From contig CALHDG010000032.1 in NCBI GenBank assembly GCA_938023075.1, positions 1 through 54,557 on the forward strand: a DNA stretch of 54,557 nt, in the 5' to 3' direction. This stretch comes from an uncultured Chitinophagales bacterium. Its GTDB lineage: Bacteria; Bacteroidota; Bacteroidia; Chitinophagales; JAHDHT01. A model generated the notes under the pieces. It made no database searches, had not been told where the DNA came from, and saw nothing but the letters and a program-made list of their open reading frames with translations. This document shows, one piece after another, positions 1 to 54,557 of the stretch (its first letter is position 1; every line of letters begins with the position of its first letter). A program made the translations under genes and the position numbers.

Positions 1-1865
1 GTTGAACCAGGTTTAGCAGTTAAAATGGTGGGGTCTACAAAATTTTTGATCACATTACCTCCCCTATTTTTAGCCCACCTACTTTTGTTAGCTGTACCAG
101 ATAAATCTAAATCTAAATTAGATTGATTGGTTAAAGAAAGGGTTTTATTTCCAGGTAAATTGATGGTGCCGCACCAGCGTTTATCACTTTCAAAAGTCCA
201 ATCATCATAGCTAATAAATATCCTGTATTTATTCTCACTATCTTCAACAAGTACTTCGCTTGATATCTCAACTTTTAAACCACTCAAGTAAAATGGCTCT
301 TGTACATCATTCCAGTCATCATATTCGGGGTAATTTAAAACAGGATGAATGCCGTTGATTGATAGTTCATCTCCATATTGAAATTCACTTCTAAAGTTGT
401 TAGTTACTCTAAGTCCCGAAGGACCACCATCATCTTTTCGAATGAAATCGCCGGGATGTTCACATTTAGGATTAAAACTACCTACATTACATTTTCCGTG
501 ATTTTGATTAATACAGTGAAAAATTTCATCAGGTGAACTAGAATTGTGACTTGGATCATTCATCCTAACATAGCTTTCAACCGGCAAGCCTGCAATAGGG
601 TTGTCTTCTCCTTCTATAAAGCCATCACGATTGGCATTCAATGTATAATCTTTTTTACCATAGGGGTGTAAAGTTTGAACGTTGTTACCAGATTGACCAG
701 AAGTTACTGTCTCCGTGAAATTATTTAACTTACTGGTTACATACATATAGATTCCTGGTTCTGTATCTTCTAGTCCTTCTGGATCTTGATCAAACCCGGA
801 TGCATGGCTTTTTTGATGGTTCTCTATCCATAAATAATGATTAGCTTCATTAGGGTCAGGATTGGAATTTGGAATTTCGACTCGAATAGCTTCCCGTGTG
901 CCTAATAAGTCTCCTAGTTCAATACCTGAACTATAGTTACTTATATTGCCTGGGTTCACTGTAATTATATCATTATTCTGTGGGTCTTGAGGATTGTCTC
1001 GCAACCATCCATTTACCCACATTTCATTTGCTCTTGCCGTAAAAAAAGGAAAGTTTGGATTGGCAACCATACCCCAGCCCTCTTGCATATTAAAATGAGG
1101 ATGAAAAACGCCATTGGCACCAACAGCGTGGGCAGCATTATACATATTATGAGCAAACTCATGAACAAAAGTATTCATATTCGTAAATCTATTATCTCTT
1201 CCTACTTTTTGCCAATGTCCTGATTCCGACCGATTAGTATTACTTGCAAGTCCATCTCCAGCACCTGGTATCTTTTTAATTACAGCAATGTAATCAATGT
1301 CGCCATTACAGTTATTGATGTTGGTAACAGGGTCATAACATAAAATATTATCCGCACTTGAAAAACCAGTTGCACAGTTTCTTGTATCAAAATCACTGTT
1401 GTTGAGGTTCATTAGTGCCTTATCAATAAAATAAACATCATCATCTAGGCTTCTACCATCTGAAGTAACAGATACCACTTGCCCAGTAAGATCAAATTCC
1501 CCAAAAGACATAGTTCTATAGTAAGAACTTAAGTTACCTCTATCAATTGATACATTATCAATATCTTCAGTGATAAATCCGTCAGCCATAGCCCAGGTTG
1601 GTATTGCATCAGACGTAATATATGTTGGATAAGGATTGCCTTCAGCGTCTGTAGGGAATTGGGCTTGAAATTCGGGTTGATTAGTAATTGGATCAATTAC
1701 TGTTTGTCCATATGTCACAAAAATAATTAGGCAATGCATGTGACCCTTAGGAGTAAACTCATACCCTTTCGGGTAATAAGATCCGTTTGGATAACTTTGT
1801 GCATTAACAAAACTAGTAGTAACTACCATTAAACATAATAGCAATAAAATGTGTCTTAAATTCAT
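1..1865 (-). CDS. Secreted zinc metallopeptidase, 3' end cut off by the window edge
   Basis: The frame is open from an ATG at 1865 to base 1 without a stop, giving 621 visible residues. Residues 1-22 form a signal peptide ending VNA|QS. A zincin active site HEFAH lies at residues 235-239, inside FVHEFAHNMYNAAH, followed about 20 residues later by MQEGWGM, which could hold the third zinc ligand. The spacing does not fit the metzincin pattern HExxHxxGxxH; an M6/immune-inhibitor-A-like or other gluzincin-type family is more likely, but I cannot fix the family. The rest is rich in Asn, Gly and Asp, as expected of an exported protein with beta domains. A T9SS sorting domain would be expected in the missing C terminus, given the neighbouring genes. 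Protein degradation outside the cell is inferred from the signal peptide and the active site. Confidence 0.8.
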   Translation of the reverse strand, partial: MNLRHILLLLCLMVVTTSFVNAQSYPNGSYYPKGYEFTPKGHMHCLIIFVTYGQTVIDPITNQPEFQAQFPTDAEGNPYPTYITSDAIPTWAMADGFITEDIDNVSIDRGNLSSYYRTMSFGEFDLTGQVVSVTSDGRSLDDDVYFIDKALMNLNNSDFDTRNCATGFSSADNILCYDPVTNINNCNGDIDYIAVIKKIPGAGDGLASNTNRSESGHWQKVGRDNRFTNMNTFVHEFAHNMYNAAHAVGANGVFHPHFNMQEGWGMVANPNFPFFTARANEMWVNGWLRDNPQDPQNNDIITVNPGNISNYSSGIELGDLLGTREAIRVEIPNSNPDPNEANHYLWIENHQKSHASGFDQDPEGLEDTEPGIYMYVTSKLNNFTETVTSGQSGNNVQTLHPYGKKDYTLNANRDGFIEGEDNPIAGLPVESYVRMNDPSHNSSSPDEIFHCINQNHGKCNVGSFNPKCEHPGDFIRKDDGGPSGLRVTNNFRSEFQYGDELSINGIHPVLNYPEYDDWNDVQEPFYLSGLKVEISSEVLVEDSENKYRIFISYDDWTFESDKRWCGTINLPGNKTLSLTNQSNLDLDLSGTANKSRWAKNRGGNVIKNFVDPTILTAKPGS

Positions 1866-2055
1866 AATAAATAATTTAAAAATTAATAAAATATGATTAT
1901 TTCGCGTATTAGCGATTGAAATTATTTTAATATTCGGTTTACTGTAAGAGATGTTTTGCTGAAGTTTTTCATAAAATTTATTTTTATTGTTTTAATAATT
2001 TTTATAAAAAATTACATATTTTATTATTTAGAGATACTTCTCACTAAGCTCCTAC

Positions 2056-3681
2056 TTATTTGTTTTTTATAATTTTTTGGTAAAAGAAATTGCCCTTAGC
2101 ATCTTCTGCAATTAAACCATAAATACCTGGGGGTTTCGAAAAAATTAAATGTTTAGGTGTTTTATGCACGTGTTGAGTTAAAACCACCTTCCCTTGCATA
2201 TCTATTACCCTAATATTTTTCAGGTTGGGAAATTGGTGTATATTAAAATATAAATCATCACCAATTAGATTAGGGTTAATTAAGGATTGCTGCATAACGG
2301 GAAATTCGGGAACCAATGGCAACACATCCTTTGAAATAAAAGAAATGCCACCTCCCACAACAGTATTTGTAATAGTACCGTTTAAAGTTCTTAATAACTT
2401 TTGTAAGCCCCATATCAATGTGTTTTTGCTTAGTGCTAAATCTTGCAAACTATAAAAATAAATATCGCTCTGCAATTCCGTTGAATTAAGGCCTTGTTGA
2501 ATTTTTCTCCATTTTAGTTCTTGATTGAACTCGAAAAATATACTACCGTTTGAAACTAATACGTTAGAATCAATATCAAAAGAGAAACCGAAAAATCTCT
2601 GCATAGAATCTTCCGAGGCAATTTCTCTTGGTACAATGGCATCTGTCCGGTTCCATAATCCATTTTCATTTTCTGTATAAACATAAATGGCACCAGCTTC
2701 TCCATTTACATTTTCAATATCGTAAAAGCTAGAAGGATGACCAATAAGTATTTGTGTTGGATTCTCATTTAAAGTTACTGTACCTACTGAACTGGCAAAA
2801 AACGTAGAGAACCAAGATGGCGATTGTAATTTTTGAACAAAAACCCAGTTTTCATCTGCTTGTTTTTTATAGATATATGCTGAACCATAATCCCTTTGAT
2901 ATTCTCTAATACCATTATTTGTTAAAGTATCCGACTCAAAAGGCGCGCCAACTACCATATAATTTTCATTATAAGCTATTGAGGTTCCAAACTTTTTGTA
3001 AGCGGTATTATCAGGTGGGGTAATTTTTTGCTGTTCTGTCCAATAGCCATTTTCATCTTTCGTAAAATAATATACACTGCCAATTGCTTGTACATTTTGG
3101 CTGTCTACACCTGGAGCAGCAATTACCAATTGGTCTTGCTTTAATTTCAATTTTTTGCCAAACCAATCTAAGGTATCGCGGTCGCTGGCGGTTAGTTTTT
3201 GCCAAAATTCCCATATGCCGTTTTCGTTGCGTTCAAATATATAAACAGCACCGGCAGCCGGTTTTGGGTTTTGAAGGTTGTCATCGGTATTATTATAATA
3301 TGCGCCTACTACTAAAGTAGTACCGCTAATGCCTACATCATTACCAAAATAATTGAAAGGGGCTGCGTCAGGTGCGTTTAATTTTTGCACTTCATTCCAA
3401 GTGCCACTTAAATCTTTTTCAAAAAGGTATACAGTTCCACTTTGTGCTAAAGTATCGTCATTAATTGTTGAACTTTGATAATATGCACCAGCAATGGCAT
3501 AATTTCCATCAATATCTACGGCATTACCAAACCTATGATGTGCTTTTACATCGGTTGGGGTATAGCGTTGGGTAAACTGCCAGTTTTGGGCTTGGGTATT
3601 AAGCACTAAGCAGCATAAAAGTGCAGGTAAATAAATATATTTGGTAATATGGGTTGCATTGTTGAATAATGGCTTTTTCAT
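2056..3681 (-). CDS. Secreted FG-GAP-like beta-propeller protein with T9SS sorting domain
   Basis: This 541-residue protein has an N-terminal signal peptide ending NTQAQ. It carries at least four repeats of about 60 residues built as FGxxVxxxxxxxxVGA followed by GAVYIFExxxxGxW (for example RFGNAVDIDGNYAIAGA and YFGNDVGISGTTLVVGA). This is the FG-GAP/integrin-alpha-like propeller pattern common in surface proteins of this phylum. The last 75 residues (IRVIDMQGKVVL ... KPPGIYGLIAEDAKG ... FFYQKIIKNK) match a type-A T9SS C-terminal sorting domain, so export to the cell surface is predicted. The ATG overlaps the TGA of the upstream gene by four bases (ATGA at 3678-3681), so the two are probably translated together. 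The binding target is unknown. Confidence 0.85.
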   Translation of the reverse strand: MKKPLFNNATHITKYIYLPALLCCLVLNTQAQNWQFTQRYTPTDVKAHHRFGNAVDIDGNYAIAGAYYQSSTINDDTLAQSGTVYLFEKDLSGTWNEVQKLNAPDAAPFNYFGNDVGISGTTLVVGAYYNNTDDNLQNPKPAAGAVYIFERNENGIWEFWQKLTASDRDTLDWFGKKLKLKQDQLVIAAPGVDSQNVQAIGSVYYFTKDENGYWTEQQKITPPDNTAYKKFGTSIAYNENYMVVGAPFESDTLTNNGIREYQRDYGSAYIYKKQADENWVFVQKLQSPSWFSTFFASSVGTVTLNENPTQILIGHPSSFYDIENVNGEAGAIYVYTENENGLWNRTDAIVPREIASEDSMQRFFGFSFDIDSNVLVSNGSIFFEFNQELKWRKIQQGLNSTELQSDIYFYSLQDLALSKNTLIWGLQKLLRTLNGTITNTVVGGGISFISKDVLPLVPEFPVMQQSLINPNLIGDDLYFNIHQFPNLKNIRVIDMQGKVVLTQHVHKTPKHLIFSKPPGIYGLIAEDAKGNFFYQKIIKNK

Positions 3682-4646
3682 AACTTAAAAAATTTATGGA
3701 TGAGATAATCATTATTATCCGGTTGGCTAAAACGCAACCAATAAATTTGACTATTATGCTTGTGCATATCAATAGTGATTTGCCTATCTTCAAACTTTTG
3801 CTGAAACAATAAACTTCCAGTCAAATCAAACAACTCTATTTGTTGATAGGGACTTGGATTGTTGATGAAAACCTGATTATTGGTTTGCATTATTTCAATA
3901 TTATGCCAGTGAATTGTATTAATATTTACATAAAGTGAATTCTTCACAATAAGTTTGACATTAAAAGTTAAATCTATGTTACAGTCTGGATAAGCCCGAA
4001 GATCAGTTGCTAATATGGTAATGCAATATTTAAAAGGCCAGAAACTACTTCCATTCCACGAAGTTCCGTCAATGGCTTGCAGGTAGGCATTTCCGCTGGG
4101 TACAATTTCAATTTCCCCAATATCGTAGCCTACATCGTTGATATATTGATAATTGACTAAAGGGTCTAAATTTATTTGTAAAAAAGTAGTCCCATTACGA
4201 GGGTCATCACAATACTGCCCTTCACCAAAATTATCAATTTTTTCCAAATCTAACCGAGCCATTAGTTGAAAACTGCGTTCAAACGTTTCAATTTGGTGAG
4301 TGTTTTGGTTTGGGAAATCTAAATAACTGGTTCTAAAGTGTTTGCAATTGTCATCTATCTGGTTTAGAGCGGAAGGGTCGTAAACTCTTAAATCAACCGG
4401 CAATTGTAATTTGGAGGTATCTACTGCATCGTATGCCTCATCGTAACCTTCACCGGCACCAACAGAAAGACCAATCAATACCGAGTCTGCTCCAAAAGGG
4501 CTAACTAATTTTATGGGCATCGAAAAGTCTGGAATGAGTTGGCAATAAACATTTTTGTTGATTACCAATAGTAGCATTAGTATTAATAAACATGTATTGT
4601 TCTTTAATTTTGCCAAATAAAATAAAACAAAGGTTTTGTATTCCAT
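3678..4646 (-). CDS. Secreted T9SS cargo protein of unknown function
   Basis: The product has 322 residues and does not match a family I know. The first 35 residues contain a basic stretch and a hydrophobic segment (LLILMLLLVINKNVYCQ), which reads as a signal peptide; a later start is possible but none is obviously better. The C terminus (IELFDLTGSLLFQQKF ... IYWLRFSQPDNNDYLIHKFFKL) has the pattern of a T9SS sorting domain. The middle contains several Cys and many Asp/Asn residues. It is the first gene of a two-gene unit and shares ATGA with the FG-GAP-like protein gene downstream, which suggests that the two surface proteins are made in a fixed ratio and may act together. Confidence 0.75.
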   Translation of the reverse strand: MEYKTFVLFYLAKLKNNTCLLILMLLLVINKNVYCQLIPDFSMPIKLVSPFGADSVLIGLSVGAGEGYDEAYDAVDTSKLQLPVDLRVYDPSALNQIDDNCKHFRTSYLDFPNQNTHQIETFERSFQLMARLDLEKIDNFGEGQYCDDPRNGTTFLQINLDPLVNYQYINDVGYDIGEIEIVPSGNAYLQAIDGTSWNGSSFWPFKYCITILATDLRAYPDCNIDLTFNVKLIVKNSLYVNINTIHWHNIEIMQTNNQVFINNPSPYQQIELFDLTGSLLFQQKFEDRQITIDMHKHNSQIYWLRFSQPDNNDYLIHKFFKL

Positions 4647-5065
4647 ATAGTCAATTTTAGCCAGTAATTTAATAAATAATATGCTACTAGATTAGGCTAA
4701 GGAACGTGAATGAAACAACTTCGTAAGTTATGCTTCTTCTTTTGCCCTTATTTTCGACTTTGAAAGTAGTTTCTATATCAACATAACTTCCTTTTCAAAG
4801 CCAAAGCTAAAAACAAAATAAGCTACTCTAATTTTACGATCTTAATTCATACAAGTTTCTAACATTATTATAAGTTTTAATTTGATAGTTTCGTAATTGT
4901 TATAAAATTATTTTTAATGTATGACATATTATTGAGCTTGTCAAATTTATGGGAGACTTTTTTTGGTGACTTTAAATTAGAATGGCTTAGTGGTATTGGC
5001 ACTGAGTCTTGTTTAAGAGACTATGATGAGGTGCAAGGGTATTGAACCCAAGTGAAGTTAGAAGA
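4647..5065. other. Non-coding stretch
   Basis: There is no convincing gene in this AT-rich interval between the T9SS pair and the repeat at 5066-5180. I saw no TAnnTTTG box placed to drive the minus-strand gene ending at 4646, and no strong hairpin. Confidence 0.5.
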
Positions 5066-5180
5066 TTAGCCCTGATTGCAGTGGTTATGCTGCCTGAAGC
5101 GTTTGGCTTGCAGGCTAGCCGCAGCATTTGAACGGAAAGCAGGGAGCCCGCATTTAAATTCTTCTATCCTTTCGCTTCAA
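5066..5180 (+). repeat. Dispersed repeat family 1, copy A
   Basis: It starts TTAGCCCTGATTGCAGTGG, continues through GAAGCGTTTGGCTTGCAG, GCATTTGAACGGAAAGCAG and GGGAGCCC, and ends TTTCGCTTCAA. Copies B (20680-20798) and C (24928-25043) share this order of blocks on the minus strand. The TTCGCTTCAA end lies 25 bases beyond the stop codon of ispD and the element is antisense to that gene. Internal inverted segments (GGTTATGC...GCAGCAT, and GGCTT...AGGCTAG) suggest a folded RNA or DNA cruciform. Confidence 0.8.
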
Positions 5181-5204
5181 AAAAAATAGAATTTATATAG
5201 AATT

Positions 5205-5915
5205 TTATTTTGTTTCAGATAGCATCCATTCTGCTAATTTCAAATCAACAGGTGTGGTTATTTTAAAGTTATCGGGCTGTCCATCACATAAAAAAATGGG
5301 TTTGCCGTAAAATTCTAACACTGAAGCATCATCTGTAAACGTATTTTTTTGGATGTCTGTAGTATTTTGACGATCAACATGTTTAGCTGCGATATGGTAA
5401 GCCTCTAAAATTTCGTGGAATTGAAAACATTGGGGGGTTTGTATTTTTCGTAAAACTGATCGATCGACCCATGTTGATTGGTCGTCTTCAATTTTTCTTA
5501 CGGTATCGGTTATTGGTATTGCCGGTATCGCATTACCTTTTTGTACACATATTTCAAAACATTGTTGTATGGTTGCAGGTTTTACAAATGGTCGTGCGGC
5601 ATCGTGAATGGCAACCAAACCTTGCTTAAAGGGAACAGCTTGCAAGCCTGCATAAGATGAATGAAAACGAGTTGCTCCGCCCGGAATAATTTTAATATTG
5701 GTGGACTCCAAATGTTCGTTAATAATCGTTTTAAGTTCTTTTAAATATTCGGAATGGCAAACTATAATTACAGATATATCTATAAAAGCTAATTGAAAAG
5801 CTTCAATAGTATAGATGATGACAGGCTTGCCTCTTAAAGAAATAAATTGCTTCGGTACATCCATTTGCATACGGCTACCGGTGCCGCCTGCAACTATTAC
5901 CACTGCTTTCTCCAT
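5205..5915 (-). CDS. ispD: 2-C-methyl-D-erythritol 4-phosphate cytidylyltransferase
   Basis: This enzyme transfers CMP from CTP to methylerythritol phosphate, the third step of the MEP route to isoprenoids, in the cytoplasm. The 236 residues match the family length. The nucleotide-binding start AGGTGSRMQMDVPKQF (residues 9-24), the HDAARPFV motif, TDTVRK, IQTPQCF and TDDAS are all in place. The gene lies 21 bases downstream of queA on the same strand, so the two are probably one transcript. A copy of repeat family 1 follows the stop codon and may act in transcript ending. Confidence 0.95.
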   Translation of the reverse strand: MEKAVVIVAGGTGSRMQMDVPKQFISLRGKPVIIYTIEAFQLAFIDISVIIVCHSEYLKELKTIINEHLESTNIKIIPGGATRFHSSYAGLQAVPFKQGLVAIHDAARPFVKPATIQQCFEICVQKGNAIPAIPITDTVRKIEDDQSTWVDRSVLRKIQTPQCFQFHEILEAYHIAAKHVDRQNTTDIQKNTFTDDASVLEFYGKPIFLCDGQPDNFKITTPVDLKLAEWMLSETK

Positions 5916-5936
5916 AAGAGTTAAAGGTAAAAAAAA

Positions 5937-6983
5937 TTAAATGACCATCATCGCATCGCCATACGAATAGAATTTGTATTTTTTCTTAACGGCAACTTCA
6001 TAAGCTTTCATTGTTAAATCGTAACCTGCGAAGGAAGCGACCATAATCATGAGGCTTGATTTTGGCAGATGAAAATTGGTAATCATTCTATCGGCAATGC
6101 TGAAGTTATGTGGGGGATGAATAAACAGGTTGGTCCATCCTTCCATTTTCTTTAAATTACCTATAGCAGATACGGAAGATTCTAAGGCTCTCATGGTAGT
6201 TGTTCCAATGCCACATATTTTTGCTTTCTTATCTTTCGCTTCATTTACGGTAGCAATTGCCTCATCAGGAATAATAAAATATTCCGCATCCATTTTATGT
6301 TTGGATAGGTCTTCTACTTCAATGTTTCTAAAGGTACCCAAACCAACGTGTAAAGTTACATCTGCCATTTGAATGCCGTTTATTTCTAAGCGCTTCAACA
6401 ATTCTTGACTAAAATGCAAGCCTGCTGTTGGTGCGGCTACTGCTCCTTCTACTTTTGCGTATACGGTTTGGTAGCGTTCTCTGTCGGTATCGGTGGGTGC
6501 CCGGTCAATATATTTAGGTAAAGGTGTTTGCCCTAAACTATACATAATTTGCCGGAACTCTTCATTGGTACCATCAAACAAAAAACGAATGGTTCTTCCA
6601 CGTGAAGTAGTATTGTCTACTACTTCTGCAATCAACTCATCATCGCCAAAGTATAATTTATTACCTACTCTTATTTTACGTGCCGGATCAACCAATACAT
6701 CCCACAACATAGAATCCTGATTCAATTCTCTTAATAAAAACACTTCAATTTTGGCACCTGTTTTTTCCTTTTTTCCAAACAAGCGAGCCGGAAAAACTTT
6801 AGTATTGTTACGAACCATTACATCACCATCATCAAAGTATTCAATAATGTCCTTAAAAACCCGATGCTCAATGTCACCTGTTTCTCGGTTTACTACCATC
6901 AACTTTGATTGATCTCTTCGGTCGTTAGGTTTTTGAGCAACTAATCTATCTGGCAATTCAAAATTGAATTCGGATAATTTCAT
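5937..6983 (-). CDS. queA: S-adenosylmethionine:tRNA ribosyltransferase-isomerase
   Basis: QueA moves the ribosyl group of S-adenosylmethionine onto 7-aminomethyl-7-deazaguanine in tRNA to form epoxyqueuosine. The 348 residues are typical. Diagnostic segments are [12 protein letters not shown] near the N terminus, [50 protein letters not shown] and [11 protein letters not shown]. It is the promoter-proximal gene of a two-gene unit with ispD. A -7 box TATTTTTG lies at 7023-7016 on the minus strand, about 32 bases before the ATG. A PTPS/QueD-type gene occurs at 37120-37527, but far away. Confidence 0.96.
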
Positions 6984-7015
6984 ATAATTAAAATATTTTA
7001 TTTTTTTAAGGCGTG

Positions 7016-7023
7016 CAAAAATA
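7016..7023 (-). promoter_or_regulatory. -7 box of queA-ispD
   Basis: TATTTTTG on the minus strand matches the Bacteroidota consensus TAnnTTTG. A TTG about 22 bases upstream could be the -33 element. Confidence 0.5.
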
Positions 7024-7503
7024 GAAAATAAAAGGTATAAAAGTTCAATTTCATATCTTTAAATTGGCTAATGAACAAATATTAACAAAAGAGCATCAAT
7101 TATTATTTTTTTGATATGACGTTCCTTAAATTATTAAGACATTAATCACAAAATTGATCCATTTAAATTGCAAAAACATTGTTAACACTAAAAAAGGAAC
7201 TTTCTATTATTATTTAAAGTTCATTTTTAGGACTACAGTACAAGAATAATTAACTATAAACCTTTAAATTTAACATAGTTTTGAATTACTGAAGCCGGAT
7301 AACGCTGGAAAATTAGCAACGAACCCGATTCTGTAACGCTCAAAATTAAACCGAAATTTGTGTAACATTTAATCCTCAGTTTGGTATAAAATATTCAGAT
7401 AAGTTTCGATTAAAAATAATTGTAGATACAATAGTTAACAGTTTAGTGGCTTTAATAAATGCCTTACAAATATTATTAATTAAAGAATGTTATGTAAAAA
7501 GTG
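7024..7503. other. Divergent intergenic region
   Basis: AT-rich DNA between queA (minus) and the ECF sigma gene (plus). I saw no gene or known RNA in it. A short GC-richer patch around 7293-7350 (GAAGCCGGATAACGCTGG and nearby) stands out, but I cannot assign it. Confidence 0.4.
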
Positions 7504-7533
7504 TTTGTATTTATAAGAAATAGTGTACTTTTG
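7504..7533 (+). promoter_or_regulatory. Promoter of the ECF sigma / anti-sigma / MeaB unit
   Basis: TTTG at 7504-7507 and TACTTTTG at 7526-7533 fit the -33 TTG and -7 TAnnTTTG elements with 18 bases between TTG and the -7 box. This is the best complete promoter in the window. Only 7 bases separate the -7 box from the ATG, so the mRNA should be nearly leaderless. Confidence 0.65.
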
Positions 7534-7540
7534 AGCTCAA

Positions 7541-8116
7541 ATGACGGCAAGTATTAACAAAGCAGATAAAGATCGAATATTTGAAGAAGAGTTTTTACCT
7601 CATATTGATTCTTTGTATAATTTCGCTTACCACCTTACCTATGCTGATGCCGATGCTAATGATTTGGTACAAGAAACCTTTTTAAAAGGCTATCGTTTTA
7701 TAGGTTCTTACGAAAAGGGAACTAATGCTAAGGCTTGGTTGTTTAAGATATTGAAGAATGCTTTTATTAACGAGTATCGAAAAAAGTCGAAACGACCCAC
7801 ACAAGTTGATTATGAAGAAATTGTTAGTTACCACGACACAGATGATACGTCTTATGTAGGAGTATCGGATTTACGGTTAGACATTTTTCAAGGGATGTTG
7901 GGTGATGAAATTACCAAAGCTTTAAATTCGTTACCTGTTGATTTTAAGACCGTTATTCTGTTGTGTGATATCGAAGATTTCACTTACGAAGAAATTGCTA
8001 AAATAATTGATATACCCATAGGCACGGTTCGATCAAGATTGCATCGTGCCCGTAATATGCTAAAAGAAAAATTAAAAGATTATGCTCAAAATTTAGGATA
8101 TAAAGAAAATCGCTAA
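7541..8116 (+). CDS. ECF-type RNA polymerase sigma factor
   Basis: This 191-residue protein directs RNA polymerase to a subset of promoters, probably for stress genes. Region 2 covers about residues 10-85 (PHIDSLYNFAYHLTYADADA, then LVQETFLKGYRF and WLFKILKNAFINEYRKK). Region 4 covers about residues 125-185 (ALNSLPVDFKTVILLCDIED, YEEIAKI, PIGTVRSRLHRARNML). The next gene, 7 bases downstream, looks like its anti-sigma partner. The start is the only ATG near region 2, and a good promoter lies directly before it. The PHIDxLYNFAY start is typical of a sigma group widespread in this phylum that pairs with small cytoplasmic anti-sigma proteins. Confidence 0.95.
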   Translation: MTASINKADKDRIFEEEFLPHIDSLYNFAYHLTYADADANDLVQETFLKGYRFIGSYEKGTNAKAWLFKILKNAFINEYRKKSKRPTQVDYEEIVSYHDTDDTSYVGVSDLRLDIFQGMLGDEITKALNSLPVDFKTVILLCDIEDFTYEEIAKIIDIPIGTVRSRLHRARNMLKEKLKDYAQNLGYKENR

Positions 8117-8123
8117 TAATAAA

Positions 8124-8393
8124 ATGGAACAAACAACAAATAAAAACGTAGCTAACTCACCTGAATTTATTGAACAAGTTCAATTAGCCATAGACGGAGC
8201 ACTCCGTCCTGATGAAGAAAATGATTTTTTCCATACCATAAATAACAATCCCCGTTGTTTAGAAAAATATTACAACGAACGCAAGTTTAAACAACTTATC
8301 CACCAAAGCGTTAACAGAAAATGTTGTAAAAAAGAAGCCTTAATACAACGCATAAAAAGCAACTTAAACGAAGATTTAAGAACACACGGCTAA
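8124..8393 (+). CDS. Probable anti-sigma factor (small, cytoplasmic)
   Basis: The product has 89 residues with no membrane segment or signal peptide. Its place right after the ECF sigma gene, and the layout of an N-terminal helix (QVQLAIDGALRPDEENDFF), a central NNNPRCLEKYYNERKFKQLIHQ and a C-terminal RKCCKKEALIQRIK, resemble the zinc-type (ZAS) anti-sigma proteins, in which His and Cys sense oxidative stress. Cysteines occur at NPRC and RKCC and a His at LIHQ; whether these form a true HxxxCxxC zinc site is not certain, because the canonical spacing is missing. The assignment rests mainly on gene order. Confidence 0.65.
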   Translation: MEQTTNKNVANSPEFIEQVQLAIDGALRPDEENDFFHTINNNPRCLEKYYNERKFKQLIHQSVNRKCCKKEALIQRIKSNLNEDLRTHG

Positions 8394-8426
8394 TATTTGT
8401 ACCGAAAAAATTAACATCACATAATT

Positions 8427-9323
8427 GTGCCATCAACTAAAGTAATTGATTATAAATTACTAAGTAGACAAATATCTGTTGTTGAAAACCAACTGGATGG
8501 GCACGATAAAATTTTGCAAGCCTTAAATTTTTTTGAGGCATCTCCGTTAATTGGCGTTACGGGTCCTCCTGGTTCGGGTAAAAGTAGTTTGGTAAATGCC
8601 CTTGTAAAAAATATAATCGATCAACAAAAAATGGTGGCTGTTGTTGCCGTTGATCCCTCCTCCCCTTTTAATTATGGTGCCCTGTTAGGCGATAGAATTA
8701 GAATGAACGAACATTTTAATCATCCGAACGTTTATATAAGGAGTATTGCGAGTAGAGGGTCTTTGGGTGGTTTATCTTCTAAAATTATTGAAATTACTGA
8801 TTTGATAAGAACGCAAGGTTTTGATTATGTTTTAGTAGAAACGGTAGGTGTTGGTCAGAGTGAAGTAGAGATAGCCGGTTTAGCCGACCAAACCTTAGTA
8901 GTATTAAATCCTGAAAGTGGAGATGATATTCAAATGATAAAAGCTGGTATTTTAGAAATAGCGGATATTTTTGTAATTAACAAGGCTGATTTACCAGGTG
9001 CAAAGGTTTTGCATGCTTTTCTAAAAAAAATTGTTGATCAAAACCACGAAATACATAAACCCGACATTGTAAATACCATTGCAACTGCACAAACCGCTCA
9101 GCCAGCTAATATTCAATTGTTGTTAAAAACCATACAAAATCGATTTAATCATCATATTGAAAACTCTCATAAACGAGCCGCACTAATTTCACAAAAAGCG
9201 CGCAAACTAATAGAATACCAAATCTCCAAAACGATTCAGGAAGATAAATTACAACAGTATATTTTTGAACAATTAGAAAAAGGTTCCTTTAATTTATACC
9301 GTTTTTTAAGAAATTTCTATTAA
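8427..9323 (+). CDS. meaB: MeaB/ArgK-type GTPase, chaperone of methylmalonyl-CoA mutase
   Basis: G3E-family P-loop GTPase of 298 residues. Walker A GVTGPPGSGKSSL lies near residue 43, followed by VAVDPSSP and GALLGDRIRM, the switch ETVGVGQSEVE, and the base-recognition NKAD. Family members load and protect the B12 cofactor of methylmalonyl-CoA mutase. No mutase gene is in the window. The start is GTG at 8427, 33 bases after the anti-sigma gene, so it is probably in the same transcript as the sigma factor. The N-terminal extension found in some relatives is short here. Confidence 0.92.
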   Translation: MPSTKVIDYKLLSRQISVVENQLDGHDKILQALNFFEASPLIGVTGPPGSGKSSLVNALVKNIIDQQKMVAVVAVDPSSPFNYGALLGDRIRMNEHFNHPNVYIRSIASRGSLGGLSSKIIEITDLIRTQGFDYVLVETVGVGQSEVEIAGLADQTLVVLNPESGDDIQMIKAGILEIADIFVINKADLPGAKVLHAFLKKIVDQNHEIHKPDIVNTIATAQTAQPANIQLLLKTIQNRFNHHIENSHKRAALISQKARKLIEYQISKTIQEDKLQQYIFEQLEKGSFNLYRFLRNFY

Positions 9324-9396
9324 GTTTTTGCAGGTAAAAGCACTAAGTTTGCAACTTATAATATTTTGAAAACCTCAAGTATTAGAATTTAAAAGG

Positions 9397-9963
9397 ATGA
9401 CTGAATATAAAAAGTTAACCGATGATGAATTAATACAGTTGATTTTATCAACCGGTGAACTGCATTATTTTGGCGAATTGTACGACAGATACTCGAATAA
9501 GGTGTTTAGAAAATGTTATGCTATGGTACAAAACGAGGCAGATGCTGAAGATTTGACACAAACCATATTAACCAAAACGATGCTCAACATTTCTAAGTTT
9601 AAAGGTAATTCCAGTTTTTCTACCTGGTTATTTAGAATTACCTATAATGCCTGTTTAGATCATTTTAGACTTAGAAAGAAAAAAAGAAAAATATTTACCG
9701 AAGACCTGAATATTGATATAACAGAAGTAGAGCAAACGGATGGTATTGAAGAAAAACAAAAATTAGAAATAGAATTAGGCAGAGTAAAAGAAATTTTTAA
9801 AGAGTTGGCAGATACCGACCGCATGCTTCTGATTATGAAATATCAAGATAGAATGACTGTTCCGGTAATTGCCGAAAGTTTAAACATATCAGAAAGTGCA
9901 GTAAAAATGCGCTTGCATCGTGCCAGAAAGCGAGTTTTGGATGCCTATAATGAGAAATTTTAA
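9397..9963 (+). CDS. ECF-type RNA polymerase sigma factor heading a five-gene operon
   Basis: This 188-residue sigma-70 family protein has region 2 at about residues 20-95 (YFGELYDRYSNKVFRKCYAM, DAEDLTQTIL, FSTWLFRITYNACLDHFR) and region 4 at about 130-183 (ADTDRMLLIMKYQDRMTVPV, then IAESLNISESAVKMRLHRAR). A strongly basic linker RLRKKKRK follows region 2. A TAAGTTTG box lies at 9344-9351. No anti-sigma gene follows; the four next genes are of unknown type, and one or more of the membrane proteins could control the sigma factor. It shares little with the sigma factor at 7541 outside the core motifs. Confidence 0.93.
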   Translation: MTEYKKLTDDELIQLILSTGELHYFGELYDRYSNKVFRKCYAMVQNEADAEDLTQTILTKTMLNISKFKGNSSFSTWLFRITYNACLDHFRLRKKKRKIFTEDLNIDITEVEQTDGIEEKQKLEIELGRVKEIFKELADTDRMLLIMKYQDRMTVPVIAESLNISESAVKMRLHRARKRVLDAYNEKF

Positions 9964-10052
9964 ACTCTAAATACTTGAACAGTTACTAATATTACTTTAA
10001 CAGTCTACATAATACTACTAAAAGTAAATATGGAGCATAAAAATTGCACTTG

Positions 10053-10220
10053 ATGGACTTAGAGAATTTATACAATGAAAAAGAGTTAACCCCAACCAAC
10101 AAAAAATCTTTTTTAAAATTTATAACCGGCCTCCAGCTTTTTGGAAGTATAGTAGAGTTATATACTGTTAAAGCTGTACAAACCGGCACCAAGTTAATTG
10201 AAACCGTTTTTAAAAAATAA
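10053..10220 (+). CDS. Small protein of 55 residues in the second sigma operon
   Basis: An ATG at 10053 opens 55 codons ending TAA at 10220. The peptide begins MDLENLYNEKELTPTNKK and has an amphipathic or weakly hydrophobic second half (FLKFITGLQLFGSIVELY, then TVKAVQTGTKLIETVFKK). It lies 89 bases after the sigma gene and 19 bases before the next gene, on the same strand. Its Lys/Glu-rich start with a hydrophobic helix is typical of real small proteins. No family is recognised. It may be a membrane-associated helper or a regulator of the operon. Confidence 0.6.
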   Translation: MDLENLYNEKELTPTNKKSFLKFITGLQLFGSIVELYTVKAVQTGTKLIETVFKK

Positions 10221-10239
10221 TATATTATAATAAATATTT

Positions 10240-10617
10240 ATGAGTAGAGTAATAGACTTTTTGATTATTCTTTTAATATTCGCAATTGTAGTGTTGGGTT
10301 TTTACTTTATAAACCAACAAGAAGCCATATTTAACCTTTTTGGCAAACAACATGCCACTTCTTTAGGTTATTTAACAGGAGGTTTTGGGTTGTTTGGTTT
10401 TATTTTGGGTACTTTCTTCACGGCAAGTTCGGCATTTAGAGGAAGAAAGAACAAAAGCGATCATAACAAAAAAGTATATGACTTAGAAAGACAATTAGAG
10501 GGTATGAAAATGAGTTTAGAAACCTTAAGCAGTACTTTGTTAAATACACCATCGCCAGAAAGTACAAAAGCCATTGACATTATTGAAGATACTTTGAAAG
10601 ATGATTTTAAAAACTAA
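10240..10617 (+). CDS. LapA-like two-helix membrane protein with coiled coil
   Basis: The product has 125 residues. Residues 5-24 (IDFLIILLIFAIVVLGFYFI) and about 42-62 (YLTGGFGLFGFILGTFF) are membrane segments, joined by a short loop NQQEAIFNLFGK. The C-terminal half is basic, then heptad-like (VYDLERQLEGMKMSLETLSS). Two helices with an NQQ-type loop and a cytoplasmic coiled coil match the overall plan of LapA/DUF1049 proteins, which in other bacteria take part in lipopolysaccharide assembly control. The similarity is one of plan, not of close sequence. It is the third gene of the operon that starts with the sigma factor at 9397. Confidence 0.65.
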   Translation: MSRVIDFLIILLIFAIVVLGFYFINQQEAIFNLFGKQHATSLGYLTGGFGLFGFILGTFFTASSAFRGRKNKSDHNKKVYDLERQLEGMKMSLETLSSTLLNTPSPESTKAIDIIEDTLKDDFKN

Positions 10618-10629
10618 AAATATTTATTG

Positions 10630-11580
10630 ATGGATCAAGAAAACCTGGAACAATTGAGTTCAGAAAAGAAAAGAGGCAAATTTTCTTCTATATTCGAAGC
10701 ATTAAAATTAAAGCATCTTATTTTATTTTTACTCTGTTTATTATTTCTCGGAATTTTGGTAAGTGGCGGTGGAAATAAGAAAGAACCACATCGTTTAGCG
10801 ATAAAGAAGAAAAAAGATCGAAACCACGCTGACAAGATTTCGAAAAAAACTAAACAGATTACCAATGCAGTAACCGAAAAAACTAAAGAAGGAGCGGAAA
10901 AAGCTAAATCTACTGCTACGGACTTGGTAGAAAAAACCAAAGAAGGATTGGATAAGGCAACTGCTACTGCCAAAGAAACCGCAATTGAACTTAAAGATAA
11001 AGCAGCAAAAACTGCTGGAAGTGCAAAGCAAAAGATAGAACAGAAAAAAAATATCAACGCTTCTTCAAATAAAAATGAAGAAATAACTGACATCAGTGGC
11101 ATAAGCAAAGATTCGGAAAATGAGGTTAGAGATATTGCTCAAATAGATAAAGCTAAAGAAGGTGAAAAATCAGGTTTTTTCAAAGACTTGTTTGGTAAAG
11201 ATAAAGCAAAAGAAGGCAACTGCGAATCAAAGAAATCTGCTACAGATAAAAAGGATAAAGATGATGAATCTCTTACCAATAAAAATAAAGACATAAAAAA
11301 GGAAACTAAGGCTTTGGCAGATAATCAATCGGCTAACAAAAAAACAGTTGGTAAAGTCGATAAAAAACCAAAAGAAACTAAGCAGCAAGAATCAAACTCT
11401 TCCGATGATCTATCAAAATTAGAGGCTGAAGTCAATTCGTTGAAACAAGAAATAGAACAACTAAGTAGTCAAGTAAAAAATTCTCAAAACGGCAAAGCTT
11501 CATCTGAAAATGATATTAATACTATTGAAGAGAGAATTAAGTTTTGGCAAAAAATGAAAGAACAAGTCAATTCTTTTTAA
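10630..11580 (+). CDS. Membrane-anchored LEA-like 11-mer repeat protein
   Basis: This Lys/Glu-rich protein has 316 residues. A single membrane segment (HLILFLLCLLFLGILVSGGG) lies near residues 29-48. Residues 82-136 form five near-perfect 11-residue units (TEKTKEGAEKA, KSTATDLVEKT, KEGLDKATATA, KETAIELKDKA, AKTAGSAKQKI), the period found in group 3 LEA and apolipoprotein-type helices, which protect membranes and proteins during drying or freezing. The motif DKAKEG occurs twice later, around FFKDLFGKDK. The last 60 residues are a coiled coil (LEAEVNSLKQEIEQLSSQV). The ATG at 10630 is preferred to a TTG three bases before it. The protective role is inferred from composition only. Confidence 0.75.
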   Translation: MDQENLEQLSSEKKRGKFSSIFEALKLKHLILFLLCLLFLGILVSGGGNKKEPHRLAIKKKKDRNHADKISKKTKQITNAVTEKTKEGAEKAKSTATDLVEKTKEGLDKATATAKETAIELKDKAAKTAGSAKQKIEQKKNINASSNKNEEITDISGISKDSENEVRDIAQIDKAKEGEKSGFFKDLFGKDKAKEGNCESKKSATDKKDKDDESLTNKNKDIKKETKALADNQSANKKTVGKVDKKPKETKQQESNSSDDLSKLEAEVNSLKQEIEQLSSQVKNSQNGKASSENDINTIEERIKFWQKMKEQVNSF

Positions 11581-11605
11581 ATTTGTAACCTAAAAAAATA
11601 ATAAT

Positions 11606-12715
11606 TTGAAATATATAGAAGTCGATTCGTTTAAAAACTTACCCATCATTAAATTAGCCTCTTTAGATGATTTCGTAAACTTAATTGCCGAATACAGTCC
11701 TAAGCACTTGTTTACCAAGGTTGAATCATCAGATAATGAAAAAGCGGAAGCCGAAAAAACCGATTTTTTCTCCAGGACGAAAGGTTTAATCAATTCAGTA
11801 GCCGGTGGCGGCACCAAAACCGAATTTTATTTTGTAGAAGATAACACTGTGTATGCCGTTAGTGGCAATGGCTACAAAAATTTGGAAGACTACAACAAAG
11901 GGGTTGCCGCAAAATTTCAAAGTGGTGATGAGTATTATGCTTCTTTAGATGGAGGTTATGCCAATTATGAGGAATATAAAGAAAGCCTAAGCGATGGCTT
12001 TAGCAATAAAGAAGAATTTGAAAAGGCTAAAAATACGGGCTTTATTGGTGGTGTAGCAAAATTGAACGCTGCCAAAATGGCTGGCGATTTAAAGGATGCC
12101 TACTACAGCAAAGTTAAAAATATTAAAAAAGACGGTGATTTATATCGTTATGCCCGTAAATCAGGCTACGAAAGTTTTGTTGAGTTTAAAGAAGCTATTT
12201 TTGCAGGATATGTTGGTAAAAATGTAGAGGAATACCGCACTGCTCAACAAAGTGGTTTTGGTGATGCCCAAGCTTACGAAGCGGCTAAAGATGGTAATTT
12301 TGAAAATCCAACTGATTTTCAAGCAGCCAGCAGTCTTAATATAGATAGCAAAGCTATATATGATCGTTATAAACAATTAGAAGAAATTAGACATGCAAAC
12401 AGCTATGGTTTCTTAGACCAAGCTAATATATACGAATTGCTTAAAAACTTAGATAGTGGTAAACTCATTTCGTTCGGCAAACTATCAGAACGTTTAAAAG
12501 AATCACAAAGTAGTGTAAAATCTAAAATACCAAGCAATACCAAAGATTGGTTGAACGTAAAAATCACTAAATTAATGAAGGTGAATTCTTTACCAGAATG
12601 GTATACTACTTCTTTTAAAACCAGTGAAGAGCTAAAAGCCTTTGTTATTAACGATGAGCACGTTCAAAAATTAGGCGAATACGATCAAAACAGCGATGTA
12701 TTTATTCGCAACTAA
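11606..12715 (+). CDS. Protein built of 14-residue repeats, last gene of the sigma operon
   Basis: The product has 369 residues with a TTG start; no ATG is available before residue 158 and the frame closes 15 bases upstream. From about residue 90 to 262 it consists of degenerate 14-residue units of the form [FY]xxxxE[YF]xxAxxxG, for example YANYEEYKESLSDG, FSNKEEFEKAKNTG, YESFVEFKEAIFAG and FGDAQAYEAAKDGN. I do not recognise this repeat as a named family. The N terminus (residues 1-85) and the C terminus (about 270-369, with a helical SSVKSKIPSNTKDWLNVK) are distinct domains. There is no signal peptide, so a cytoplasmic location is expected. A strong terminator follows at 12751. The function is unknown. 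Confidence 0.8.
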   Translation: MKYIEVDSFKNLPIIKLASLDDFVNLIAEYSPKHLFTKVESSDNEKAEAEKTDFFSRTKGLINSVAGGGTKTEFYFVEDNTVYAVSGNGYKNLEDYNKGVAAKFQSGDEYYASLDGGYANYEEYKESLSDGFSNKEEFEKAKNTGFIGGVAKLNAAKMAGDLKDAYYSKVKNIKKDGDLYRYARKSGYESFVEFKEAIFAGYVGKNVEEYRTAQQSGFGDAQAYEAAKDGNFENPTDFQAASSLNIDSKAIYDRYKQLEEIRHANSYGFLDQANIYELLKNLDSGKLISFGKLSERLKESQSSVKSKIPSNTKDWLNVKITKLMKVNSLPEWYTTSFKTSEELKAFVINDEHVQKLGEYDQNSDVFIRN

Positions 12716-12750
12716 TTATCAATTTACAATTAGTATAATTTATTATATAG

Positions 12751-12787
12751 GCGAAATCCCGTTTTAAGCGGGATTTTTCGCTATTTT
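12751..12787 (+). terminator. Rho-independent terminator of the sigma operon
   Basis: The stem GCGAAATCCCG pairs with CGGGATTTTTCGC around the loop TTTTAAG, followed by a short T-rich tail. It lies 35 bases after the stop codon of the 14-residue-repeat gene. Confidence 0.85.
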
Positions 12788-12930
12788 AAGTTCTACTTTA
12801 ACTATAATATTATTTTATTTTACAAGCAGTAGTTTCTCTATTATTCCAATTATAAAAATATTTTCATTAAAAAATACCAGACATCTAATTCATCTCCAAA
12901 ATTAGATTTTATACATCAAACAAAAATTTA

Positions 12931-13527
12931 ATGAATAATTTAATTGAACAATTAGGTTCTGTTTTAATGAACCAAAACAGTGTTGAGCAAATTAGCCGGC
13001 AAGTAGGTTTGGATAATAATCAAACCCAAAACGTTTTAGGACAGGCTATCCCTGCTATTTTAAGTGGTTTGCTTAGAAACTCGAAACAGCAAAGTGGCTT
13101 GGCAGATTTATTTGGTGCTTTAGTAAAAGACCATGATGGTGGCATTTTGGGGCAGATGGGTGATTTAATTCAAAATCCGGGTTTAGCAAAAGGAGATGGA
13201 ATGTTAGGACATATTTTGGGCAACAAAAGAGCTACCTTGCAAAATCAAATTGGTCAATCTAACGGAATTGATATGCAAAAAATAGCGAAAATTTTCGCCA
13301 TTGCGGCACCAATTATTATGGGTGTTATTGGCAAACAACGCCGTCAAAACGATTGGAACATGTCAGGTTTATCAGATGCCTTAACCAAAACTAATCAAAA
13401 TTTCAGGCAAAAAAACGAACGGGAAATGGGTTTAATTGAACGAATGTTAGATGCAGACAACGATGGTTCAATTAGTGATGATATTGCAGGCATAGGAGCC
13501 AATATTTTGAAGAATTGGTTAACCTGA
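12931..13527 (+). CDS. DUF937 family protein with an EF-hand-like loop
   Basis: This protein has 198 residues. The DUF937 region spans about residues 1-155, with the typical IGLDNNQTQNVLGQAIPAI-like helix pair (here VGLDNNQTQNVLGQAIPAI), Gly/Leu-rich turns and a hydrophobic helix IAKIFAIAAPIIMGVIG at 118-134. Near the C terminus DADNDGSISDD (residues 174-184) has the DxDxDG calcium loop of EF-hand/dockerin type, though position 12 is not acidic. No signal peptide is seen. Family members are of unknown function. The gene stands alone between two terminators. Confidence 0.8.
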   Translation: MNNLIEQLGSVLMNQNSVEQISRQVGLDNNQTQNVLGQAIPAILSGLLRNSKQQSGLADLFGALVKDHDGGILGQMGDLIQNPGLAKGDGMLGHILGNKRATLQNQIGQSNGIDMQKIAKIFAIAAPIIMGVIGKQRRQNDWNMSGLSDALTKTNQNFRQKNEREMGLIERMLDADNDGSISDDIAGIGANILKNWLT

Positions 13528-13567
13528 TTTCGATGTTGCATCAATTAACTAATATCTTATAAAATTT

Positions 13568-13595
13568 AAAAGCGTTGTATTTACAACGCTTTTTT
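13568..13595 (+). terminator. Rho-independent terminator of the DUF937 gene
   Basis: AAAAGCGTTGT and ACAACGCTTTT form a perfect stem around ATTT, with a run of T. Confidence 0.9.
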
Positions 13596-14202
13596 GTTTT
13601 ATGAAAACTATTTACCTGATGAAAATCTTTTACTTACAAAACTATCATAATTAAAACCAAACAGTGTAACATATTACCACTAATTTTAGTATAACAATTA
13701 AGTACTACTTCAAAATGTTAAAAATCAACAAATTAGTCATTACAAAAGTTAAATTTAGGCAAATCTCAAATTAGCATACTACTTTGCACCAAATCATATT
13801 AATGATTAACATAAATATTTCGGAATATTCTGAAACTTTTTAATATGATTTTCGCCACTTGACTAGTTGTTGTTAAACACCATACTTATCCCCTTTTTAG
13901 TTAAACGTTTAGCAACTTATTATTGTTAATTAGTTGCTTAATATAAAGATCAAGCGCATAGGAGTTAAGCCGAAAATCCTGCTGTCTCTGTATGGAGAAG
14001 CGTTAAAAAGCGAGTAGGCATAATACATTTAATTGTTTACATAGATAGATATAGGAATTATAAAAAACAAATGATATTTCTATGAATAATTGTAGATAGT
14101 TAAATAACGAGTACGATTTAGCTTATTACATAGGTTATAATTTAATCTTTCATATCATTAAATTGGTTTTTATTTAGCGATATAAAGATTAAAATATAAG
14201 GG
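13596..14202. other. Long non-coding stretch, possible RNA
   Basis: There is no gene in this AT-rich stretch. It includes a GC-richer core at about 13950-14025 (AAGCGCATAGGAGTTAAG, CCTGCTGTCTCTG, GGAGAAGCGTT, GCGAGTAGGC). Because a plus-strand terminator follows at 14203 with no plus-strand gene before it, an untranslated RNA is possible. I did not recognise tmRNA, RNase P, 6S or a riboswitch. Confidence 0.35.
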
Positions 14203-14232
14203 CAAGCTCAAGTAATACTTGGGCTTGTTTTA
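14203..14232 (+). terminator. Plus-strand terminator hairpin with no upstream gene
   Basis: CAAGCTCAAGT and ACTTGGGCTTG pair around AAT (one mismatch), followed by TTTTAT. It does not serve the minus-strand gene that ends at 14296 in the usual orientation. Confidence 0.65.
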
Positions 14233-14295
14233 TATTAGGAATAAGAAATACTTAATCCGAAACCATCAACCTGACAATCTACTTAACAATGCTTT

Positions 14296-15579
14296 TCATT
14301 TATTGATATGAGCCTTTTCAAAAACCATATCAGCATTTGCTGGTTTTAAATAGCAATAATAAATAGTAATTAATAAAGACATTAATAAATATACGATAAG
14401 AAAAAACGTAGCACTGCGAAAGACTTCATGTAAATTAAACCAACTGCCCATAGAAAACAGCAATACAAAACCAATACTCACTTTTAAGATTTCAGCAGGT
14501 AAAGCCATCCGGTGCCCATCCATTAAAGTAGTATAGGCAAATATAGAAACCATTATAAACAAGCCACCTAAAAGTACATAACCAACCCAAAAATCAGCAA
14601 TTCGGGTAAACATATATAAAGTTAAGGCAGAACATACTACAAATTGAAACCAACACCAAAATTTAAATAACAACGAGCCTTGGGTTTCATACTTTTTTAT
14701 GCTGTAAACATCTTTAATTGTGTTTTGAGGGTATTTTTGAGCTACATCTTGAGGTCTCCAACCCGTTGGCATAAACCAGATTCGTAATTTATCTTTCCAG
14801 CTTTCTGTTCGCCAAGCATCTTTAACCAACCGCCAAAAATGTTGGTAGTTAATTAAAATAGGATTCCAGGTATTTGCTTGCTTTCTTACTCCATATACTG
14901 GCGGCACTTCTTTCAATTCTTCTTGAAAAGTACCAAACCATTTATCCCACACAATAAATACCTGCGAAAAGTTTTTATCAATATATTCATCATTAATGGC
15001 ATGGTGTACTCTATGATGAGAGGGTGTAACAATAATATGTTCTAAAAAACCCAATTTATTAATTAAACGGGTATGATACCAAAATTGTGCAAAAAGCTGA
15101 ATCGGTTTAACAAAGGCAATTACTTCAACCGGCACCCCAACAATTGCCATTGGGATATATAAGAAGAAAAATATACCTACTATAGCAGAAATATCTTGCC
15201 GAAGGGCGCAAGCCAAATTAAACTCTTCACTGCTATGATGAATAATGTGTCTGTTCCAAAAAATATTGACCACGTGTTCAAAACGATGTGCCCAATAACC
15301 CGCAAAGTCATCTAAAACAAAAGCAATTACATAAACCCACCAATAATCTTGTAGCTCAAACATGGCAAAGTGTTCATACATAAAATCATAGCTAACTATA
15401 ATCAGTGCAATGCCCAACACATCTTTAATAATGTTGGTTACTCCAGAGCTTAAACTCGATATTGTATCAAAACTATGGGCAATTTTTACGCCTTTAAAAT
15501 AAGCTATTGACCATTCAAGTAACACTAACAGTATAAATACGGGTCCGGCAATTGTTAATACTTGTGCCATTTGTTCCAT
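14296..15579 (-). CDS. Fatty-acid-hydroxylase superfamily membrane enzyme, alkylglycerol monooxygenase-like
   Basis: A di-iron membrane hydroxylase of 427 residues. The eight-histidine pattern is complete: HRFEH (98-102), RHIIHH (110-115) and HHRVHH (188-193). The segment HHSSEEFNLACALRQ is very close to the signature of alkylglycerol monooxygenase (AGMO/TMEM195), which cleaves ether lipids and needs tetrahydrobiopterin. Several membrane helices surround the catalytic part, and about 120 C-terminal residues form a further set of four helices. A pterin pathway pair (folE and PTPS) occurs at 36489-37527. Substrate and cofactor are inferred from family resemblance; a general sterol-desaturase-type oxidase remains possible. 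Confidence 0.88.
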   Translation of the reverse strand: MEQMAQVLTIAGPVFILLVLLEWSIAYFKGVKIAHSFDTISSLSSGVTNIIKDVLGIALIIVSYDFMYEHFAMFELQDYWWVYVIAFVLDDFAGYWAHRFEHVVNIFWNRHIIHHSSEEFNLACALRQDISAIVGIFFFLYIPMAIVGVPVEVIAFVKPIQLFAQFWYHTRLINKLGFLEHIIVTPSHHRVHHAINDEYIDKNFSQVFIVWDKWFGTFQEELKEVPPVYGVRKQANTWNPILINYQHFWRLVKDAWRTESWKDKLRIWFMPTGWRPQDVAQKYPQNTIKDVYSIKKYETQGSLLFKFWCWFQFVVCSALTLYMFTRIADFWVGYVLLGGLFIMVSIFAYTTLMDGHRMALPAEILKVSIGFVLLFSMGSWFNLHEVFRSATFFLIVYLLMSLLITIYYCYLKPANADMVFEKAHINK

Positions 15580-15799
15580 AAGAAATACGTTTTATTGTTG
15601 ATAAATGTACTAAAAAAAAATTAGTCACTAAACTTCTTCTTCTTATGCTAATCTAAGTAACAGTAAGTTATTTTTATTTAAATTCTATCCATTTTATACT
15701 ACAAAACCAAAGCTAAGGTGACCTTACCTTTTCAAAAAGTCCTAAAAAAAAGTTAGTTAATATTAATAAATAATAAATCAAACAAAATTTTATAAAAAT

Positions 15800-16393
15800 A
15801 TGAGAAATATTTTGATGTTAGCAGTGTGCATGTTATGTGGTGCTGTTTTATTTGCTCAAACAACCCAACCTACACAAGCAAGACCAGGTGTTAAACAAGT
15901 GGAGGAAAAAAAACCAACTATGCAGACACCGGCTAAACCTGCAGTAAAAACGCCAGCTAAACCAGCTGTAGAGAAACCAAGCATGAAAATGCCCGAAAAG
16001 CCAAAAATGCCGGCTAAACCTGCAAAACCAGCTAAGCCTGCAAAACCCAAAATGCCGAAAATGAATATGCCGAAATTACCAGGAGCCAACATTTTAAAAA
16101 GTGCTGGTATTGATAACTTAAGCAAGTCTTTAAAAGATATGGGTATTGGTAAAAAAGAGGCTGATGCTATTTCTTTAAAAAATTTGGACCTACTTAAAAA
16201 AGTAGGCAACTTAGTTAAAGATGGTAACGGAGATTGGAAGAATGCTTTAAAAGAAGTAAAAGGTTTAAACAAAAGCAACCTTAAAGACATTAAAGGAATG
16301 TTAACCAAAGATCAACTAAAGCAATACAAGCCAATGGCAAAAAAGATATGGACAGCTGTCAAGGACTTTTTATTAAAAGCCTTGAAGAAATAA
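15800..16393 (+). CDS. Secreted Pro/Lys/Ala-rich protein
   Basis: The product has 197 residues. The signal peptide MRNILMLAVCMLCGAVLFAQ is followed by a low-complexity region (about residues 30-95) of repeated KPA, KMP and PAK units, then a Lys-rich helical domain (LPGANILKSAGI ... DNLSKSLKDMGIGKKEADAI ... LTKDQLKQYKPMAKKIW). Such a basic, Pro-rich linker may bind the acidic cell surface or peptidoglycan. No family is recognised. A terminator follows 22 bases after the stop codon. The repeats could vary in number between strains. Confidence 0.75.
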   Translation: MRNILMLAVCMLCGAVLFAQTTQPTQARPGVKQVEEKKPTMQTPAKPAVKTPAKPAVEKPSMKMPEKPKMPAKPAKPAKPAKPKMPKMNMPKLPGANILKSAGIDNLSKSLKDMGIGKKEADAISLKNLDLLKKVGNLVKDGNGDWKNALKEVKGLNKSNLKDIKGMLTKDQLKQYKPMAKKIWTAVKDFLLKALKK

Positions 16394-16415
16394 TATACCA
16401 TTTAAATTTAATTTG

Positions 16416-16447
16416 AAGCCGGATAAGTTTACTTATGCGGCTTTTTT
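16416..16447 (+). terminator. Rho-independent terminator
   Basis: AAGCCGGATAAGT pairs with ACTTATGCGGCTT (one G-G mismatch), followed by TTTTTTG-type tail. Confidence 0.85.
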
Positions 16448-16549
16448 GTTTTTATCAAAGTGGGTGGATAATTTCCTGATTTCTAGTGCCTGCGTTTTTC
16501 TTTCAACGAAGAACTGACGTTTTTAAACTATCCCTGTTTTCTAAGCCAA

Positions 16550-16595
16550 CAACACTAAAGTGCATTAGCTTGTGTAACAGCTAAGTGTTGTTTTT
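16550..16595 (+). terminator. Second hairpin with T tail, no gene directly before it
   Basis: CAACACT and AGTGTTG form the outer stem and TAGCT/AGCTA an inner stem, with a bulge between them; TTTTT follows. It may end a short untranslated transcript from 16448-16549 or be a back-up terminator. Confidence 0.5.
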
Positions 16596-16756
16596 CGAAT
16601 GGAAAAATTCGTCATTCAAAATTCGGTGTTCCATATTCGATATTTTTTGGATGACCATTTAATGAATAATGAATATCGCTTAACGAATAAAGAATGTTGT
16701 ATTATTATTAATATGCAAATTATTTATATTTTTTATTATGAAAAATACCTAAACAG

Positions 16757-16834
16757 AATTGCAGCGATTATGCTGCCTGAAGCCCAAGATTTTGAAGCGT
16801 TGGGGTGTTGAACAAACCCATTTGTTTCGCTTCT
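16757..16834 (+). repeat. Dispersed repeat family 1, partial copy D
   Basis: It carries ATTGCAGCGATTATGCTGCC, a second GAAGCGTTGGGG block and the end TTTCGCTTC. The middle is shortened relative to copies A-C. It is antisense to sodA and lies beyond that gene's stop codon and terminator. Upstream DNA (16600-16700) holds AT-rich short direct repeats of the kind ATTCGxxATTC. Confidence 0.6.
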
Positions 16835-16841
16835 TAAAAAT

Positions 16842-16875
16842 ATAAAAGGAGATTTACGAATAAACCTCCTTTTAT
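16842..16875 (-). terminator. Terminator of sodA
   Basis: A near-perfect 15-bp stem (AAAAGGAGATTTA with TAAACCTCCTTTT, one A-C mismatch) closes a CGAA tetraloop. A T-rich tail follows on the minus strand. Confidence 0.85.
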
Positions 16876-16903
16876 CAATTATGAAAACACAATTTTTAAA
16901 GTG

Positions 16904-17512
16904 TTATTTACCGGCAGCGTATCGTTTATTCACCTCATCCCAATTAATTACATTGAAAAAGGCTTGCACATAATCGGGTCTTCGGTTTTGATAATGGAGA
17001 TAATAAGCGTGCTCCCAAACATCTAAACCGAGAATGGGTGTTCCACCACATCCGTTGCCCGCATCCATTAAAGGATTATCTTGGTTGGCAGTTGAACAAA
17101 CCTCTACTTTGCCACCACTATGCACACATAACCATGCCCAACCTGAGCCAAAACGGGTTCCGGCGGCTTTGGCAAAAGCATCTTTAAAGGCATCGTACGA
17201 GCCAAAAGCCGCGTTGATGGCTTCGGCTACCTCACCGGTTGGGGCACCGCCACCATTTGGCGACATAACCGACCAAAACAAACTGTGGTTGTAAAAGCCA
17301 CCGCCATTATTGCGAACGGCTGTATTGCCAGAAGCCATCTTCAACAAATCATGAATTGATTTGTCTGCCATATCGGTATCTTCGATGGCGGCATTCAATT
17401 TATTGGTGTAACCGTTATGATGTTTTCCATGATGAATTTCCATAGTTCGGGCGTCAATATGTGGTTCTAAAGCATTATAGTCATAAGGTAATTTTGGTAA
17501 CTCAAAAGCCAT
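16904..17512 (-). CDS. sodA: Superoxide dismutase, Mn/Fe family, probably manganese type
   Basis: The enzyme converts superoxide to oxygen and hydrogen peroxide. The 202 residues cover the whole family length. Metal ligands are His27 (MEIHHGKHH), the His of NHSLFW, and the Asp and His of DVWEHAYY. The Gly-rich [13 protein letters not shown] and the Gln in ANQDNPL are typical of the manganese rather than the iron type, although cambialistic use is possible. There is no signal peptide, so it is cytoplasmic. A -7 box TATTTTTG lies at 17555-17548, and a strong terminator follows the stop codon. Confidence 0.96.
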
Positions 17513-17547
17513 ATTATTGTTATTTTAAAAGTTTAACTGATAAGCTT

Positions 17548-17555
17548 CAAAAATA
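17548..17555 (-). promoter_or_regulatory. -7 box of sodA
   Basis: TATTTTTG on the minus strand, 35 bases before the sodA ATG, fits TAnnTTTG. No clear -33 TTG is seen. Confidence 0.45.
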
Positions 17556-17587
17556 GGCATTTAATAAATTAAGAAATAATTTTGCGT

Positions 17588-17595
17588 TAACTTTG
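17588..17595 (+). promoter_or_regulatory. -7 box of the Rpn-type nuclease gene
   Basis: TAACTTTG, 15 bases before the ATG at 17611, fits TAnnTTTG. It is divergent from the sodA box. Confidence 0.5.
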
Positions 17596-17610
17596 TTTTA
17601 AATTAGTAGT

Positions 17611-18426
17611 ATGTTAGCCCGATTAGATAATGAAGTATTTTTTAAAAAAGCTTTTACCGATAAAATAGTATTTAAAGCTTTTGTAAAAGATATTGTTGGC
17701 ATTGAAGTAGACCCTGAAAGAATAGAAACTGAAAAAGCTTTTGAACCAAAAATTGGAAGTATTAATTTTAAATATGATATTTTTGCGGAGGACCCCAAAA
17801 AAAGAGTGGTTATAGAAATACAAAAAGTTGAATACGACCATAACTTTGACCGCTTTTTACATTATCATTTGCAGGCAATTACCGAACAACAGAGAAGTGC
17901 TCAGAATTATTTTGTTGATAAAACGGTGTATACCATTGTTATTATGACAGCCCCTTATAAACTCAATAAAAAAACCAATGAAATTTATAAAGATGAAGTG
18001 TTGATATCAAGTCTAAATCCAAAAAACCTGAAGGGCATTGAGCGAAGAATATTTAATCACGAATTGATTTATTTAAATCCCAATTATAAAGGAGATGCCA
18101 CTCCCTCAAACTATAGAGATTGGTTAGACTTAATTTACGAAAGCATTCATAATCCGGAAAATCCTACACTTAACTTAGCAAATGCCGGCATAAAACGAGT
18201 AACTGAAATTGCCGATATGAAAAACGTTACTCCTGAAGAATGGGAAATGGCAAAAATAGAGGTAATGAAAAGGGAAGTGATTACTCTAGAACGAGCGGAA
18301 GAAAGAACTGAGATCGCGAAAAATTTAATTGATTTGGGAAGCGATGATGAGTTTATTAGTAAGGCAACCGGTTTTAGCTTATCAGAAATTGCGAAACTTC
18401 GAGATGATGAAATAGATGAAAAATGA
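17611..18426 (+). CDS. PD-(D/E)XK nuclease family transposase-like protein (Rpn type)
   Basis: The 271-residue protein starts MLARLDNEVFFKKAFTDK, as in the PF12784/Rpn group. The nuclease core is KYDIF (Asp56) and VVIEIQK (Glu69, Gln71), followed by the conserved YDHNFDRFLHYHLQAI helix. Such proteins are annotated as transposases, and E. coli relatives promote RecA-independent recombination, but there are no terminal inverted repeats here, so it looks like a single gene and not an active insertion sequence. The C terminus is charged and helical (ERAEERTEIAKNL). It ends 10 bases from the convergent gene at 18437. Confidence 0.85.
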   Translation: MLARLDNEVFFKKAFTDKIVFKAFVKDIVGIEVDPERIETEKAFEPKIGSINFKYDIFAEDPKKRVVIEIQKVEYDHNFDRFLHYHLQAITEQQRSAQNYFVDKTVYTIVIMTAPYKLNKKTNEIYKDEVLISSLNPKNLKGIERRIFNHELIYLNPNYKGDATPSNYRDWLDLIYESIHNPENPTLNLANAGIKRVTEIADMKNVTPEEWEMAKIEVMKREVITLERAEERTEIAKNLIDLGSDDEFISKATGFSLSEIAKLRDDEIDEK

Positions 18427-18436
18427 AAATACTGAT

Positions 18437-19342
18437 CTAACGAATCTTTACGGCTGTTCTATTCATAAAAATTTCATTAAACTCAATTTTGCCATCAACC
18501 TCTAATAAGATAAAATGTCGTAAATGGCATTTCTCTAAACATTTAGCCTCCTTCTCATTTGGAAATTGACCCACAAGCTGCAAAGCATTATTCATAGTTT
18601 TGAGTGTTATAAAATTATAATATTCGTAACAATAACCAAACTCGTCAATTTCAAGAATGGCTTCGGTATAAGATTTATTGTAGCTTATTTTACGGAAAGT
18701 TTTCTCAGCAATGGGTGAATTTTTAGTAGTTATCAATTGGGTTTTATATTGCATAATTTCCAAATTTTTTTGAGTTTCTTTGTTACTTGATATTTGTTGG
18801 TAAGATGACTTTTCATTAAAAGAAAAAGCATCAAATGTTGGAAAAATTAGATCTTTTATATCTAAAATATCTTCATAAAAACTATTTAAAAAATCAGGTT
18901 TGCAACTTTGTCCATATACATATTCTCTAATATAATATTGTTGCCAAAGCATCTGATTGTAAACACGACTGCTTATTTTCATCTCACAATTATGGTCAAG
19001 ATAATTTGGTATCTTTTTATTAAAGCGAGTGTAAGTATCTTTAAAATAAAATTCTGCATCATCTTTCGATTTTACTATAATTTCATCTTTAGAGAGGATA
19101 AAATACTCTAAAGTATCTTTTATTCCAAGGTTAACAAACTCATAATCACTTAAAATTTTGTATGCAAAAGAATTAGACATTCCTGGATTTAAATACCGAA
19201 AAACGGAATCTGCAAAGAAGATTTCCTGATAGCCTTCATCAGTGCAATAATAATAATGACCAATTAGTGGATTTGTATTAATTTGTGAATAGCTATTAAG
19301 GAATATACAAAGAACAAAAAGAATCAAAAAAAAATTTTTCAT
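18437..19342 (-). CDS. Exported protein of unknown function
   Basis: The product has 301 residues with a signal peptide ending LNSYSQ. The mature part starts INTNPLIGHYYYCTDEGYQEIFF and resembles small lipocalin-like or META-like beta proteins that begin with a GxY motif, but I cannot assign a family. It lacks a sorting domain, so a periplasmic location is likely. Ten bases separate it from the convergent nuclease gene. The AT-rich codon use is like that of its neighbours. Confidence 0.6.
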   Translation of the reverse strand: MKNFFLILFVLCIFLNSYSQINTNPLIGHYYYCTDEGYQEIFFADSVFRYLNPGMSNSFAYKILSDYEFVNLGIKDTLEYFILSKDEIIVKSKDDAEFYFKDTYTRFNKKIPNYLDHNCEMKISSRVYNQMLWQQYYIREYVYGQSCKPDFLNSFYEDILDIKDLIFPTFDAFSFNEKSSYQQISSNKETQKNLEIMQYKTQLITTKNSPIAEKTFRKISYNKSYTEAILEIDEFGYCYEYYNFITLKTMNNALQLVGQFPNEKEAKCLEKCHLRHFILLEVDGKIEFNEIFMNRTAVKIR

Positions 19343-19399
19343 CGTGTTTTTTGTAGTATAACAAACTTGAGCATATTTAAGTTTCCCGATGTTGATAAA

Positions 19400-19855
19400 T
19401 TAATACCCTATCGCTCCAAAAGCAGGCACATCTTTTAAAAAAATAAAATCATGCTTTTGCCAATTGATGTGATAGACAAAATGAGATAAGCCATTAGTTA
19501 CTAAAAAATAAGGCGCTTTCAACACCCTTCCATAGGCACTAATTTGTTCAAAGGTATATGAAGTTAATGGTACTTTAAACGATTTACATTCGGTTATTAA
19601 CAATGGTTTTCCATTTCGGTCAAAAACGGTTAAGTCTGTAAAACGCCTTTGTTCATTTACTTTAATATACTGTTCAACCTTCATTAAGCCTTTCGGAAAC
19701 TGTTTTTCATCAATTAAATAATGCAGTAAATGTTGCCGAACCCACTCTTCTGGAAGCAACACCACATAGCGTTTTCGAATAATATCAAATATATAAGCTT
19801 TGTTGTTTTTATTAATAATTTTAAATTCGTATGTTGGAAAACGCAAAGTACGCAT
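19400..19855 (-). CDS. Solitary HsdR N-terminal-type nuclease domain protein
   Basis: The start at 19855 (MRTLRFPTYEFKI) gives 151 residues and matches the usual start of this group; a longer frame begins at 19885 but would overlap the divergent gene. The family marker is DIIRKRYVVLLPEEWVRQH, and the PD-(D/E)XK core is DLTVF ... PLLITECKS. Relatives are annotated as type I restriction enzyme R N-terminal domain proteins, but no specificity, methylase or helicase gene is present here, so it is not a restriction system. The function in this phylum is unknown. The start codon lies only 20 bases from that of the divergent AMP nucleosidase gene. Confidence 0.82.
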   Translation of the reverse strand: MRTLRFPTYEFKIINKNNKAYIFDIIRKRYVVLLPEEWVRQHLLHYLIDEKQFPKGLMKVEQYIKVNEQRRFTDLTVFDRNGKPLLITECKSFKVPLTSYTFEQISAYGRVLKAPYFLVTNGLSHFVYHINWQKHDFIFLKDVPAFGAIGY

Positions 19856-19875
19856 CCGCAAAAGATAGCATTTGT

Positions 19876-20646
19876 ATGAAAACAAAAAAAGAAATTGTAA
19901 AAAATTGGTTGCCCCGGTATTGTGGCATTTCCTTAGAAGAGTTTGGCAAATACATCATATTAGTCAATTTTAATTATTATGTAAAGAAATTTGCCGAATG
20001 GAACAAGGTTGAAGTAAAAGGTGCAGAAAGCAATATGCCCAACGCTACTGCCAAAGGCATTACCATTATTGATTTTGGTATGGGTAGCCCAAACTCGGCA
20101 ACCATTATCGATTTGCTTTCTGCCATAAAGCCAAAAGGCGTTTTATTTATTGGTAAATGTGGCGGGTTAAAAAAATTAAATAATCTTGGCGACTTTATTT
20201 TACCCATTGCCGCCATTAGAGGTGAAGGTACTTCTAATGATTATTTTCCACCCGAAGTACCGGCATTGCCTGCCTTTGCTTTGCAAAAAGCCGTATCCAC
20301 TGCCATACGTGAAAATGAACATGACTATTGGACAGGCACCGTGTATACTACCAACCGCCGCGTATGGGAGCACGATAAATCTTTTAAACGATATCTAAGA
20401 AAAATAAGAGCTATGGCAATTGATATGGAAACTGCCACCGTTTTTATTGCGGCTTTTAAAAACCATATTCCGGCGGGCGCCTTGCTTTTAGTGAGCGATC
20501 AACCAATGATACCGGCAGGCGTAAAAACCGAAGCAAGCGACCGGCAAATTACCGCTAATTTTACTGATATCCATCTGGAAATCGCTATTGAATCTTTAGA
20601 AACTTTAATTAATAATGGAAATACCATTAGGCATTTGAAGTTTTAA
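19876..20646 (+). CDS. amn: AMP nucleosidase, short Bacteroidota form
   Basis: The enzyme splits AMP into adenine and ribose 5-phosphate and so limits the adenylate pool. The start ATG at 19876 (MKTKKEIVKNWLPRYCG) is preferred to an in-frame ATG at 19831, which would overlap the divergent gene. Phosphorylase-fold motifs are GITIIDFGMGSPNSATIID, LFIGKCGGL, the ribose-binding AIDMETATVF and the base-binding LLLVSDQPM. The 256 residues lack the long N-terminal regulatory domain of the E. coli enzyme. A copy of repeat family 1 begins 34 bases after the stop codon. Confidence 0.9.
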   Translation: MKTKKEIVKNWLPRYCGISLEEFGKYIILVNFNYYVKKFAEWNKVEVKGAESNMPNATAKGITIIDFGMGSPNSATIIDLLSAIKPKGVLFIGKCGGLKKLNNLGDFILPIAAIRGEGTSNDYFPPEVPALPAFALQKAVSTAIRENEHDYWTGTVYTTNRRVWEHDKSFKRYLRKIRAMAIDMETATVFIAAFKNHIPAGALLLVSDQPMIPAGVKTEASDRQITANFTDIHLEIAIESLETLINNGNTIRHLKF

Positions 20647-20679
20647 GTGGTTTGGTATTTTTAAATACATCAAAATTTT

Positions 20680-20798
20680 TTGAAGCGAAAAGTTAAGACA
20701 TCGTGCAAAAGGGCAGCCCGCTTTCCACTCAAATGCCGTTTGCTGCGCTGCAAAGCCAACGCTTCAACAAACGGCATAACCGCTGCAATCGGGGCTAA
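20680..20798 (-). repeat. Dispersed repeat family 1, copy B
   Basis: Read on the minus strand it begins TTAGCCCCGATTGCAGCGG, passes GAAGCGTTGGCTTTGCAGCG and GGCATTTGAGTGGAAAGCGG, and ends TTCGCTTCAA. AAACGGCAT...ATGCCGTTT gives a 9-bp inverted pair inside. It lies 34 bases after amn and is antisense to it. Confidence 0.85.
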
Positions 20799-20850
20799 AC
20801 TTCCAACTTCGGTTGTCGTAATAAACAGTTAAATAGCATAAATATATAAT

Positions 20851-21885
20851 TTGAATATTGATCTGTCATTTACCGAACCCTACGCTAAACTAACCACACT
20901 CGATATGCATACAGGCGGCGAGCCCTTACGCATTATATTAGAAGGCTATCCTCAATTTGAACCACAGCCCATCTTATCCATAAGAAAAACCTTAAGCGAA
21001 AAACACGATAATTTACGTAAAGCCCTAATGTGGGAACCTCGCGGACATGCCGATATGTACGGCTTGCTAAAAGTACCTGCCGAAAGAAAAGATTCGGATT
21101 TCGGCGTAATTTTTATGCACAACGCAGGCTACAGCACTATGTGTGGACATGCCACTATTGCTATTGCCAAAGCGGCAGTTAGGTTAGGTTGGGTAAAGGC
21201 AACACCACCAATTACCACCATCAAAATTGATGCTCCATGTGGACAGTTGACCGCTTATGTAAAACAAAAGGAAGGTGGCAAAATTGAAGAAGTCTCGTTT
21301 GAAAATGTGCCTTCTTTTTATGTTGGTAGTTTTACCGTCAATCTTCTTGAGTTGGGTTTAATTACTTATGATTTGGCTTATGGTGGAGCATTTTATGCTT
21401 ATTTAAACATTCATCAATTAGGTATTACTTGTGATGCTAAACATTATACAGATTTGATTCGATTGGGCAAGTTAATTAAACAACAAGTAATTAAAACCAA
21501 CACGCATATCAATCATCCATACGAAAAAGACTTGAGTTTTTTATATGGAGTTATTTTTATTGAAGATTCCAAAAAGCCGGATGTACACAGCAAAAATGTA
21601 TGTGTATTTGCCGATGGAGAAGTAGACCGGTGCGCCACCGGCTCAGGAGTTTCCGGCAGAGCAGCCATTCATTTTGCCAAAGGTGAATTGGCTTTAAATG
21701 AAAATATCACCATTGAAAGCATCATCAATACAACCTTATCCGTAACCCCAATAAAAACCGTTGAATATGGAACATATAATCAAGCCATCATTCCATTGGT
21801 AAGCGGCAATGCCTATTTTACCGGATATCAACAGTTTTGGATTGACCAAAATGATCCACTGAAAGATGGCTTTTTAATTAGATAA
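20851..21885 (+). CDS. Proline racemase superfamily enzyme, probably trans-3-hydroxy-L-proline dehydratase
   Basis: This 344-residue protein has the superfamily marks DMHTGGEPLR near residue 18, MCGHATIA with Cys98, and DRCATGSGVSGR near 259-270. In racemases and epimerases the second catalytic residue is the Cys of a PCGTG motif; here the aligned residue is Thr263 (ATGSG). The Cys/Thr pair is known from trans-3-hydroxy-L-proline dehydratases, so dehydration rather than racemisation is predicted. The start is TTG at 20851; no ATG fits. The gene stands alone between repeat copy B and a multi-hairpin element. Confidence 0.88.
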   Translation: MNIDLSFTEPYAKLTTLDMHTGGEPLRIILEGYPQFEPQPILSIRKTLSEKHDNLRKALMWEPRGHADMYGLLKVPAERKDSDFGVIFMHNAGYSTMCGHATIAIAKAAVRLGWVKATPPITTIKIDAPCGQLTAYVKQKEGGKIEEVSFENVPSFYVGSFTVNLLELGLITYDLAYGGAFYAYLNIHQLGITCDAKHYTDLIRLGKLIKQQVIKTNTHINHPYEKDLSFLYGVIFIEDSKKPDVHSKNVCVFADGEVDRCATGSGVSGRAAIHFAKGELALNENITIESIINTTLSVTPIKTVEYGTYNQAIIPLVSGNAYFTGYQQFWIDQNDPLKDGFLIR

Positions 21886-21960
21886 ACTTAAGGTAAGTGG
21901 ATATGTCAGAAAATTGGTTCTACTGTGATTTTAATGAGAAATCTTATTAAAAAAATTAAA

Positions 21961-22036
21961 CTACCCCGACCTTTTTCTTTAGAAAAAGCCTACCTACCGA
22001 AGTATCGGTACAGGCTCTTCAAAATTTGAAGGGGAA
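21961..22036. repeat. Multi-hairpin element closed by CCCC/GGGG
   Basis: Three hairpins follow one another: CTTTTTCTTTAGAAAAAG (21971-21988), GCCT-ACC-TACCGAAGTATCGGTA-C-AGGC (21988-22015), and CTTCAAAATTTGAAG (22017-22031). CTACCCC before them can pair with GGGG after them. The element lies between the convergent racemase-family gene and csaA and may act as a two-way terminator or as a folded RNA. Confidence 0.6.
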
Positions 22037-22105
22037 TTAGTCCGGCTTACCTTATCTAATAACATAAAACTGCTTCTATTAAAATGGTAGTAGTACCATA
22101 AAATT

Positions 22106-22435
22106 TCATAAAAGTCTTGCCCCATTAGGTACAACTTTATCCGGTTGCATTAACACTACTTGATTATCCATATTATAAATACCCAACACCAAACATTCCG
22201 ACATAAAGTTGGCAATTTGTTTCGGTTCAAAATTAACCACTGCAATAACCTGCCGGTTCAACAAATCTTCTTTAGTATACAAACCAGTAATTTGAGCGCT
22301 CGATTTTTTAATCCCCAAATTACCAAAATCTATTTTGAGTTGATATGCCGGTTTCCGTGCCTCCGGAAAATCGGCAACTTCAATTATAGTACCACTGCGT
22401 ATATCCACTTTTTCAAAATCTTCGTAACTGATCAT
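22106..22435 (-). CDS. csaA: CsaA-type tRNA-binding domain protein
   Basis: The 109 residues form a single OB-fold tRNA-binding domain: DFEKVDIRSGTIIEVADFPE at the start, then KIDFGNLGIKKSSAQIT, a QVIAVVNF segment and the end VVPNGARLL. CsaA is a dimeric export-related chaperone in Bacillus and is also found as a paralogue of the C-terminal domain of methionyl-tRNA synthetase. The length is exact for the family. It is convergent to the racemase-family gene. Confidence 0.92.
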   Translation of the reverse strand: MISYEDFEKVDIRSGTIIEVADFPEARKPAYQLKIDFGNLGIKKSSAQITGLYTKEDLLNRQVIAVVNFEPKQIANFMSECLVLGIYNMDNQVVLMQPDKVVPNGARLL

Positions 22436-22461
22436 TGTTAAATTATCGATTATTAATTATT

Positions 22462-22547
22462 CTAATATAAAACTTCTAACATCTAAAAGTCTGACTTCTG
22501 TCATCTCGCTTCTGACTTCTAGCGTCTATCATCTAACTTCAAAAAAA
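22462..22547. repeat. Degenerate TCTGACTTC-type iteration
   Basis: Short units such as CTTCTAACATCTAAAAG, TCTGACTTCTGTCATC and TCTGACTTCTAGCGTC follow one another. This low-complexity iteration lies between the divergent genes csaA and the MoeB-type gene, and could affect spacing of their promoters. Confidence 0.5.
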
Positions 22548-22596
22548 TCCCGTACCTTGTCATTCAATAAACAATGCTCAATATAAGTAAAAACAT

Positions 22597-23760
22597 ATGT
22601 CAAACATACAATTTTCAAAAGAAGAATTAGAACGGTATAGCAGACATTTAATTATACCAGAATTTAATATTGAAGGGCAACGAAAGTTAAAAGCCGCTAA
22701 AGTATTGGTAGTGGGCTCAGGCGGTTTAGGCAGTCCAATGTTACTCTATTTAGCGGCAGCCGGAGTAGGCAATATTGGTATTGTTGATTTTGATGTAGTT
22801 GACGAAAGCAACTTACAAAGGCAAGTACTTTTTCAGGTAAAAGACGTTGGTCAATTAAAGTGCGAAGTTGCTAAAGAAAAAATCTTAGCCCTCAATCCAC
22901 ATATAAACGTACAAACCTACAACCTAAAGTTACATTCAGAAAACGCTTTAGACCTTATAAAAGATTATGATCTTGTAGCGGATGGCACCGATAACTTTCC
23001 AACCCGTTATTTGGTAAACGATGCTTGTGTTTTGTTGGGCAAACCCAATGTATATGCGTCCATTTATCGATTTGAAGGGCAGGTTTCGGTTTTTAATTAT
23101 ACCGATCAAGCCGGTAAATTGGGTCCAAATTACCGCGATTTGTTTCCTACACCACCACCACCGGGCTTAGTGCCAAGTTGCGCCGAAGGTGGTGTACTTG
23201 GAGTATTACCCGGTATTGTGGGTAGCATACAGGCAAATGAAGTGATTAAGATAATTACCGGTATTGGCAATCCATTAAGTGGTCGATTATTTTTGTTTGA
23301 TGCCCTATCGTTTGAAACTCGTACATTAAAAATCAACCGCGATGAAAATAACCCCTTGAATGGCAAAAATCCTACTCAAAACAAATTAATAGATTACGAA
23401 CAATTTTGTGGCATAAATAAAGGGCAACAAGAAAGTGTGGTAAAAGAAATATCTGTTCAAGATTTCAAAAAAATGGCAGATGAAAATAAATCTACCTATC
23501 AATTAATTGATGTTAGAGAGCCTTATGAACAAGAAATTGCAAGCCTTGGTGGCGAACTCATTCCATTAAATAATATTACCAAATCTGTTGCAAAAATTGA
23601 TCAAACAAAACAAGTAATTGTGTATTGCCGAAGTGGAAAAAGAAGTGCCGATGCCATAAGAGCCTTAGAAAAAGCATATGGTTTAAAAAATTTGTATAAT
23701 TTAAAAGGTGGTATTTTGGCGTACGCCCGACAAATTGACCATAATTTGGCTACTTATTAA
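22597..23760 (+). CDS. moeB: MoeB/ThiF-type E1 enzyme fused to a rhodanese domain, without the zinc cysteines
   Basis: Residues 1-265 form an E1-like adenylation domain: GSGGLGSPM (40-47), DFDVVDESNLQRQ, and ADGTDNFPTR with the catalytic Asp. Cys195 in SCAEGGVLG is the conserved thiol. Residues 285-387 are a rhodanese domain with active-site loop CRSGKRS (Cys344). It should adenylate a ubiquitin-like sulfur carrier (MoaD or ThiS type) and pass on sulfur. Where relatives have zinc ligands CYRC, this protein has NYRD (178-181), and the second CxxC pair is also missing. No carrier gene is adjacent, so molybdopterin, thiamine or tRNA thiolation cannot be told apart. Confidence 0.9.
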   Translation: MSNIQFSKEELERYSRHLIIPEFNIEGQRKLKAAKVLVVGSGGLGSPMLLYLAAAGVGNIGIVDFDVVDESNLQRQVLFQVKDVGQLKCEVAKEKILALNPHINVQTYNLKLHSENALDLIKDYDLVADGTDNFPTRYLVNDACVLLGKPNVYASIYRFEGQVSVFNYTDQAGKLGPNYRDLFPTPPPPGLVPSCAEGGVLGVLPGIVGSIQANEVIKIITGIGNPLSGRLFLFDALSFETRTLKINRDENNPLNGKNPTQNKLIDYEQFCGINKGQQESVVKEISVQDFKKMADENKSTYQLIDVREPYEQEIASLGGELIPLNNITKSVAKIDQTKQVIVYCRSGKRSADAIRALEKAYGLKNLYNLKGGILAYARQIDHNLATY

Positions 23761-23822
23761 GCATTAAAAGTCTTTAAATCGAAACCTTTATCATTAAACA
23801 TTAGTATAAACGTATATAACAC

Positions 23823-24299
23823 ATGTCTGTAAATTTAAAAGAAGGATTACAAGGCGTATCAGCTACTGATATGCACATTACAGCCATTAAGCAAATTAAT
23901 AGTTTGGTAAATGGTGAAACAGATATGATTGCAAATATGGCAAATGTAGCTGCCTATCTTTACCATACCTTTCATTATTTTTGGGTTGGCTTTTACATAC
24001 GTAAAAACAATCAGTTAGTGTTAGGTCCCTTTCAAGGTCCGGTAGCTTGTACCCGTATTGATTTAAACAAGGGCGTTTGTGGGCATGCTGCCACAACTCA
24101 AAAGAGTGTTATCGTGCCCGATGTGCATCAATTTCCAGGACATATTGCTTGCAGCTCAGAGAGTCAATCAGAAATTGTAATTCCTTTCGTTAAAGAAAAT
24201 AGCACTATCTTTGTTTTAGATGTAGACAGTAAAAAACTTGACTATTTTAATGAAAAAGATCAACAATTTCTGGAGGAGGTGGTACAATTATTGGTATAA
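23823..24299 (+). CDS. msrC: Free methionine-R-sulfoxide reductase (GAF domain)
   Basis: This 158-residue GAF-domain enzyme reduces free methionine-R-sulfoxide with thioredoxin. Cys76, Cys86 and Cys110 (VACTR, GVCGHA, HIACSS) have exactly the spacing of the three redox cysteines of E. coli fRMsr (84, 94, 118). Other family marks are YFWVGFYI, LGPFQGPVACT and IVIPF. It lies 62 bases after the MoeB-type gene and 29 bases before the next gene, so one transcript is likely. Confidence 0.93.
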   Translation: MSVNLKEGLQGVSATDMHITAIKQINSLVNGETDMIANMANVAAYLYHTFHYFWVGFYIRKNNQLVLGPFQGPVACTRIDLNKGVCGHAATTQKSVIVPDVHQFPGHIACSSESQSEIVIPFVKENSTIFVLDVDSKKLDYFNEKDQQFLEEVVQLLV

Positions 24300-24328
24300 A
24301 CAACATAGAGCATTTCAACCCATTAACT

Positions 24329-24907
24329 ATGCTACCTAACTTTAAGTTGCATACCAACCCCTCTTTGTCTGCTAAGCTGTTAAGCTTAAACCTATCCGAT
24401 TTTCATGAAGTCACTAAATACGTTGAAGCCTTACCTTATGGCAGAAACTCTAATAAAGAAGATTTAAATTTGGTATTAAGCGAGCAAAAAGGCACTTGCA
24501 GTACTAAACACGCCTTTATTGTACAAACCGCTTTCGAAAACGAACAACCTGACATACAGTTAGCTTTAGGCTTTTATAAAATGAGTGCTCGAACCAATCC
24601 TGAACTTCGCGATATATTAGCCGGATATCAGTTAGATCACATTCCAGAAGCACATAATTATATTTTATATAAAGATAAGCGCTATGATTTTACGGGTATT
24701 CAAACAGGTAAAGAAAGCCCTTTAGATTCTATTATGTCGGAAATGATCATCTTACCAAATCAAATTGTCAATTTTAAAGAACATTTTCATCGCTTTTTTA
24801 TTATCAATTGGATAAAAGAAAATGACCTCGCTTTACAATTTACTACCGACAGAATTTGGGAAATTCGAGAAGAATGCATTGCCGAAATTTCAAAGCACAC
24901 CGTTTAG
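24329..24907 (+). CDS. Uncharacterised protein with a transglutaminase-like Cys-His-Asp triad
   Basis: The product has 192 residues, without signal peptide. I see a possible papain/transglutaminase-type triad: Cys57 in EQKGTCSTKH, His109 in EAHNYILY and Asp120 in KRYDFTG, in the right order and with the spacing usual for small members of this fold. The C-terminal third (IINWIKENDLALQF) is helical. The reaction is unknown; a small peptidase or amidase is possible. The gene directly follows msrC. A copy of repeat family 1 begins 20 bases after its stop codon. Confidence 0.7.
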   Translation: MLPNFKLHTNPSLSAKLLSLNLSDFHEVTKYVEALPYGRNSNKEDLNLVLSEQKGTCSTKHAFIVQTAFENEQPDIQLALGFYKMSARTNPELRDILAGYQLDHIPEAHNYILYKDKRYDFTGIQTGKESPLDSIMSEMIILPNQIVNFKEHFHRFFIINWIKENDLALQFTTDRIWEIREECIAEISKHTV

Positions 24908-24927
24908 CGTCTAACCATCTTTTTTAT

Positions 24928-25043
24928 TTGAAGCGAGACTGATGAGCCCGTATTGACTTTGGGTCCCGCTGTCCGTTCAAATGCCATGGCTACGCTACAA
25001 AGCCATCGCTGCAACATGGCATAACCACTGCCATCGGGGCTAA
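24928..25043 (-). repeat. Dispersed repeat family 1, copy C
   Basis: Read on the minus strand it begins TTAGCCCCGATGGCAGTGG, passes GCAGCGATGGCTTTGTAGCG and GGCATTTGAACGGACAGCGG, and ends CTCGCTTCAA. ATGCCATG and CATGGCAT form an internal inverted pair. It is antisense to, and 20 bases beyond, the preceding gene. Confidence 0.85.
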
Positions 25044-25136
25044 TTTGCCAGCCTCGCTCAGTCGCCATTAACTCAATCATCGTAAACCCAAGTCAATATT
25101 ATTTTAAAATTTAGGTGAACTGAACGCTTCAATCCC

Positions 25137-25144
25137 TATCTTTG
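25137..25144 (+). promoter_or_regulatory. -7 box of the DUF4230 gene
   Basis: TATCTTTG, 11 bases before the ATG at 25156, fits TAnnTTTG. Confidence 0.5.
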
Positions 25145-25155
25145 TTTTATACTTG

Positions 25156-25755
25156 ATGAATTTTCTTAAAAAATTGATGCTCCTATTCGTAGGCATGGCT
25201 ATAGCAATTGCCTTGCTTTCAGGTTATTCCTACTATAACCTGACCAAAACCGTTGCAAAATCAGACGCTACATTATTATTACAAAGCATAGAAAAAGTTT
25301 GCAAATTAGTTACCGTTGAAGGTAATGTTTCTAATATTTTAGATCACGAAGATTATATTGGTTTTGATATATATCCACTCCGCAAAAAAGCCATTTTAAA
25401 AGTTGATGCCAAAGTATCTGCCGGTTACGATTTAGAAAAACTTTCATTTAACATTGATGAAGCCACCAATTTAATTACGATCAACAATTTTCCCAAAGCC
25501 GAAATATTATCCATTGATATGGATGTACAATATTACGATATATCTGAAAGTATTTTCAATTCGTTTAATGAGAAAGAACTCACCGGATTAAATACTACCG
25601 CCAAAGATTTAATTCGATTGAAAGCCTATAATTCTCAACTGATGCAACAAGCCGAAAGTAAAGCCATGGAAGTTTTAGATATTGTTAGAATAATTGCCGA
25701 AGCTGCAGGGTGGACCGTTGTTTATCAAAAAGAATTTGATGTGGAGTTTCACTAG
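25156..25755 (+). CDS. DUF4230 family membrane-anchored protein
   Basis: The product has 199 residues. An N-terminal membrane anchor (LMLLFVGMAIAIALLSGYSYY) is followed by the DUF4230 body with the typical start of the domain SIEKVCKLVTVEGNVSNIL, then DIYPLRKKAILKVDAKV, a beta-rich centre (NLITINNFPKAEILSIDMD) and a helical end. Family members are of unknown function; the LRTVEG/VTVEG segment is shared. The ATG at 25156 is preferred to a TTG directly before it. Confidence 0.85.
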   Translation: MNFLKKLMLLFVGMAIAIALLSGYSYYNLTKTVAKSDATLLLQSIEKVCKLVTVEGNVSNILDHEDYIGFDIYPLRKKAILKVDAKVSAGYDLEKLSFNIDEATNLITINNFPKAEILSIDMDVQYYDISESIFNSFNEKELTGLNTTAKDLIRLKAYNSQLMQQAESKAMEVLDIVRIIAEAAGWTVVYQKEFDVEFH

Positions 25756-25885
25756 AAAATTGATTAACTTAAGTTTTGGTAGTAAAGTAATTGCTGTACC
25801 AATGGAACAAGTTCCATTGTGTCAACAAAAGCAAGGATAAATTGCTACAACAAGTGAGGCTGCCCGTTTAACACCGGACAAAAAT
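25756..25885. other. Non-coding stretch with one palindrome
   Basis: AATGGAACAAGTTCCATT near 25801-25818 is an 8-bp inverted repeat with a 2-base centre. No gene is seen. Confidence 0.5.
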
Positions 25886-26056
25886 CGTCATTCTAAAAAG
25901 ATACTGAACGAAGTGAAGTAGCTTATTCAGAATCTGTCAGATTGAAACAGCGTATTGGTTATACTAACGTTGGTTGAAGTAGCCGGGAGATACTGAGCAT
26001 TTATTCCGCTTCGCTCCAGATACTGAATCAAGTTCAGCACAGGTTTCAGTATGACG
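25886..26056. repeat. Dispersed repeat family 2, copy 1
   Basis: It is bounded by CGTCAT and ATGACG. Inside are GATACTGAACGAAGTGAAG and AGATACTGAATCAAGTTCAG, followed by CACAGGTTTC. A related element lies at 43341-43481 and a shorter one at 45641-45720. It has the properties of a MITE-like or REP-like unit without a protein of its own. Confidence 0.7.
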
Positions 26057-26339
26057 TGGGTGTCCGGGCTTAGGCGGGTAGCCCGAAACTTAAGTAAATA
26101 ATTTATAATCAAGTTATTATGATAATAAATAGGCTGCCAGTCTAAATCCGGACAACAATAAATTTCACCGGGCTTATACTATGGAAGATACTGCGCTTAA
26201 AAAGCTAATCAATGAATATGCTAACCCTTTCGCTTCAAATAAATAGGATTAACTTATTAAAAATGCATCAACAATAACAATGTATGAAAAATGAAAAAAA
26301 TGTTGCATATACCTGAAGAAGCATGTAAGTTTAGTGCCT
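26057..26339. other. Non-coding stretch with a fragment of repeat family 1
   Basis: CCCTTTCGCTTCAAATAAATAGG at about 26225-26247 matches the end of family 1 copy A, but the rest of the element is not recognisable. Unlike the other copies it lies before a gene. A short frame at 26291-26473 overlaps the real lipoprotein gene and is not supported. Confidence 0.4.
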
Positions 26340-26744
26340 ATGACAAAAAATTTTCAATTCATAACAGCCCTTATTCTTTTTACAACGCTATTGTTTTTTT
26401 CATGTGGACAAATGTCGCCCCAAGAAAAAGAGTTAGACGCCTTACAACGAACAGTAATGAGTATACACGATGACGTGATGCCTGAAATATCGACCATCAG
26501 AAAATTACAAAAGCAAATAAAAAAGAGCGATCAGGCAACTACAGAACAAGCAAAAAATATGATAAACCGTTTAGAGAAAGAAGACGATGCCATGATGGAT
26601 TGGATGAAAGAGTATAACAAACCCAATTATAAACAATATGATGCTGCCAAAAAATATTTATTAGAAGAAAAAATAAAAATTGAAAAGGTAAGAGAAGGCA
26701 TGTTAACCGTTATTGAAGATGCCAAAAATTATATTGAAAAATGA
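26340..26744 (+). CDS. Small lipoprotein paired with SCO1
   Basis: The 134-residue product has a lipoprotein signal, MTKNFQFITALILFTTLLFFSC, with the lipobox ending in Cys. The mature part is helical and rich in Lys, Glu and Met (DVMPEISTIRKLQKQIK, MINRLEKEDDAMMDWMKEYN). Similar proteins next to SCO1 genes in this phylum are annotated as viral A-type inclusion proteins, without functional meaning. The Met-rich helix might bind copper, which is only a guess. The TGA overlaps the ATG of the SCO1-type gene by four bases. Confidence 0.75.
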   Translation: MTKNFQFITALILFTTLLFFSCGQMSPQEKELDALQRTVMSIHDDVMPEISTIRKLQKQIKKSDQATTEQAKNMINRLEKEDDAMMDWMKEYNKPNYKQYDAAKKYLLEEKIKIEKVREGMLTVIEDAKNYIEK

Positions 26745-27349
26745 AATATACTGTTGTTTTCATACCTTTACTTATAGTAATTTTAATGGCTTGCCAACCC
26801 GCAGAACCATTACCCAAAATTGGTCCTATGTCAATTGAAAATAAAGATACTATACCTTATACCATCGCATCTTTTGAATTTTTGAATCAAAACAAAGAAT
26901 TGATAAGCAACAACACTTTTAAAGATGATATTTATGTAGCCGATTTTTTTTTTACCAGTTGTCCAACTATTTGCCCGAGGGTACGCATAGAAATGTTAAA
27001 AATATATGATGCATTTGAAGATCATCCTAATGTGAAATTAGTGTCGCATACCTTAGATCCCAAAAGGGATACCCCAGAAAAATTAAACCGTTATGCCCGC
27101 AATTTAGAAGTTGACGCTAATAAATGGCACTTTTTAACCGGTGATAAAGACAAATTAATGGATATGGCAGACTCTTATTTTGTTTCGGCATTAGAAGACC
27201 CAACTGTACCGGGCGGTATTGAACATAGTGGCAAAATATTATTAATTGATAAAGCCGGGCATATTCGGGCTTACTCCGAAGGTACCGATCCTTCTGCAAC
27301 TGTAGGTTTCATTAAAAAAATAAAAAAATTGCTTAAAGAGTATGAGTGA
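26741..27349 (+). CDS. SCO1/SenC family copper chaperone, lipoprotein
   Basis: This thioredoxin-fold protein of 202 residues delivers copper to the CuA centre of cytochrome c oxidase. The copper site is complete: Cys74 and Cys78 in SCPTICPR and His162 in EHSGKIL. HTLDPKRDTP and the C-terminal Gly/Thr part (EGTDPSATV) are typical. The lipobox ILMAC (Cys18) predicts anchoring in a membrane. It overlaps the lipoprotein gene by ATGA, so the two are translated together and probably act together. No oxidase gene is in the window. Confidence 0.93.
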   Translation: MKYTVVFIPLLIVILMACQPAEPLPKIGPMSIENKDTIPYTIASFEFLNQNKELISNNTFKDDIYVADFFFTSCPTICPRVRIEMLKIYDAFEDHPNVKLVSHTLDPKRDTPEKLNRYARNLEVDANKWHFLTGDKDKLMDMADSYFVSALEDPTVPGGIEHSGKILLIDKAGHIRAYSEGTDPSATVGFIKKIKKLLKEYE

Positions 27350-27697
27350 ATTATCAATTATACCAATTTTATTATTTGGTAATATTCTAATGCAGGCATA
27401 GCTTAAACACAAAAAAAACAACTTGAAGGCGTGTAATCTTCATCCTCGCTTAAAGAGCATATAAAGTGCGATGTTTGGTTTTACCATCTTGTTTATAAAA
27501 TTGTACAATTCGCAAGTGCCGTTCAAATTTATTCTTTGTCTAATTTTAACAATGCAACGGCGGGCATTGTACGGCAATAAAATTAGACTGACATGTCGTT
27601 TTCTCATTAGCTCAAAATCTTGGATCGAAAAGCAAAAGTTAGCAAAATCAGAAGTTTTGCACTGCCCAAACATGAGTAAATGATATTGATTTACCTA
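27350..27697. other. Non-coding stretch
   Basis: Convergent intergenic DNA between the SCO1-type gene and the AckA-PduL gene. A TTGTACAA palindrome near 27503 and partly matching GTGCCGTT/AACGGCGG blocks are present, but I could not assign a function. Open frames here are short and lack coding character. Confidence 0.4.
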
Positions 27698-29503
27698 TCA
27701 CATCTGTCTCTTTCTTAAAGTAGCATTGCTCCCGGTATCCGTCAGCACACCGGTGGCGCCCGACCGGATTTCAGCGGCATTGCCTTCGTCGGTATCAATG
27801 TGCATTTCCAATTTATATTTTGGTGATACACGGACCAAGACATCTCCAAAGGTTAATTGTCTGCCACTATCGCCGGTAACTTCAAGTTCTACAATATCTT
27901 TATCATGTACACCAAAAATTTCGGCATCTTCCGGAGTCATATGAATATGTCGCAAGGCACAAATCACGCCTTCTTGTAAAATCACTTTACCTGCCGGACC
28001 AATGAGGGTAGCACCTGGTGTATTCGCAATATTTCCCGAAGCCCGAATAGGCGCATCTATGCCCAAAAAATATTCATCCGTCCTCGAAATTTCAATTTGA
28101 TTTAAACTTCGGGTTGGTCCTAAAATCCGAACACGCTCTAAGGTATTTTTAGGACCAACAATATTCACTGTCTCGTTGGCTGCAAATTGCCCGGGTTGCG
28201 AAAGCGATTTTTTAACCGTCAATTCATATCCTGCTCCAAAAAGTTGCTCCACTACTTCTTGGGTTAAATGAACGTGACGAGCTGAAATAGCAATCGGAAT
28301 TTGTGGAACTGTATTGACTTCATTTGTTTTTGCCACCAAATTCGCGGTTTGTTTGGCAATGGCATATTGTTCATCGGTTTTAACGGCTAACAAGTGAACC
28401 CGGCTGTGCGTCAAAGAAAATTTTGCGACATTATTTTCCCGATTCAATTGAATGTTTCGGTTTAAATCTTCATCTAAAACAGCACCGGCAAAAGCCAAGC
28501 CTTGTGTAATACTATGACGTACCACAGCAGAGTTTTCTCCAATTCCTCCAGTAAAAACAATAGCATCTACACCACCCATTACTACCATATAAGCACCAAT
28601 ATATTTCTTCACCCGGTGATTGAATAGATGTAACGCCAATCTACAGTCTTCATCGCCTTCAGCAGCTTTTTCTATAATGTCGCGCATATCGCTGCTACCT
28701 GTTAAGCCGAGCAAACCGCTTTCTTTGTTGAGCTTTTTATCTAACTCTTTCAAACTAAGGTTTTCTTTTTTTGCCCAATAAAACAAAACTCCAGGATCAA
28801 TGTCGCCACTTCGTGTGCCCATTACCAAACCTTCTAATGGCGTCATCCCCATACTGGTTTCAATAGACCTGCCAAACTCTATAGCCGCCATACTGCAGCC
28901 ACCGCCCAAATGACAAGTAATGAGCCTTAAAGCACGGTAATCTTGTTTGAGAAATTGAGCAGCTTCTTTGGCTACATATTTGTGACTGGTTCCGTGAAAA
29001 CCATAACGCCTGATTTGATGTTGGTCTGCGAGTTTTTTAGCAATCGCATAATACTGAGAACGCCTTGGCAGGGTTTGATGAAAAGCTGTATCAAAAACAG
29101 CTATGTGTGGAATAGCATCAAAATATTTTTTACTAATTTGAATCGCCATCAAATTAATTGGATTGTGCAAGGGTGCTAAATCACTCAGTTCGGCTATACG
29201 TTTTTCTACCGTTTCAGTTATAACAACTGCTTCTTTAAAATCATTGCCTCCATGCACAACCCGGTGTCCAATTGCAGAAAGTTCAATATCTTTTAGTTTG
29301 TCTAACAATAATGGAAACACGTGGTTTAATACCGCATCGTGCCCTGTTTTATCACAAGTATTAGCTGGGTTATTATCAAATATAATTTGTGGTTGGGTTA
29401 AAATTCTTTCCACCGTCAATTCTAATAATCGTTCCGCATTTTTAGAATGAATTACTTCTGCCTTTAAAGAAGTACTTCCACAATTGAATACCAATATGTT
29501 CAT
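27698..29503 (-). CDS. ackA: Acetate kinase fused to PduL-type phosphotransacylase
   Basis: The 601-residue protein joins two enzymes that normally are separate. Residues 1 to about 390 are a complete acetate/propionate kinase: NCGSTSLK at the start, HRVVHGG, FDTAFHQTLP with the catalytic Asp138, RRYGFHGTSH, HLGGGCS, GTRSGDIDPGV, and FTGGIGENS. Residues about 401-582 are a PduL phosphate acyltransferase: ISARHVHLTQE, LFGAGYELTVKKSLSQPGQF, VRILGPTR, LRHIHMTPEDA and EMHIDTDEGNA, with the metal-binding His residues in place. Together they convert acyl-CoA, phosphate and ADP to acid, CoA and ATP, so acyl phosphate could pass between domains. There are no microcompartment shell genes. A -7 box lies at 29537-29530. 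Confidence 0.93.
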   Translation of the reverse strand: MNILVFNCGSTSLKAEVIHSKNAERLLELTVERILTQPQIIFDNNPANTCDKTGHDAVLNHVFPLLLDKLKDIELSAIGHRVVHGGNDFKEAVVITETVEKRIAELSDLAPLHNPINLMAIQISKKYFDAIPHIAVFDTAFHQTLPRRSQYYAIAKKLADQHQIRRYGFHGTSHKYVAKEAAQFLKQDYRALRLITCHLGGGCSMAAIEFGRSIETSMGMTPLEGLVMGTRSGDIDPGVLFYWAKKENLSLKELDKKLNKESGLLGLTGSSDMRDIIEKAAEGDEDCRLALHLFNHRVKKYIGAYMVVMGGVDAIVFTGGIGENSAVVRHSITQGLAFAGAVLDEDLNRNIQLNRENNVAKFSLTHSRVHLLAVKTDEQYAIAKQTANLVAKTNEVNTVPQIPIAISARHVHLTQEVVEQLFGAGYELTVKKSLSQPGQFAANETVNIVGPKNTLERVRILGPTRSLNQIEISRTDEYFLGIDAPIRASGNIANTPGATLIGPAGKVILQEGVICALRHIHMTPEDAEIFGVHDKDIVELEVTGDSGRQLTFGDVLVRVSPKYKLEMHIDTDEGNAAEIRSGATGVLTDTGSNATLRKRQM

Positions 29504-29529
29504 GGTTTAGCATTTTAATTTATGATGGG

Positions 29530-29537
29530 CAAAAATA
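29530..29537 (-). promoter_or_regulatory. -7 box of the AckA-PduL gene
   Basis: TATTTTTG on the minus strand, 26 bases before the ATG, fits TAnnTTTG. Confidence 0.45.
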
Positions 29538-29557
29538 GTTTTTATGTTTTTAATTCC

Positions 29558-30262
29558 TTATTCAAGCTCTGAAATTAAATCACTTTGCCAGTACTCATAA
29601 GTTTCTACATTCATCAGGGTGAGCTTCGCTCCATAAGCGGCACCTTGATCTAAATTCCAAACGTTTTGCATGCGAACCGGTTTCAAATCAGGAAATGTTA
29701 ATCTTGTGTTGTTATGCCCAATAAAAATATCGTTTTCATAAACTGGGCTATCTTCATCTAATTGAAATGGAATATTTACATCTTCTAAAACGGCTCTTTT
29801 CCACAAACTCCGGTCCCAATAAAACTCCATTGGATTAGTACGCTCAGTTTCAAGTAAAGTATTACCTTTTTCAAAACCACCGTGCAAAAACAAACGGTTT
29901 TGTACATCTATATAAAACAACTTTGCAGATTGTAATAACTTAATATGTCTTTTAACATTTTCGTTCAGGTTTTCTTTATAAGATGCTAAAGTTTGGATGC
30001 CTCCTTGATTTAGCCAATGTTGGTTCAACATTTCCGGGTCTTCTAACCATTCTAAAAACCATTTATCATGATTGCCTAATAGGTATATTAAATTTTTAAT
30101 GGTCAATAAGCGTTCAAAACAACCATACGTGTTGGGTCCTCTATCGGCAACATCACCCAAACAAATTAGTTGATCGTTTTCTATATCAAAAGCACACCTT
30201 TCTAAACATTGCTCAAAGGCTTTTAATTGTCCGTGAATATCTCCTATTGCGTATGTTGGCAT
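29558..30262 (-). CDS. ApaH/PrpE-type metallophosphoesterase
   Basis: The start MPTYAIGDIHG at 30262 gives 234 residues; an upstream in-frame ATG at 30346 would overlap the divergent gene and adds a sequence unlike the family. Metal-binding motifs are GDIHG (7-11), GDVADRGP, GNHD and the C-terminal GHN and LDQGAAYG. These place it with the bacterial serine/threonine phosphatases and diadenosine tetraphosphatases. The substrate cannot be told from sequence. It ends about 55 bases before the start of the AckA-PduL gene on the same strand. Confidence 0.9.
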   Translation of the reverse strand: MPTYAIGDIHGQLKAFEQCLERCAFDIENDQLICLGDVADRGPNTYGCFERLLTIKNLIYLLGNHDKWFLEWLEDPEMLNQHWLNQGGIQTLASYKENLNENVKRHIKLLQSAKLFYIDVQNRLFLHGGFEKGNTLLETERTNPMEFYWDRSLWKRAVLEDVNIPFQLDEDSPVYENDIFIGHNNTRLTFPDLKPVRMQNVWNLDQGAAYGAKLTLMNVETYEYWQSDLISELE

Positions 30263-30286
30263 AGTGTAATTTAAGTTAAATATACG

Positions 30287-30294
30287 TAACTTTG
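30287..30294 (+). promoter_or_regulatory. -7 box of the second hydroxylase gene
   Basis: TAACTTTG, 23 bases before the ATG at 30318, fits TAnnTTTG. Confidence 0.5.
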
Positions 30295-30317
30295 AGTTTA
30301 AAGATATTTTTTGATTG

Positions 30318-31364
30318 ATGGAATTTATAGAAAAATATAAAAACATATTTACTCAAGCGTATTCAAATTATGCCGGCTATTTATGGAATGAAGTAAGCAA
30401 CCCACATTGGGGCAACTATTTTTACTGGCTAATTGGGGTTTCTTTATTTTTCTTTTTGTTAGAAGTGGTGATCCCATGGCGAAAAAAGCAAGCAACTTTT
30501 AGAAAAGACTTTTGGTTAGATGGCTTCTATATGTTCTTCAATTTTTTCTTGTTTTCATTAATTATTTATAATGCTGCTTCAGATGTAGTGGTTAATTTAT
30601 TTAATGATGCTATCATGTCGATAAGCGGAGGCTTCGATTTACAATTGTTCAATCCAATGAACCGTTTACCGATGTGGGCAATTTTATTGATTGGTTTTGT
30701 GGTGCGCGATTTTGTACAGTGGAATATTCATCGTTTGTTACATAGTACGAGTTGGTTATGGCAATTTCATAAAGTGCATCACTCTGTAGAAGAGATGGGC
30801 TTTGCCGCTCATTTACGATATCATTGGATGGAAAATGTGGTGTACCGAAGTTTGGAATATATTCCCTTAGCCTTATTAGGTATTGGTTTATACGATTTTT
30901 TTGTGATTCATATTTTTACCTTAGCTTGGGGTCATTATAATCATTCCAACATTTCTGTAAGTGGCTATTTAACCGGTGGCATTATTGGTGCGTTAATTGG
31001 TCTAATTCTTGCATTTAATTTAGCAGACGTATACTTATTTATTGGATTCACTTCTCCCCTATCTAAACTATTAATTGTCGCAATTTCTATTGCTGGAGGA
31101 AGTTTGTTGTTAGGTCCATTAATGAAAAAAATATTCAATTCACCAGAAATGCACATTTGGCACCATGCCTACGAAGTACCCGATGACCGGCCAAGTGGTA
31201 TGAACTATGGGTTAACCTTAGCCTTGTGGGATTATCTTTTTGGCACCGCTTACATTCCGCATAATGGAAGGGAAATTAAATTGGGTTTTCCTGGTTTAGA
31301 AGAGTTTCCAGAAAATTTTGTTCAGCAAAATGTATATGGGTTTGGTAAGAAAGGTGCCAAATGA
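30318..31364 (+). CDS. Fatty-acid-hydroxylase/sterol desaturase superfamily membrane protein
   Basis: This second di-iron membrane hydroxylase has 348 residues. Histidine motifs are NIHRLLH (138 and 142), FHKVHH (151-155), HLRYH (165-169), HYNH and the late IWHHAYE. Four or more membrane helices surround them, with a long membrane insertion (about residues 215-265) between the third and last histidine groups. It is not close to the AGMO-like gene at 14296: it lacks the HHSSExxNLxxALRQ signature and is more like general sterol-desaturase-type proteins. The ATG at 30318 follows a TTG. The substrate is unknown, perhaps a membrane lipid or carotenoid. Confidence 0.88.
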   Translation: MEFIEKYKNIFTQAYSNYAGYLWNEVSNPHWGNYFYWLIGVSLFFFLLEVVIPWRKKQATFRKDFWLDGFYMFFNFFLFSLIIYNAASDVVVNLFNDAIMSISGGFDLQLFNPMNRLPMWAILLIGFVVRDFVQWNIHRLLHSTSWLWQFHKVHHSVEEMGFAAHLRYHWMENVVYRSLEYIPLALLGIGLYDFFVIHIFTLAWGHYNHSNISVSGYLTGGIIGALIGLILAFNLADVYLFIGFTSPLSKLLIVAISIAGGSLLLGPLMKKIFNSPEMHIWHHAYEVPDDRPSGMNYGLTLALWDYLFGTAYIPHNGREIKLGFPGLEEFPENFVQQNVYGFGKKGAK

Positions 31365-31420
31365 AAAAGCCAAGATGAATGAGTATGAATAACAGATGCA
31401 AGATATTAAATTAAAAACTT

Positions 31421-31882
31421 ATGATAATAAGTTTTGACATAGACAATACTTTGATACCCTATTCAAATGAATTTGAGGTTGAAGACAAAAAATTTTTATC
31501 AAAAATTTTAGGGGCTGAATCGATTAGGAAAGGAACAATTAACCTTTTCAACGAACTTGAGAAAAGAGGGCACACAATCTGGATTTACACTACCTCATTT
31601 AGAAGTATTTTTAACTTAAAGAAGACATTCAAATCTTATGGTTTAAACCCTTCAAGAATAATTAATGAAAGAATAAATCAAAAAAAACTTAAAAATTTGA
31701 ATTGCAAGGCATCAAAGAATCCTAAAATATTTGGGATTGATATTCATATTGATGATTCAAAAGGAGTTGAGATTGAAGGTATAAGATATGGGTTCAAAAC
31801 AATTGTACTTGATACAAATGATAAAAATTGGGTGACAAATATTATATCTAAAATAGATGCAATTGAAATGAATTTAGGTTAG
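31421..31882 (+). CDS. HAD-superfamily phosphatase-like protein
   Basis: A 153-residue protein with HAD motif I FDIDNTLIP (nucleophile Asp6, acid Asp8), motif II IYTTS and motif III/IV DIHIDDSKG. There is almost no cap domain, so a large substrate or a stand-alone phosphatase role is likely. Base composition is more AT-rich than in the gene before it, and codon use differs a little, which may point to a more recent arrival. No partner gene is evident. Confidence 0.8.
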   Translation: MIISFDIDNTLIPYSNEFEVEDKKFLSKILGAESIRKGTINLFNELEKRGHTIWIYTTSFRSIFNLKKTFKSYGLNPSRIINERINQKKLKNLNCKASKNPKIFGIDIHIDDSKGVEIEGIRYGFKTIVLDTNDKNWVTNIISKIDAIEMNLG

Positions 31883-31936
31883 CGATTTTGAACACGGCTA
31901 AAAATATGCAATTACAATGGTAAACAAAAAAAATAC

Positions 31937-32137
31937 TATGCTATCTATTCTATCCGTAGTCGGAGACGTAAGGATTGACAGTTCGGACAAACTTGGAATG
32001 ATGAAAAAATAAATGTTCAAATTTTAGCAAAGAGATTTTTTGATATACAAGTTAAAAAACGCAGGCTTAGTTGTGCTAAGACGAGTATTTATAATGAAGT
32101 AGATCGGAAAATCTCAAAGGTAAAAATGGACAGTTAG
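31937..32137 (+). pseudogene. Possible remnant of a small gene interrupted by TGA
   Basis: One frame reads YAIYSIRSRRRKD, a TGA, then QFGQTWNDEKINVQILAKRF and on to a TAG at 32137. The start looks faintly like a GIY-YIG endonuclease (YxxYxIxS ... GQT), which would fit if the TGA was TGG, but the later part does not. There is no start codon in frame nearby. It may equally be chance. Confidence 0.22.
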
Positions 32138-32144
32138 TTTTGAA

Positions 32145-32654
32145 TTATTCCCTATGGACAGCTTGGATGAATAATAAATCTTGCGGATAAAAAACTTTTA
32201 TTCCATAAACTCTATTCATATCTATGTAATTGTAATCAAATTTCTCGCGAAGATATTTAGAATTTGTACTATAAATCCTTTTACCATTGAATTCGACCCT
32301 TTCGAGAATCCCATATTCCTTTAACAACAAATCTGAATTTTCATATAATTTTATTTTTGAATTTAATTTATTTTCAAATTCATTGTATATATAAATCTTG
32401 CAGTCGTATTCATCATATGTATTCCAAAGAATTCCTAAGTAATTTCTGTGATTTACTGTTTGTATATAATTATCTTTTGGTTTGAATGGAGAGTAATATT
32501 TGCCAGGTATAATAAAACATTTACCACTATGTCGCATCCAAACTGTTATACATTCATTTTTGCTACTACTTCTTAAAATATGTCTTTTATAATCGCATTG
32601 ATAATAGACGAAGAAAGAAATAAAAAGTAAAAATATTATTAATTTATTTTTCAT
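32145..32654 (-). CDS. Exported protein of unknown function
   Basis: The product has 169 residues. The hydrophobic start KNKLIIFLLFISFFVYYQC reads as a signal peptide or a lipoprotein signal with Cys20. The mature part is rich in Tyr, Asn and Lys (NYLGILWNTYDEYDCKIYIY). No family is recognised. Like the HAD gene next to it, it is very AT-rich, so 31400-32660 may be a small acquired segment. Confidence 0.55.
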   Translation of the reverse strand: MKNKLIIFLLFISFFVYYQCDYKRHILRSSSKNECITVWMRHSGKCFIIPGKYYSPFKPKDNYIQTVNHRNYLGILWNTYDEYDCKIYIYNEFENKLNSKIKLYENSDLLLKEYGILERVEFNGKRIYSTNSKYLREKFDYNYIDMNRVYGIKVFYPQDLLFIQAVHRE

Positions 32655-32801
32655 TGTTCTAAACTATGGAAGATCCTTACGGAATACTTGTGCCAGCATA
32701 AGAGCCTTGAATTATATAAAAAAAACATAATACTTCACTAACTTCGTGGTAGAACCCATCTGTTTTTTGTTCCTATTCAACCAAATCAAATGCTTCTCAT
32801 A

Positions 32802-34217
32802 CTATTTCCCTAAACCCTGAAAAATAATCAAAACCGTGTAGATCATAATTTTAAAATCAATTGCGAGTGACATATTTTCAATGTAAAGTAAATCCCACTT
32901 CATCCGGGCAATCATTTCATCTATATTTTCGGCATAGCCAAATTTAACCATACCCCAACTGGTAATACCTGGCTTCACTTTTTTTAAATGGTTATAGGCT
33001 GGTGCTTTTTCTACAATTTGGTTGATATAAAATTGTCTTTCTGGTCGGGGTCCAACCAACGACATATCTCCTTTCAACACATTAAAAAATTGAGGAATTT
33101 CATCGAAACGCCATTTGCGTAAAAACCGACCAAACTTAGTAATGCGCGGATCGTGTTTACTACTCAAAGCGGGTCCTGCTTTTTCGGCATCTACAAACAT
33201 CGATCTGAATTTTAAAATATAAAACGGTTTGCCCCTCAAGCCAATCCGCTCTTGTTTATAAAATATTGGACCGGGGGAAGACATTTTTACCCGGATAGCA
33301 ATAATGGCATATAACCACCAGAACAATAGTAAAACCATAGCAGAAGCAAAAATATCAATCATACGTTTTAAAGAATATTGCCAACGCGGCATCAAGTCGG
33401 GAAAGATTTCTATTAATGCCGTACCAACCACATTGTTCATCTTAACCGATCCAGATAAAATATCGTACATACCCGGTATAATTTTGATCACCAAATTGGT
33501 ATCGGAAAGTTGATTAATAATGTCATTCATTTTTTGCCGTTCGGTGCGTTTCATGGCTAAAATAATTTCGTCGATCTGATGTTTTTTGATGACTTGTTTT
33601 AACTCATTTAAATTACCTAAATCTGGCAAATGTTTGTTTAACAGATTGTCTTGTTGTCCATTAGGATTGATATAGCCTACAAAATTATAACCCAACTCTA
33701 CACCATTGGTTTCAATATCTTCAAATAATTCAACGGCTTTTTGATCAGCTCCAATAATTAAAGTATCATACCCAACTAATTTTTTACGTATTTGTTTTTT
33801 AGCACGGTATAAGATGTTTAATCTACCAATAAGGGTAAACGTAAAATGCAATAAAAACAAAGCCAATATTAAGCTATAATACTTTTTATGATCGCTAATA
33901 ACATCATCTAACAACAGGGTAAAAAATATAACGAGTACCCCAATTAAGGTATGAAAAAAGGTACGGCTTACTTCAGCAAATCTTGATTTTCGATAAACAT
34001 CTGTATAAGTACCGGCAATTGTATAAAAAACTAACCAACAAAAAGGTAAAGCAATCACCCCCAGAAAAAAGCGTGGATTGTTCATATGATACAACTCAAA
34101 ACTCAAGCCTTCTATCAGGTATTTTCGATAGGCAAAAAAGCAAGTCCAAGCCAACATGGCGGCAAGCCAGTCGGTTAATAAATAGGTTATAATGCCAATT
34201 CGTTTAACTTGCTGCAA
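32802..34217 (-). CDS. Polyprenyl-phosphate sugar-1-phosphate transferase (exopolysaccharide priming)
   Basis: This 471-residue protein transfers a sugar phosphate from a nucleotide sugar to undecaprenyl phosphate, the first step of polysaccharide assembly. The N-terminal half has four to five membrane helices and a CoA-binding-like domain (VGYDTLIIGADQKAVELFED). The C-terminal half is the bacterial sugar transferase domain: RMIDIFAS, SSPGPIFYKQERIG, FYILKFRSMFVDAEK, RWRFDEIPQFFNVL-like (here KWRFDEIPQF) and MSLVGPRPER. The start is TTG at 34217. A 27-codon frame lies between it and the upstream lipoprotein gene. The polysaccharide cluster continues upstream with an oxidoreductase. Confidence 0.92.
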   Translation of the reverse strand: MQQVKRIGIITYLLTDWLAAMLAWTCFFAYRKYLIEGLSFELYHMNNPRFFLGVIALPFCWLVFYTIAGTYTDVYRKSRFAEVSRTFFHTLIGVLVIFFTLLLDDVISDHKKYYSLILALFLLHFTFTLIGRLNILYRAKKQIRKKLVGYDTLIIGADQKAVELFEDIETNGVELGYNFVGYINPNGQQDNLLNKHLPDLGNLNELKQVIKKHQIDEIILAMKRTERQKMNDIINQLSDTNLVIKIIPGMYDILSGSVKMNNVVGTALIEIFPDLMPRWQYSLKRMIDIFASAMVLLLFWWLYAIIAIRVKMSSPGPIFYKQERIGLRGKPFYILKFRSMFVDAEKAGPALSSKHDPRITKFGRFLRKWRFDEIPQFFNVLKGDMSLVGPRPERQFYINQIVEKAPAYNHLKKVKPGITSWGMVKFGYAENIDEMIARMKWDLLYIENMSLAIDFKIMIYTVLIIFQGLGK

Positions 34218-34316
34218 CGTGTATAATTATTGATCAATAATTAACTGAATCACCAATGCGTTTATGCGATTGGCAGAAGTTAAAATACCCAAATTTATCA
34301 TATCATTCATTGTGGT

Positions 34317-35279
34317 TTAATTCAATTCGTGCACTATTTTAATATTATCCCAACTGAAACGAGCAGTACTTAAACTATCAGGTAAAAAGCCTTCAAAAGC
34401 CAATTTAACAATTGGTTGACGTATAGTTGTACTAACATTGGCATCAAAATTTGTATTTGCGGTAACTAATATATCTTTTAAGGGAATGTATATTTTTGAC
34501 CACTCAGATTTTGCTCCAATACGTAATAAAGTTAAGGGAATGGGGTTTTCATTAAGAAACATACTCACAATGAGGGTTGCATCATTTTTATAATGCATTT
34601 CGAGATAAGCCTCCCGGTCTCCAATGGGTAACTCTTCATCAATATCTTCGCTATCATCTTGTACTAAAAAATTATTGATGCTAGCAATTGCAAAACTAGT
34701 ATTTGTGGTATCTAACTGTAAAGTAAGACTTCTGTCTCCTTCAAAAACCAAATTCTTATCGGAAGTTAATTCTAATTGAAGACTATCTGAAATGCTAAAA
34801 AAATCATTCGACAGTTCGAAGTCATTAATAAAATCGAACCGGATTTGAGCAGGCGGTTTATAGGAAAAAACGGGTTTAAGTTTAACGGTTTCACCTGGTA
34901 TTAAATCAACTACTTGTTGTTCACTCCTAAAAAACGGATAAGCACTCCTATTGGCATTTTGATTGTTTAATTTTACCCCCGCTTGAATGTTAATGGCAGT
35001 CATGCCTTCTTCTAAAATAGGTATAGTGGCAGGTATTGGAAAAACGCCCAACAATTCAGAACCCTCTTCTATTCCTTCGGGGTTTGCAAAAACCCATACA
35101 TCCGTAATTTCCTGTAGCGAACTCCCTTCTTGATCTTCAATGGCTTCTACCCTCACTTCCTCAATTTTTATTACAGCGGGTATGGATTCTTCAGGATTAA
35201 TTACATCGCAACTATACATAGCGAGCAAGCAAAAAAGAACTATATAAAGTTTATTATTTTTCGGTATGATGTTTTTCAT
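34317..35279 (-). CDS. Lipoprotein of unknown function
   Basis: The product has 320 residues with lipobox LAMYSC near residue 24, so it should be anchored in a membrane, probably the outer one. The mature part is acidic and beta-rich (VEAIEDQEGSSLQEITDVWV, then PIPATIPILEEG and SWDNIKIVHEL). Similar lipoproteins in this phylum have an N-terminal Ig-like part and a jelly-roll C terminus, but I cannot name a domain. It overlaps the upstream oxidoreductase gene by ATGA, which ties it to that gene in expression. Confidence 0.75.
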   Translation of the reverse strand: MKNIIPKNNKLYIVLFCLLAMYSCDVINPEESIPAVIKIEEVRVEAIEDQEGSSLQEITDVWVFANPEGIEEGSELLGVFPIPATIPILEEGMTAINIQAGVKLNNQNANRSAYPFFRSEQQVVDLIPGETVKLKPVFSYKPPAQIRFDFINDFELSNDFFSISDSLQLELTSDKNLVFEGDRSLTLQLDTTNTSFAIASINNFLVQDDSEDIDEELPIGDREAYLEMHYKNDATLIVSMFLNENPIPLTLLRIGAKSEWSKIYIPLKDILVTANTNFDANVSTTIRQPIVKLAFEGFLPDSLSTARFSWDNIKIVHELN

Positions 35280-36262
35280 GAAGCAACTAAGCGATTTTGG
35301 TTAATTTTTGACAGTATCTGATAAGCCACTTCCAAGGCTTTACAGGCATCTACAAAGTCAATTGGGGTGTCCGTATTATTTTTAATACTATTGGCGAAAA
35401 CTTGCAATTCGGTTTTAATGGCATTGATGTTTTTAATCTCCGGCTTTTCAATATAGATATACTTTTTATCAAAATCATGACCGGTGTTCACTTCAAAGGA
35501 AGGGCTATCGCTCTCTAAGGGAATATCGGACAAACGGACAATTTCGGTTTGCTGATCTAAAAAATTGAAACTGATATATGCATCTCTTTGAAAAATACGC
35601 ATTTTCCGCATCTTTTTTAAGGATACCCGGCTTGCCGTTAAGTTGGCTACACAACCATTGTCAAATTCTATACGGGCATTGGCAATATCGGCTGTTTTAC
35701 TGATGATGGCAACCCCATTGGCACTTACTTTTTTTACATCAGCTGTTACCATGCTCAACACTAAATCAATATCATGAATCATCAAATCTAAAATTACCGC
35801 AACATCGGTCCCCCGGGGATTAAAATGTGCTAACCGGTGGGCTTCGATAAACAAGGGGTTTAAGGTTAAATTTGGTAAAGATTGTATGGCAGGGTTAAAA
35901 CGTTCTACATGACCTACTTGTGTTTTCACTTCAGCTTCTTCGGCTAGTTTTACTAAAGTTTCGCCTTCTTCGAGGGTTTTACACAAAGGCTTTTCTACAA
36001 ATACGTGTTTTCTATTTTTGAGGGAATATTTAGCATACTCAAAATGGCTGGGAGTAGGTGAAACAATATCAATAGCTTCTACATCATCAATTAAACTTTC
36101 TGCATGCTCATAAGCCTTACAAGTATACAAATCAGCAGCTTGTTCGCAAACTTTTCGGTCGGTATCAAAAATGCCCACCAACTCAAAGTCTGTTAATTCT
36201 TGTATTAACTTTAAATGAATGCTTCCCAAATGTCCGGCTCCTATTAAGCCTAATTTTATCAT
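35276..36262 (-). CDS. Gfo/Idh/MocA family NAD-dependent oxidoreductase
   Basis: The product has 328 residues. The N-terminal Rossmann fold starts LGLIGAGHLGSIHLK; EKPLCKT is the EKP motif. The segments GHVERFNPA and RGTDVAVILDLMIHDIDLVL contain the catalytic His/Asp and are typical of the group that includes GnnA, the UDP-GlcNAc 3-dehydrogenase for 3-amino-lipid A. That substrate is an inference, since many sugars are used by this family; the sugar transferase downstream supports a nucleotide-sugar role. It is the first of three genes on the strand, with a -7 box TATTTTTG at 36286-36279. Confidence 0.88.
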   Translation of the reverse strand: MIKLGLIGAGHLGSIHLKLIQELTDFELVGIFDTDRKVCEQAADLYTCKAYEHAESLIDDVEAIDIVSPTPSHFEYAKYSLKNRKHVFVEKPLCKTLEEGETLVKLAEEAEVKTQVGHVERFNPAIQSLPNLTLNPLFIEAHRLAHFNPRGTDVAVILDLMIHDIDLVLSMVTADVKKVSANGVAIISKTADIANARIEFDNGCVANLTASRVSLKKMRKMRIFQRDAYISFNFLDQQTEIVRLSDIPLESDSPSFEVNTGHDFDKKYIYIEKPEIKNINAIKTELQVFANSIKNNTDTPIDFVDACKALEVAYQILSKINQNRLVAS

Positions 36263-36278
36263 AAATAACGCTTTGCGA

Positions 36279-36286
36279 CAAAAATA
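36279..36286 (-). promoter_or_regulatory. -7 box of the oxidoreductase gene
   Basis: TATTTTTG on the minus strand, 16 bases before the ATG, fits TAnnTTTG. Confidence 0.5.
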
Positions 36287-36349
36287 CGATTTTTAATGAG
36301 CTAGGTATATTTTTTTTTGAACACTTGAATTGGCAACCTTTCTGTATAC

Positions 36350-36482
36350 AAGAGCGGATGGGTTGATAGCCTCCATTTCCATATCAATAGCATTAAAGTG
36401 CATTGGGGGCTTTACAGGCTGGCAAGGGCTGTTAAGCCAAAAGCGGAACTGCCTTTTGATGAAATTACCAGTTTCGCTTCAA
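36350..36482 (+). repeat. Dispersed repeat family 1, diverged copy F
   Basis: The end GTTTCGCTTCAA and an internal AAAGCGGAAC block match family 1, while the first half (GAGCGGATGGGTTGATAGCC and on) is diverged. It is antisense to folE and its CGCTTCAA end lies 6 bases beyond the folE stop codon, the same arrangement as copies A to D. Confidence 0.5.
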
Positions 36483-36488
36483 CAACAA

Positions 36489-37115
36489 TTAATTTATTTT
36501 TCGGCTAATTAAGTTAATAAATTCACTGCGGGTTTTCATTTTGGTAAAGGCTCCGGTAAAACCAGAAGTTGTAGTAACTGAATTCTGTTTTTCGACGCCA
36601 CGCATCATCATGCACAAATGCTGACACTCTATTACAACGGCAACTCCCATAGGTTGCAATACATCTTGTATGCAGTTTAGTACCTGCCGGGTTAGTTTTT
36701 CCTGCACTTGCAAACGGCGTGCAAAAACATCAACCACGCGAGGTATTTTACTTAAGCCTACAATTTTACCGTTGGGTATATAGGCTATATGTGCTTTACC
36801 AAAAAACGGAATCATATGATGTTCGCAAAGGCTGTACACCTCAATATCGCGCACTATAACCATATCTCTGCAATCGTCATCAAACAAGGCAGCGGTTAAA
36901 ACTTCAGCAGCATCTACATCGTAACCGTGTGTAAAAAACTGAATGGCTTTAGCTGCGCGCTCCGGTGTTTTTAACAAACCTTCGCGGTTTACATCTTCGC
37001 CAACATTGGTGAGGATGTTTTGATAAGCATCTTTAATATTTAAGGTGCTTTTTTCATCATACAATTCTTGTTTTGTATAATTTCTTCCTTTACTTATTTT
37101 ATCAAATTGTCCCAT
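36489..37115 (-). CDS. folE: GTP cyclohydrolase I
   Basis: FolE converts GTP to 7,8-dihydroneopterin triphosphate, the first step to folate, biopterin and queuosine. The 208 residues include the zinc ligands of [10 protein letters not shown] and the Cys of [11 protein letters not shown], the [20 protein letters not shown] substrate region and the C-terminal [12 protein letters not shown]. It starts 4 bases after the stop codon of the PTPS-type gene, so the two are co-transcribed and probably translationally coupled. Confidence 0.96.
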
Positions 37116-37119
37116 TCAA

Positions 37120-37527
37120 TTATTTACCATAGTATTCTACAAATATGTTTTCTGTTTCTATAATTTTAATGCAATGCAGTTGACAGGTTGTTAAGTGTGG
37201 TTCTAATTGCTCCCAAATTGCCATTACTAAGTTTTCCATCGATGGGATGTTGCCTGTCAAAAAATCTACATCCATATTCAAATTTTTATGATCTAATTTG
37301 GCAGTGATGTGCTCTCGAATAATGCTGCTTAATGCTTTCGCATTTATAATTAAACCGGAGTCTTCATTGGGTTTACCTTTAACCGTAACAAACAACTCGA
37401 AATTATGGCCATGATAGTTGGAATTGGCACATTTACCAAATACTTCAAAGTTTTTTTGGGTTGACCACGCTTCGTTAAACAACCGGTGGGCAGCATTAAA
37501 TCTTTCTCTTCTTGTTAAATAAACCAT
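37120..37527 (-). CDS. 6-pyruvoyl-tetrahydropterin synthase / QueD family enzyme
   Basis: The start at 37527 (MVYLTRRERFNAAHRL) is preferred to an in-frame ATG at 37560, giving 135 residues. Zinc ligands are His in NAAHRL and the two His of YHGHNFEL; the catalytic Cys lies in GKCANSNYHGHN, the spacing seen in eukaryotic-type PTPS. It acts on the product of FolE, next in the transcript. It could serve queuosine (with queA at 5937) or tetrahydrobiopterin; the second would supply the AGMO-like enzyme at 14296. Confidence 0.9.
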   Translation of the reverse strand: MVYLTRRERFNAAHRLFNEAWSTQKNFEVFGKCANSNYHGHNFELFVTVKGKPNEDSGLIINAKALSSIIREHITAKLDHKNLNMDVDFLTGNIPSMENLVMAIWEQLEPHLTTCQLHCIKIIETENIFVEYYGK

Positions 37528-37627
37528 GTTTATTGCAGGGTGTTTATATTGGGCGAGCAAAGATACAGTTATCTTCGGTATTCAAGTAGTATTGTAAAAG
37601 AAATTGATATTTCTATATTCAGTCTTA

Positions 37628-39613
37628 TTAACCCATATTAGATACAATATAATGCGACAAAGCCTGTATACTCAACATCGGGTTAGCACCACTCGCATGC
37701 GGCAAAGCACTACCATCAGCCACATACAAATTTTTAATGCCTCTAAACAAACCATCGGGTTGAACGGGGTGTCGTTTGTTATCTCCTCCCATCCGGCAAC
37801 TACTCATTTGATGGGCGCAAAAAAGTGGATAGTAATTAGTAGACCACTTTTTATTTAGGTTACGCTTAATGTATTGATCTAATTGATTACTTTGGGTATT
37901 ATACAATTCAAATTGATTGTGCAAAATACCAATTTCTGTCGCTCCGGCAGCTTCGTGAATTTTGGCACATTCTTCTATACCTCGCAATAGGTGTTTTAAG
38001 TCGTAAGGATGTAATTTATACGCTATAGAAGGTCGTTTTCTTTTGTTCAGCTTAATTTCACCACCGTATTTTTCTCTACACAACACCAAAAAACCGGCTG
38101 TGTAAGGGGCTTTTAACAGTAATTGTTTCATTTGTTCGCCACTAGTCCAAGGCATAGCTAAGCCCAACATAGCTAAATGGGTTGGTGGCGTTTCTATTTT
38201 GAACCCAAAATTTCCATCGAGGCGGCTAAAGGTGTCATTAACTACACTCATCATTGGTCCGTACCAACATTGCGATTTTTGTTGGTAGGCAGCTATTACT
38301 ACCATTACCGGATGCAAACACAAATTTTTGCCCAATTGCGGGTGTTGTAAACCACTTCGCATTAATAAAGCCGGGCTATGCAACGAGCCACAAGCAACCA
38401 TCACTCGTTTTGCTTTTATAAAAAACTTAGATTGTCCCAATTGATTTTGTTGACTGACGTAAGCCCCAATAACTTCATTGTTTTTGATGGCTAAGGTATC
38501 TGCTTCGGTATCGGCTATAATTTGAGCACCGTGTTGGCAGGCATCTTCTAAAAAAGTTACTAAGGCACTTTGTTTATGGCTAAAGGGGTCGCCCAAACCC
38601 ATGTACCCTTGTCGTTTAAAAAAGTCCGGATGATCTGAACCGATAATATTTCTTGGAACTATTTTAGTAGGATACCCTAACTGCTCACTCCCTCTTTGTA
38701 AAGCTATATTTTGAAAATTATGATGGAGGTCATCGGAATTGACTCCGGTTCTTTTCTCCACAAAATCGAAGCAATGTCGATAAGCTGGATCTGTAAAATG
38801 AGGGTTTTGATGTTCTGTTGCCCATTCATGTAAAACGTAATCTGGTGTACGGAAACTGCCCGCCCAGTTTACCGTTGTACCACCGCCCACACAGCTACCG
38901 GCAAAAATGCTGGTTCCACCGTCAGCCGACATGAGTGCACCTTGTTTTTCGTATAATTTTCGAACCATTGGAAATTCTAGCTGATTCATTTCTGCAGGTT
39001 GTACATAAGGTCCTTTTTCTAAAATAATTACTTGTTCTCCTCTTTTGGCTAATTCGGCAGCTACCACACTACCGCCGGCACCGCTGCCAATTATTAAGGT
39101 GTCGCAGCTTACATCAGTATTATTTTTGATGAGTAAGCAAGGCAGGGGATCACGGTCATCAGGTTTCCCAGGTAACGGTCCATCGTATAACAAACTTTGC
39201 CAATTGGGGTTTTCTCCGTTTGCTATCTTACCCAAATACACAAAACCTGTTAAGTTTTTAAGGGTTACAAATGCTTTACGGAGTTGTGGTACTGTGCTGG
39301 TTGCCCATTTTTTGAGTAAATTTTCTCGTTGTACATTAGTTAATTCATCAAAACTTTTAAAGCCGAAAAAACCTGAGAAACCGGCCAATTTACTGGATAA
39401 TAAAGCGAAAAGTTGTTGTAATTCTTTTTGTTGTTCCGGTTCTAAATTTTCTGTTAGGTCTACAATGGTGGCAGCAATATCTAAATCAGAGCCTTTGGTT
39501 TCCCAAAACACCTTATGCTCTTTTTTATTTTTTATAGATGGAAAAAGTGTATCAAAAACTGCATTTAGTGCTTTTTGTTCTTTTGGTTTTAACTCCATAC
39601 GCATTGGCTTCAT
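37628..39613 (-). CDS. GMC-family flavoprotein, long-chain alcohol oxidase-like
   Basis: This FAD enzyme has 661 residues. The first 150 residues form a helical domain like that of long-chain fatty alcohol oxidases (PKEQKALNAVFDTLFP ... ENLLKKWATS ... AFVTLKNLTGFVYL). The FAD site is DTLIIGSGAGGSVVAAELAK (about 171-190) with ILEKGPYV. SCVGGGTTVNWAGSFRTP is the GMC signature, and the C terminus has SSCRMGG, LYVADGSALPHASGANPM with the catalytic His. It may oxidise fatty alcohols to aldehydes. It lies 100 bases upstream of the PTPS-type gene on the same strand, perhaps one transcript. Confidence 0.9.
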   Translation of the reverse strand: MKPMRMELKPKEQKALNAVFDTLFPSIKNKKEHKVFWETKGSDLDIAATIVDLTENLEPEQQKELQQLFALLSSKLAGFSGFFGFKSFDELTNVQRENLLKKWATSTVPQLRKAFVTLKNLTGFVYLGKIANGENPNWQSLLYDGPLPGKPDDRDPLPCLLIKNNTDVSCDTLIIGSGAGGSVVAAELAKRGEQVIILEKGPYVQPAEMNQLEFPMVRKLYEKQGALMSADGGTSIFAGSCVGGGTTVNWAGSFRTPDYVLHEWATEHQNPHFTDPAYRHCFDFVEKRTGVNSDDLHHNFQNIALQRGSEQLGYPTKIVPRNIIGSDHPDFFKRQGYMGLGDPFSHKQSALVTFLEDACQHGAQIIADTEADTLAIKNNEVIGAYVSQQNQLGQSKFFIKAKRVMVACGSLHSPALLMRSGLQHPQLGKNLCLHPVMVVIAAYQQKSQCWYGPMMSVVNDTFSRLDGNFGFKIETPPTHLAMLGLAMPWTSGEQMKQLLLKAPYTAGFLVLCREKYGGEIKLNKRKRPSIAYKLHPYDLKHLLRGIEECAKIHEAAGATEIGILHNQFELYNTQSNQLDQYIKRNLNKKWSTNYYPLFCAHQMSSCRMGGDNKRHPVQPDGLFRGIKNLYVADGSALPHASGANPMLSIQALSHYIVSNMG

Positions 39614-39677
39614 TATTAAAAAAGTTTAAGTTCGAACGGTAAATTATTCATTTATTTTCATTATTTTATAAAAATAT

Positions 39678-39685
39678 TAAATTTG
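39678..39685 (+). promoter_or_regulatory. -7 box of the PD40 gene
   Basis: TAAATTTG, 19 bases before the ATG, fits TAnnTTTG. Confidence 0.5.
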
Positions 39686-39704
39686 TAAAAAATAGGAAAC
39701 TAAA

Positions 39705-40607
39705 ATGTTGTGTAAAAGTATTGTAATCTTAATCATTGCCTTTTTAGGATTTAATGTTACATCAAGTCAAACACAAATAACTGTTGATAGTTTTAAAAAC
39801 TGCACCATTAGCTTAAGTAAACTTTCCGATAAAACTTATAACCGTTATGCACCAGTATATTTTAAAAAAGGAATACTGTATGCGCAAGACAAAATTGGGG
39901 CAAAAGAAGGTATTGGAACCAAATTAATGTATGCCCGCCTCGTAAAAAGCAAAACCACCGGATATAAAAAAGGGATTGTTTTTTTGCAGGATAATGAAAA
40001 ATATAAAAATGTTGGCCCGGCTGCTACAGATGGCAATTCAACTAAATTGTACTTTACGGCTAACCACCCAAAACCATTTAACTTAATGAACAACGAAGCC
40101 ATTTACAAACTATCTATATATGAAATGGATATGAAACGGAATAAGACGAAGCTGATGTTTTTTAACAACAACGAGTTTAACTGCATGCATCCAACAGTAA
40201 GTAAAAATGGTAAAATGATGATTTTTTCGACTGATGAAGTTGGTGGGGTTGGAAACAGTGATTTATATGTATGCTACCGGTATGGTAAAAGTTGGTCAAA
40301 TCCGGAGGTACTAGGTGAATATGTAGTGAATTCTTCTTCAAGAGATGTATTTCCATATATTATTGATGATGAAACAATTGTTTTTGCCTCTGATCGCCCG
40401 GAAGGGTATGGTAAATTAGATTTGTACTTGATTAAAAAAGTAGGTAAAGAAAAATGGTCAGTACCAGAAAATATGGGTCCTAAAATAAATAGTGAAGAAG
40501 ATGATTTTGGATTAATTGTAGACAAAGAGCAAAACATGGGGATTTTTACCAGTAAACGTAATGGCGGGGTCGATCAGTTGTTTGAATTTCATTTGGCTAC
40601 GAAATAA
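39705..40607 (+). CDS. Exported PD40/TolB-like beta-propeller protein
   Basis: The product has 300 residues with a signal peptide ending VTSSQ. The body contains PD40-type blades: NRYAPVYFKKGILYAQD, CMHPTVSKNGKMMIFST followed by GNSDLYVCYR, DVFPYIIDDETIVFAS followed by GYGKLDLYLI, and DDFGLIVDKEQNMGIFTS. In this phylum such domains occur in OmpA-type proteins (PorE/PorW relatives) of the T9SS and in gliding proteins, but here there is no OmpA domain, so it is a stand-alone periplasmic propeller. It is transcribed towards the candidate small RNA at 40656. Confidence 0.85.
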   Translation: MLCKSIVILIIAFLGFNVTSSQTQITVDSFKNCTISLSKLSDKTYNRYAPVYFKKGILYAQDKIGAKEGIGTKLMYARLVKSKTTGYKKGIVFLQDNEKYKNVGPAATDGNSTKLYFTANHPKPFNLMNNEAIYKLSIYEMDMKRNKTKLMFFNNNEFNCMHPTVSKNGKMMIFSTDEVGGVGNSDLYVCYRYGKSWSNPEVLGEYVVNSSSRDVFPYIIDDETIVFASDRPEGYGKLDLYLIKKVGKEKWSVPENMGPKINSEEDDFGLIVDKEQNMGIFTSKRNGGVDQLFEFHLATK

Positions 40608-40642
40608 TTTTTACCGTCCTTTTTCTTTTTTTAAAAAATTAT

Positions 40643-40650
40643 TACCTTTG
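40643..40650 (+). promoter_or_regulatory. -7 box in front of a non-coding transcript
   Basis: TACCTTTGC matches TAnnTTTG with the frequent C after it. No gene follows, but a strong terminator lies 116 bases downstream. A T-rich stretch occupies the -33 position. Confidence 0.5.
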
Positions 40651-40655
40651 CATTA

Positions 40656-40792
40656 GATATTTTTGCTCCGAATGGAGAGTAGGATATTAATAAGCCTAAG
40701 AGTATGACTTACTCTGTAGAGAATAAACATTGTTTAAATACTACGAAAAGTTAAAAGTATCTATTTGTGGAGGCTTGCCTCCACATTTTTTT
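40656..40792 (+). ncRNA. Candidate small RNA of about 137 bases
   Basis: It is bounded by the -7 box at 40643-40650 and the terminator at 40766-40792. Possible stems are CTCC-GAAT-GGAG (40667-40678), TAGG...CCTA around 40679-40699 and GAGTA-TGACT-TACTC near 40700-40715. There is no start codon with a usable frame. I do not recognise it as 6S or another known RNA. Confidence 0.45.
40766..40792 (+). terminator. Strong Rho-independent terminator
   Basis: TGTGGAGG and CCTCCACA form a perfect 8-bp stem around CTTG, followed by seven T. It also closes the PD40 gene transcript. Confidence 0.9.
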
Positions 40793-40814
40793 GTTTATAA
40801 CTGTAAATAAAAAA

Positions 40815-41315
40815 TTAATTAAATGCTTTAGTCATCATTTTGATGAGCCAAGCCTTATCGGTGTTGATCATTCTTTCTAAAGCCCGATCGGCAAAACCGG
40901 CAAACTCGTCAATATCTTTAATTAAGTTTTTAAAATTTTGTGATGCTTTTCCTTTGTCGTCAACATTTTTCAAAGTCATTAAACTCGAGCGTATCGGTTC
41001 TAATTCTCGTTTTTTACGTTCGCGCATAATGTAAGTAGCTACTTTATGTATGTCTTTTTCTGCTACAAAATATTCCATTCTTTCGCCAGAAACGACTACT
41101 TTTTGAGCTAAACCCCAATTGACTAAGGCTCTTACATTCATATTGACATTACCCCGCGATATTTTTAAATCTTCCATAATATCTTCAGAACTTAAAGGTT
41201 CTTCAGAAACTAATAATAAGCCGTGTACTAATGCCATGGTACGGTTAATACCCCATTTTGTACCGAATGTACCCCATGTATCAATAAATTTTCTTTTTGC
41301 TTCTGCTAATTTCAT
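40815..41315 (-). CDS. GbsR/MarR-type transcription regulator
   Basis: The product has 166 residues. A winged helix covers about residues 25-95: LVHGLLLVSEEPLSSEDIME, the recognition helix SRGNVNMNVRALVNWGL, and the wing KVVVSGERMEYFVAEKD. The C terminus is helical and should form the dimer. It belongs to the GbsR-like branch of the MarR superfamily (start ARKRFIDTWGTFGTKWGINR-like, here AKRKFIDTWGTFGTKWG). The ligand and targets are unknown. It is convergent to the small RNA. Confidence 0.88.
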   Translation of the reverse strand: MKLAEAKRKFIDTWGTFGTKWGINRTMALVHGLLLVSEEPLSSEDIMEDLKISRGNVNMNVRALVNWGLAQKVVVSGERMEYFVAEKDIHKVATYIMRERKKRELEPIRSSLMTLKNVDDKGKASQNFKNLIKDIDEFAGFADRALERMINTDKAWLIKMMTKAFN

Positions 41316-41616
41316 TTATCAAAAGTAAAATTATAACCTGAAATTATGAAATTAATTGAAAGTTATTTTTTCGCATAGATATTTACCAATTATTCCATAG
41401 TCACTTAATCATTTGTTTTTGAATTGTGATTATAAAGAATGTGAATCAAAATTGTAATAAAAATGGAGATAAACAGGTGAAAATCACAATTTTTTCGAAC
41501 TATTTCTCTATGGAAACCTACATTACTAATCGGTTAAAAAGAATGCTTGTTGCTTTTAAATCAATTGTATGGGTTTCTGGCGTTTATTAGTTTTGTATTT
41601 TGATAATCCAATATAG
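41316..41616. other. Non-coding stretch
   Basis: AT-rich spacer between the GbsR-type gene and the truncated ATP-binding protein gene; I see no RNA, repeat or terminator worth naming. Confidence 0.4.
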
Positions 41617-42339
41617 TTATGTTTTTTCAGGTCTCGGAATTTTTACAATAAACTGCTCTCCTTCTACTTGGTTGATGAATTCAATATTAGGTTGGATTGC
41701 TAATGCACGTTTTATACCAGTACCTAAACCACTAAATGGAAGCAGTCGAGTACCAAAAGCCACTAACTGATTATTTCTGATAAACGGATTACCGTATTTA
41801 ATTTCTTCTACCGTTAAGCTATTGGGCAGTTTTCCCGGACTTATGATTTCTACTCTATTATCAAATATCAAGATTCGTATTGGTGCATTTTTGAAATAGT
41901 CTCTATGCAATAATGCATTTTGAATAAGTTCTTCGAAAACAATTTCTGAAATTTCGAGTTGACCGTTTGAATTAAAACTTTGTTCAACTTGTCTATGGTT
42001 TAAATTTTGTTTCAAGAATTTAATTGCTTCTTCGTGTAAAACAGGTATAGTTCCTCTAAGATCGTCAGGTTTGCTTTTGTATTCATTTCCAGCTATATCA
42101 TTGCCAAAAAATGAAACAACTTTTATAGTAAATGCTGGTTTTATAGTTTGAGGAAATTTGCCAAAAAATAAAAGTCCGGCTAAAGATACCTGACTATCTC
42201 TTAATATTCTTTTAGCTTTTAAGGCTTGCTCAAATGTCAATCCTTTGTCCTCAAATGAAACCCCAAAATCTTTTTTAAAATAGTTGGAAAATGCAATTTG
42301 ATCAATGTCTTCAATGTCTAATAATTCTATTGTTTTCAT
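41617..42339 (-). pseudogene. ATP-binding protein of the AlbA_2/RecG-like family, N-terminal domain missing
   Basis: The 240 residues match the middle and end of the AlbA_2 (Schlafen-type) plus HATPase_c_4 proteins: GLTFEQALKAKRILRDSQVS, LAGLLFFGKFPQ, EELIQNALLHRDY (ATP-binding N box), ILIFDNRVEIISPGKLPN and GTRLLPFSGLGTGIKRAL. Full proteins have an N-terminal DNA-binding AlbA_2 domain of about 120-150 residues; here an in-frame TGA lies four codons before the ATG, and no AlbA_2 sequence was seen upstream. It is either a truncated remnant or a short form that is still made; AGGGCAGGAAATG gives the ATG a fair Shine-Dalgarno sequence. Confidence 0.65.
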
Positions 42340-42606
42340 TTCCTGCCCTTTTCAACATTGTTTATAAATATGTTTTTACCGGTACTCATTATTTAATTGA
42401 CCCTGTATACATCACGGTCTTTATATTAACTATTGAAGCTCAATGATACAATTATAGAGGAGGATTTTTTCATCAATCTATTCAACTATTTTCACTTCAG
42501 TGTATTGCTTTAAATCATTCTCACATTTAAATTGAAACTAACTTTCAACAAAAAAGATCATATTTTATAATGGTTTATGTTTAGGGATCCAAAACTCCAA
42601 GAAATT

Positions 42607-43179
42607 TTATTTTTTATAAAAGCCCATTTCATCTACATATTGTGCAACCGATTCGGGTAGATAAAAATTGATGTTTTTTTCGGCTTTAATGCGTTGGCGA
42701 ATAAAAGTGGAAGAAATGTTTAGCAAGGGTGCTTCAACTACAGTCAGTTGAATATCGGGATGTTCCTCAACGGGATGTGCTGGGCGTGGGTAAACAATAA
42801 TGGGATAATTCGCTTTGAGTATGTCCGCATTTTTCCATTTGTGTAGATGGGTTAAATTGTCACTACCCATTACTAAATGAAATTGATGTTGCGGATATTT
42901 TTCGCCCATATAAGCTAAAGTATCAACAGTATAAGAAGGTTTGGGTAAGCCAAATTCAATATCCGTTACTTTTAGCTGATCGTTATGCTCTATTGCCATT
43001 TGTAATAAGTTGTAGCGTTGCCGTTCTGCCAATAAACTTTTCTTTTGTTTAAACGGGTTTTGTGGTGAAACCACAAACCACAGTTGTTCAATATTCGGAA
43101 GATCTACAATACTTTGCGCAATAATTAAATGACCTACATGCACTGGATTAAATGAGCCAAAAAACAAAGCTATCTGCAT
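42607..43179 (-). CDS. nadD: Nicotinate-nucleotide adenylyltransferase
   Basis: NadD joins ATP and nicotinate mononucleotide to deamido-NAD in NAD synthesis. The 190 residues have the nucleotidyl transferase motifs GSFNPVHVGHL (8-18) and ISSTFIRQRI near the C terminus, with FVVSPQNPFKQK, PSYTVDTL and VMGSDNLTHLHKW between. The gene stands alone; no partner gene is nearby. Confidence 0.95.
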   Translation of the reverse strand: MQIALFFGSFNPVHVGHLIIAQSIVDLPNIEQLWFVVSPQNPFKQKKSLLAERQRYNLLQMAIEHNDQLKVTDIEFGLPKPSYTVDTLAYMGEKYPQHQFHLVMGSDNLTHLHKWKNADILKANYPIIVYPRPAHPVEEHPDIQLTVVEAPLLNISSTFIRQRIKAEKNINFYLPESVAQYVDEMGFYKK

Positions 43180-43340
43180 AATGGCAAAAATACTATTAGC
43201 GTGAGGTTTTTACAGTATCTATTCAAATTAATGTTTCATAAAAAACCGGCTCACATAAATGACCCGGTTTGAAATTCCAAAAAAGTATAATTAACTTACG
43301 TTTCGTATGTTTTAAAGTATATGCTAAACCTCAGAACAAA
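43180..43340. other. Promoter region of nadD
   Basis: AT-rich DNA before nadD; an inverted pair AACCGG...CCGGTT lies around 43243-43271 (AAAACCGGCTCAC and GACCCGGTTT), which could be a weak hairpin. There is no gene. Confidence 0.35.
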
Positions 43341-43481
43341 CGTCATCGCAGAATTCTACGGAGTGGAGCGGAGTAGAATATCAGCGATCTCGCTTGTAAT
43401 GTTTGGGAGCGATCCCTGATAATTTGTTTCGCCAAGGCTACAGATACTGAATCAAGTTTAGCACAGGTTTCTAGGATGACG
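43341..43481. repeat. Dispersed repeat family 2, copy 2
   Basis: It is bounded by CGTCAT and ATGACG. It contains ATTCTAC...GTAGAAT as a hairpin and AGATACTGAATCAAGTTTAG followed by CACAGGTTTC, which is nearly identical to copy 1 at 26019-26050. Confidence 0.75.
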
Positions 43482-43601
43482 TTTGTCTTAATTTTTTCCT
43501 TCTGTTGTATAATTGAAAAGCATTCACACAATTTTATTATTATATATTGATAATCAACAATTTATATACAGAAAATAAAATGCGAAACATGAGTAATTAA
43601 T

Positions 43602-43766
43602 TTATTCGACTATGATTAAATTTTTAGATTTAAGCAGTTGTCCATGTCTATTTGAAATTTTTATCTGATACATACCTTTTGGTAAATTCGTATTGATGTT
43701 AATCGGTATTACATGTTTGCCACCATCTGGTACTTTGAAGAGGACGAAATTAAATTCATAAGAAGA
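43602..43766 (-). pseudogene. Orphan T9SS sorting-domain fragment
   Basis: On the minus strand the frame directly after the TGA of the next gene reads SSYEFNFVLFKVPDGG, then KHVIPININTNLPKGMYQIK and ISNRHGQLLKSKNLIIVE before TAA at 43602. This has the typical end of a type-A T9SS domain (PKGMYxIKI, K...LIIxE). It has no start codon or body of its own, so it looks like the tail of a lost secreted protein gene. It shares its frame with the gene at 43767, which may be chance. Confidence 0.6.
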
Positions 43767-44345
43767 TCAAAAATTGGCAATTTGACGGGTGACTAACTGA
43801 TCAATTTTTCTAATTAAATGATGAGGTCTCATAGTGCGCCACTCAACAATATTAAAAACTTCATTAAATTGAAAGTAGTATCCCACATTATTTTTAAGCA
43901 TTTCTTCCATAACGTGTGGTCTAAAATGCAGGGCGCATATCCATCCGGCGTCATCGGCTACCGCTTCATACCATTCCTGATAATGATCATCAATATCACC
44001 GTGAAAATTTAAGATATTTTCACCAATTAATACAAAGCGATTAATTGAATGAGCCAGCATTTTATCAATCACCTGACGTTTTAACAACATAATATCATTA
44101 TCAATTACATCGTTCCATTCACCAATCAATTCAATAATAGCGGTACCCTCCAAATAATCGACAAATAATATTTTGAGGTATAAGGTAGAAGACTCTATAG
44201 TATCCCATTGAGGATGAATTAGATAATTATAAATTTGATGATCGAAACCAAACTCATTATATAATCTTCCATAAAATGGAGACTGATCATCATCTGAAGC
44301 AATGTAAAAATCGCGCCAATTATAAAATGGTTCAATGGTATGCAC
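43767..44345 (-). CDS. Conserved hypothetical protein
   Basis: The product has 192 residues without a signal peptide or membrane segment. It is rich in aromatic and acidic residues (FYNWRDFYIASDDDQSPFYG, HPQWDTIESSTLYLKILFVD) with a central alpha/beta section that includes FVLIGENILNFHG. I do not recognise a domain; the pattern DDHYQEWYEAVADDAGWICA may mark a family typical of this phylum. The stop codon is followed in frame by the orphan sorting-domain fragment. Confidence 0.65.
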   Translation of the reverse strand: MHTIEPFYNWRDFYIASDDDQSPFYGRLYNEFGFDHQIYNYLIHPQWDTIESSTLYLKILFVDYLEGTAIIELIGEWNDVIDNDIMLLKRQVIDKMLAHSINRFVLIGENILNFHGDIDDHYQEWYEAVADDAGWICALHFRPHVMEEMLKNNVGYYFQFNEVFNIVEWRTMRPHHLIRKIDQLVTRQIANF

Positions 44346-44406
44346 CCCTCAAAGGTATTCAATTTATTGATGCAAAAAAAGTTGAAAATATAAAACTGAT
44401 TGCACG

Positions 44407-45219
44407 CTATTTTGAAAGCTGAGATTCAATGGCTTTTCGTACACTCCCTTTGTTTAATAAAAGGGCTTTTGCTTCTTCATATAAAAGACCGGTTTGTTCT
44501 ATCACCATTTTGGTTCCACGATCTACTAATTTTTCATTAGACAATTGCATGTCTACCATCTTATTATCTTTTACCCTGCCTAAACGAATCATAACACTCG
44601 TAGAAATCATATTTAACACCAATTTTTGCGCAGTACCGGCTTTCATACGGGTGCTACCGGTTACAAATTCGGGTCCAACAATTATTTCAATTGGATATTT
44701 AGCTGCTTTGCTTAATGGAGTATTTTCGTTGCAAGTAATGCAAGCGGTTTCAATATTTTGCAGGGCACACATTTCGAGAGCACCAACTACGTATGGTGTA
44801 CTTCCTGAGGCTGCGATACCAATTACAAAATCACTAGAACTAAGGTTATGTTCTTTTAAATCATTCCATCCACCCATTGGGTCGTCTTCTGCAAATTCAA
44901 CAGCTTTTCTTATCGCGCCATCTCCACCTGCAATTAAACCTACCACTAAATCATGGGCTACCCCAAAGGTTGGCGGACACTCAGATGCATCAACAATACC
45001 TAATCTACCACTAGTTCCTGCACCAATGTAATATAAATGACCACCTGAAAGCAATTTATCAGCTATTATATCAACAATAGGAACGATTTTTGCAATAGAT
45101 GTAGAGATTATTTGTGGAACACTAATGTCTTCAAGATTAATGGATTGTAGTATTTGAAGGGTAGACATTTTTTCCAAGTGCCTATAGTTGGAAGGTAATT
45201 CTGTTATTTTATTGTTCAA
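44407..45219 (-). CDS. murQ: N-acetylmuramic acid 6-phosphate etherase
   Basis: MurQ splits the lactyl ether of N-acetylmuramate 6-phosphate during peptidoglycan recycling, in the cytoplasm. The 270 residues hold the SIS domain: YYIGAGTSGRLGIVDASECPP with the catalytic Glu, LIAGGDGAIRKAVEFAEDD, ASGSTPYVVGAL and EFVTGSTRMKAGTAQKL-type signature (here VTGSTRMKAGTAQKL). The start is TTG at 45219; a -7 box TAATTTTG at 45234-45227 leaves only 7 bases before it. No transporter or kinase gene of the recycling pathway is adjacent. Confidence 0.95.
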   Translation of the reverse strand: MNNKITELPSNYRHLEKMSTLQILQSINLEDISVPQIISTSIAKIVPIVDIIADKLLSGGHLYYIGAGTSGRLGIVDASECPPTFGVAHDLVVGLIAGGDGAIRKAVEFAEDDPMGGWNDLKEHNLSSSDFVIGIAASGSTPYVVGALEMCALQNIETACITCNENTPLSKAAKYPIEIIVGPEFVTGSTRMKAGTAQKLVLNMISTSVMIRLGRVKDNKMVDMQLSNEKLVDRGTKMVIEQTGLLYEEAKALLLNKGSVRKAIESQLSK

Positions 45220-45226
45220 TTATCGT

Positions 45227-45234
45227 CAAAATTA
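45227..45234 (-). promoter_or_regulatory. -7 box of murQ
   Basis: TAATTTTG on the minus strand, with exactly 7 bases to the TTG start, the same spacing as in front of the ECF sigma gene at 7541. Confidence 0.5.
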
Positions 45235-45293
45235 TTTACAAGCGCAATCTAAAATGAAAGTTTTAGATTATTAAATATGAAGAGAGAAAAAGA

Positions 45294-45358
45294 GCCCCTC
45301 TTCAATGAGGAGCCCTCAGCAATATTACACAAGTCAATAGTAAGAGGGCTTCTTTTTT
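45294..45358. promoter_or_regulatory. Overlapping hairpins upstream of murQ, possible attenuator
   Basis: On the minus strand GCTCCTC-ATTGAA-GAGGGGC (45313-45294) is followed by TCTTTTTC, a terminator form. A second stem pairs 45309-45317 (GGAGCCCTC) with 45344-45352 (GAGGGCTTC), and on the plus strand it is followed by TTTTTTA. The two stems share 45309-45313 and so exclude one another. Confidence 0.5.
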
Positions 45359-45360
45359 AT

Positions 45361-46009
45361 TTTGGTTGCACTACTAACAAAATAAATTAACACTTTGTCT
45401 AAATTTCAATCTAAATGATTGATTTTTAGCATTTTATCGGTTCTTTTTTTTATTTAAATAGATAAATACTTCTGTTAACAAATGTTAAAATTTCTCCAAG
45501 TTTTAACAAACTATTTTGAAAAGATTGCTGAAGTAATAAATAGATTTTGCTTCAATCGTTTAGTTGAACCCATATTATTTTCGTTTTTAAGGACAAGTTT
45601 ATCAAGGTAGTTGACCTAAGATAGAGGTAAGCGTAATAAACGTCATGCCGGAAACTTGTGCTGTACTCGATCCATTCTCTGAGCTTGCGGAACAGATTAT
45701 CCGGCATCTCTCCTTATAACATCCTGCTAAACCTTTAAATTAGAGGCGAACCTTAGCAGCGATTGTTGATACACTTTTCATCTGAAATAATCGTACACCT
45801 TTCGTGTAAAATATACATCTTGATCAAAAGACAACTTCCCTTAGGAACGATAAAAAATAAATATACCATCTGACTTTGCCATTTTCCGATATACTTCCTT
45901 GAAAAGCCTCGTCTTAGCCTCCCACTAAGCCTACGTTTTTCAACTCGTCTATTAAAAAATGACTTTATCAGAGTTGATAAATTTATTTTCTCATTGTTCC
46001 TAAAAGAAA
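45361..46009. other. Long non-coding stretch with a repeat family 2 relative
   Basis: No gene is seen. 45641-45720 (CGTCATGCCGGAAACTTGTG ... ACAGATTATCCGGCATCTC) resembles repeat family 2, with CATGCCGG and CCGGCAT as an inverted pair. The remainder is AT-rich and featureless to me. Confidence 0.45.
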
Positions 46010-46038
46010 AAAGCCACAGTTAATAAACTATGGCTTTA
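46010..46038 (-). terminator. Terminator of the T9SS gene at 46061
   Basis: AAAGCCATAGTT and AACTGTGGCTTT pair (one mismatch) around TATT, followed by TTTTCTTTTA on the minus strand. Confidence 0.8.
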
Positions 46039-46060
46039 AAAAATATGGTTACGAAGTGTT

Positions 46061-48010
46061 TTATCGCTTTATGAATTTATTTATACTCACTAATTTATTT
46101 TGGTTAATGATCTTACTAAAATAAATACCACTTTCTAATTTACTCAAATTGATGGTTGTATGATTTAAATCACCTAAGTCAGCTTCTAATATCAATTTAC
46201 CTTGCACATCAAATATCTGAATTAAATTGGCTATTTGACCATTTAGGTTAATATAGGCAAAATCAATAATTGGATTTGGATAGATGAGTACCGCATCAAC
46301 TGCATAATCCAATATACCAACTCCTGTACCAACCACAACTGTAACAATTCTTTCGGAGGTATTGCCATTGCTATCTGCTGCGGTATAAATAATATCATAA
46401 GCTCCGTTGGCATCTAAATTTAAAGCACTGTCATCTATAATTACAGTGATTTCTCCATCAATATTATCCATTGCGGTAGCAGTTGGTGGAGTCCAATCAG
46501 CACCTAACTCCACATTTACCAAATCATCTCCATTAATGGTAATTACTGGAGCAATATCATCTCCGGCAAGGTTGGCATTGTAAAACTCTAATACTTCATC
46601 TGCCAAATCTCTAATACCGTCAAACGATGGGCAACCCTCATCAAAAGCCCCTTCTGGTCTAACCCAAAGTATAGATTGGGTCATTTTTTTTGCTGCCCCA
46701 GGCTGCATATCAAATGGTCCGGTAGCCATTACAAAACGTCTGTCAGCCGGGGTATTGCCTTCTGAACACTCTGACCAACCTTCTGCATCCGATGGATTAT
46801 CGGGAAACATGTGAGTGACTTCTTCGGTACTTCCTTCATTAAAACCAGTACCACCTAATGTTATGGATGCTCCGTTTTTCCACTTACCGATTAAATAGTT
46901 ATAATGTTCTTCCGCGGTTTGAGGATCTCCCTGAACTTCATTATATGGATCGTTATTATAAAAAACAAAACCAGACATACCCAATTTATCACCAGTAGTG
47001 GTTGTAATACCATTTAAAATTTGGATGGCTACAAACGGCGGATCAGTACCATAACCATCTGCGTCTTCATCATCATTAGGGTCGCCATTATAACATATTC
47101 CTAAATTCCGTTCAATATCACAACCAACAAAATCGTCTTCATAATTACCTAAATCAGGATCTAACCATGTACCGAGATAGGCTTTTTTCAAATTTTCAGA
47201 AGACTTATTAATTAGGGTATAATCTACAAATGTAATATTAGCCAGATTGTCATTATTGAAACCATATACTAAGGTTTGAATTTCTATACCGAGAGGAAGA
47301 GAAGACATAGCCGTAGGTGGCATTGTTGTTGTATCTACCGTAAATGTGTTGGTATGAAAATTTCCATTGTCGTTAATTACAGACCAAATTGCTTCGTCAC
47401 CATTTATTTTTGGATAATCTCCTTTTTCTGGATTATACAAATTATCACCGTCAGCATCTATAAAATCACCTTTCCAGGATTTTATATCTTCACTCAATTC
47501 ATCATCTATTGTTCCATCGGAAAAATCAACCATAAAAGCATCTATTTCCTCTTTTGTAATGCGCCAGAATTTATCATATTCACTGCATACATCTCGTGTT
47601 GTTTCTCCATTTTCATTTAAAGGACCGGGCCAAAAATCATCTACAAAACCTTGATATGACTGTCTATATGTTTGAGCGGCTAATTTCAGGTTATTTTCAT
47701 CGTCTAATGCACCTATCCATAAAGCTCCTGCATAAATAGAATATTTTCCCGAATCTTTAGGAATTTCGTATCCTGGCTCAGTTGTTTCATCTTGAAAAAA
47801 AATGGTACCGGTTGTTCTAAAATGTGCTCTTACATTATTAATTTCTAAGGTTGTTTTAGCCGTACCTGGCGCGCAATCCATTAACATTTTATTAATAGTA
47901 CCTTGTTTGGTTGGTACATTAGTTGGTGCTTTTGCATAGGAGCAAATTATCGTAAAACATAACAAAAATGTGCTCAAACATTTCAATAGGTAAAATTTCA
48001 TCATATTCAT
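46061..48010 (-). CDS. T9SS-exported protein with DUF5011/HYR-like Ig domain
   Basis: The product has 649 residues. A signal peptide (FYLLKCLSTFLLCFTIICSYA) is followed by a large N-terminal part with many Asp, Asn and Gly residues (GTIFFQDETTEPGYEIPKDS, YSIYAGALWIGALDDENNLK) of a type frequent in this phylum. About residues 495-570 are an Ig-like domain of the DUF5011 kind (VNVELGADWTPPTATAMDNI, DGEITVIIDD, YDIIYTAADSNGNTSERIVT). The last 80 residues are a T9SS sorting domain (AVLIYPNPIIDFAYINL, IQIFDVQGKLIL, LESGIYFSKIINQNKLV). It is probably a surface protein; the ligand is unknown. Acidic loops with DxDGD suggest calcium binding. Confidence 0.85.
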   Translation of the reverse strand: MNMMKFYLLKCLSTFLLCFTIICSYAKAPTNVPTKQGTINKMLMDCAPGTAKTTLEINNVRAHFRTTGTIFFQDETTEPGYEIPKDSGKYSIYAGALWIGALDDENNLKLAAQTYRQSYQGFVDDFWPGPLNENGETTRDVCSEYDKFWRITKEEIDAFMVDFSDGTIDDELSEDIKSWKGDFIDADGDNLYNPEKGDYPKINGDEAIWSVINDNGNFHTNTFTVDTTTMPPTAMSSLPLGIEIQTLVYGFNNDNLANITFVDYTLINKSSENLKKAYLGTWLDPDLGNYEDDFVGCDIERNLGICYNGDPNDDEDADGYGTDPPFVAIQILNGITTTTGDKLGMSGFVFYNNDPYNEVQGDPQTAEEHYNYLIGKWKNGASITLGGTGFNEGSTEEVTHMFPDNPSDAEGWSECSEGNTPADRRFVMATGPFDMQPGAAKKMTQSILWVRPEGAFDEGCPSFDGIRDLADEVLEFYNANLAGDDIAPVITINGDDLVNVELGADWTPPTATAMDNIDGEITVIIDDSALNLDANGAYDIIYTAADSNGNTSERIVTVVVGTGVGILDYAVDAVLIYPNPIIDFAYINLNGQIANLIQIFDVQGKLILEADLGDLNHTTINLSKLESGIYFSKIINQNKLVSINKFIKR

Positions 48011-48095
48011 TCAATATTTTAAGCAACAATATAGTATTAAATCGTTAACTTAAAAAAAAATAACCATTTATTAAGGTTTGTTACTCAATAATGAC

Positions 48096-49274
48096 TTATA
48101 CCCGTTCAATAACTATAGCACTGGCTCCACCTCCACCATTGCAAATGCCTGCTGCTCCTTTAGTGGCATCTTTATGTGTTAATGCCGAAATTAAGGTACA
48201 AATAATACGTGCGCCCGAAACCCCTATGGGATGACCAATAGAAACACCACCACCAAATATATTGGTTTGCTCGTGTTTAATGTCTAACTCTTTCATATTC
48301 GCTAAGGCTACAACCGAAAAGGCTTCATTAATTTCAAATAGATCGATATCTTGAATAGATAAACCTGCCTTGTCAATTGCTTTGGGTAAGGCTTTTGCCG
48401 GGGTGGTCGTAAACCATTTTGGTTCTTGTGCAGCATCGGCATAGCTTAATATTTTTGCAAGGGGTTTTATACCCAATTCGTTCATCTTTTCTTCACTCAT
48501 TAACACTAAAGCGGCAGCTCCGTCATTAATGTTACTGGCGTTGGCTGCAGTTACCGTTCCGTCTTTGGCAAAAGCCGGTCTTAAAGTGGGTATCTTTTCA
48601 AATTTTACTTTTTTAAAATCCTCGTCTTCATTCATTATAATAGGGTCTGCTTTTCGTTGAGGAATTTCAACCGGCGCAATTTCATGTTTAAACCACCCCT
48701 TTTCTGTAGCTTCTGCTGCTCTTTGGTAAGATGCAATGGCATATTCATCTTGATCTTCTCTTGAAAAACCCGTGCCGCTGGCGCAAAGGTCACCACAAGT
48801 ACCCATCATTTGACCATCGTAAGGATCTTGCAAACCATCTCTAACTACCGCATCTACCATTTCGGCATTGCCATATTTATAACCACTTCTTGCTTTTGGA
48901 ATCATGTATGGTGCATTACTCATGCTCTCCATACCGCCGGCTACTACAACATCTGCATCACCCAATCGAATGGCTTGTGTTGCAAACATAACAGCTTTCA
49001 TGCCTGAGGCACATACTTTATTTACCGTGGTACAAGGTACGCTATCGGGCAAACCTGCTGCCAAAGCTGCTTGCCTTGCCGGTGCCTGACCCGTATTTGC
49101 CTGCAACACATTACCCATAAATACTTCCTCTACTTTGTCAGGATCAATACCAGCTCTTTCAATAGCCGCTTTAATGGCTTTACTACCTAACTCAACTGCC
49201 GTAAAGCCCGATAATTGCCCCATAAAACTACCAATAGGTGTTCGCGCCATTGACACTATATATACATTTTTCAT
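48096..49274 (-). CDS. Acetyl-CoA C-acetyltransferase (thiolase)
   Basis: The 392 residues match biosynthetic and degradative thiolases. Catalytic Cys88 lies in NKVCASGMKAVM, the second site is GGGVSIGHPIGVSGARI with the active His, and the third CNGGGGASAI with the second Cys. Other marks are VVVAGGMESMS and FEINEAFSVVAL. It joins two acetyl-CoA to acetoacetyl-CoA or splits it, linking to butyrate, polyhydroxybutyrate or amino acid breakdown. A -7 box TAAATTTG lies at 49332-49325. No partner enzymes are adjacent. Confidence 0.95.
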   Translation of the reverse strand: MKNVYIVSMARTPIGSFMGQLSGFTAVELGSKAIKAAIERAGIDPDKVEEVFMGNVLQANTGQAPARQAALAAGLPDSVPCTTVNKVCASGMKAVMFATQAIRLGDADVVVAGGMESMSNAPYMIPKARSGYKYGNAEMVDAVVRDGLQDPYDGQMMGTCGDLCASGTGFSREDQDEYAIASYQRAAEATEKGWFKHEIAPVEIPQRKADPIIMNEDEDFKKVKFEKIPTLRPAFAKDGTVTAANASNINDGAAALVLMSEEKMNELGIKPLAKILSYADAAQEPKWFTTTPAKALPKAIDKAGLSIQDIDLFEINEAFSVVALANMKELDIKHEQTNIFGGGVSIGHPIGVSGARIICTLISALTHKDATKGAAGICNGGGGASAIVIERV

Positions 49275-49324
49275 AAAGTTATTCTAAATTATTGGGGTGA
49301 AAATAAATTAAAATTTCCACACCG

Positions 49325-49332
49325 CAAATTTA
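49325..49332 (-). promoter_or_regulatory. -7 box of the thiolase gene
   Basis: TAAATTTG on the minus strand, about 50 bases before the ATG, with TTG 15 bases further upstream. Confidence 0.4.
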
Positions 49333-49406
49333 AAAGTTTTGTGCCTGCAATTTTGAGATTTTCAAATGGCAAACCCTATACAAAAATGGCTATCAATAGT
49401 AGCAAT

Positions 49407-52400
49407 CTAAGATTTAATAACCGTAATATAAGCCACGTTTTCGTTTGTCTTATTTTGTAAGAAAATGAAAAACAGCCCGTCTGGTAAAGCAGATAAATCG
49501 ATCTCATGAAAACTATTCGGGGTATCGATCACTTCATAAACTGTTCCGGTAGCAGTCCGAATTTCAATGGTGTAATCAGCTAACAAGCCGGCTATTTGAA
49601 ATTCGTTGGCTTTAAAGCTACTGCCTAAATTAATCTGTTCATCTAAGCATAAATCGGCTTCAACTAAATTACAATTATTGGTTTTAAGGATCGTCTGCAA
49701 CAGCACTTCTTCCTTTTGTTTATGTTTAATGGAAATTAACTGCAAAGCAAATGGAATGCTCGCCATATCAATGGCATGGTAGTTTCCATTGGTGCTTATA
49801 CGTTCATAAAGGCTGCCATCGGCATTTAAAATTTCAATGGTATAATCATCTAACAAACCACCTATTTGAAACTGGCTGTTGTCTGCATTAACATGCAAGT
49901 TGATATCCTGATCGACACAAACATCCATGCCTGCCATGCTTTCGTCATCTGCGCAATTATATTCCAATTCGCAATCTAATATTGGTTCGTTAGCGCATGC
50001 ACAGGTTTCTTCATCAACCAAATCGTTGGTGCAAGGATTATTATCGTTACAATCTTCTATGCTCAATGCACAGTTTTGCAGGTCAACTGTTATTTCTACA
50101 ACATCGGTACTAAACAAATCTCCATCACTTACCGATAACAGAAAAGAAAATTTCTTTCCATCATCCGCATTAGTAATTGTAAAAGAAGGTGTGGCAACAG
50201 TTTCATCATTTAAGACAACACCCTCTGGTGAGTACCATTGGTAAGTTATCTCCTCCCCTTCTGGGTCGAATGAATTACTGCCATTTAATGTATAGATTCC
50301 GGTTGAAGTCAAAAGCATATCCAAACCGGCATCGGCTACTGGAGCTATATTACCTGCATCTTCTATTTGCCAATTGATATAGTTTATACCATTTCCTGAA
50401 ATACCACTGCTGAACTTGTTTAAAGAAGACAGATCAATACCCAGTGAATAAATGCCTGGAGTTAGGTTGAACTGTTCAAAGCCGGTTACTTCATAGCTGG
50501 TTTCCGATACCAATTGAATGGCTAAATTATCGGTATTTAAAGGCGTATTATCAAACAAAAACACCAAGTTAGAGGCTATGTTATCATCCTCTAAAAGTAG
50601 ATCGGTAAATGTAAATTGTAAGGCTTCCGGATGAGCCGTTAAACTTTGATCAGAAGTAAAATTCCATGTGCCACTCAAAGCAGATTCATCAATATAAAGT
50701 GCTAAGTATTGATGACTTTGATTACCATTGGCATCGGTGGCGCGGACTTCTACTGCTGTATTGCCTCCCGGATTAAATAAGGTGGCGACACTATTTGCTC
50801 CGGCAGTTTGATTTTCAAGGCTATGTCGCAAAGTGTAGATGCCGTTATCCACCTGATAAATTTCTACTTGCTGTGCTGCTTCATTCAGATTGAAATTAAC
50901 TGTCAGTTGGTTGGTAGCGGTAATGGCATCTGTTGCTGAATTACCCATATCCGGCGAAACAGACAAACTTGAGACGCTTAGGGTGGATGTTCTGTTTACG
51001 GTCCAATTTGTTTCTTGAATACCTGTCCCCGTGTTGCCTGCTTTATCGGTGATGCTTGCCATATTTACCCGGAAAGTATAAGCACCATTTGGGTAAGTGA
51101 GTTGATCAAAGCTTTCCATTTGATACCACTTTTCATCATTGGTCGTAATATCAATCTGAGAAATATCTAACTCCAAACCATCTTTCCATAAAGACACTGC
51201 TGCCGTATCAAATGGCAACACGGCTTCATCAAAATTAATATTCATACCTGTATAATGTTGATCATCTAAACCGGCATCATTGTAACGCAAAAGATTGACC
51301 AATTGCGGTGCTTGCGTATCAAGCGTTAATGTGATCGATTGTTCGGCTAATCCAAATAGCTCATTGGTTGATAGTATATTGGTCAAATCTATAAGCAATT
51401 CATAATCTCCATCTTCACTCATAAAAGTGCCTAATCCGGTTAGTTCAAATAAAGTACCTTCTACATTGAGTGGTTCAGATATTGTGAAGCTGCCCGTTTG
51501 AGCAACATCATTATACAATATTGAAAAATTACCGGCTAAGGTACTGATGTCAATTGGTAAGTTGAACAAGAGTTGCACCGTATCAAAAGTGTTGCCTAAA
51601 TTGTCTTCGGGCAAACCTATAAATTCTCGTATGGAGGGAACGGATAAAAACTGTGTCCACGTTGCTTGCGCACCAACCGTACCAAAAGTGCCGGTTAAAT
51701 CTTGCACGCCCGCTGCCTGAATTGTAAATACATAGTAGCCATTGCCCGTAGTTATATTTGAAAGATCAATATTGTAAGTAACCGAATCTACTCGAGTTAT
51801 ACTGACTGTATTGTCGATTAAATTAGCACCTCCTTGTACAATCAAATTTAAATCCTCTATACCAAAAGAATTTTCAATAATTGGCTCACTAAAAGTTACG
51901 GTCAAATTTTCAATCTGATCTGCAGTAACCTGTTGCGGCTGTCCTGTAATGCTTTCTACTTCTGGTGGATTCGGATCTTTTGGACTCCAAACCACGGTAT
52001 AACTCACAGCATCAAAACCATTAAACTCATCTACTATATGAAATTTATTTTCGTAGATGGGTTCTTTGCTATCGGGTAAAGTTACGTGGGTAAGCCATGC
52101 ATTTTTTAAAGGAATTTCTTGTCCGTCGCTTCTGGTTACGCTCACTAATTCAAAATTGCCATCACCCGGGTCATCTAATTTAATATAATTCCAGCCTTGG
52201 GCAATTGGGTCAACAGTTAGGGTATTGGTATTGCCTGTGGCTAATATATCGCCGGTGAAGTTGGCGGTATCGGCTTCAAAAACATCGTAAATTAAATTGC
52301 CTTGCGACAGATAAATGGCATCCGGTGTTTCGTTGATATCCTGAATTTCATTCACTAAAAAATCATCTAATGCATCCTCTGCCGTATATACTGAAATGGT

Positions 52401-54557
52401 ACGGATAGACTCGTGTAATTCCACGCCACTTATCAAACTCAAATCTGGATTACCATAACTGCTCAGGTGCACTAAATTGGTTTCGTAGTTAATAAAATGC
52501 CCTAAGAGCGTACTGCTAAAATACCATTGACCCAGCATGGTACTTTGTGGTGGAATATCCCCAAAGGAAATATTGGTTAATCCAAGGTTGATGGCTTCGC
52601 CTTGCAAGTTTGAACCAATTAAATTAAAATTAATGGCTAATCCTTTTTCATTATCAATAATTTCGGGTTGTGCCGATTCTATGCTGACGCCTCTTGCTTC
52701 GCCATAGCCATTGTTTTCTATCATTACAGCCAACTCGCCCGGTATAATGGGTTCAATGGCATCGGTTAGCGGATCGTCTCCGTAAATATCGCGCTGCATA
52801 AAATAGTGCAGAAACAAATCGGGACTTGGGTTAACTTGAAGTGTTGACGGTATTAAGGGAACGGTAACCATTAATCCGGTAAAAGGATCTAAGTAAGCAA
52901 CCGAACCACCAAAAGAATAGCTAATGGGCACGGTTGGGGCAGCACCACTTTCGGGAATAAATAAGATAGTAGCCGAACCTTCCGTTTGAGAAGCGAGTTG
53001 TCCGGTGCCATCTATTCCGGTTAATTTATCAAGTCCGGTTACTTCAATTTGAAAAAGATCGTTACTCAACACATTACCAGGGCCAAGAATTTCTAAGTTT
53101 AAGGTAAAAGAATCTAAGGCTTGGGTAGGATGACCATTAACTATACCCAAAGTGCCTTCAAAGGCTTCACGGGTCATAGTAACTTCCTGGCTTATTTGGA
53201 TGGTAACAGAAGTACATACATTGCTGTCATCACTTTCCCCTTGCTTAACAATAACATCAAGCGACTTCATATACATATCTTCCATATTGTAATATCCTCT
53301 TTCCAGTGCGTATTCGTGTATTACTAAAATTTCACTAAAATATTCTTCTAAAAGATTGCGGTTAACTATGTTTGGATTGCTGGCATTTGGAGCATATATA
53401 CCATTATTCCAGGCAGTTAATGTTTCATTCCAACGAATAACAAAGGCATCAATATCCGTTGCATCAATATCAAACCCAGATAATTCATTTTTAATTTGAA
53501 TAGCGTCCGCAGCATTTATTGGTAAATTAAAATCGGTATATGCACCTAAAGCGACCCCTATTTCAATAATGTTTTCATTATTTGCTAATGTACCGAACAA
53601 TTCTTCTAACCAGGCTAAACGTGCTTCGTATGAAACAAGAGCTTGATCTATATCTTCGGCAGCTTGTAGAATAATAGGAGAAATTTCGGCAGCCGATGAT
53701 CTTTTTAAATATTCCGAAACTCCTCCGCCAATTTTGTTTTCGCCTCCCAAATCGTTAATACAAGTACCAATAGTATAGCCTATGCTAAACGGGCAGCCGA
53801 CTACCGGTAAACAACCGATAACTGCAGCAGCCGTTCCCTTTTCATCACCCAAACCAACACTTGTGCCAATTGAATAACCACAGCCAATAGCACTGGTTGC
53901 CGGTATACAACCTAAAACAGTTCCAAATATGCTACTTAAACATTCCAGACCTCTTAGGTTACAATCTGAAGAAGAAGCTACAACACCAACCGTTCCACTG
54001 GCACCCGGTGCGCCGGCAACACCACCGCCACCGCGCCAAGGTGTTCCGGTACAATTTCTGCCTTCAAATTTCACCAGTTTTCCGCCTTGTTTTGAAATCT
54101 CATCGACACATATATAAGAATATCTGGCACCAATAAAAGCACTGCAGCCCGATTGCATTTTTCTTACATGTTGGTAAGCATCTTTATCCATATTCAAAAA
54201 AGTAGAAATCTCTTTGATCGTACTCAATGGCGCATCGTCTGCAAGTCTGTTTTCAATACCTCTTCGTTGCATAACTACCGGAATTTGTATAGCTTGCTGC
54301 GCCAACAAATCAACCGTTGTGTAATTGGTGATGAATTCATATTCCGCATCTACCGGTAAATTGAGCGATACCTCATTGGCCGTAATTAATCCGTGATTAG
54401 TTAAGGTTACGTAAAAATCGAAGGTTTCATTGCCTTCTAATTGTGGCATTAGCTCTGGGGCTTCCACTGTTACAACGGGTGCTGGTACGTTTGTTTCAAA
54501 CTCCATCACCAAGTCAACTAAATAAGTGTCTTCAATTTCTGTTGGCACCACTTCCCA
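49407..54557 (-). CDS. Giant multidomain T9SS adhesin-like protein, N terminus outside the window
   Basis: More than 1710 residues are visible, and the frame runs off the end at 54557. In order from the visible N terminus: a CARDB-like beta domain; a Gly/Cys-rich segment (about 54130-53740) with SSDCNLRGLECLSSIFGTV and CGYSIGTSVGLG/CPFSIGYTIGTC units; a helical spacer; another CARDB-like part (about 52860-52400); several Big_5/SbsA-type Ig-like domains (LTVTFSEPIIENSFG; MNINFDEAVLPFDTA); a PKD-like domain (NIAPVADAGLDML ... NGSNSFDPEGEEITYQWY); a Cys-rich DCNDNNPCTNDLVDEETC loop; and two tandem sorting-domain-like units (LLDDYTIEILNADGSLYE; LLADYTIEIRTATGTVYE). Export by the T9SS to the surface is predicted, perhaps in adhesion. 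Confidence 0.85.
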   Translation of the reverse strand, partial: WEVVPTEIEDTYLVDLVMEFETNVPAPVVTVEAPELMPQLEGNETFDFYVTLTNHGLITANEVSLNLPVDAEYEFITNYTTVDLLAQQAIQIPVVMQRRGIENRLADDAPLSTIKEISTFLNMDKDAYQHVRKMQSGCSAFIGARYSYICVDEISKQGGKLVKFEGRNCTGTPWRGGGGVAGAPGASGTVGVVASSSDCNLRGLECLSSIFGTVLGCIPATSAIGCGYSIGTSVGLGDEKGTAAAVIGCLPVVGCPFSIGYTIGTCINDLGGENKIGGGVSEYLKRSSAAEISPIILQAAEDIDQALVSYEARLAWLEELFGTLANNENIIEIGVALGAYTDFNLPINAADAIQIKNELSGFDIDATDIDAFVIRWNETLTAWNNGIYAPNASNPNIVNRNLLEEYFSEILVIHEYALERGYYNMEDMYMKSLDVIVKQGESDDSNVCTSVTIQISQEVTMTREAFEGTLGIVNGHPTQALDSFTLNLEILGPGNVLSNDLFQIEVTGLDKLTGIDGTGQLASQTEGSATILFIPESGAAPTVPISYSFGGSVAYLDPFTGLMVTVPLIPSTLQVNPSPDLFLHYFMQRDIYGDDPLTDAIEPIIPGELAVMIENNGYGEARGVSIESAQPEIIDNEKGLAINFNLIGSNLQGEAINLGLTNISFGDIPPQSTMLGQWYFSSTLLGHFINYETNLVHLSSYGNPDLSLISGVELHESIRTISVYTAEDALDDFLVNEIQDINETPDAIYLSQGNLIYDVFEADTANFTGDILATGNTNTLTVDPIAQGWNYIKLDDPGDGNFELVSVTRSDGQEIPLKNAWLTHVTLPDSKEPIYENKFHIVDEFNGFDAVSYTVVWSPKDPNPPEVESITGQPQQVTADQIENLTVTFSEPIIENSFGIEDLNLIVQGGANLIDNTVSITRVDSVTYNIDLSNITTGNGYYVFTIQAAGVQDLTGTFGTVGAQATWTQFLSVPSIREFIGLPEDNLGNTFDTVQLLFNLPIDISTLAGNFSILYNDVAQTGSFTISEPLNVEGTLFELTGLGTFMSEDGDYELLIDLTNILSTNELFGLAEQSITLTLDTQAPQLVNLLRYNDAGLDDQHYTGMNINFDEAVLPFDTAAVSLWKDGLELDISQIDITTNDEKWYQMESFDQLTYPNGAYTFRVNMASITDKAGNTGTGIQETNWTVNRTSTLSVSSLSVSPDMGNSATDAITATNQLTVNFNLNEAAQQVEIYQVDNGIYTLRHSLENQTAGANSVATLFNPGGNTAVEVRATDANGNQSHQYLALYIDESALSGTWNFTSDQSLTAHPEALQFTFTDLLLEDDNIASNLVFLFDNTPLNTDNLAIQLVSETSYEVTGFEQFNLTPGIYSLGIDLSSLNKFSSGISGNGINYINWQIEDAGNIAPVADAGLDMLLTSTGIYTLNGSNSFDPEGEEITYQWYSPEGVVLNDETVATPSFTITNADDGKKFSFLLSVSDGDLFSTDVVEITVDLQNCALSIEDCNDNNPCTNDLVDEETCACANEPILDCELEYNCADDESMAGMDVCVDQDINLHVNADNSQFQIGGLLDDYTIEILNADGSLYERISTNGNYHAIDMASIPFALQLISIKHKQKEEVLLQTILKTNNCNLVEADLCLDEQINLGSSFKANEFQIAGLLADYTIEIRTATGTVYEVIDTPNSFHEIDLSALPDGLFFIFLQNKTNENVAYITVIKS

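Follow-up and report, generated by a model that had tools for sequence, protein, structure and literature searches.

A five-gene ECF sigma factor unit of the Chitinophagales, best read as a variant of SigX-type envelope systems

What restrains an ECF sigma factor, and what does it control, when none of the genes that follow it is a standard anti-sigma partner? We examined this question for a locus of an uncultured Chitinophagales bacterium. The window, the whole stretch of DNA that was analysed, is 54,557 nucleotides long and is contig C32 of a genome of 6.1 Mb that is 97% complete. Five genes on its forward strand lead up to an intrinsic terminator with an 11-bp stem followed by a T run (12753–12777, + strand). 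Gene 1 (9397–9963, +) encodes an ECF sigma factor of 188 residues. Gene 2 (10053–10220, +) encodes a 55-residue peptide, which is CfrX-like and a putative anti-sigma factor on the basis of a profile match and its position 3' of the sigma gene; an alternative TTG start at 10044 gives a peptide of 58 residues. Gene 3 (10240–10617, +) encodes an inner-membrane protein of 125 residues with a LapA_dom domain, and gene 4 (10630–11580, +) a membrane-anchored protein of 316 residues with LEA-like 11-residue units and a C-terminal coiled coil. Gene 5 (11606–12715, +) starts with TTG and encodes a cytoplasmic repeat protein of 369 residues. The gaps between the genes are, in order, 89, 19, 12 and 25 nt. 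An earlier note on this DNA had described five same-strand genes with short gaps running from an ECF sigma factor to a terminator, and this description is borne out. It had also set genes 2–5 apart from standard anti-sigma partners, and searches of Pfam and NCBIfam indeed find no anti-sigma domain in genes 2–5 and no family for genes 2, 4 and 5. Sigma70-like promoters in the region do not rise above shuffled sequence.

The single other genome of the same family (f1) that we compared, G001, is a Chitinophagales MAG (JAHDHT01) from a sister genus. It carries all five genes in an order identical to that of the window, with sequence identities of 69% for the sigma factor, 44% for the peptide, 53% for the LapA-like protein, 32% for the LEA-like protein and 69% for the repeat protein. 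The genes downstream of the unit differ between the two genomes, and the G001 contig ends immediately before the sigma gene. Because the five-gene order is kept beside different downstream flanks, the unit is real and conserved beyond chance, as the earlier note had supposed when it grouped the sigma factor with the four genes. The 89-nt gap after the sigma gene contains a candidate sigma-dependent promoter, which makes a sigma gene followed by a four-gene target operon more probable than a simple five-gene transcript.

The sigma factor has regions 2 and 4 only (Pfam Sigma70_r2, E 4e-17; r4_2, E 5e-12). Its best NCBIfam equivalog is the SigX model PRK09640, at 96 bits and under the cut-off of 194; its relatives score up to 108 bits with the same model. 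Together with these nearest relatives it forms a SigX-like clade of 22 sampled members with support of 100/98, outside which seven other ECF factors fall. A peptide gene (55–104 residues) lies 3' of the sigma gene in 19 of the 22 members, and a gene for an MscS-like channel lies within the operon in 16, with the channel domain (PF05552) checked by Pfam in two members and assigned by similarity in the remainder. Most operons of the clade have the peptide gene and lack the LapA and LEA-like genes. A second, canonical copy is present in the window genome itself (G000, contig C112, locus L082), where sigma gene, 58-residue peptide gene and MscS-like channel gene follow one another. The two units share the sigma clade and the place of the peptide, but L082 has the MscS gene, has none of genes 3–5, and encodes a peptide of another subgroup. 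No MscS-like channel gene is present in the window and G001 units; in the window, the LapA-like, LEA-like and repeat genes occupy the place that it has in canonical units.

This architecture resembles the SigX-CfrX-CmpX(-OprF) system of Pseudomonas aeruginosa, which belongs to the ECF102 'mechanosensing' class. In P. aeruginosa, CfrX is a putative anti-sigma factor of 84 residues, cfrX-cmpX is transcribed from a promoter that depends on SigX, and the system reacts when the membrane is altered or the cells are cold-shocked (PMC7641640, PMC8999054). According to a 2022 review, no ECF factor with a mechanosensing mechanism has been studied other than SigX of Pseudomonas (PMC8999054). The sigma clade described here has the matching layout of sigma factor, peptide and MscS-like channel, a candidate promoter again lies directly 5' of the small protein gene, and the outer-membrane and OmpA genes of the SigX regulon may have a parallel in promoter motifs before OmpA and omp1 genes in G001 and before omp1 in a second Chitinophagales family, f12. 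The window unit differs in that it comes from another phylum and carries LapA, LEA-like and repeat genes where the channel gene would stand, and the predicted regulon differs in containing mscL. CfrX and the window peptide are likened by position and length. Since the channel gene is absent from the unit and homology to SigX and CfrX is putative, we do not class the unit as a member of SigX/ECF102. It is best read as an undescribed variant of SigX-type non-canonical ECF systems, and the earlier view of the set as undescribed and envelope-related is supported. In the literature collection that was searched, no paper dealt with ECF102 in Bacteroidota or with mscL under the control of an ECF factor in that phylum, and a plasmid collection held no useful Pseudomonas SigX/CmpX reference.

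Profile comparisons indicate that the 55-residue reading frame is a member of the peptide family of the sigma clade. A profile built from the family after removal of the window peptide and its orthologue ranks the window peptide first among 397 window ORFs (E 0.0034), and the closest peptide subfamily, used as a profile, finds it with an E-value of 1.3e-5. The same family stands 3' of the sigma gene in the 19 clade members noted above, mostly with no LapA or LEA-like neighbour, which makes it likely that the peptide, and not a membrane protein, holds the sigma factor back; the inhibition itself is something we infer. The earlier note had assigned this role to one of the membrane proteins, and the distribution of the peptide argues against that assignment.

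The 14-residue repeats that had been noticed in gene 5 are real, with the period present in both repeat blocks (z 3.4 and 3.0). An AlphaFold model of the protein (pLDDT 80) has an N-terminal alpha/beta domain, helical repeats and a winged-helix-like C-terminus. Foldseek finds no match to this model at E 0.001, a second fold comparison returns only winged-helix and eL38-like matches with Z below 6, and a sequence search of the PDB gives nothing significant. A scan of genome contigs with gene 5 as single query gave no match, and a search with an alignment of gene 5 gave 8 loci, all on MAG contigs with JAHD accessions. Of 20 f12 genomes, 6 carry the form that has no extra domains, and homologues elsewhere in the order and class have longer frames. 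Seven homologues from outside f1 and f12 were examined, and a C-terminal RNase_Zc3h12a NYN domain is recognizable in three by Pfam and in four by eye. These Zc3h12a-like RNase repeat proteins of other Bacteroidota are homologous to gene 5 in the N-terminal domain, the repeats and the post-repeat region, but they continue into the nuclease domain, whereas the f1/f12 form stops before it and Pfam detects no NYN domain in gene 5. Gene 5 derives from repeat proteins whose C-terminal part in other lineages is an RNase domain, and it may have an RNA-related role. In a stronger version, gene 5 would be an RNase remnant whose product binds RNA or is linked to translation, works post-transcriptionally and does not protect the membrane; this would be compatible with a SigX-type explanation of the unit. 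The NYN domains of the seven homologues speak for it, as do the winged-helix-like end of the model and its N-terminal resemblance to ribosomal eL38, but such Z-scores are common between unrelated folds and the nuclease itself is missing, and we consider this version unlikely, though likelier than the other alternatives.

The candidate ECF promoter between the sigma and peptide genes reads GTTAC-N15-AGTCT (9982–10006, +) and would serve genes 2–5. G001 has the same motif in the same place (L006 8486–8510, − strand). The general form GTGAC/GTTAC-N15-[AC]GTC, with N17 in some genomes, was first spotted by eye in upstream regions as GTNAC-N15-[AC]GTC and tested afterwards. In 394 kb of sigma-clade and gene-5 loci we observed 14 sites against 2.8 expected, an excess confined to spacer 15, and GTGAC is the most over-represented of 1024 pentamers at the spacer-15 distance (11 vs 0.55), both in related genomes that are not independent samples. 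Sites precede sigma or peptide genes of the clade in the window, G001, L076, L078, L081, L084 and L086, but only 3 of the 6 sigma genes in the nearest sigma subgroup. They also precede omp1, gene-4 homologues and, in all three f12 genomes whose upstream region is complete, gene 5. The two f1 genomes contain 49 sites, with 29 matches in the window genome. Within these genomes 10 of 11 GTGAC sites are intergenic, compared with 3 of 19 GTAAC sites (p 9e-5, for a comparison picked after viewing the sites). The GTAAC variants, being mostly intragenic, were set aside as background.

CGTC is a usual ECF −10 element, and from the placement of the sites we infer that the window sigma factor reads the motif. 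Alternatively, a different ECF factor or a protein that binds dyads might occupy these sites, leaving the window sigma factor in control of its own operon only, or of something else. Spacers of 15 and 17 are enriched and 16 is not, a pattern that points to two factors or to some other regulator; each genome encodes several paralogous sigma factors, and GTGAC-N-GTCAC-like dyads occur upstream of two mscL genes (L171 and L181). However, the motif precedes sigma or peptide genes of this very clade, its −10 half recalls a usual ECF element, and most −10 elements are not complementary to GTGAC. We regard control by another regulator as improbable, and the two spacers may reflect two paralogous sigma subgroups.

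If the motif is read by the window sigma factor, as the SigX-type reading holds, the genes behind it form a small predicted regulon. Intergenic sites in both f1 genomes have mscL and a gene for a DUF3078-type outer-membrane protein behind them, and also DinB-like genes that are 27% identical and of unsure orthology. In G001 further intergenic sites have an OmpA gene and omp1 behind them; omp1 was not found in the window genome. After mscL had been seen in both f1 genomes, we searched 30 other genomes and examined all 25 copies that they yielded as new loci. GTGAC lies within 130 nt upstream of 14 of the 17 f12 mscL genes and of 0 of 8 in other families, with groups set by family; the p-value of 1.5e-4 is optimistic because some of the genomes share a genus. 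Where a −10 element accompanies the site at mscL loci of f1 and f12, the spacer is 15 in five cases and 17 in seven, compared with about 0.2 expected for each. Since the predicted regulon contains mscL, MscS, OmpA and further outer-membrane genes, it speaks for a role in turgor or membrane tension and not in desiccation, and the operon would be a condensed version of an envelope/turgor regulon that is conserved.

In most f12 genomes with gene 5, the gene belongs to a longer same-strand cluster that comprises gene 5, a lipoprotein gene, a LapA protein gene, omp1 (outer membrane), and genes for a DUF6089-type protein, an OmpA protein and a gene-4 homologue. G138 and G154, from one genus, have the order omp1, DUF6089-type protein, gene 5. 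G122 alone has an ECF sigma operon (sigma factor, 99-residue peptide, MscS-like channel) directly upstream. The gene order that the earlier note proposed to look for with the sigma factor in other genomes is therefore kept in f1 but not in f12, where genes 3–5 usually lie apart from the sigma gene, though gene 5, gene 4 and their neighbours are preceded by the shared motif. As a general rule, a fixed five-gene operon is ruled out beyond f1.

Gene 3 scores 30.4 bits against PF06305 (LapA_dom), above the Pfam cut-off of 28, which confirms its LapA-like character. It is a two-helix inner-membrane protein like other members of the LapA/YciS family, but it lies in an ECF operon instead of adjoining lapB; LapA proteins are encoded in the f12 gene clusters too. 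Gene 4 would share with group 3 LEA proteins an amphipathic 11-mer repeat in which K, T, E and A are abundant, and differs from them by its membrane anchor, its C-terminal coiled coil and the lack of a match to any Pfam LEA family, in gene 4 as in its homologues. The period of the proposed LEA-like 11-mers is strong in the G001 orthologue (z 13.4) and weak in the window protein (z 2.0). Homologues in f12 share the N-terminal anchor, and in one f12 genome a LEA_2 lipoprotein gene lies 3' of the gene-4 homologue. The strong period of the orthologue and this LEA_2 gene would suit an operon for desiccation or salt stress, with a protective layer built from the LEA-like and repeat proteins and with the LapA or LEA protein serving as membrane anti-sigma factor, but with no Pfam LEA match, with most sigma-clade operons carrying the peptide and neither LapA nor LEA gene, and with a predicted regulon rich in channels and outer-membrane proteins, such a layer is unsupported and very unlikely.

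The account that we favour, with some confidence and well short of certainty, is a SigX-type envelope sigma system that combines peptide restraint, release by tension, GTGAC/GTTAC-N15-[AC]GTC promoters and products acting on turgor and membrane. The CfrX-like peptide would hold the sigma factor in check, probably on the inner membrane, and a change in membrane tension or fluidity, the presumed signal, would release it. Once free, the factor would start transcription at these promoters, both of its own peptide-LapA-LEA-repeat operon and, at another place in the genome, of mscL with the outer-membrane protein gene. MscL would relieve turgor, and the anchored LapA-like and LEA-like proteins, with the cytoplasmic repeat protein, would act on the inner face of the membrane by remodelling or buffering it. 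More tentatively, and with slightly less than even confidence, we suggest an ECF class of Bacteroidota in which a CfrX-like tension switch and one promoter type govern both MscS and MscL channels, and in which f1 has swapped MscS for a new module for membrane protection, with a nuclease-free derivative of a repeat RNase among its parts. A second lineage outside the phylum of Pseudomonas, which offers a range of peptide variants, a defined promoter and a predicted regulon that is small and contains mscL, would make the control of SigX by CfrX and the channel testable by comparison, and three orphan protein families gain a likely context.

The window contains one further site of this kind, GTGAC-N15-AGTCC (15718–15742, +), which is intergenic and lies 57 nt before a gene for a secreted protein (15800–16393, +). 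The protein, 197 residues long, matches no Pfam family; it is rich in Pro, Lys and Ala, has a signal-like N-terminus and, with the motif upstream, is a candidate member of the regulon.

The promoter motif proposed for the five-gene unit stands immediately before the start of DinB-like genes, one in each of both f1 genomes (L129, 1545-2120; L130, 1527-2129), and these two genes share 27% identity. A second motif site in the window is followed by a gene for a 197-residue secreted protein rich in proline and lysine (site and gene together 15718-16393), which is possibly a further member of the unit's regulon.

Two genes upstream of the unit, at 7541-8393, the window holds a second ECF sigma gene and then an 89-residue gene, the latter similar to the anti-sigma factor RsrA (TIGR03988, E 4e-6, under the cut-off). 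This sigma factor is of another type than that of the five-gene unit. A third sigma gene of the SigX-like clade in the same genome (L088, G000:C176, 8927-9502) has no adjoining peptide or channel gene. Directly past the unit's terminator lies a DUF937 gene (12931-13527), which is absent next to the unit in the other f1 genome, G001.

Gene-5 relatives fused to an NYN RNase are often preceded by a conserved gene for a protein of about 370 residues (L029-L035, L108), for which Pfam gives no convincing family. At 13762-14226 of L100, in one genome of the second Chitinophagales family (f12), a gene-4 homologue is followed by a LEA_2-type lipoprotein gene.
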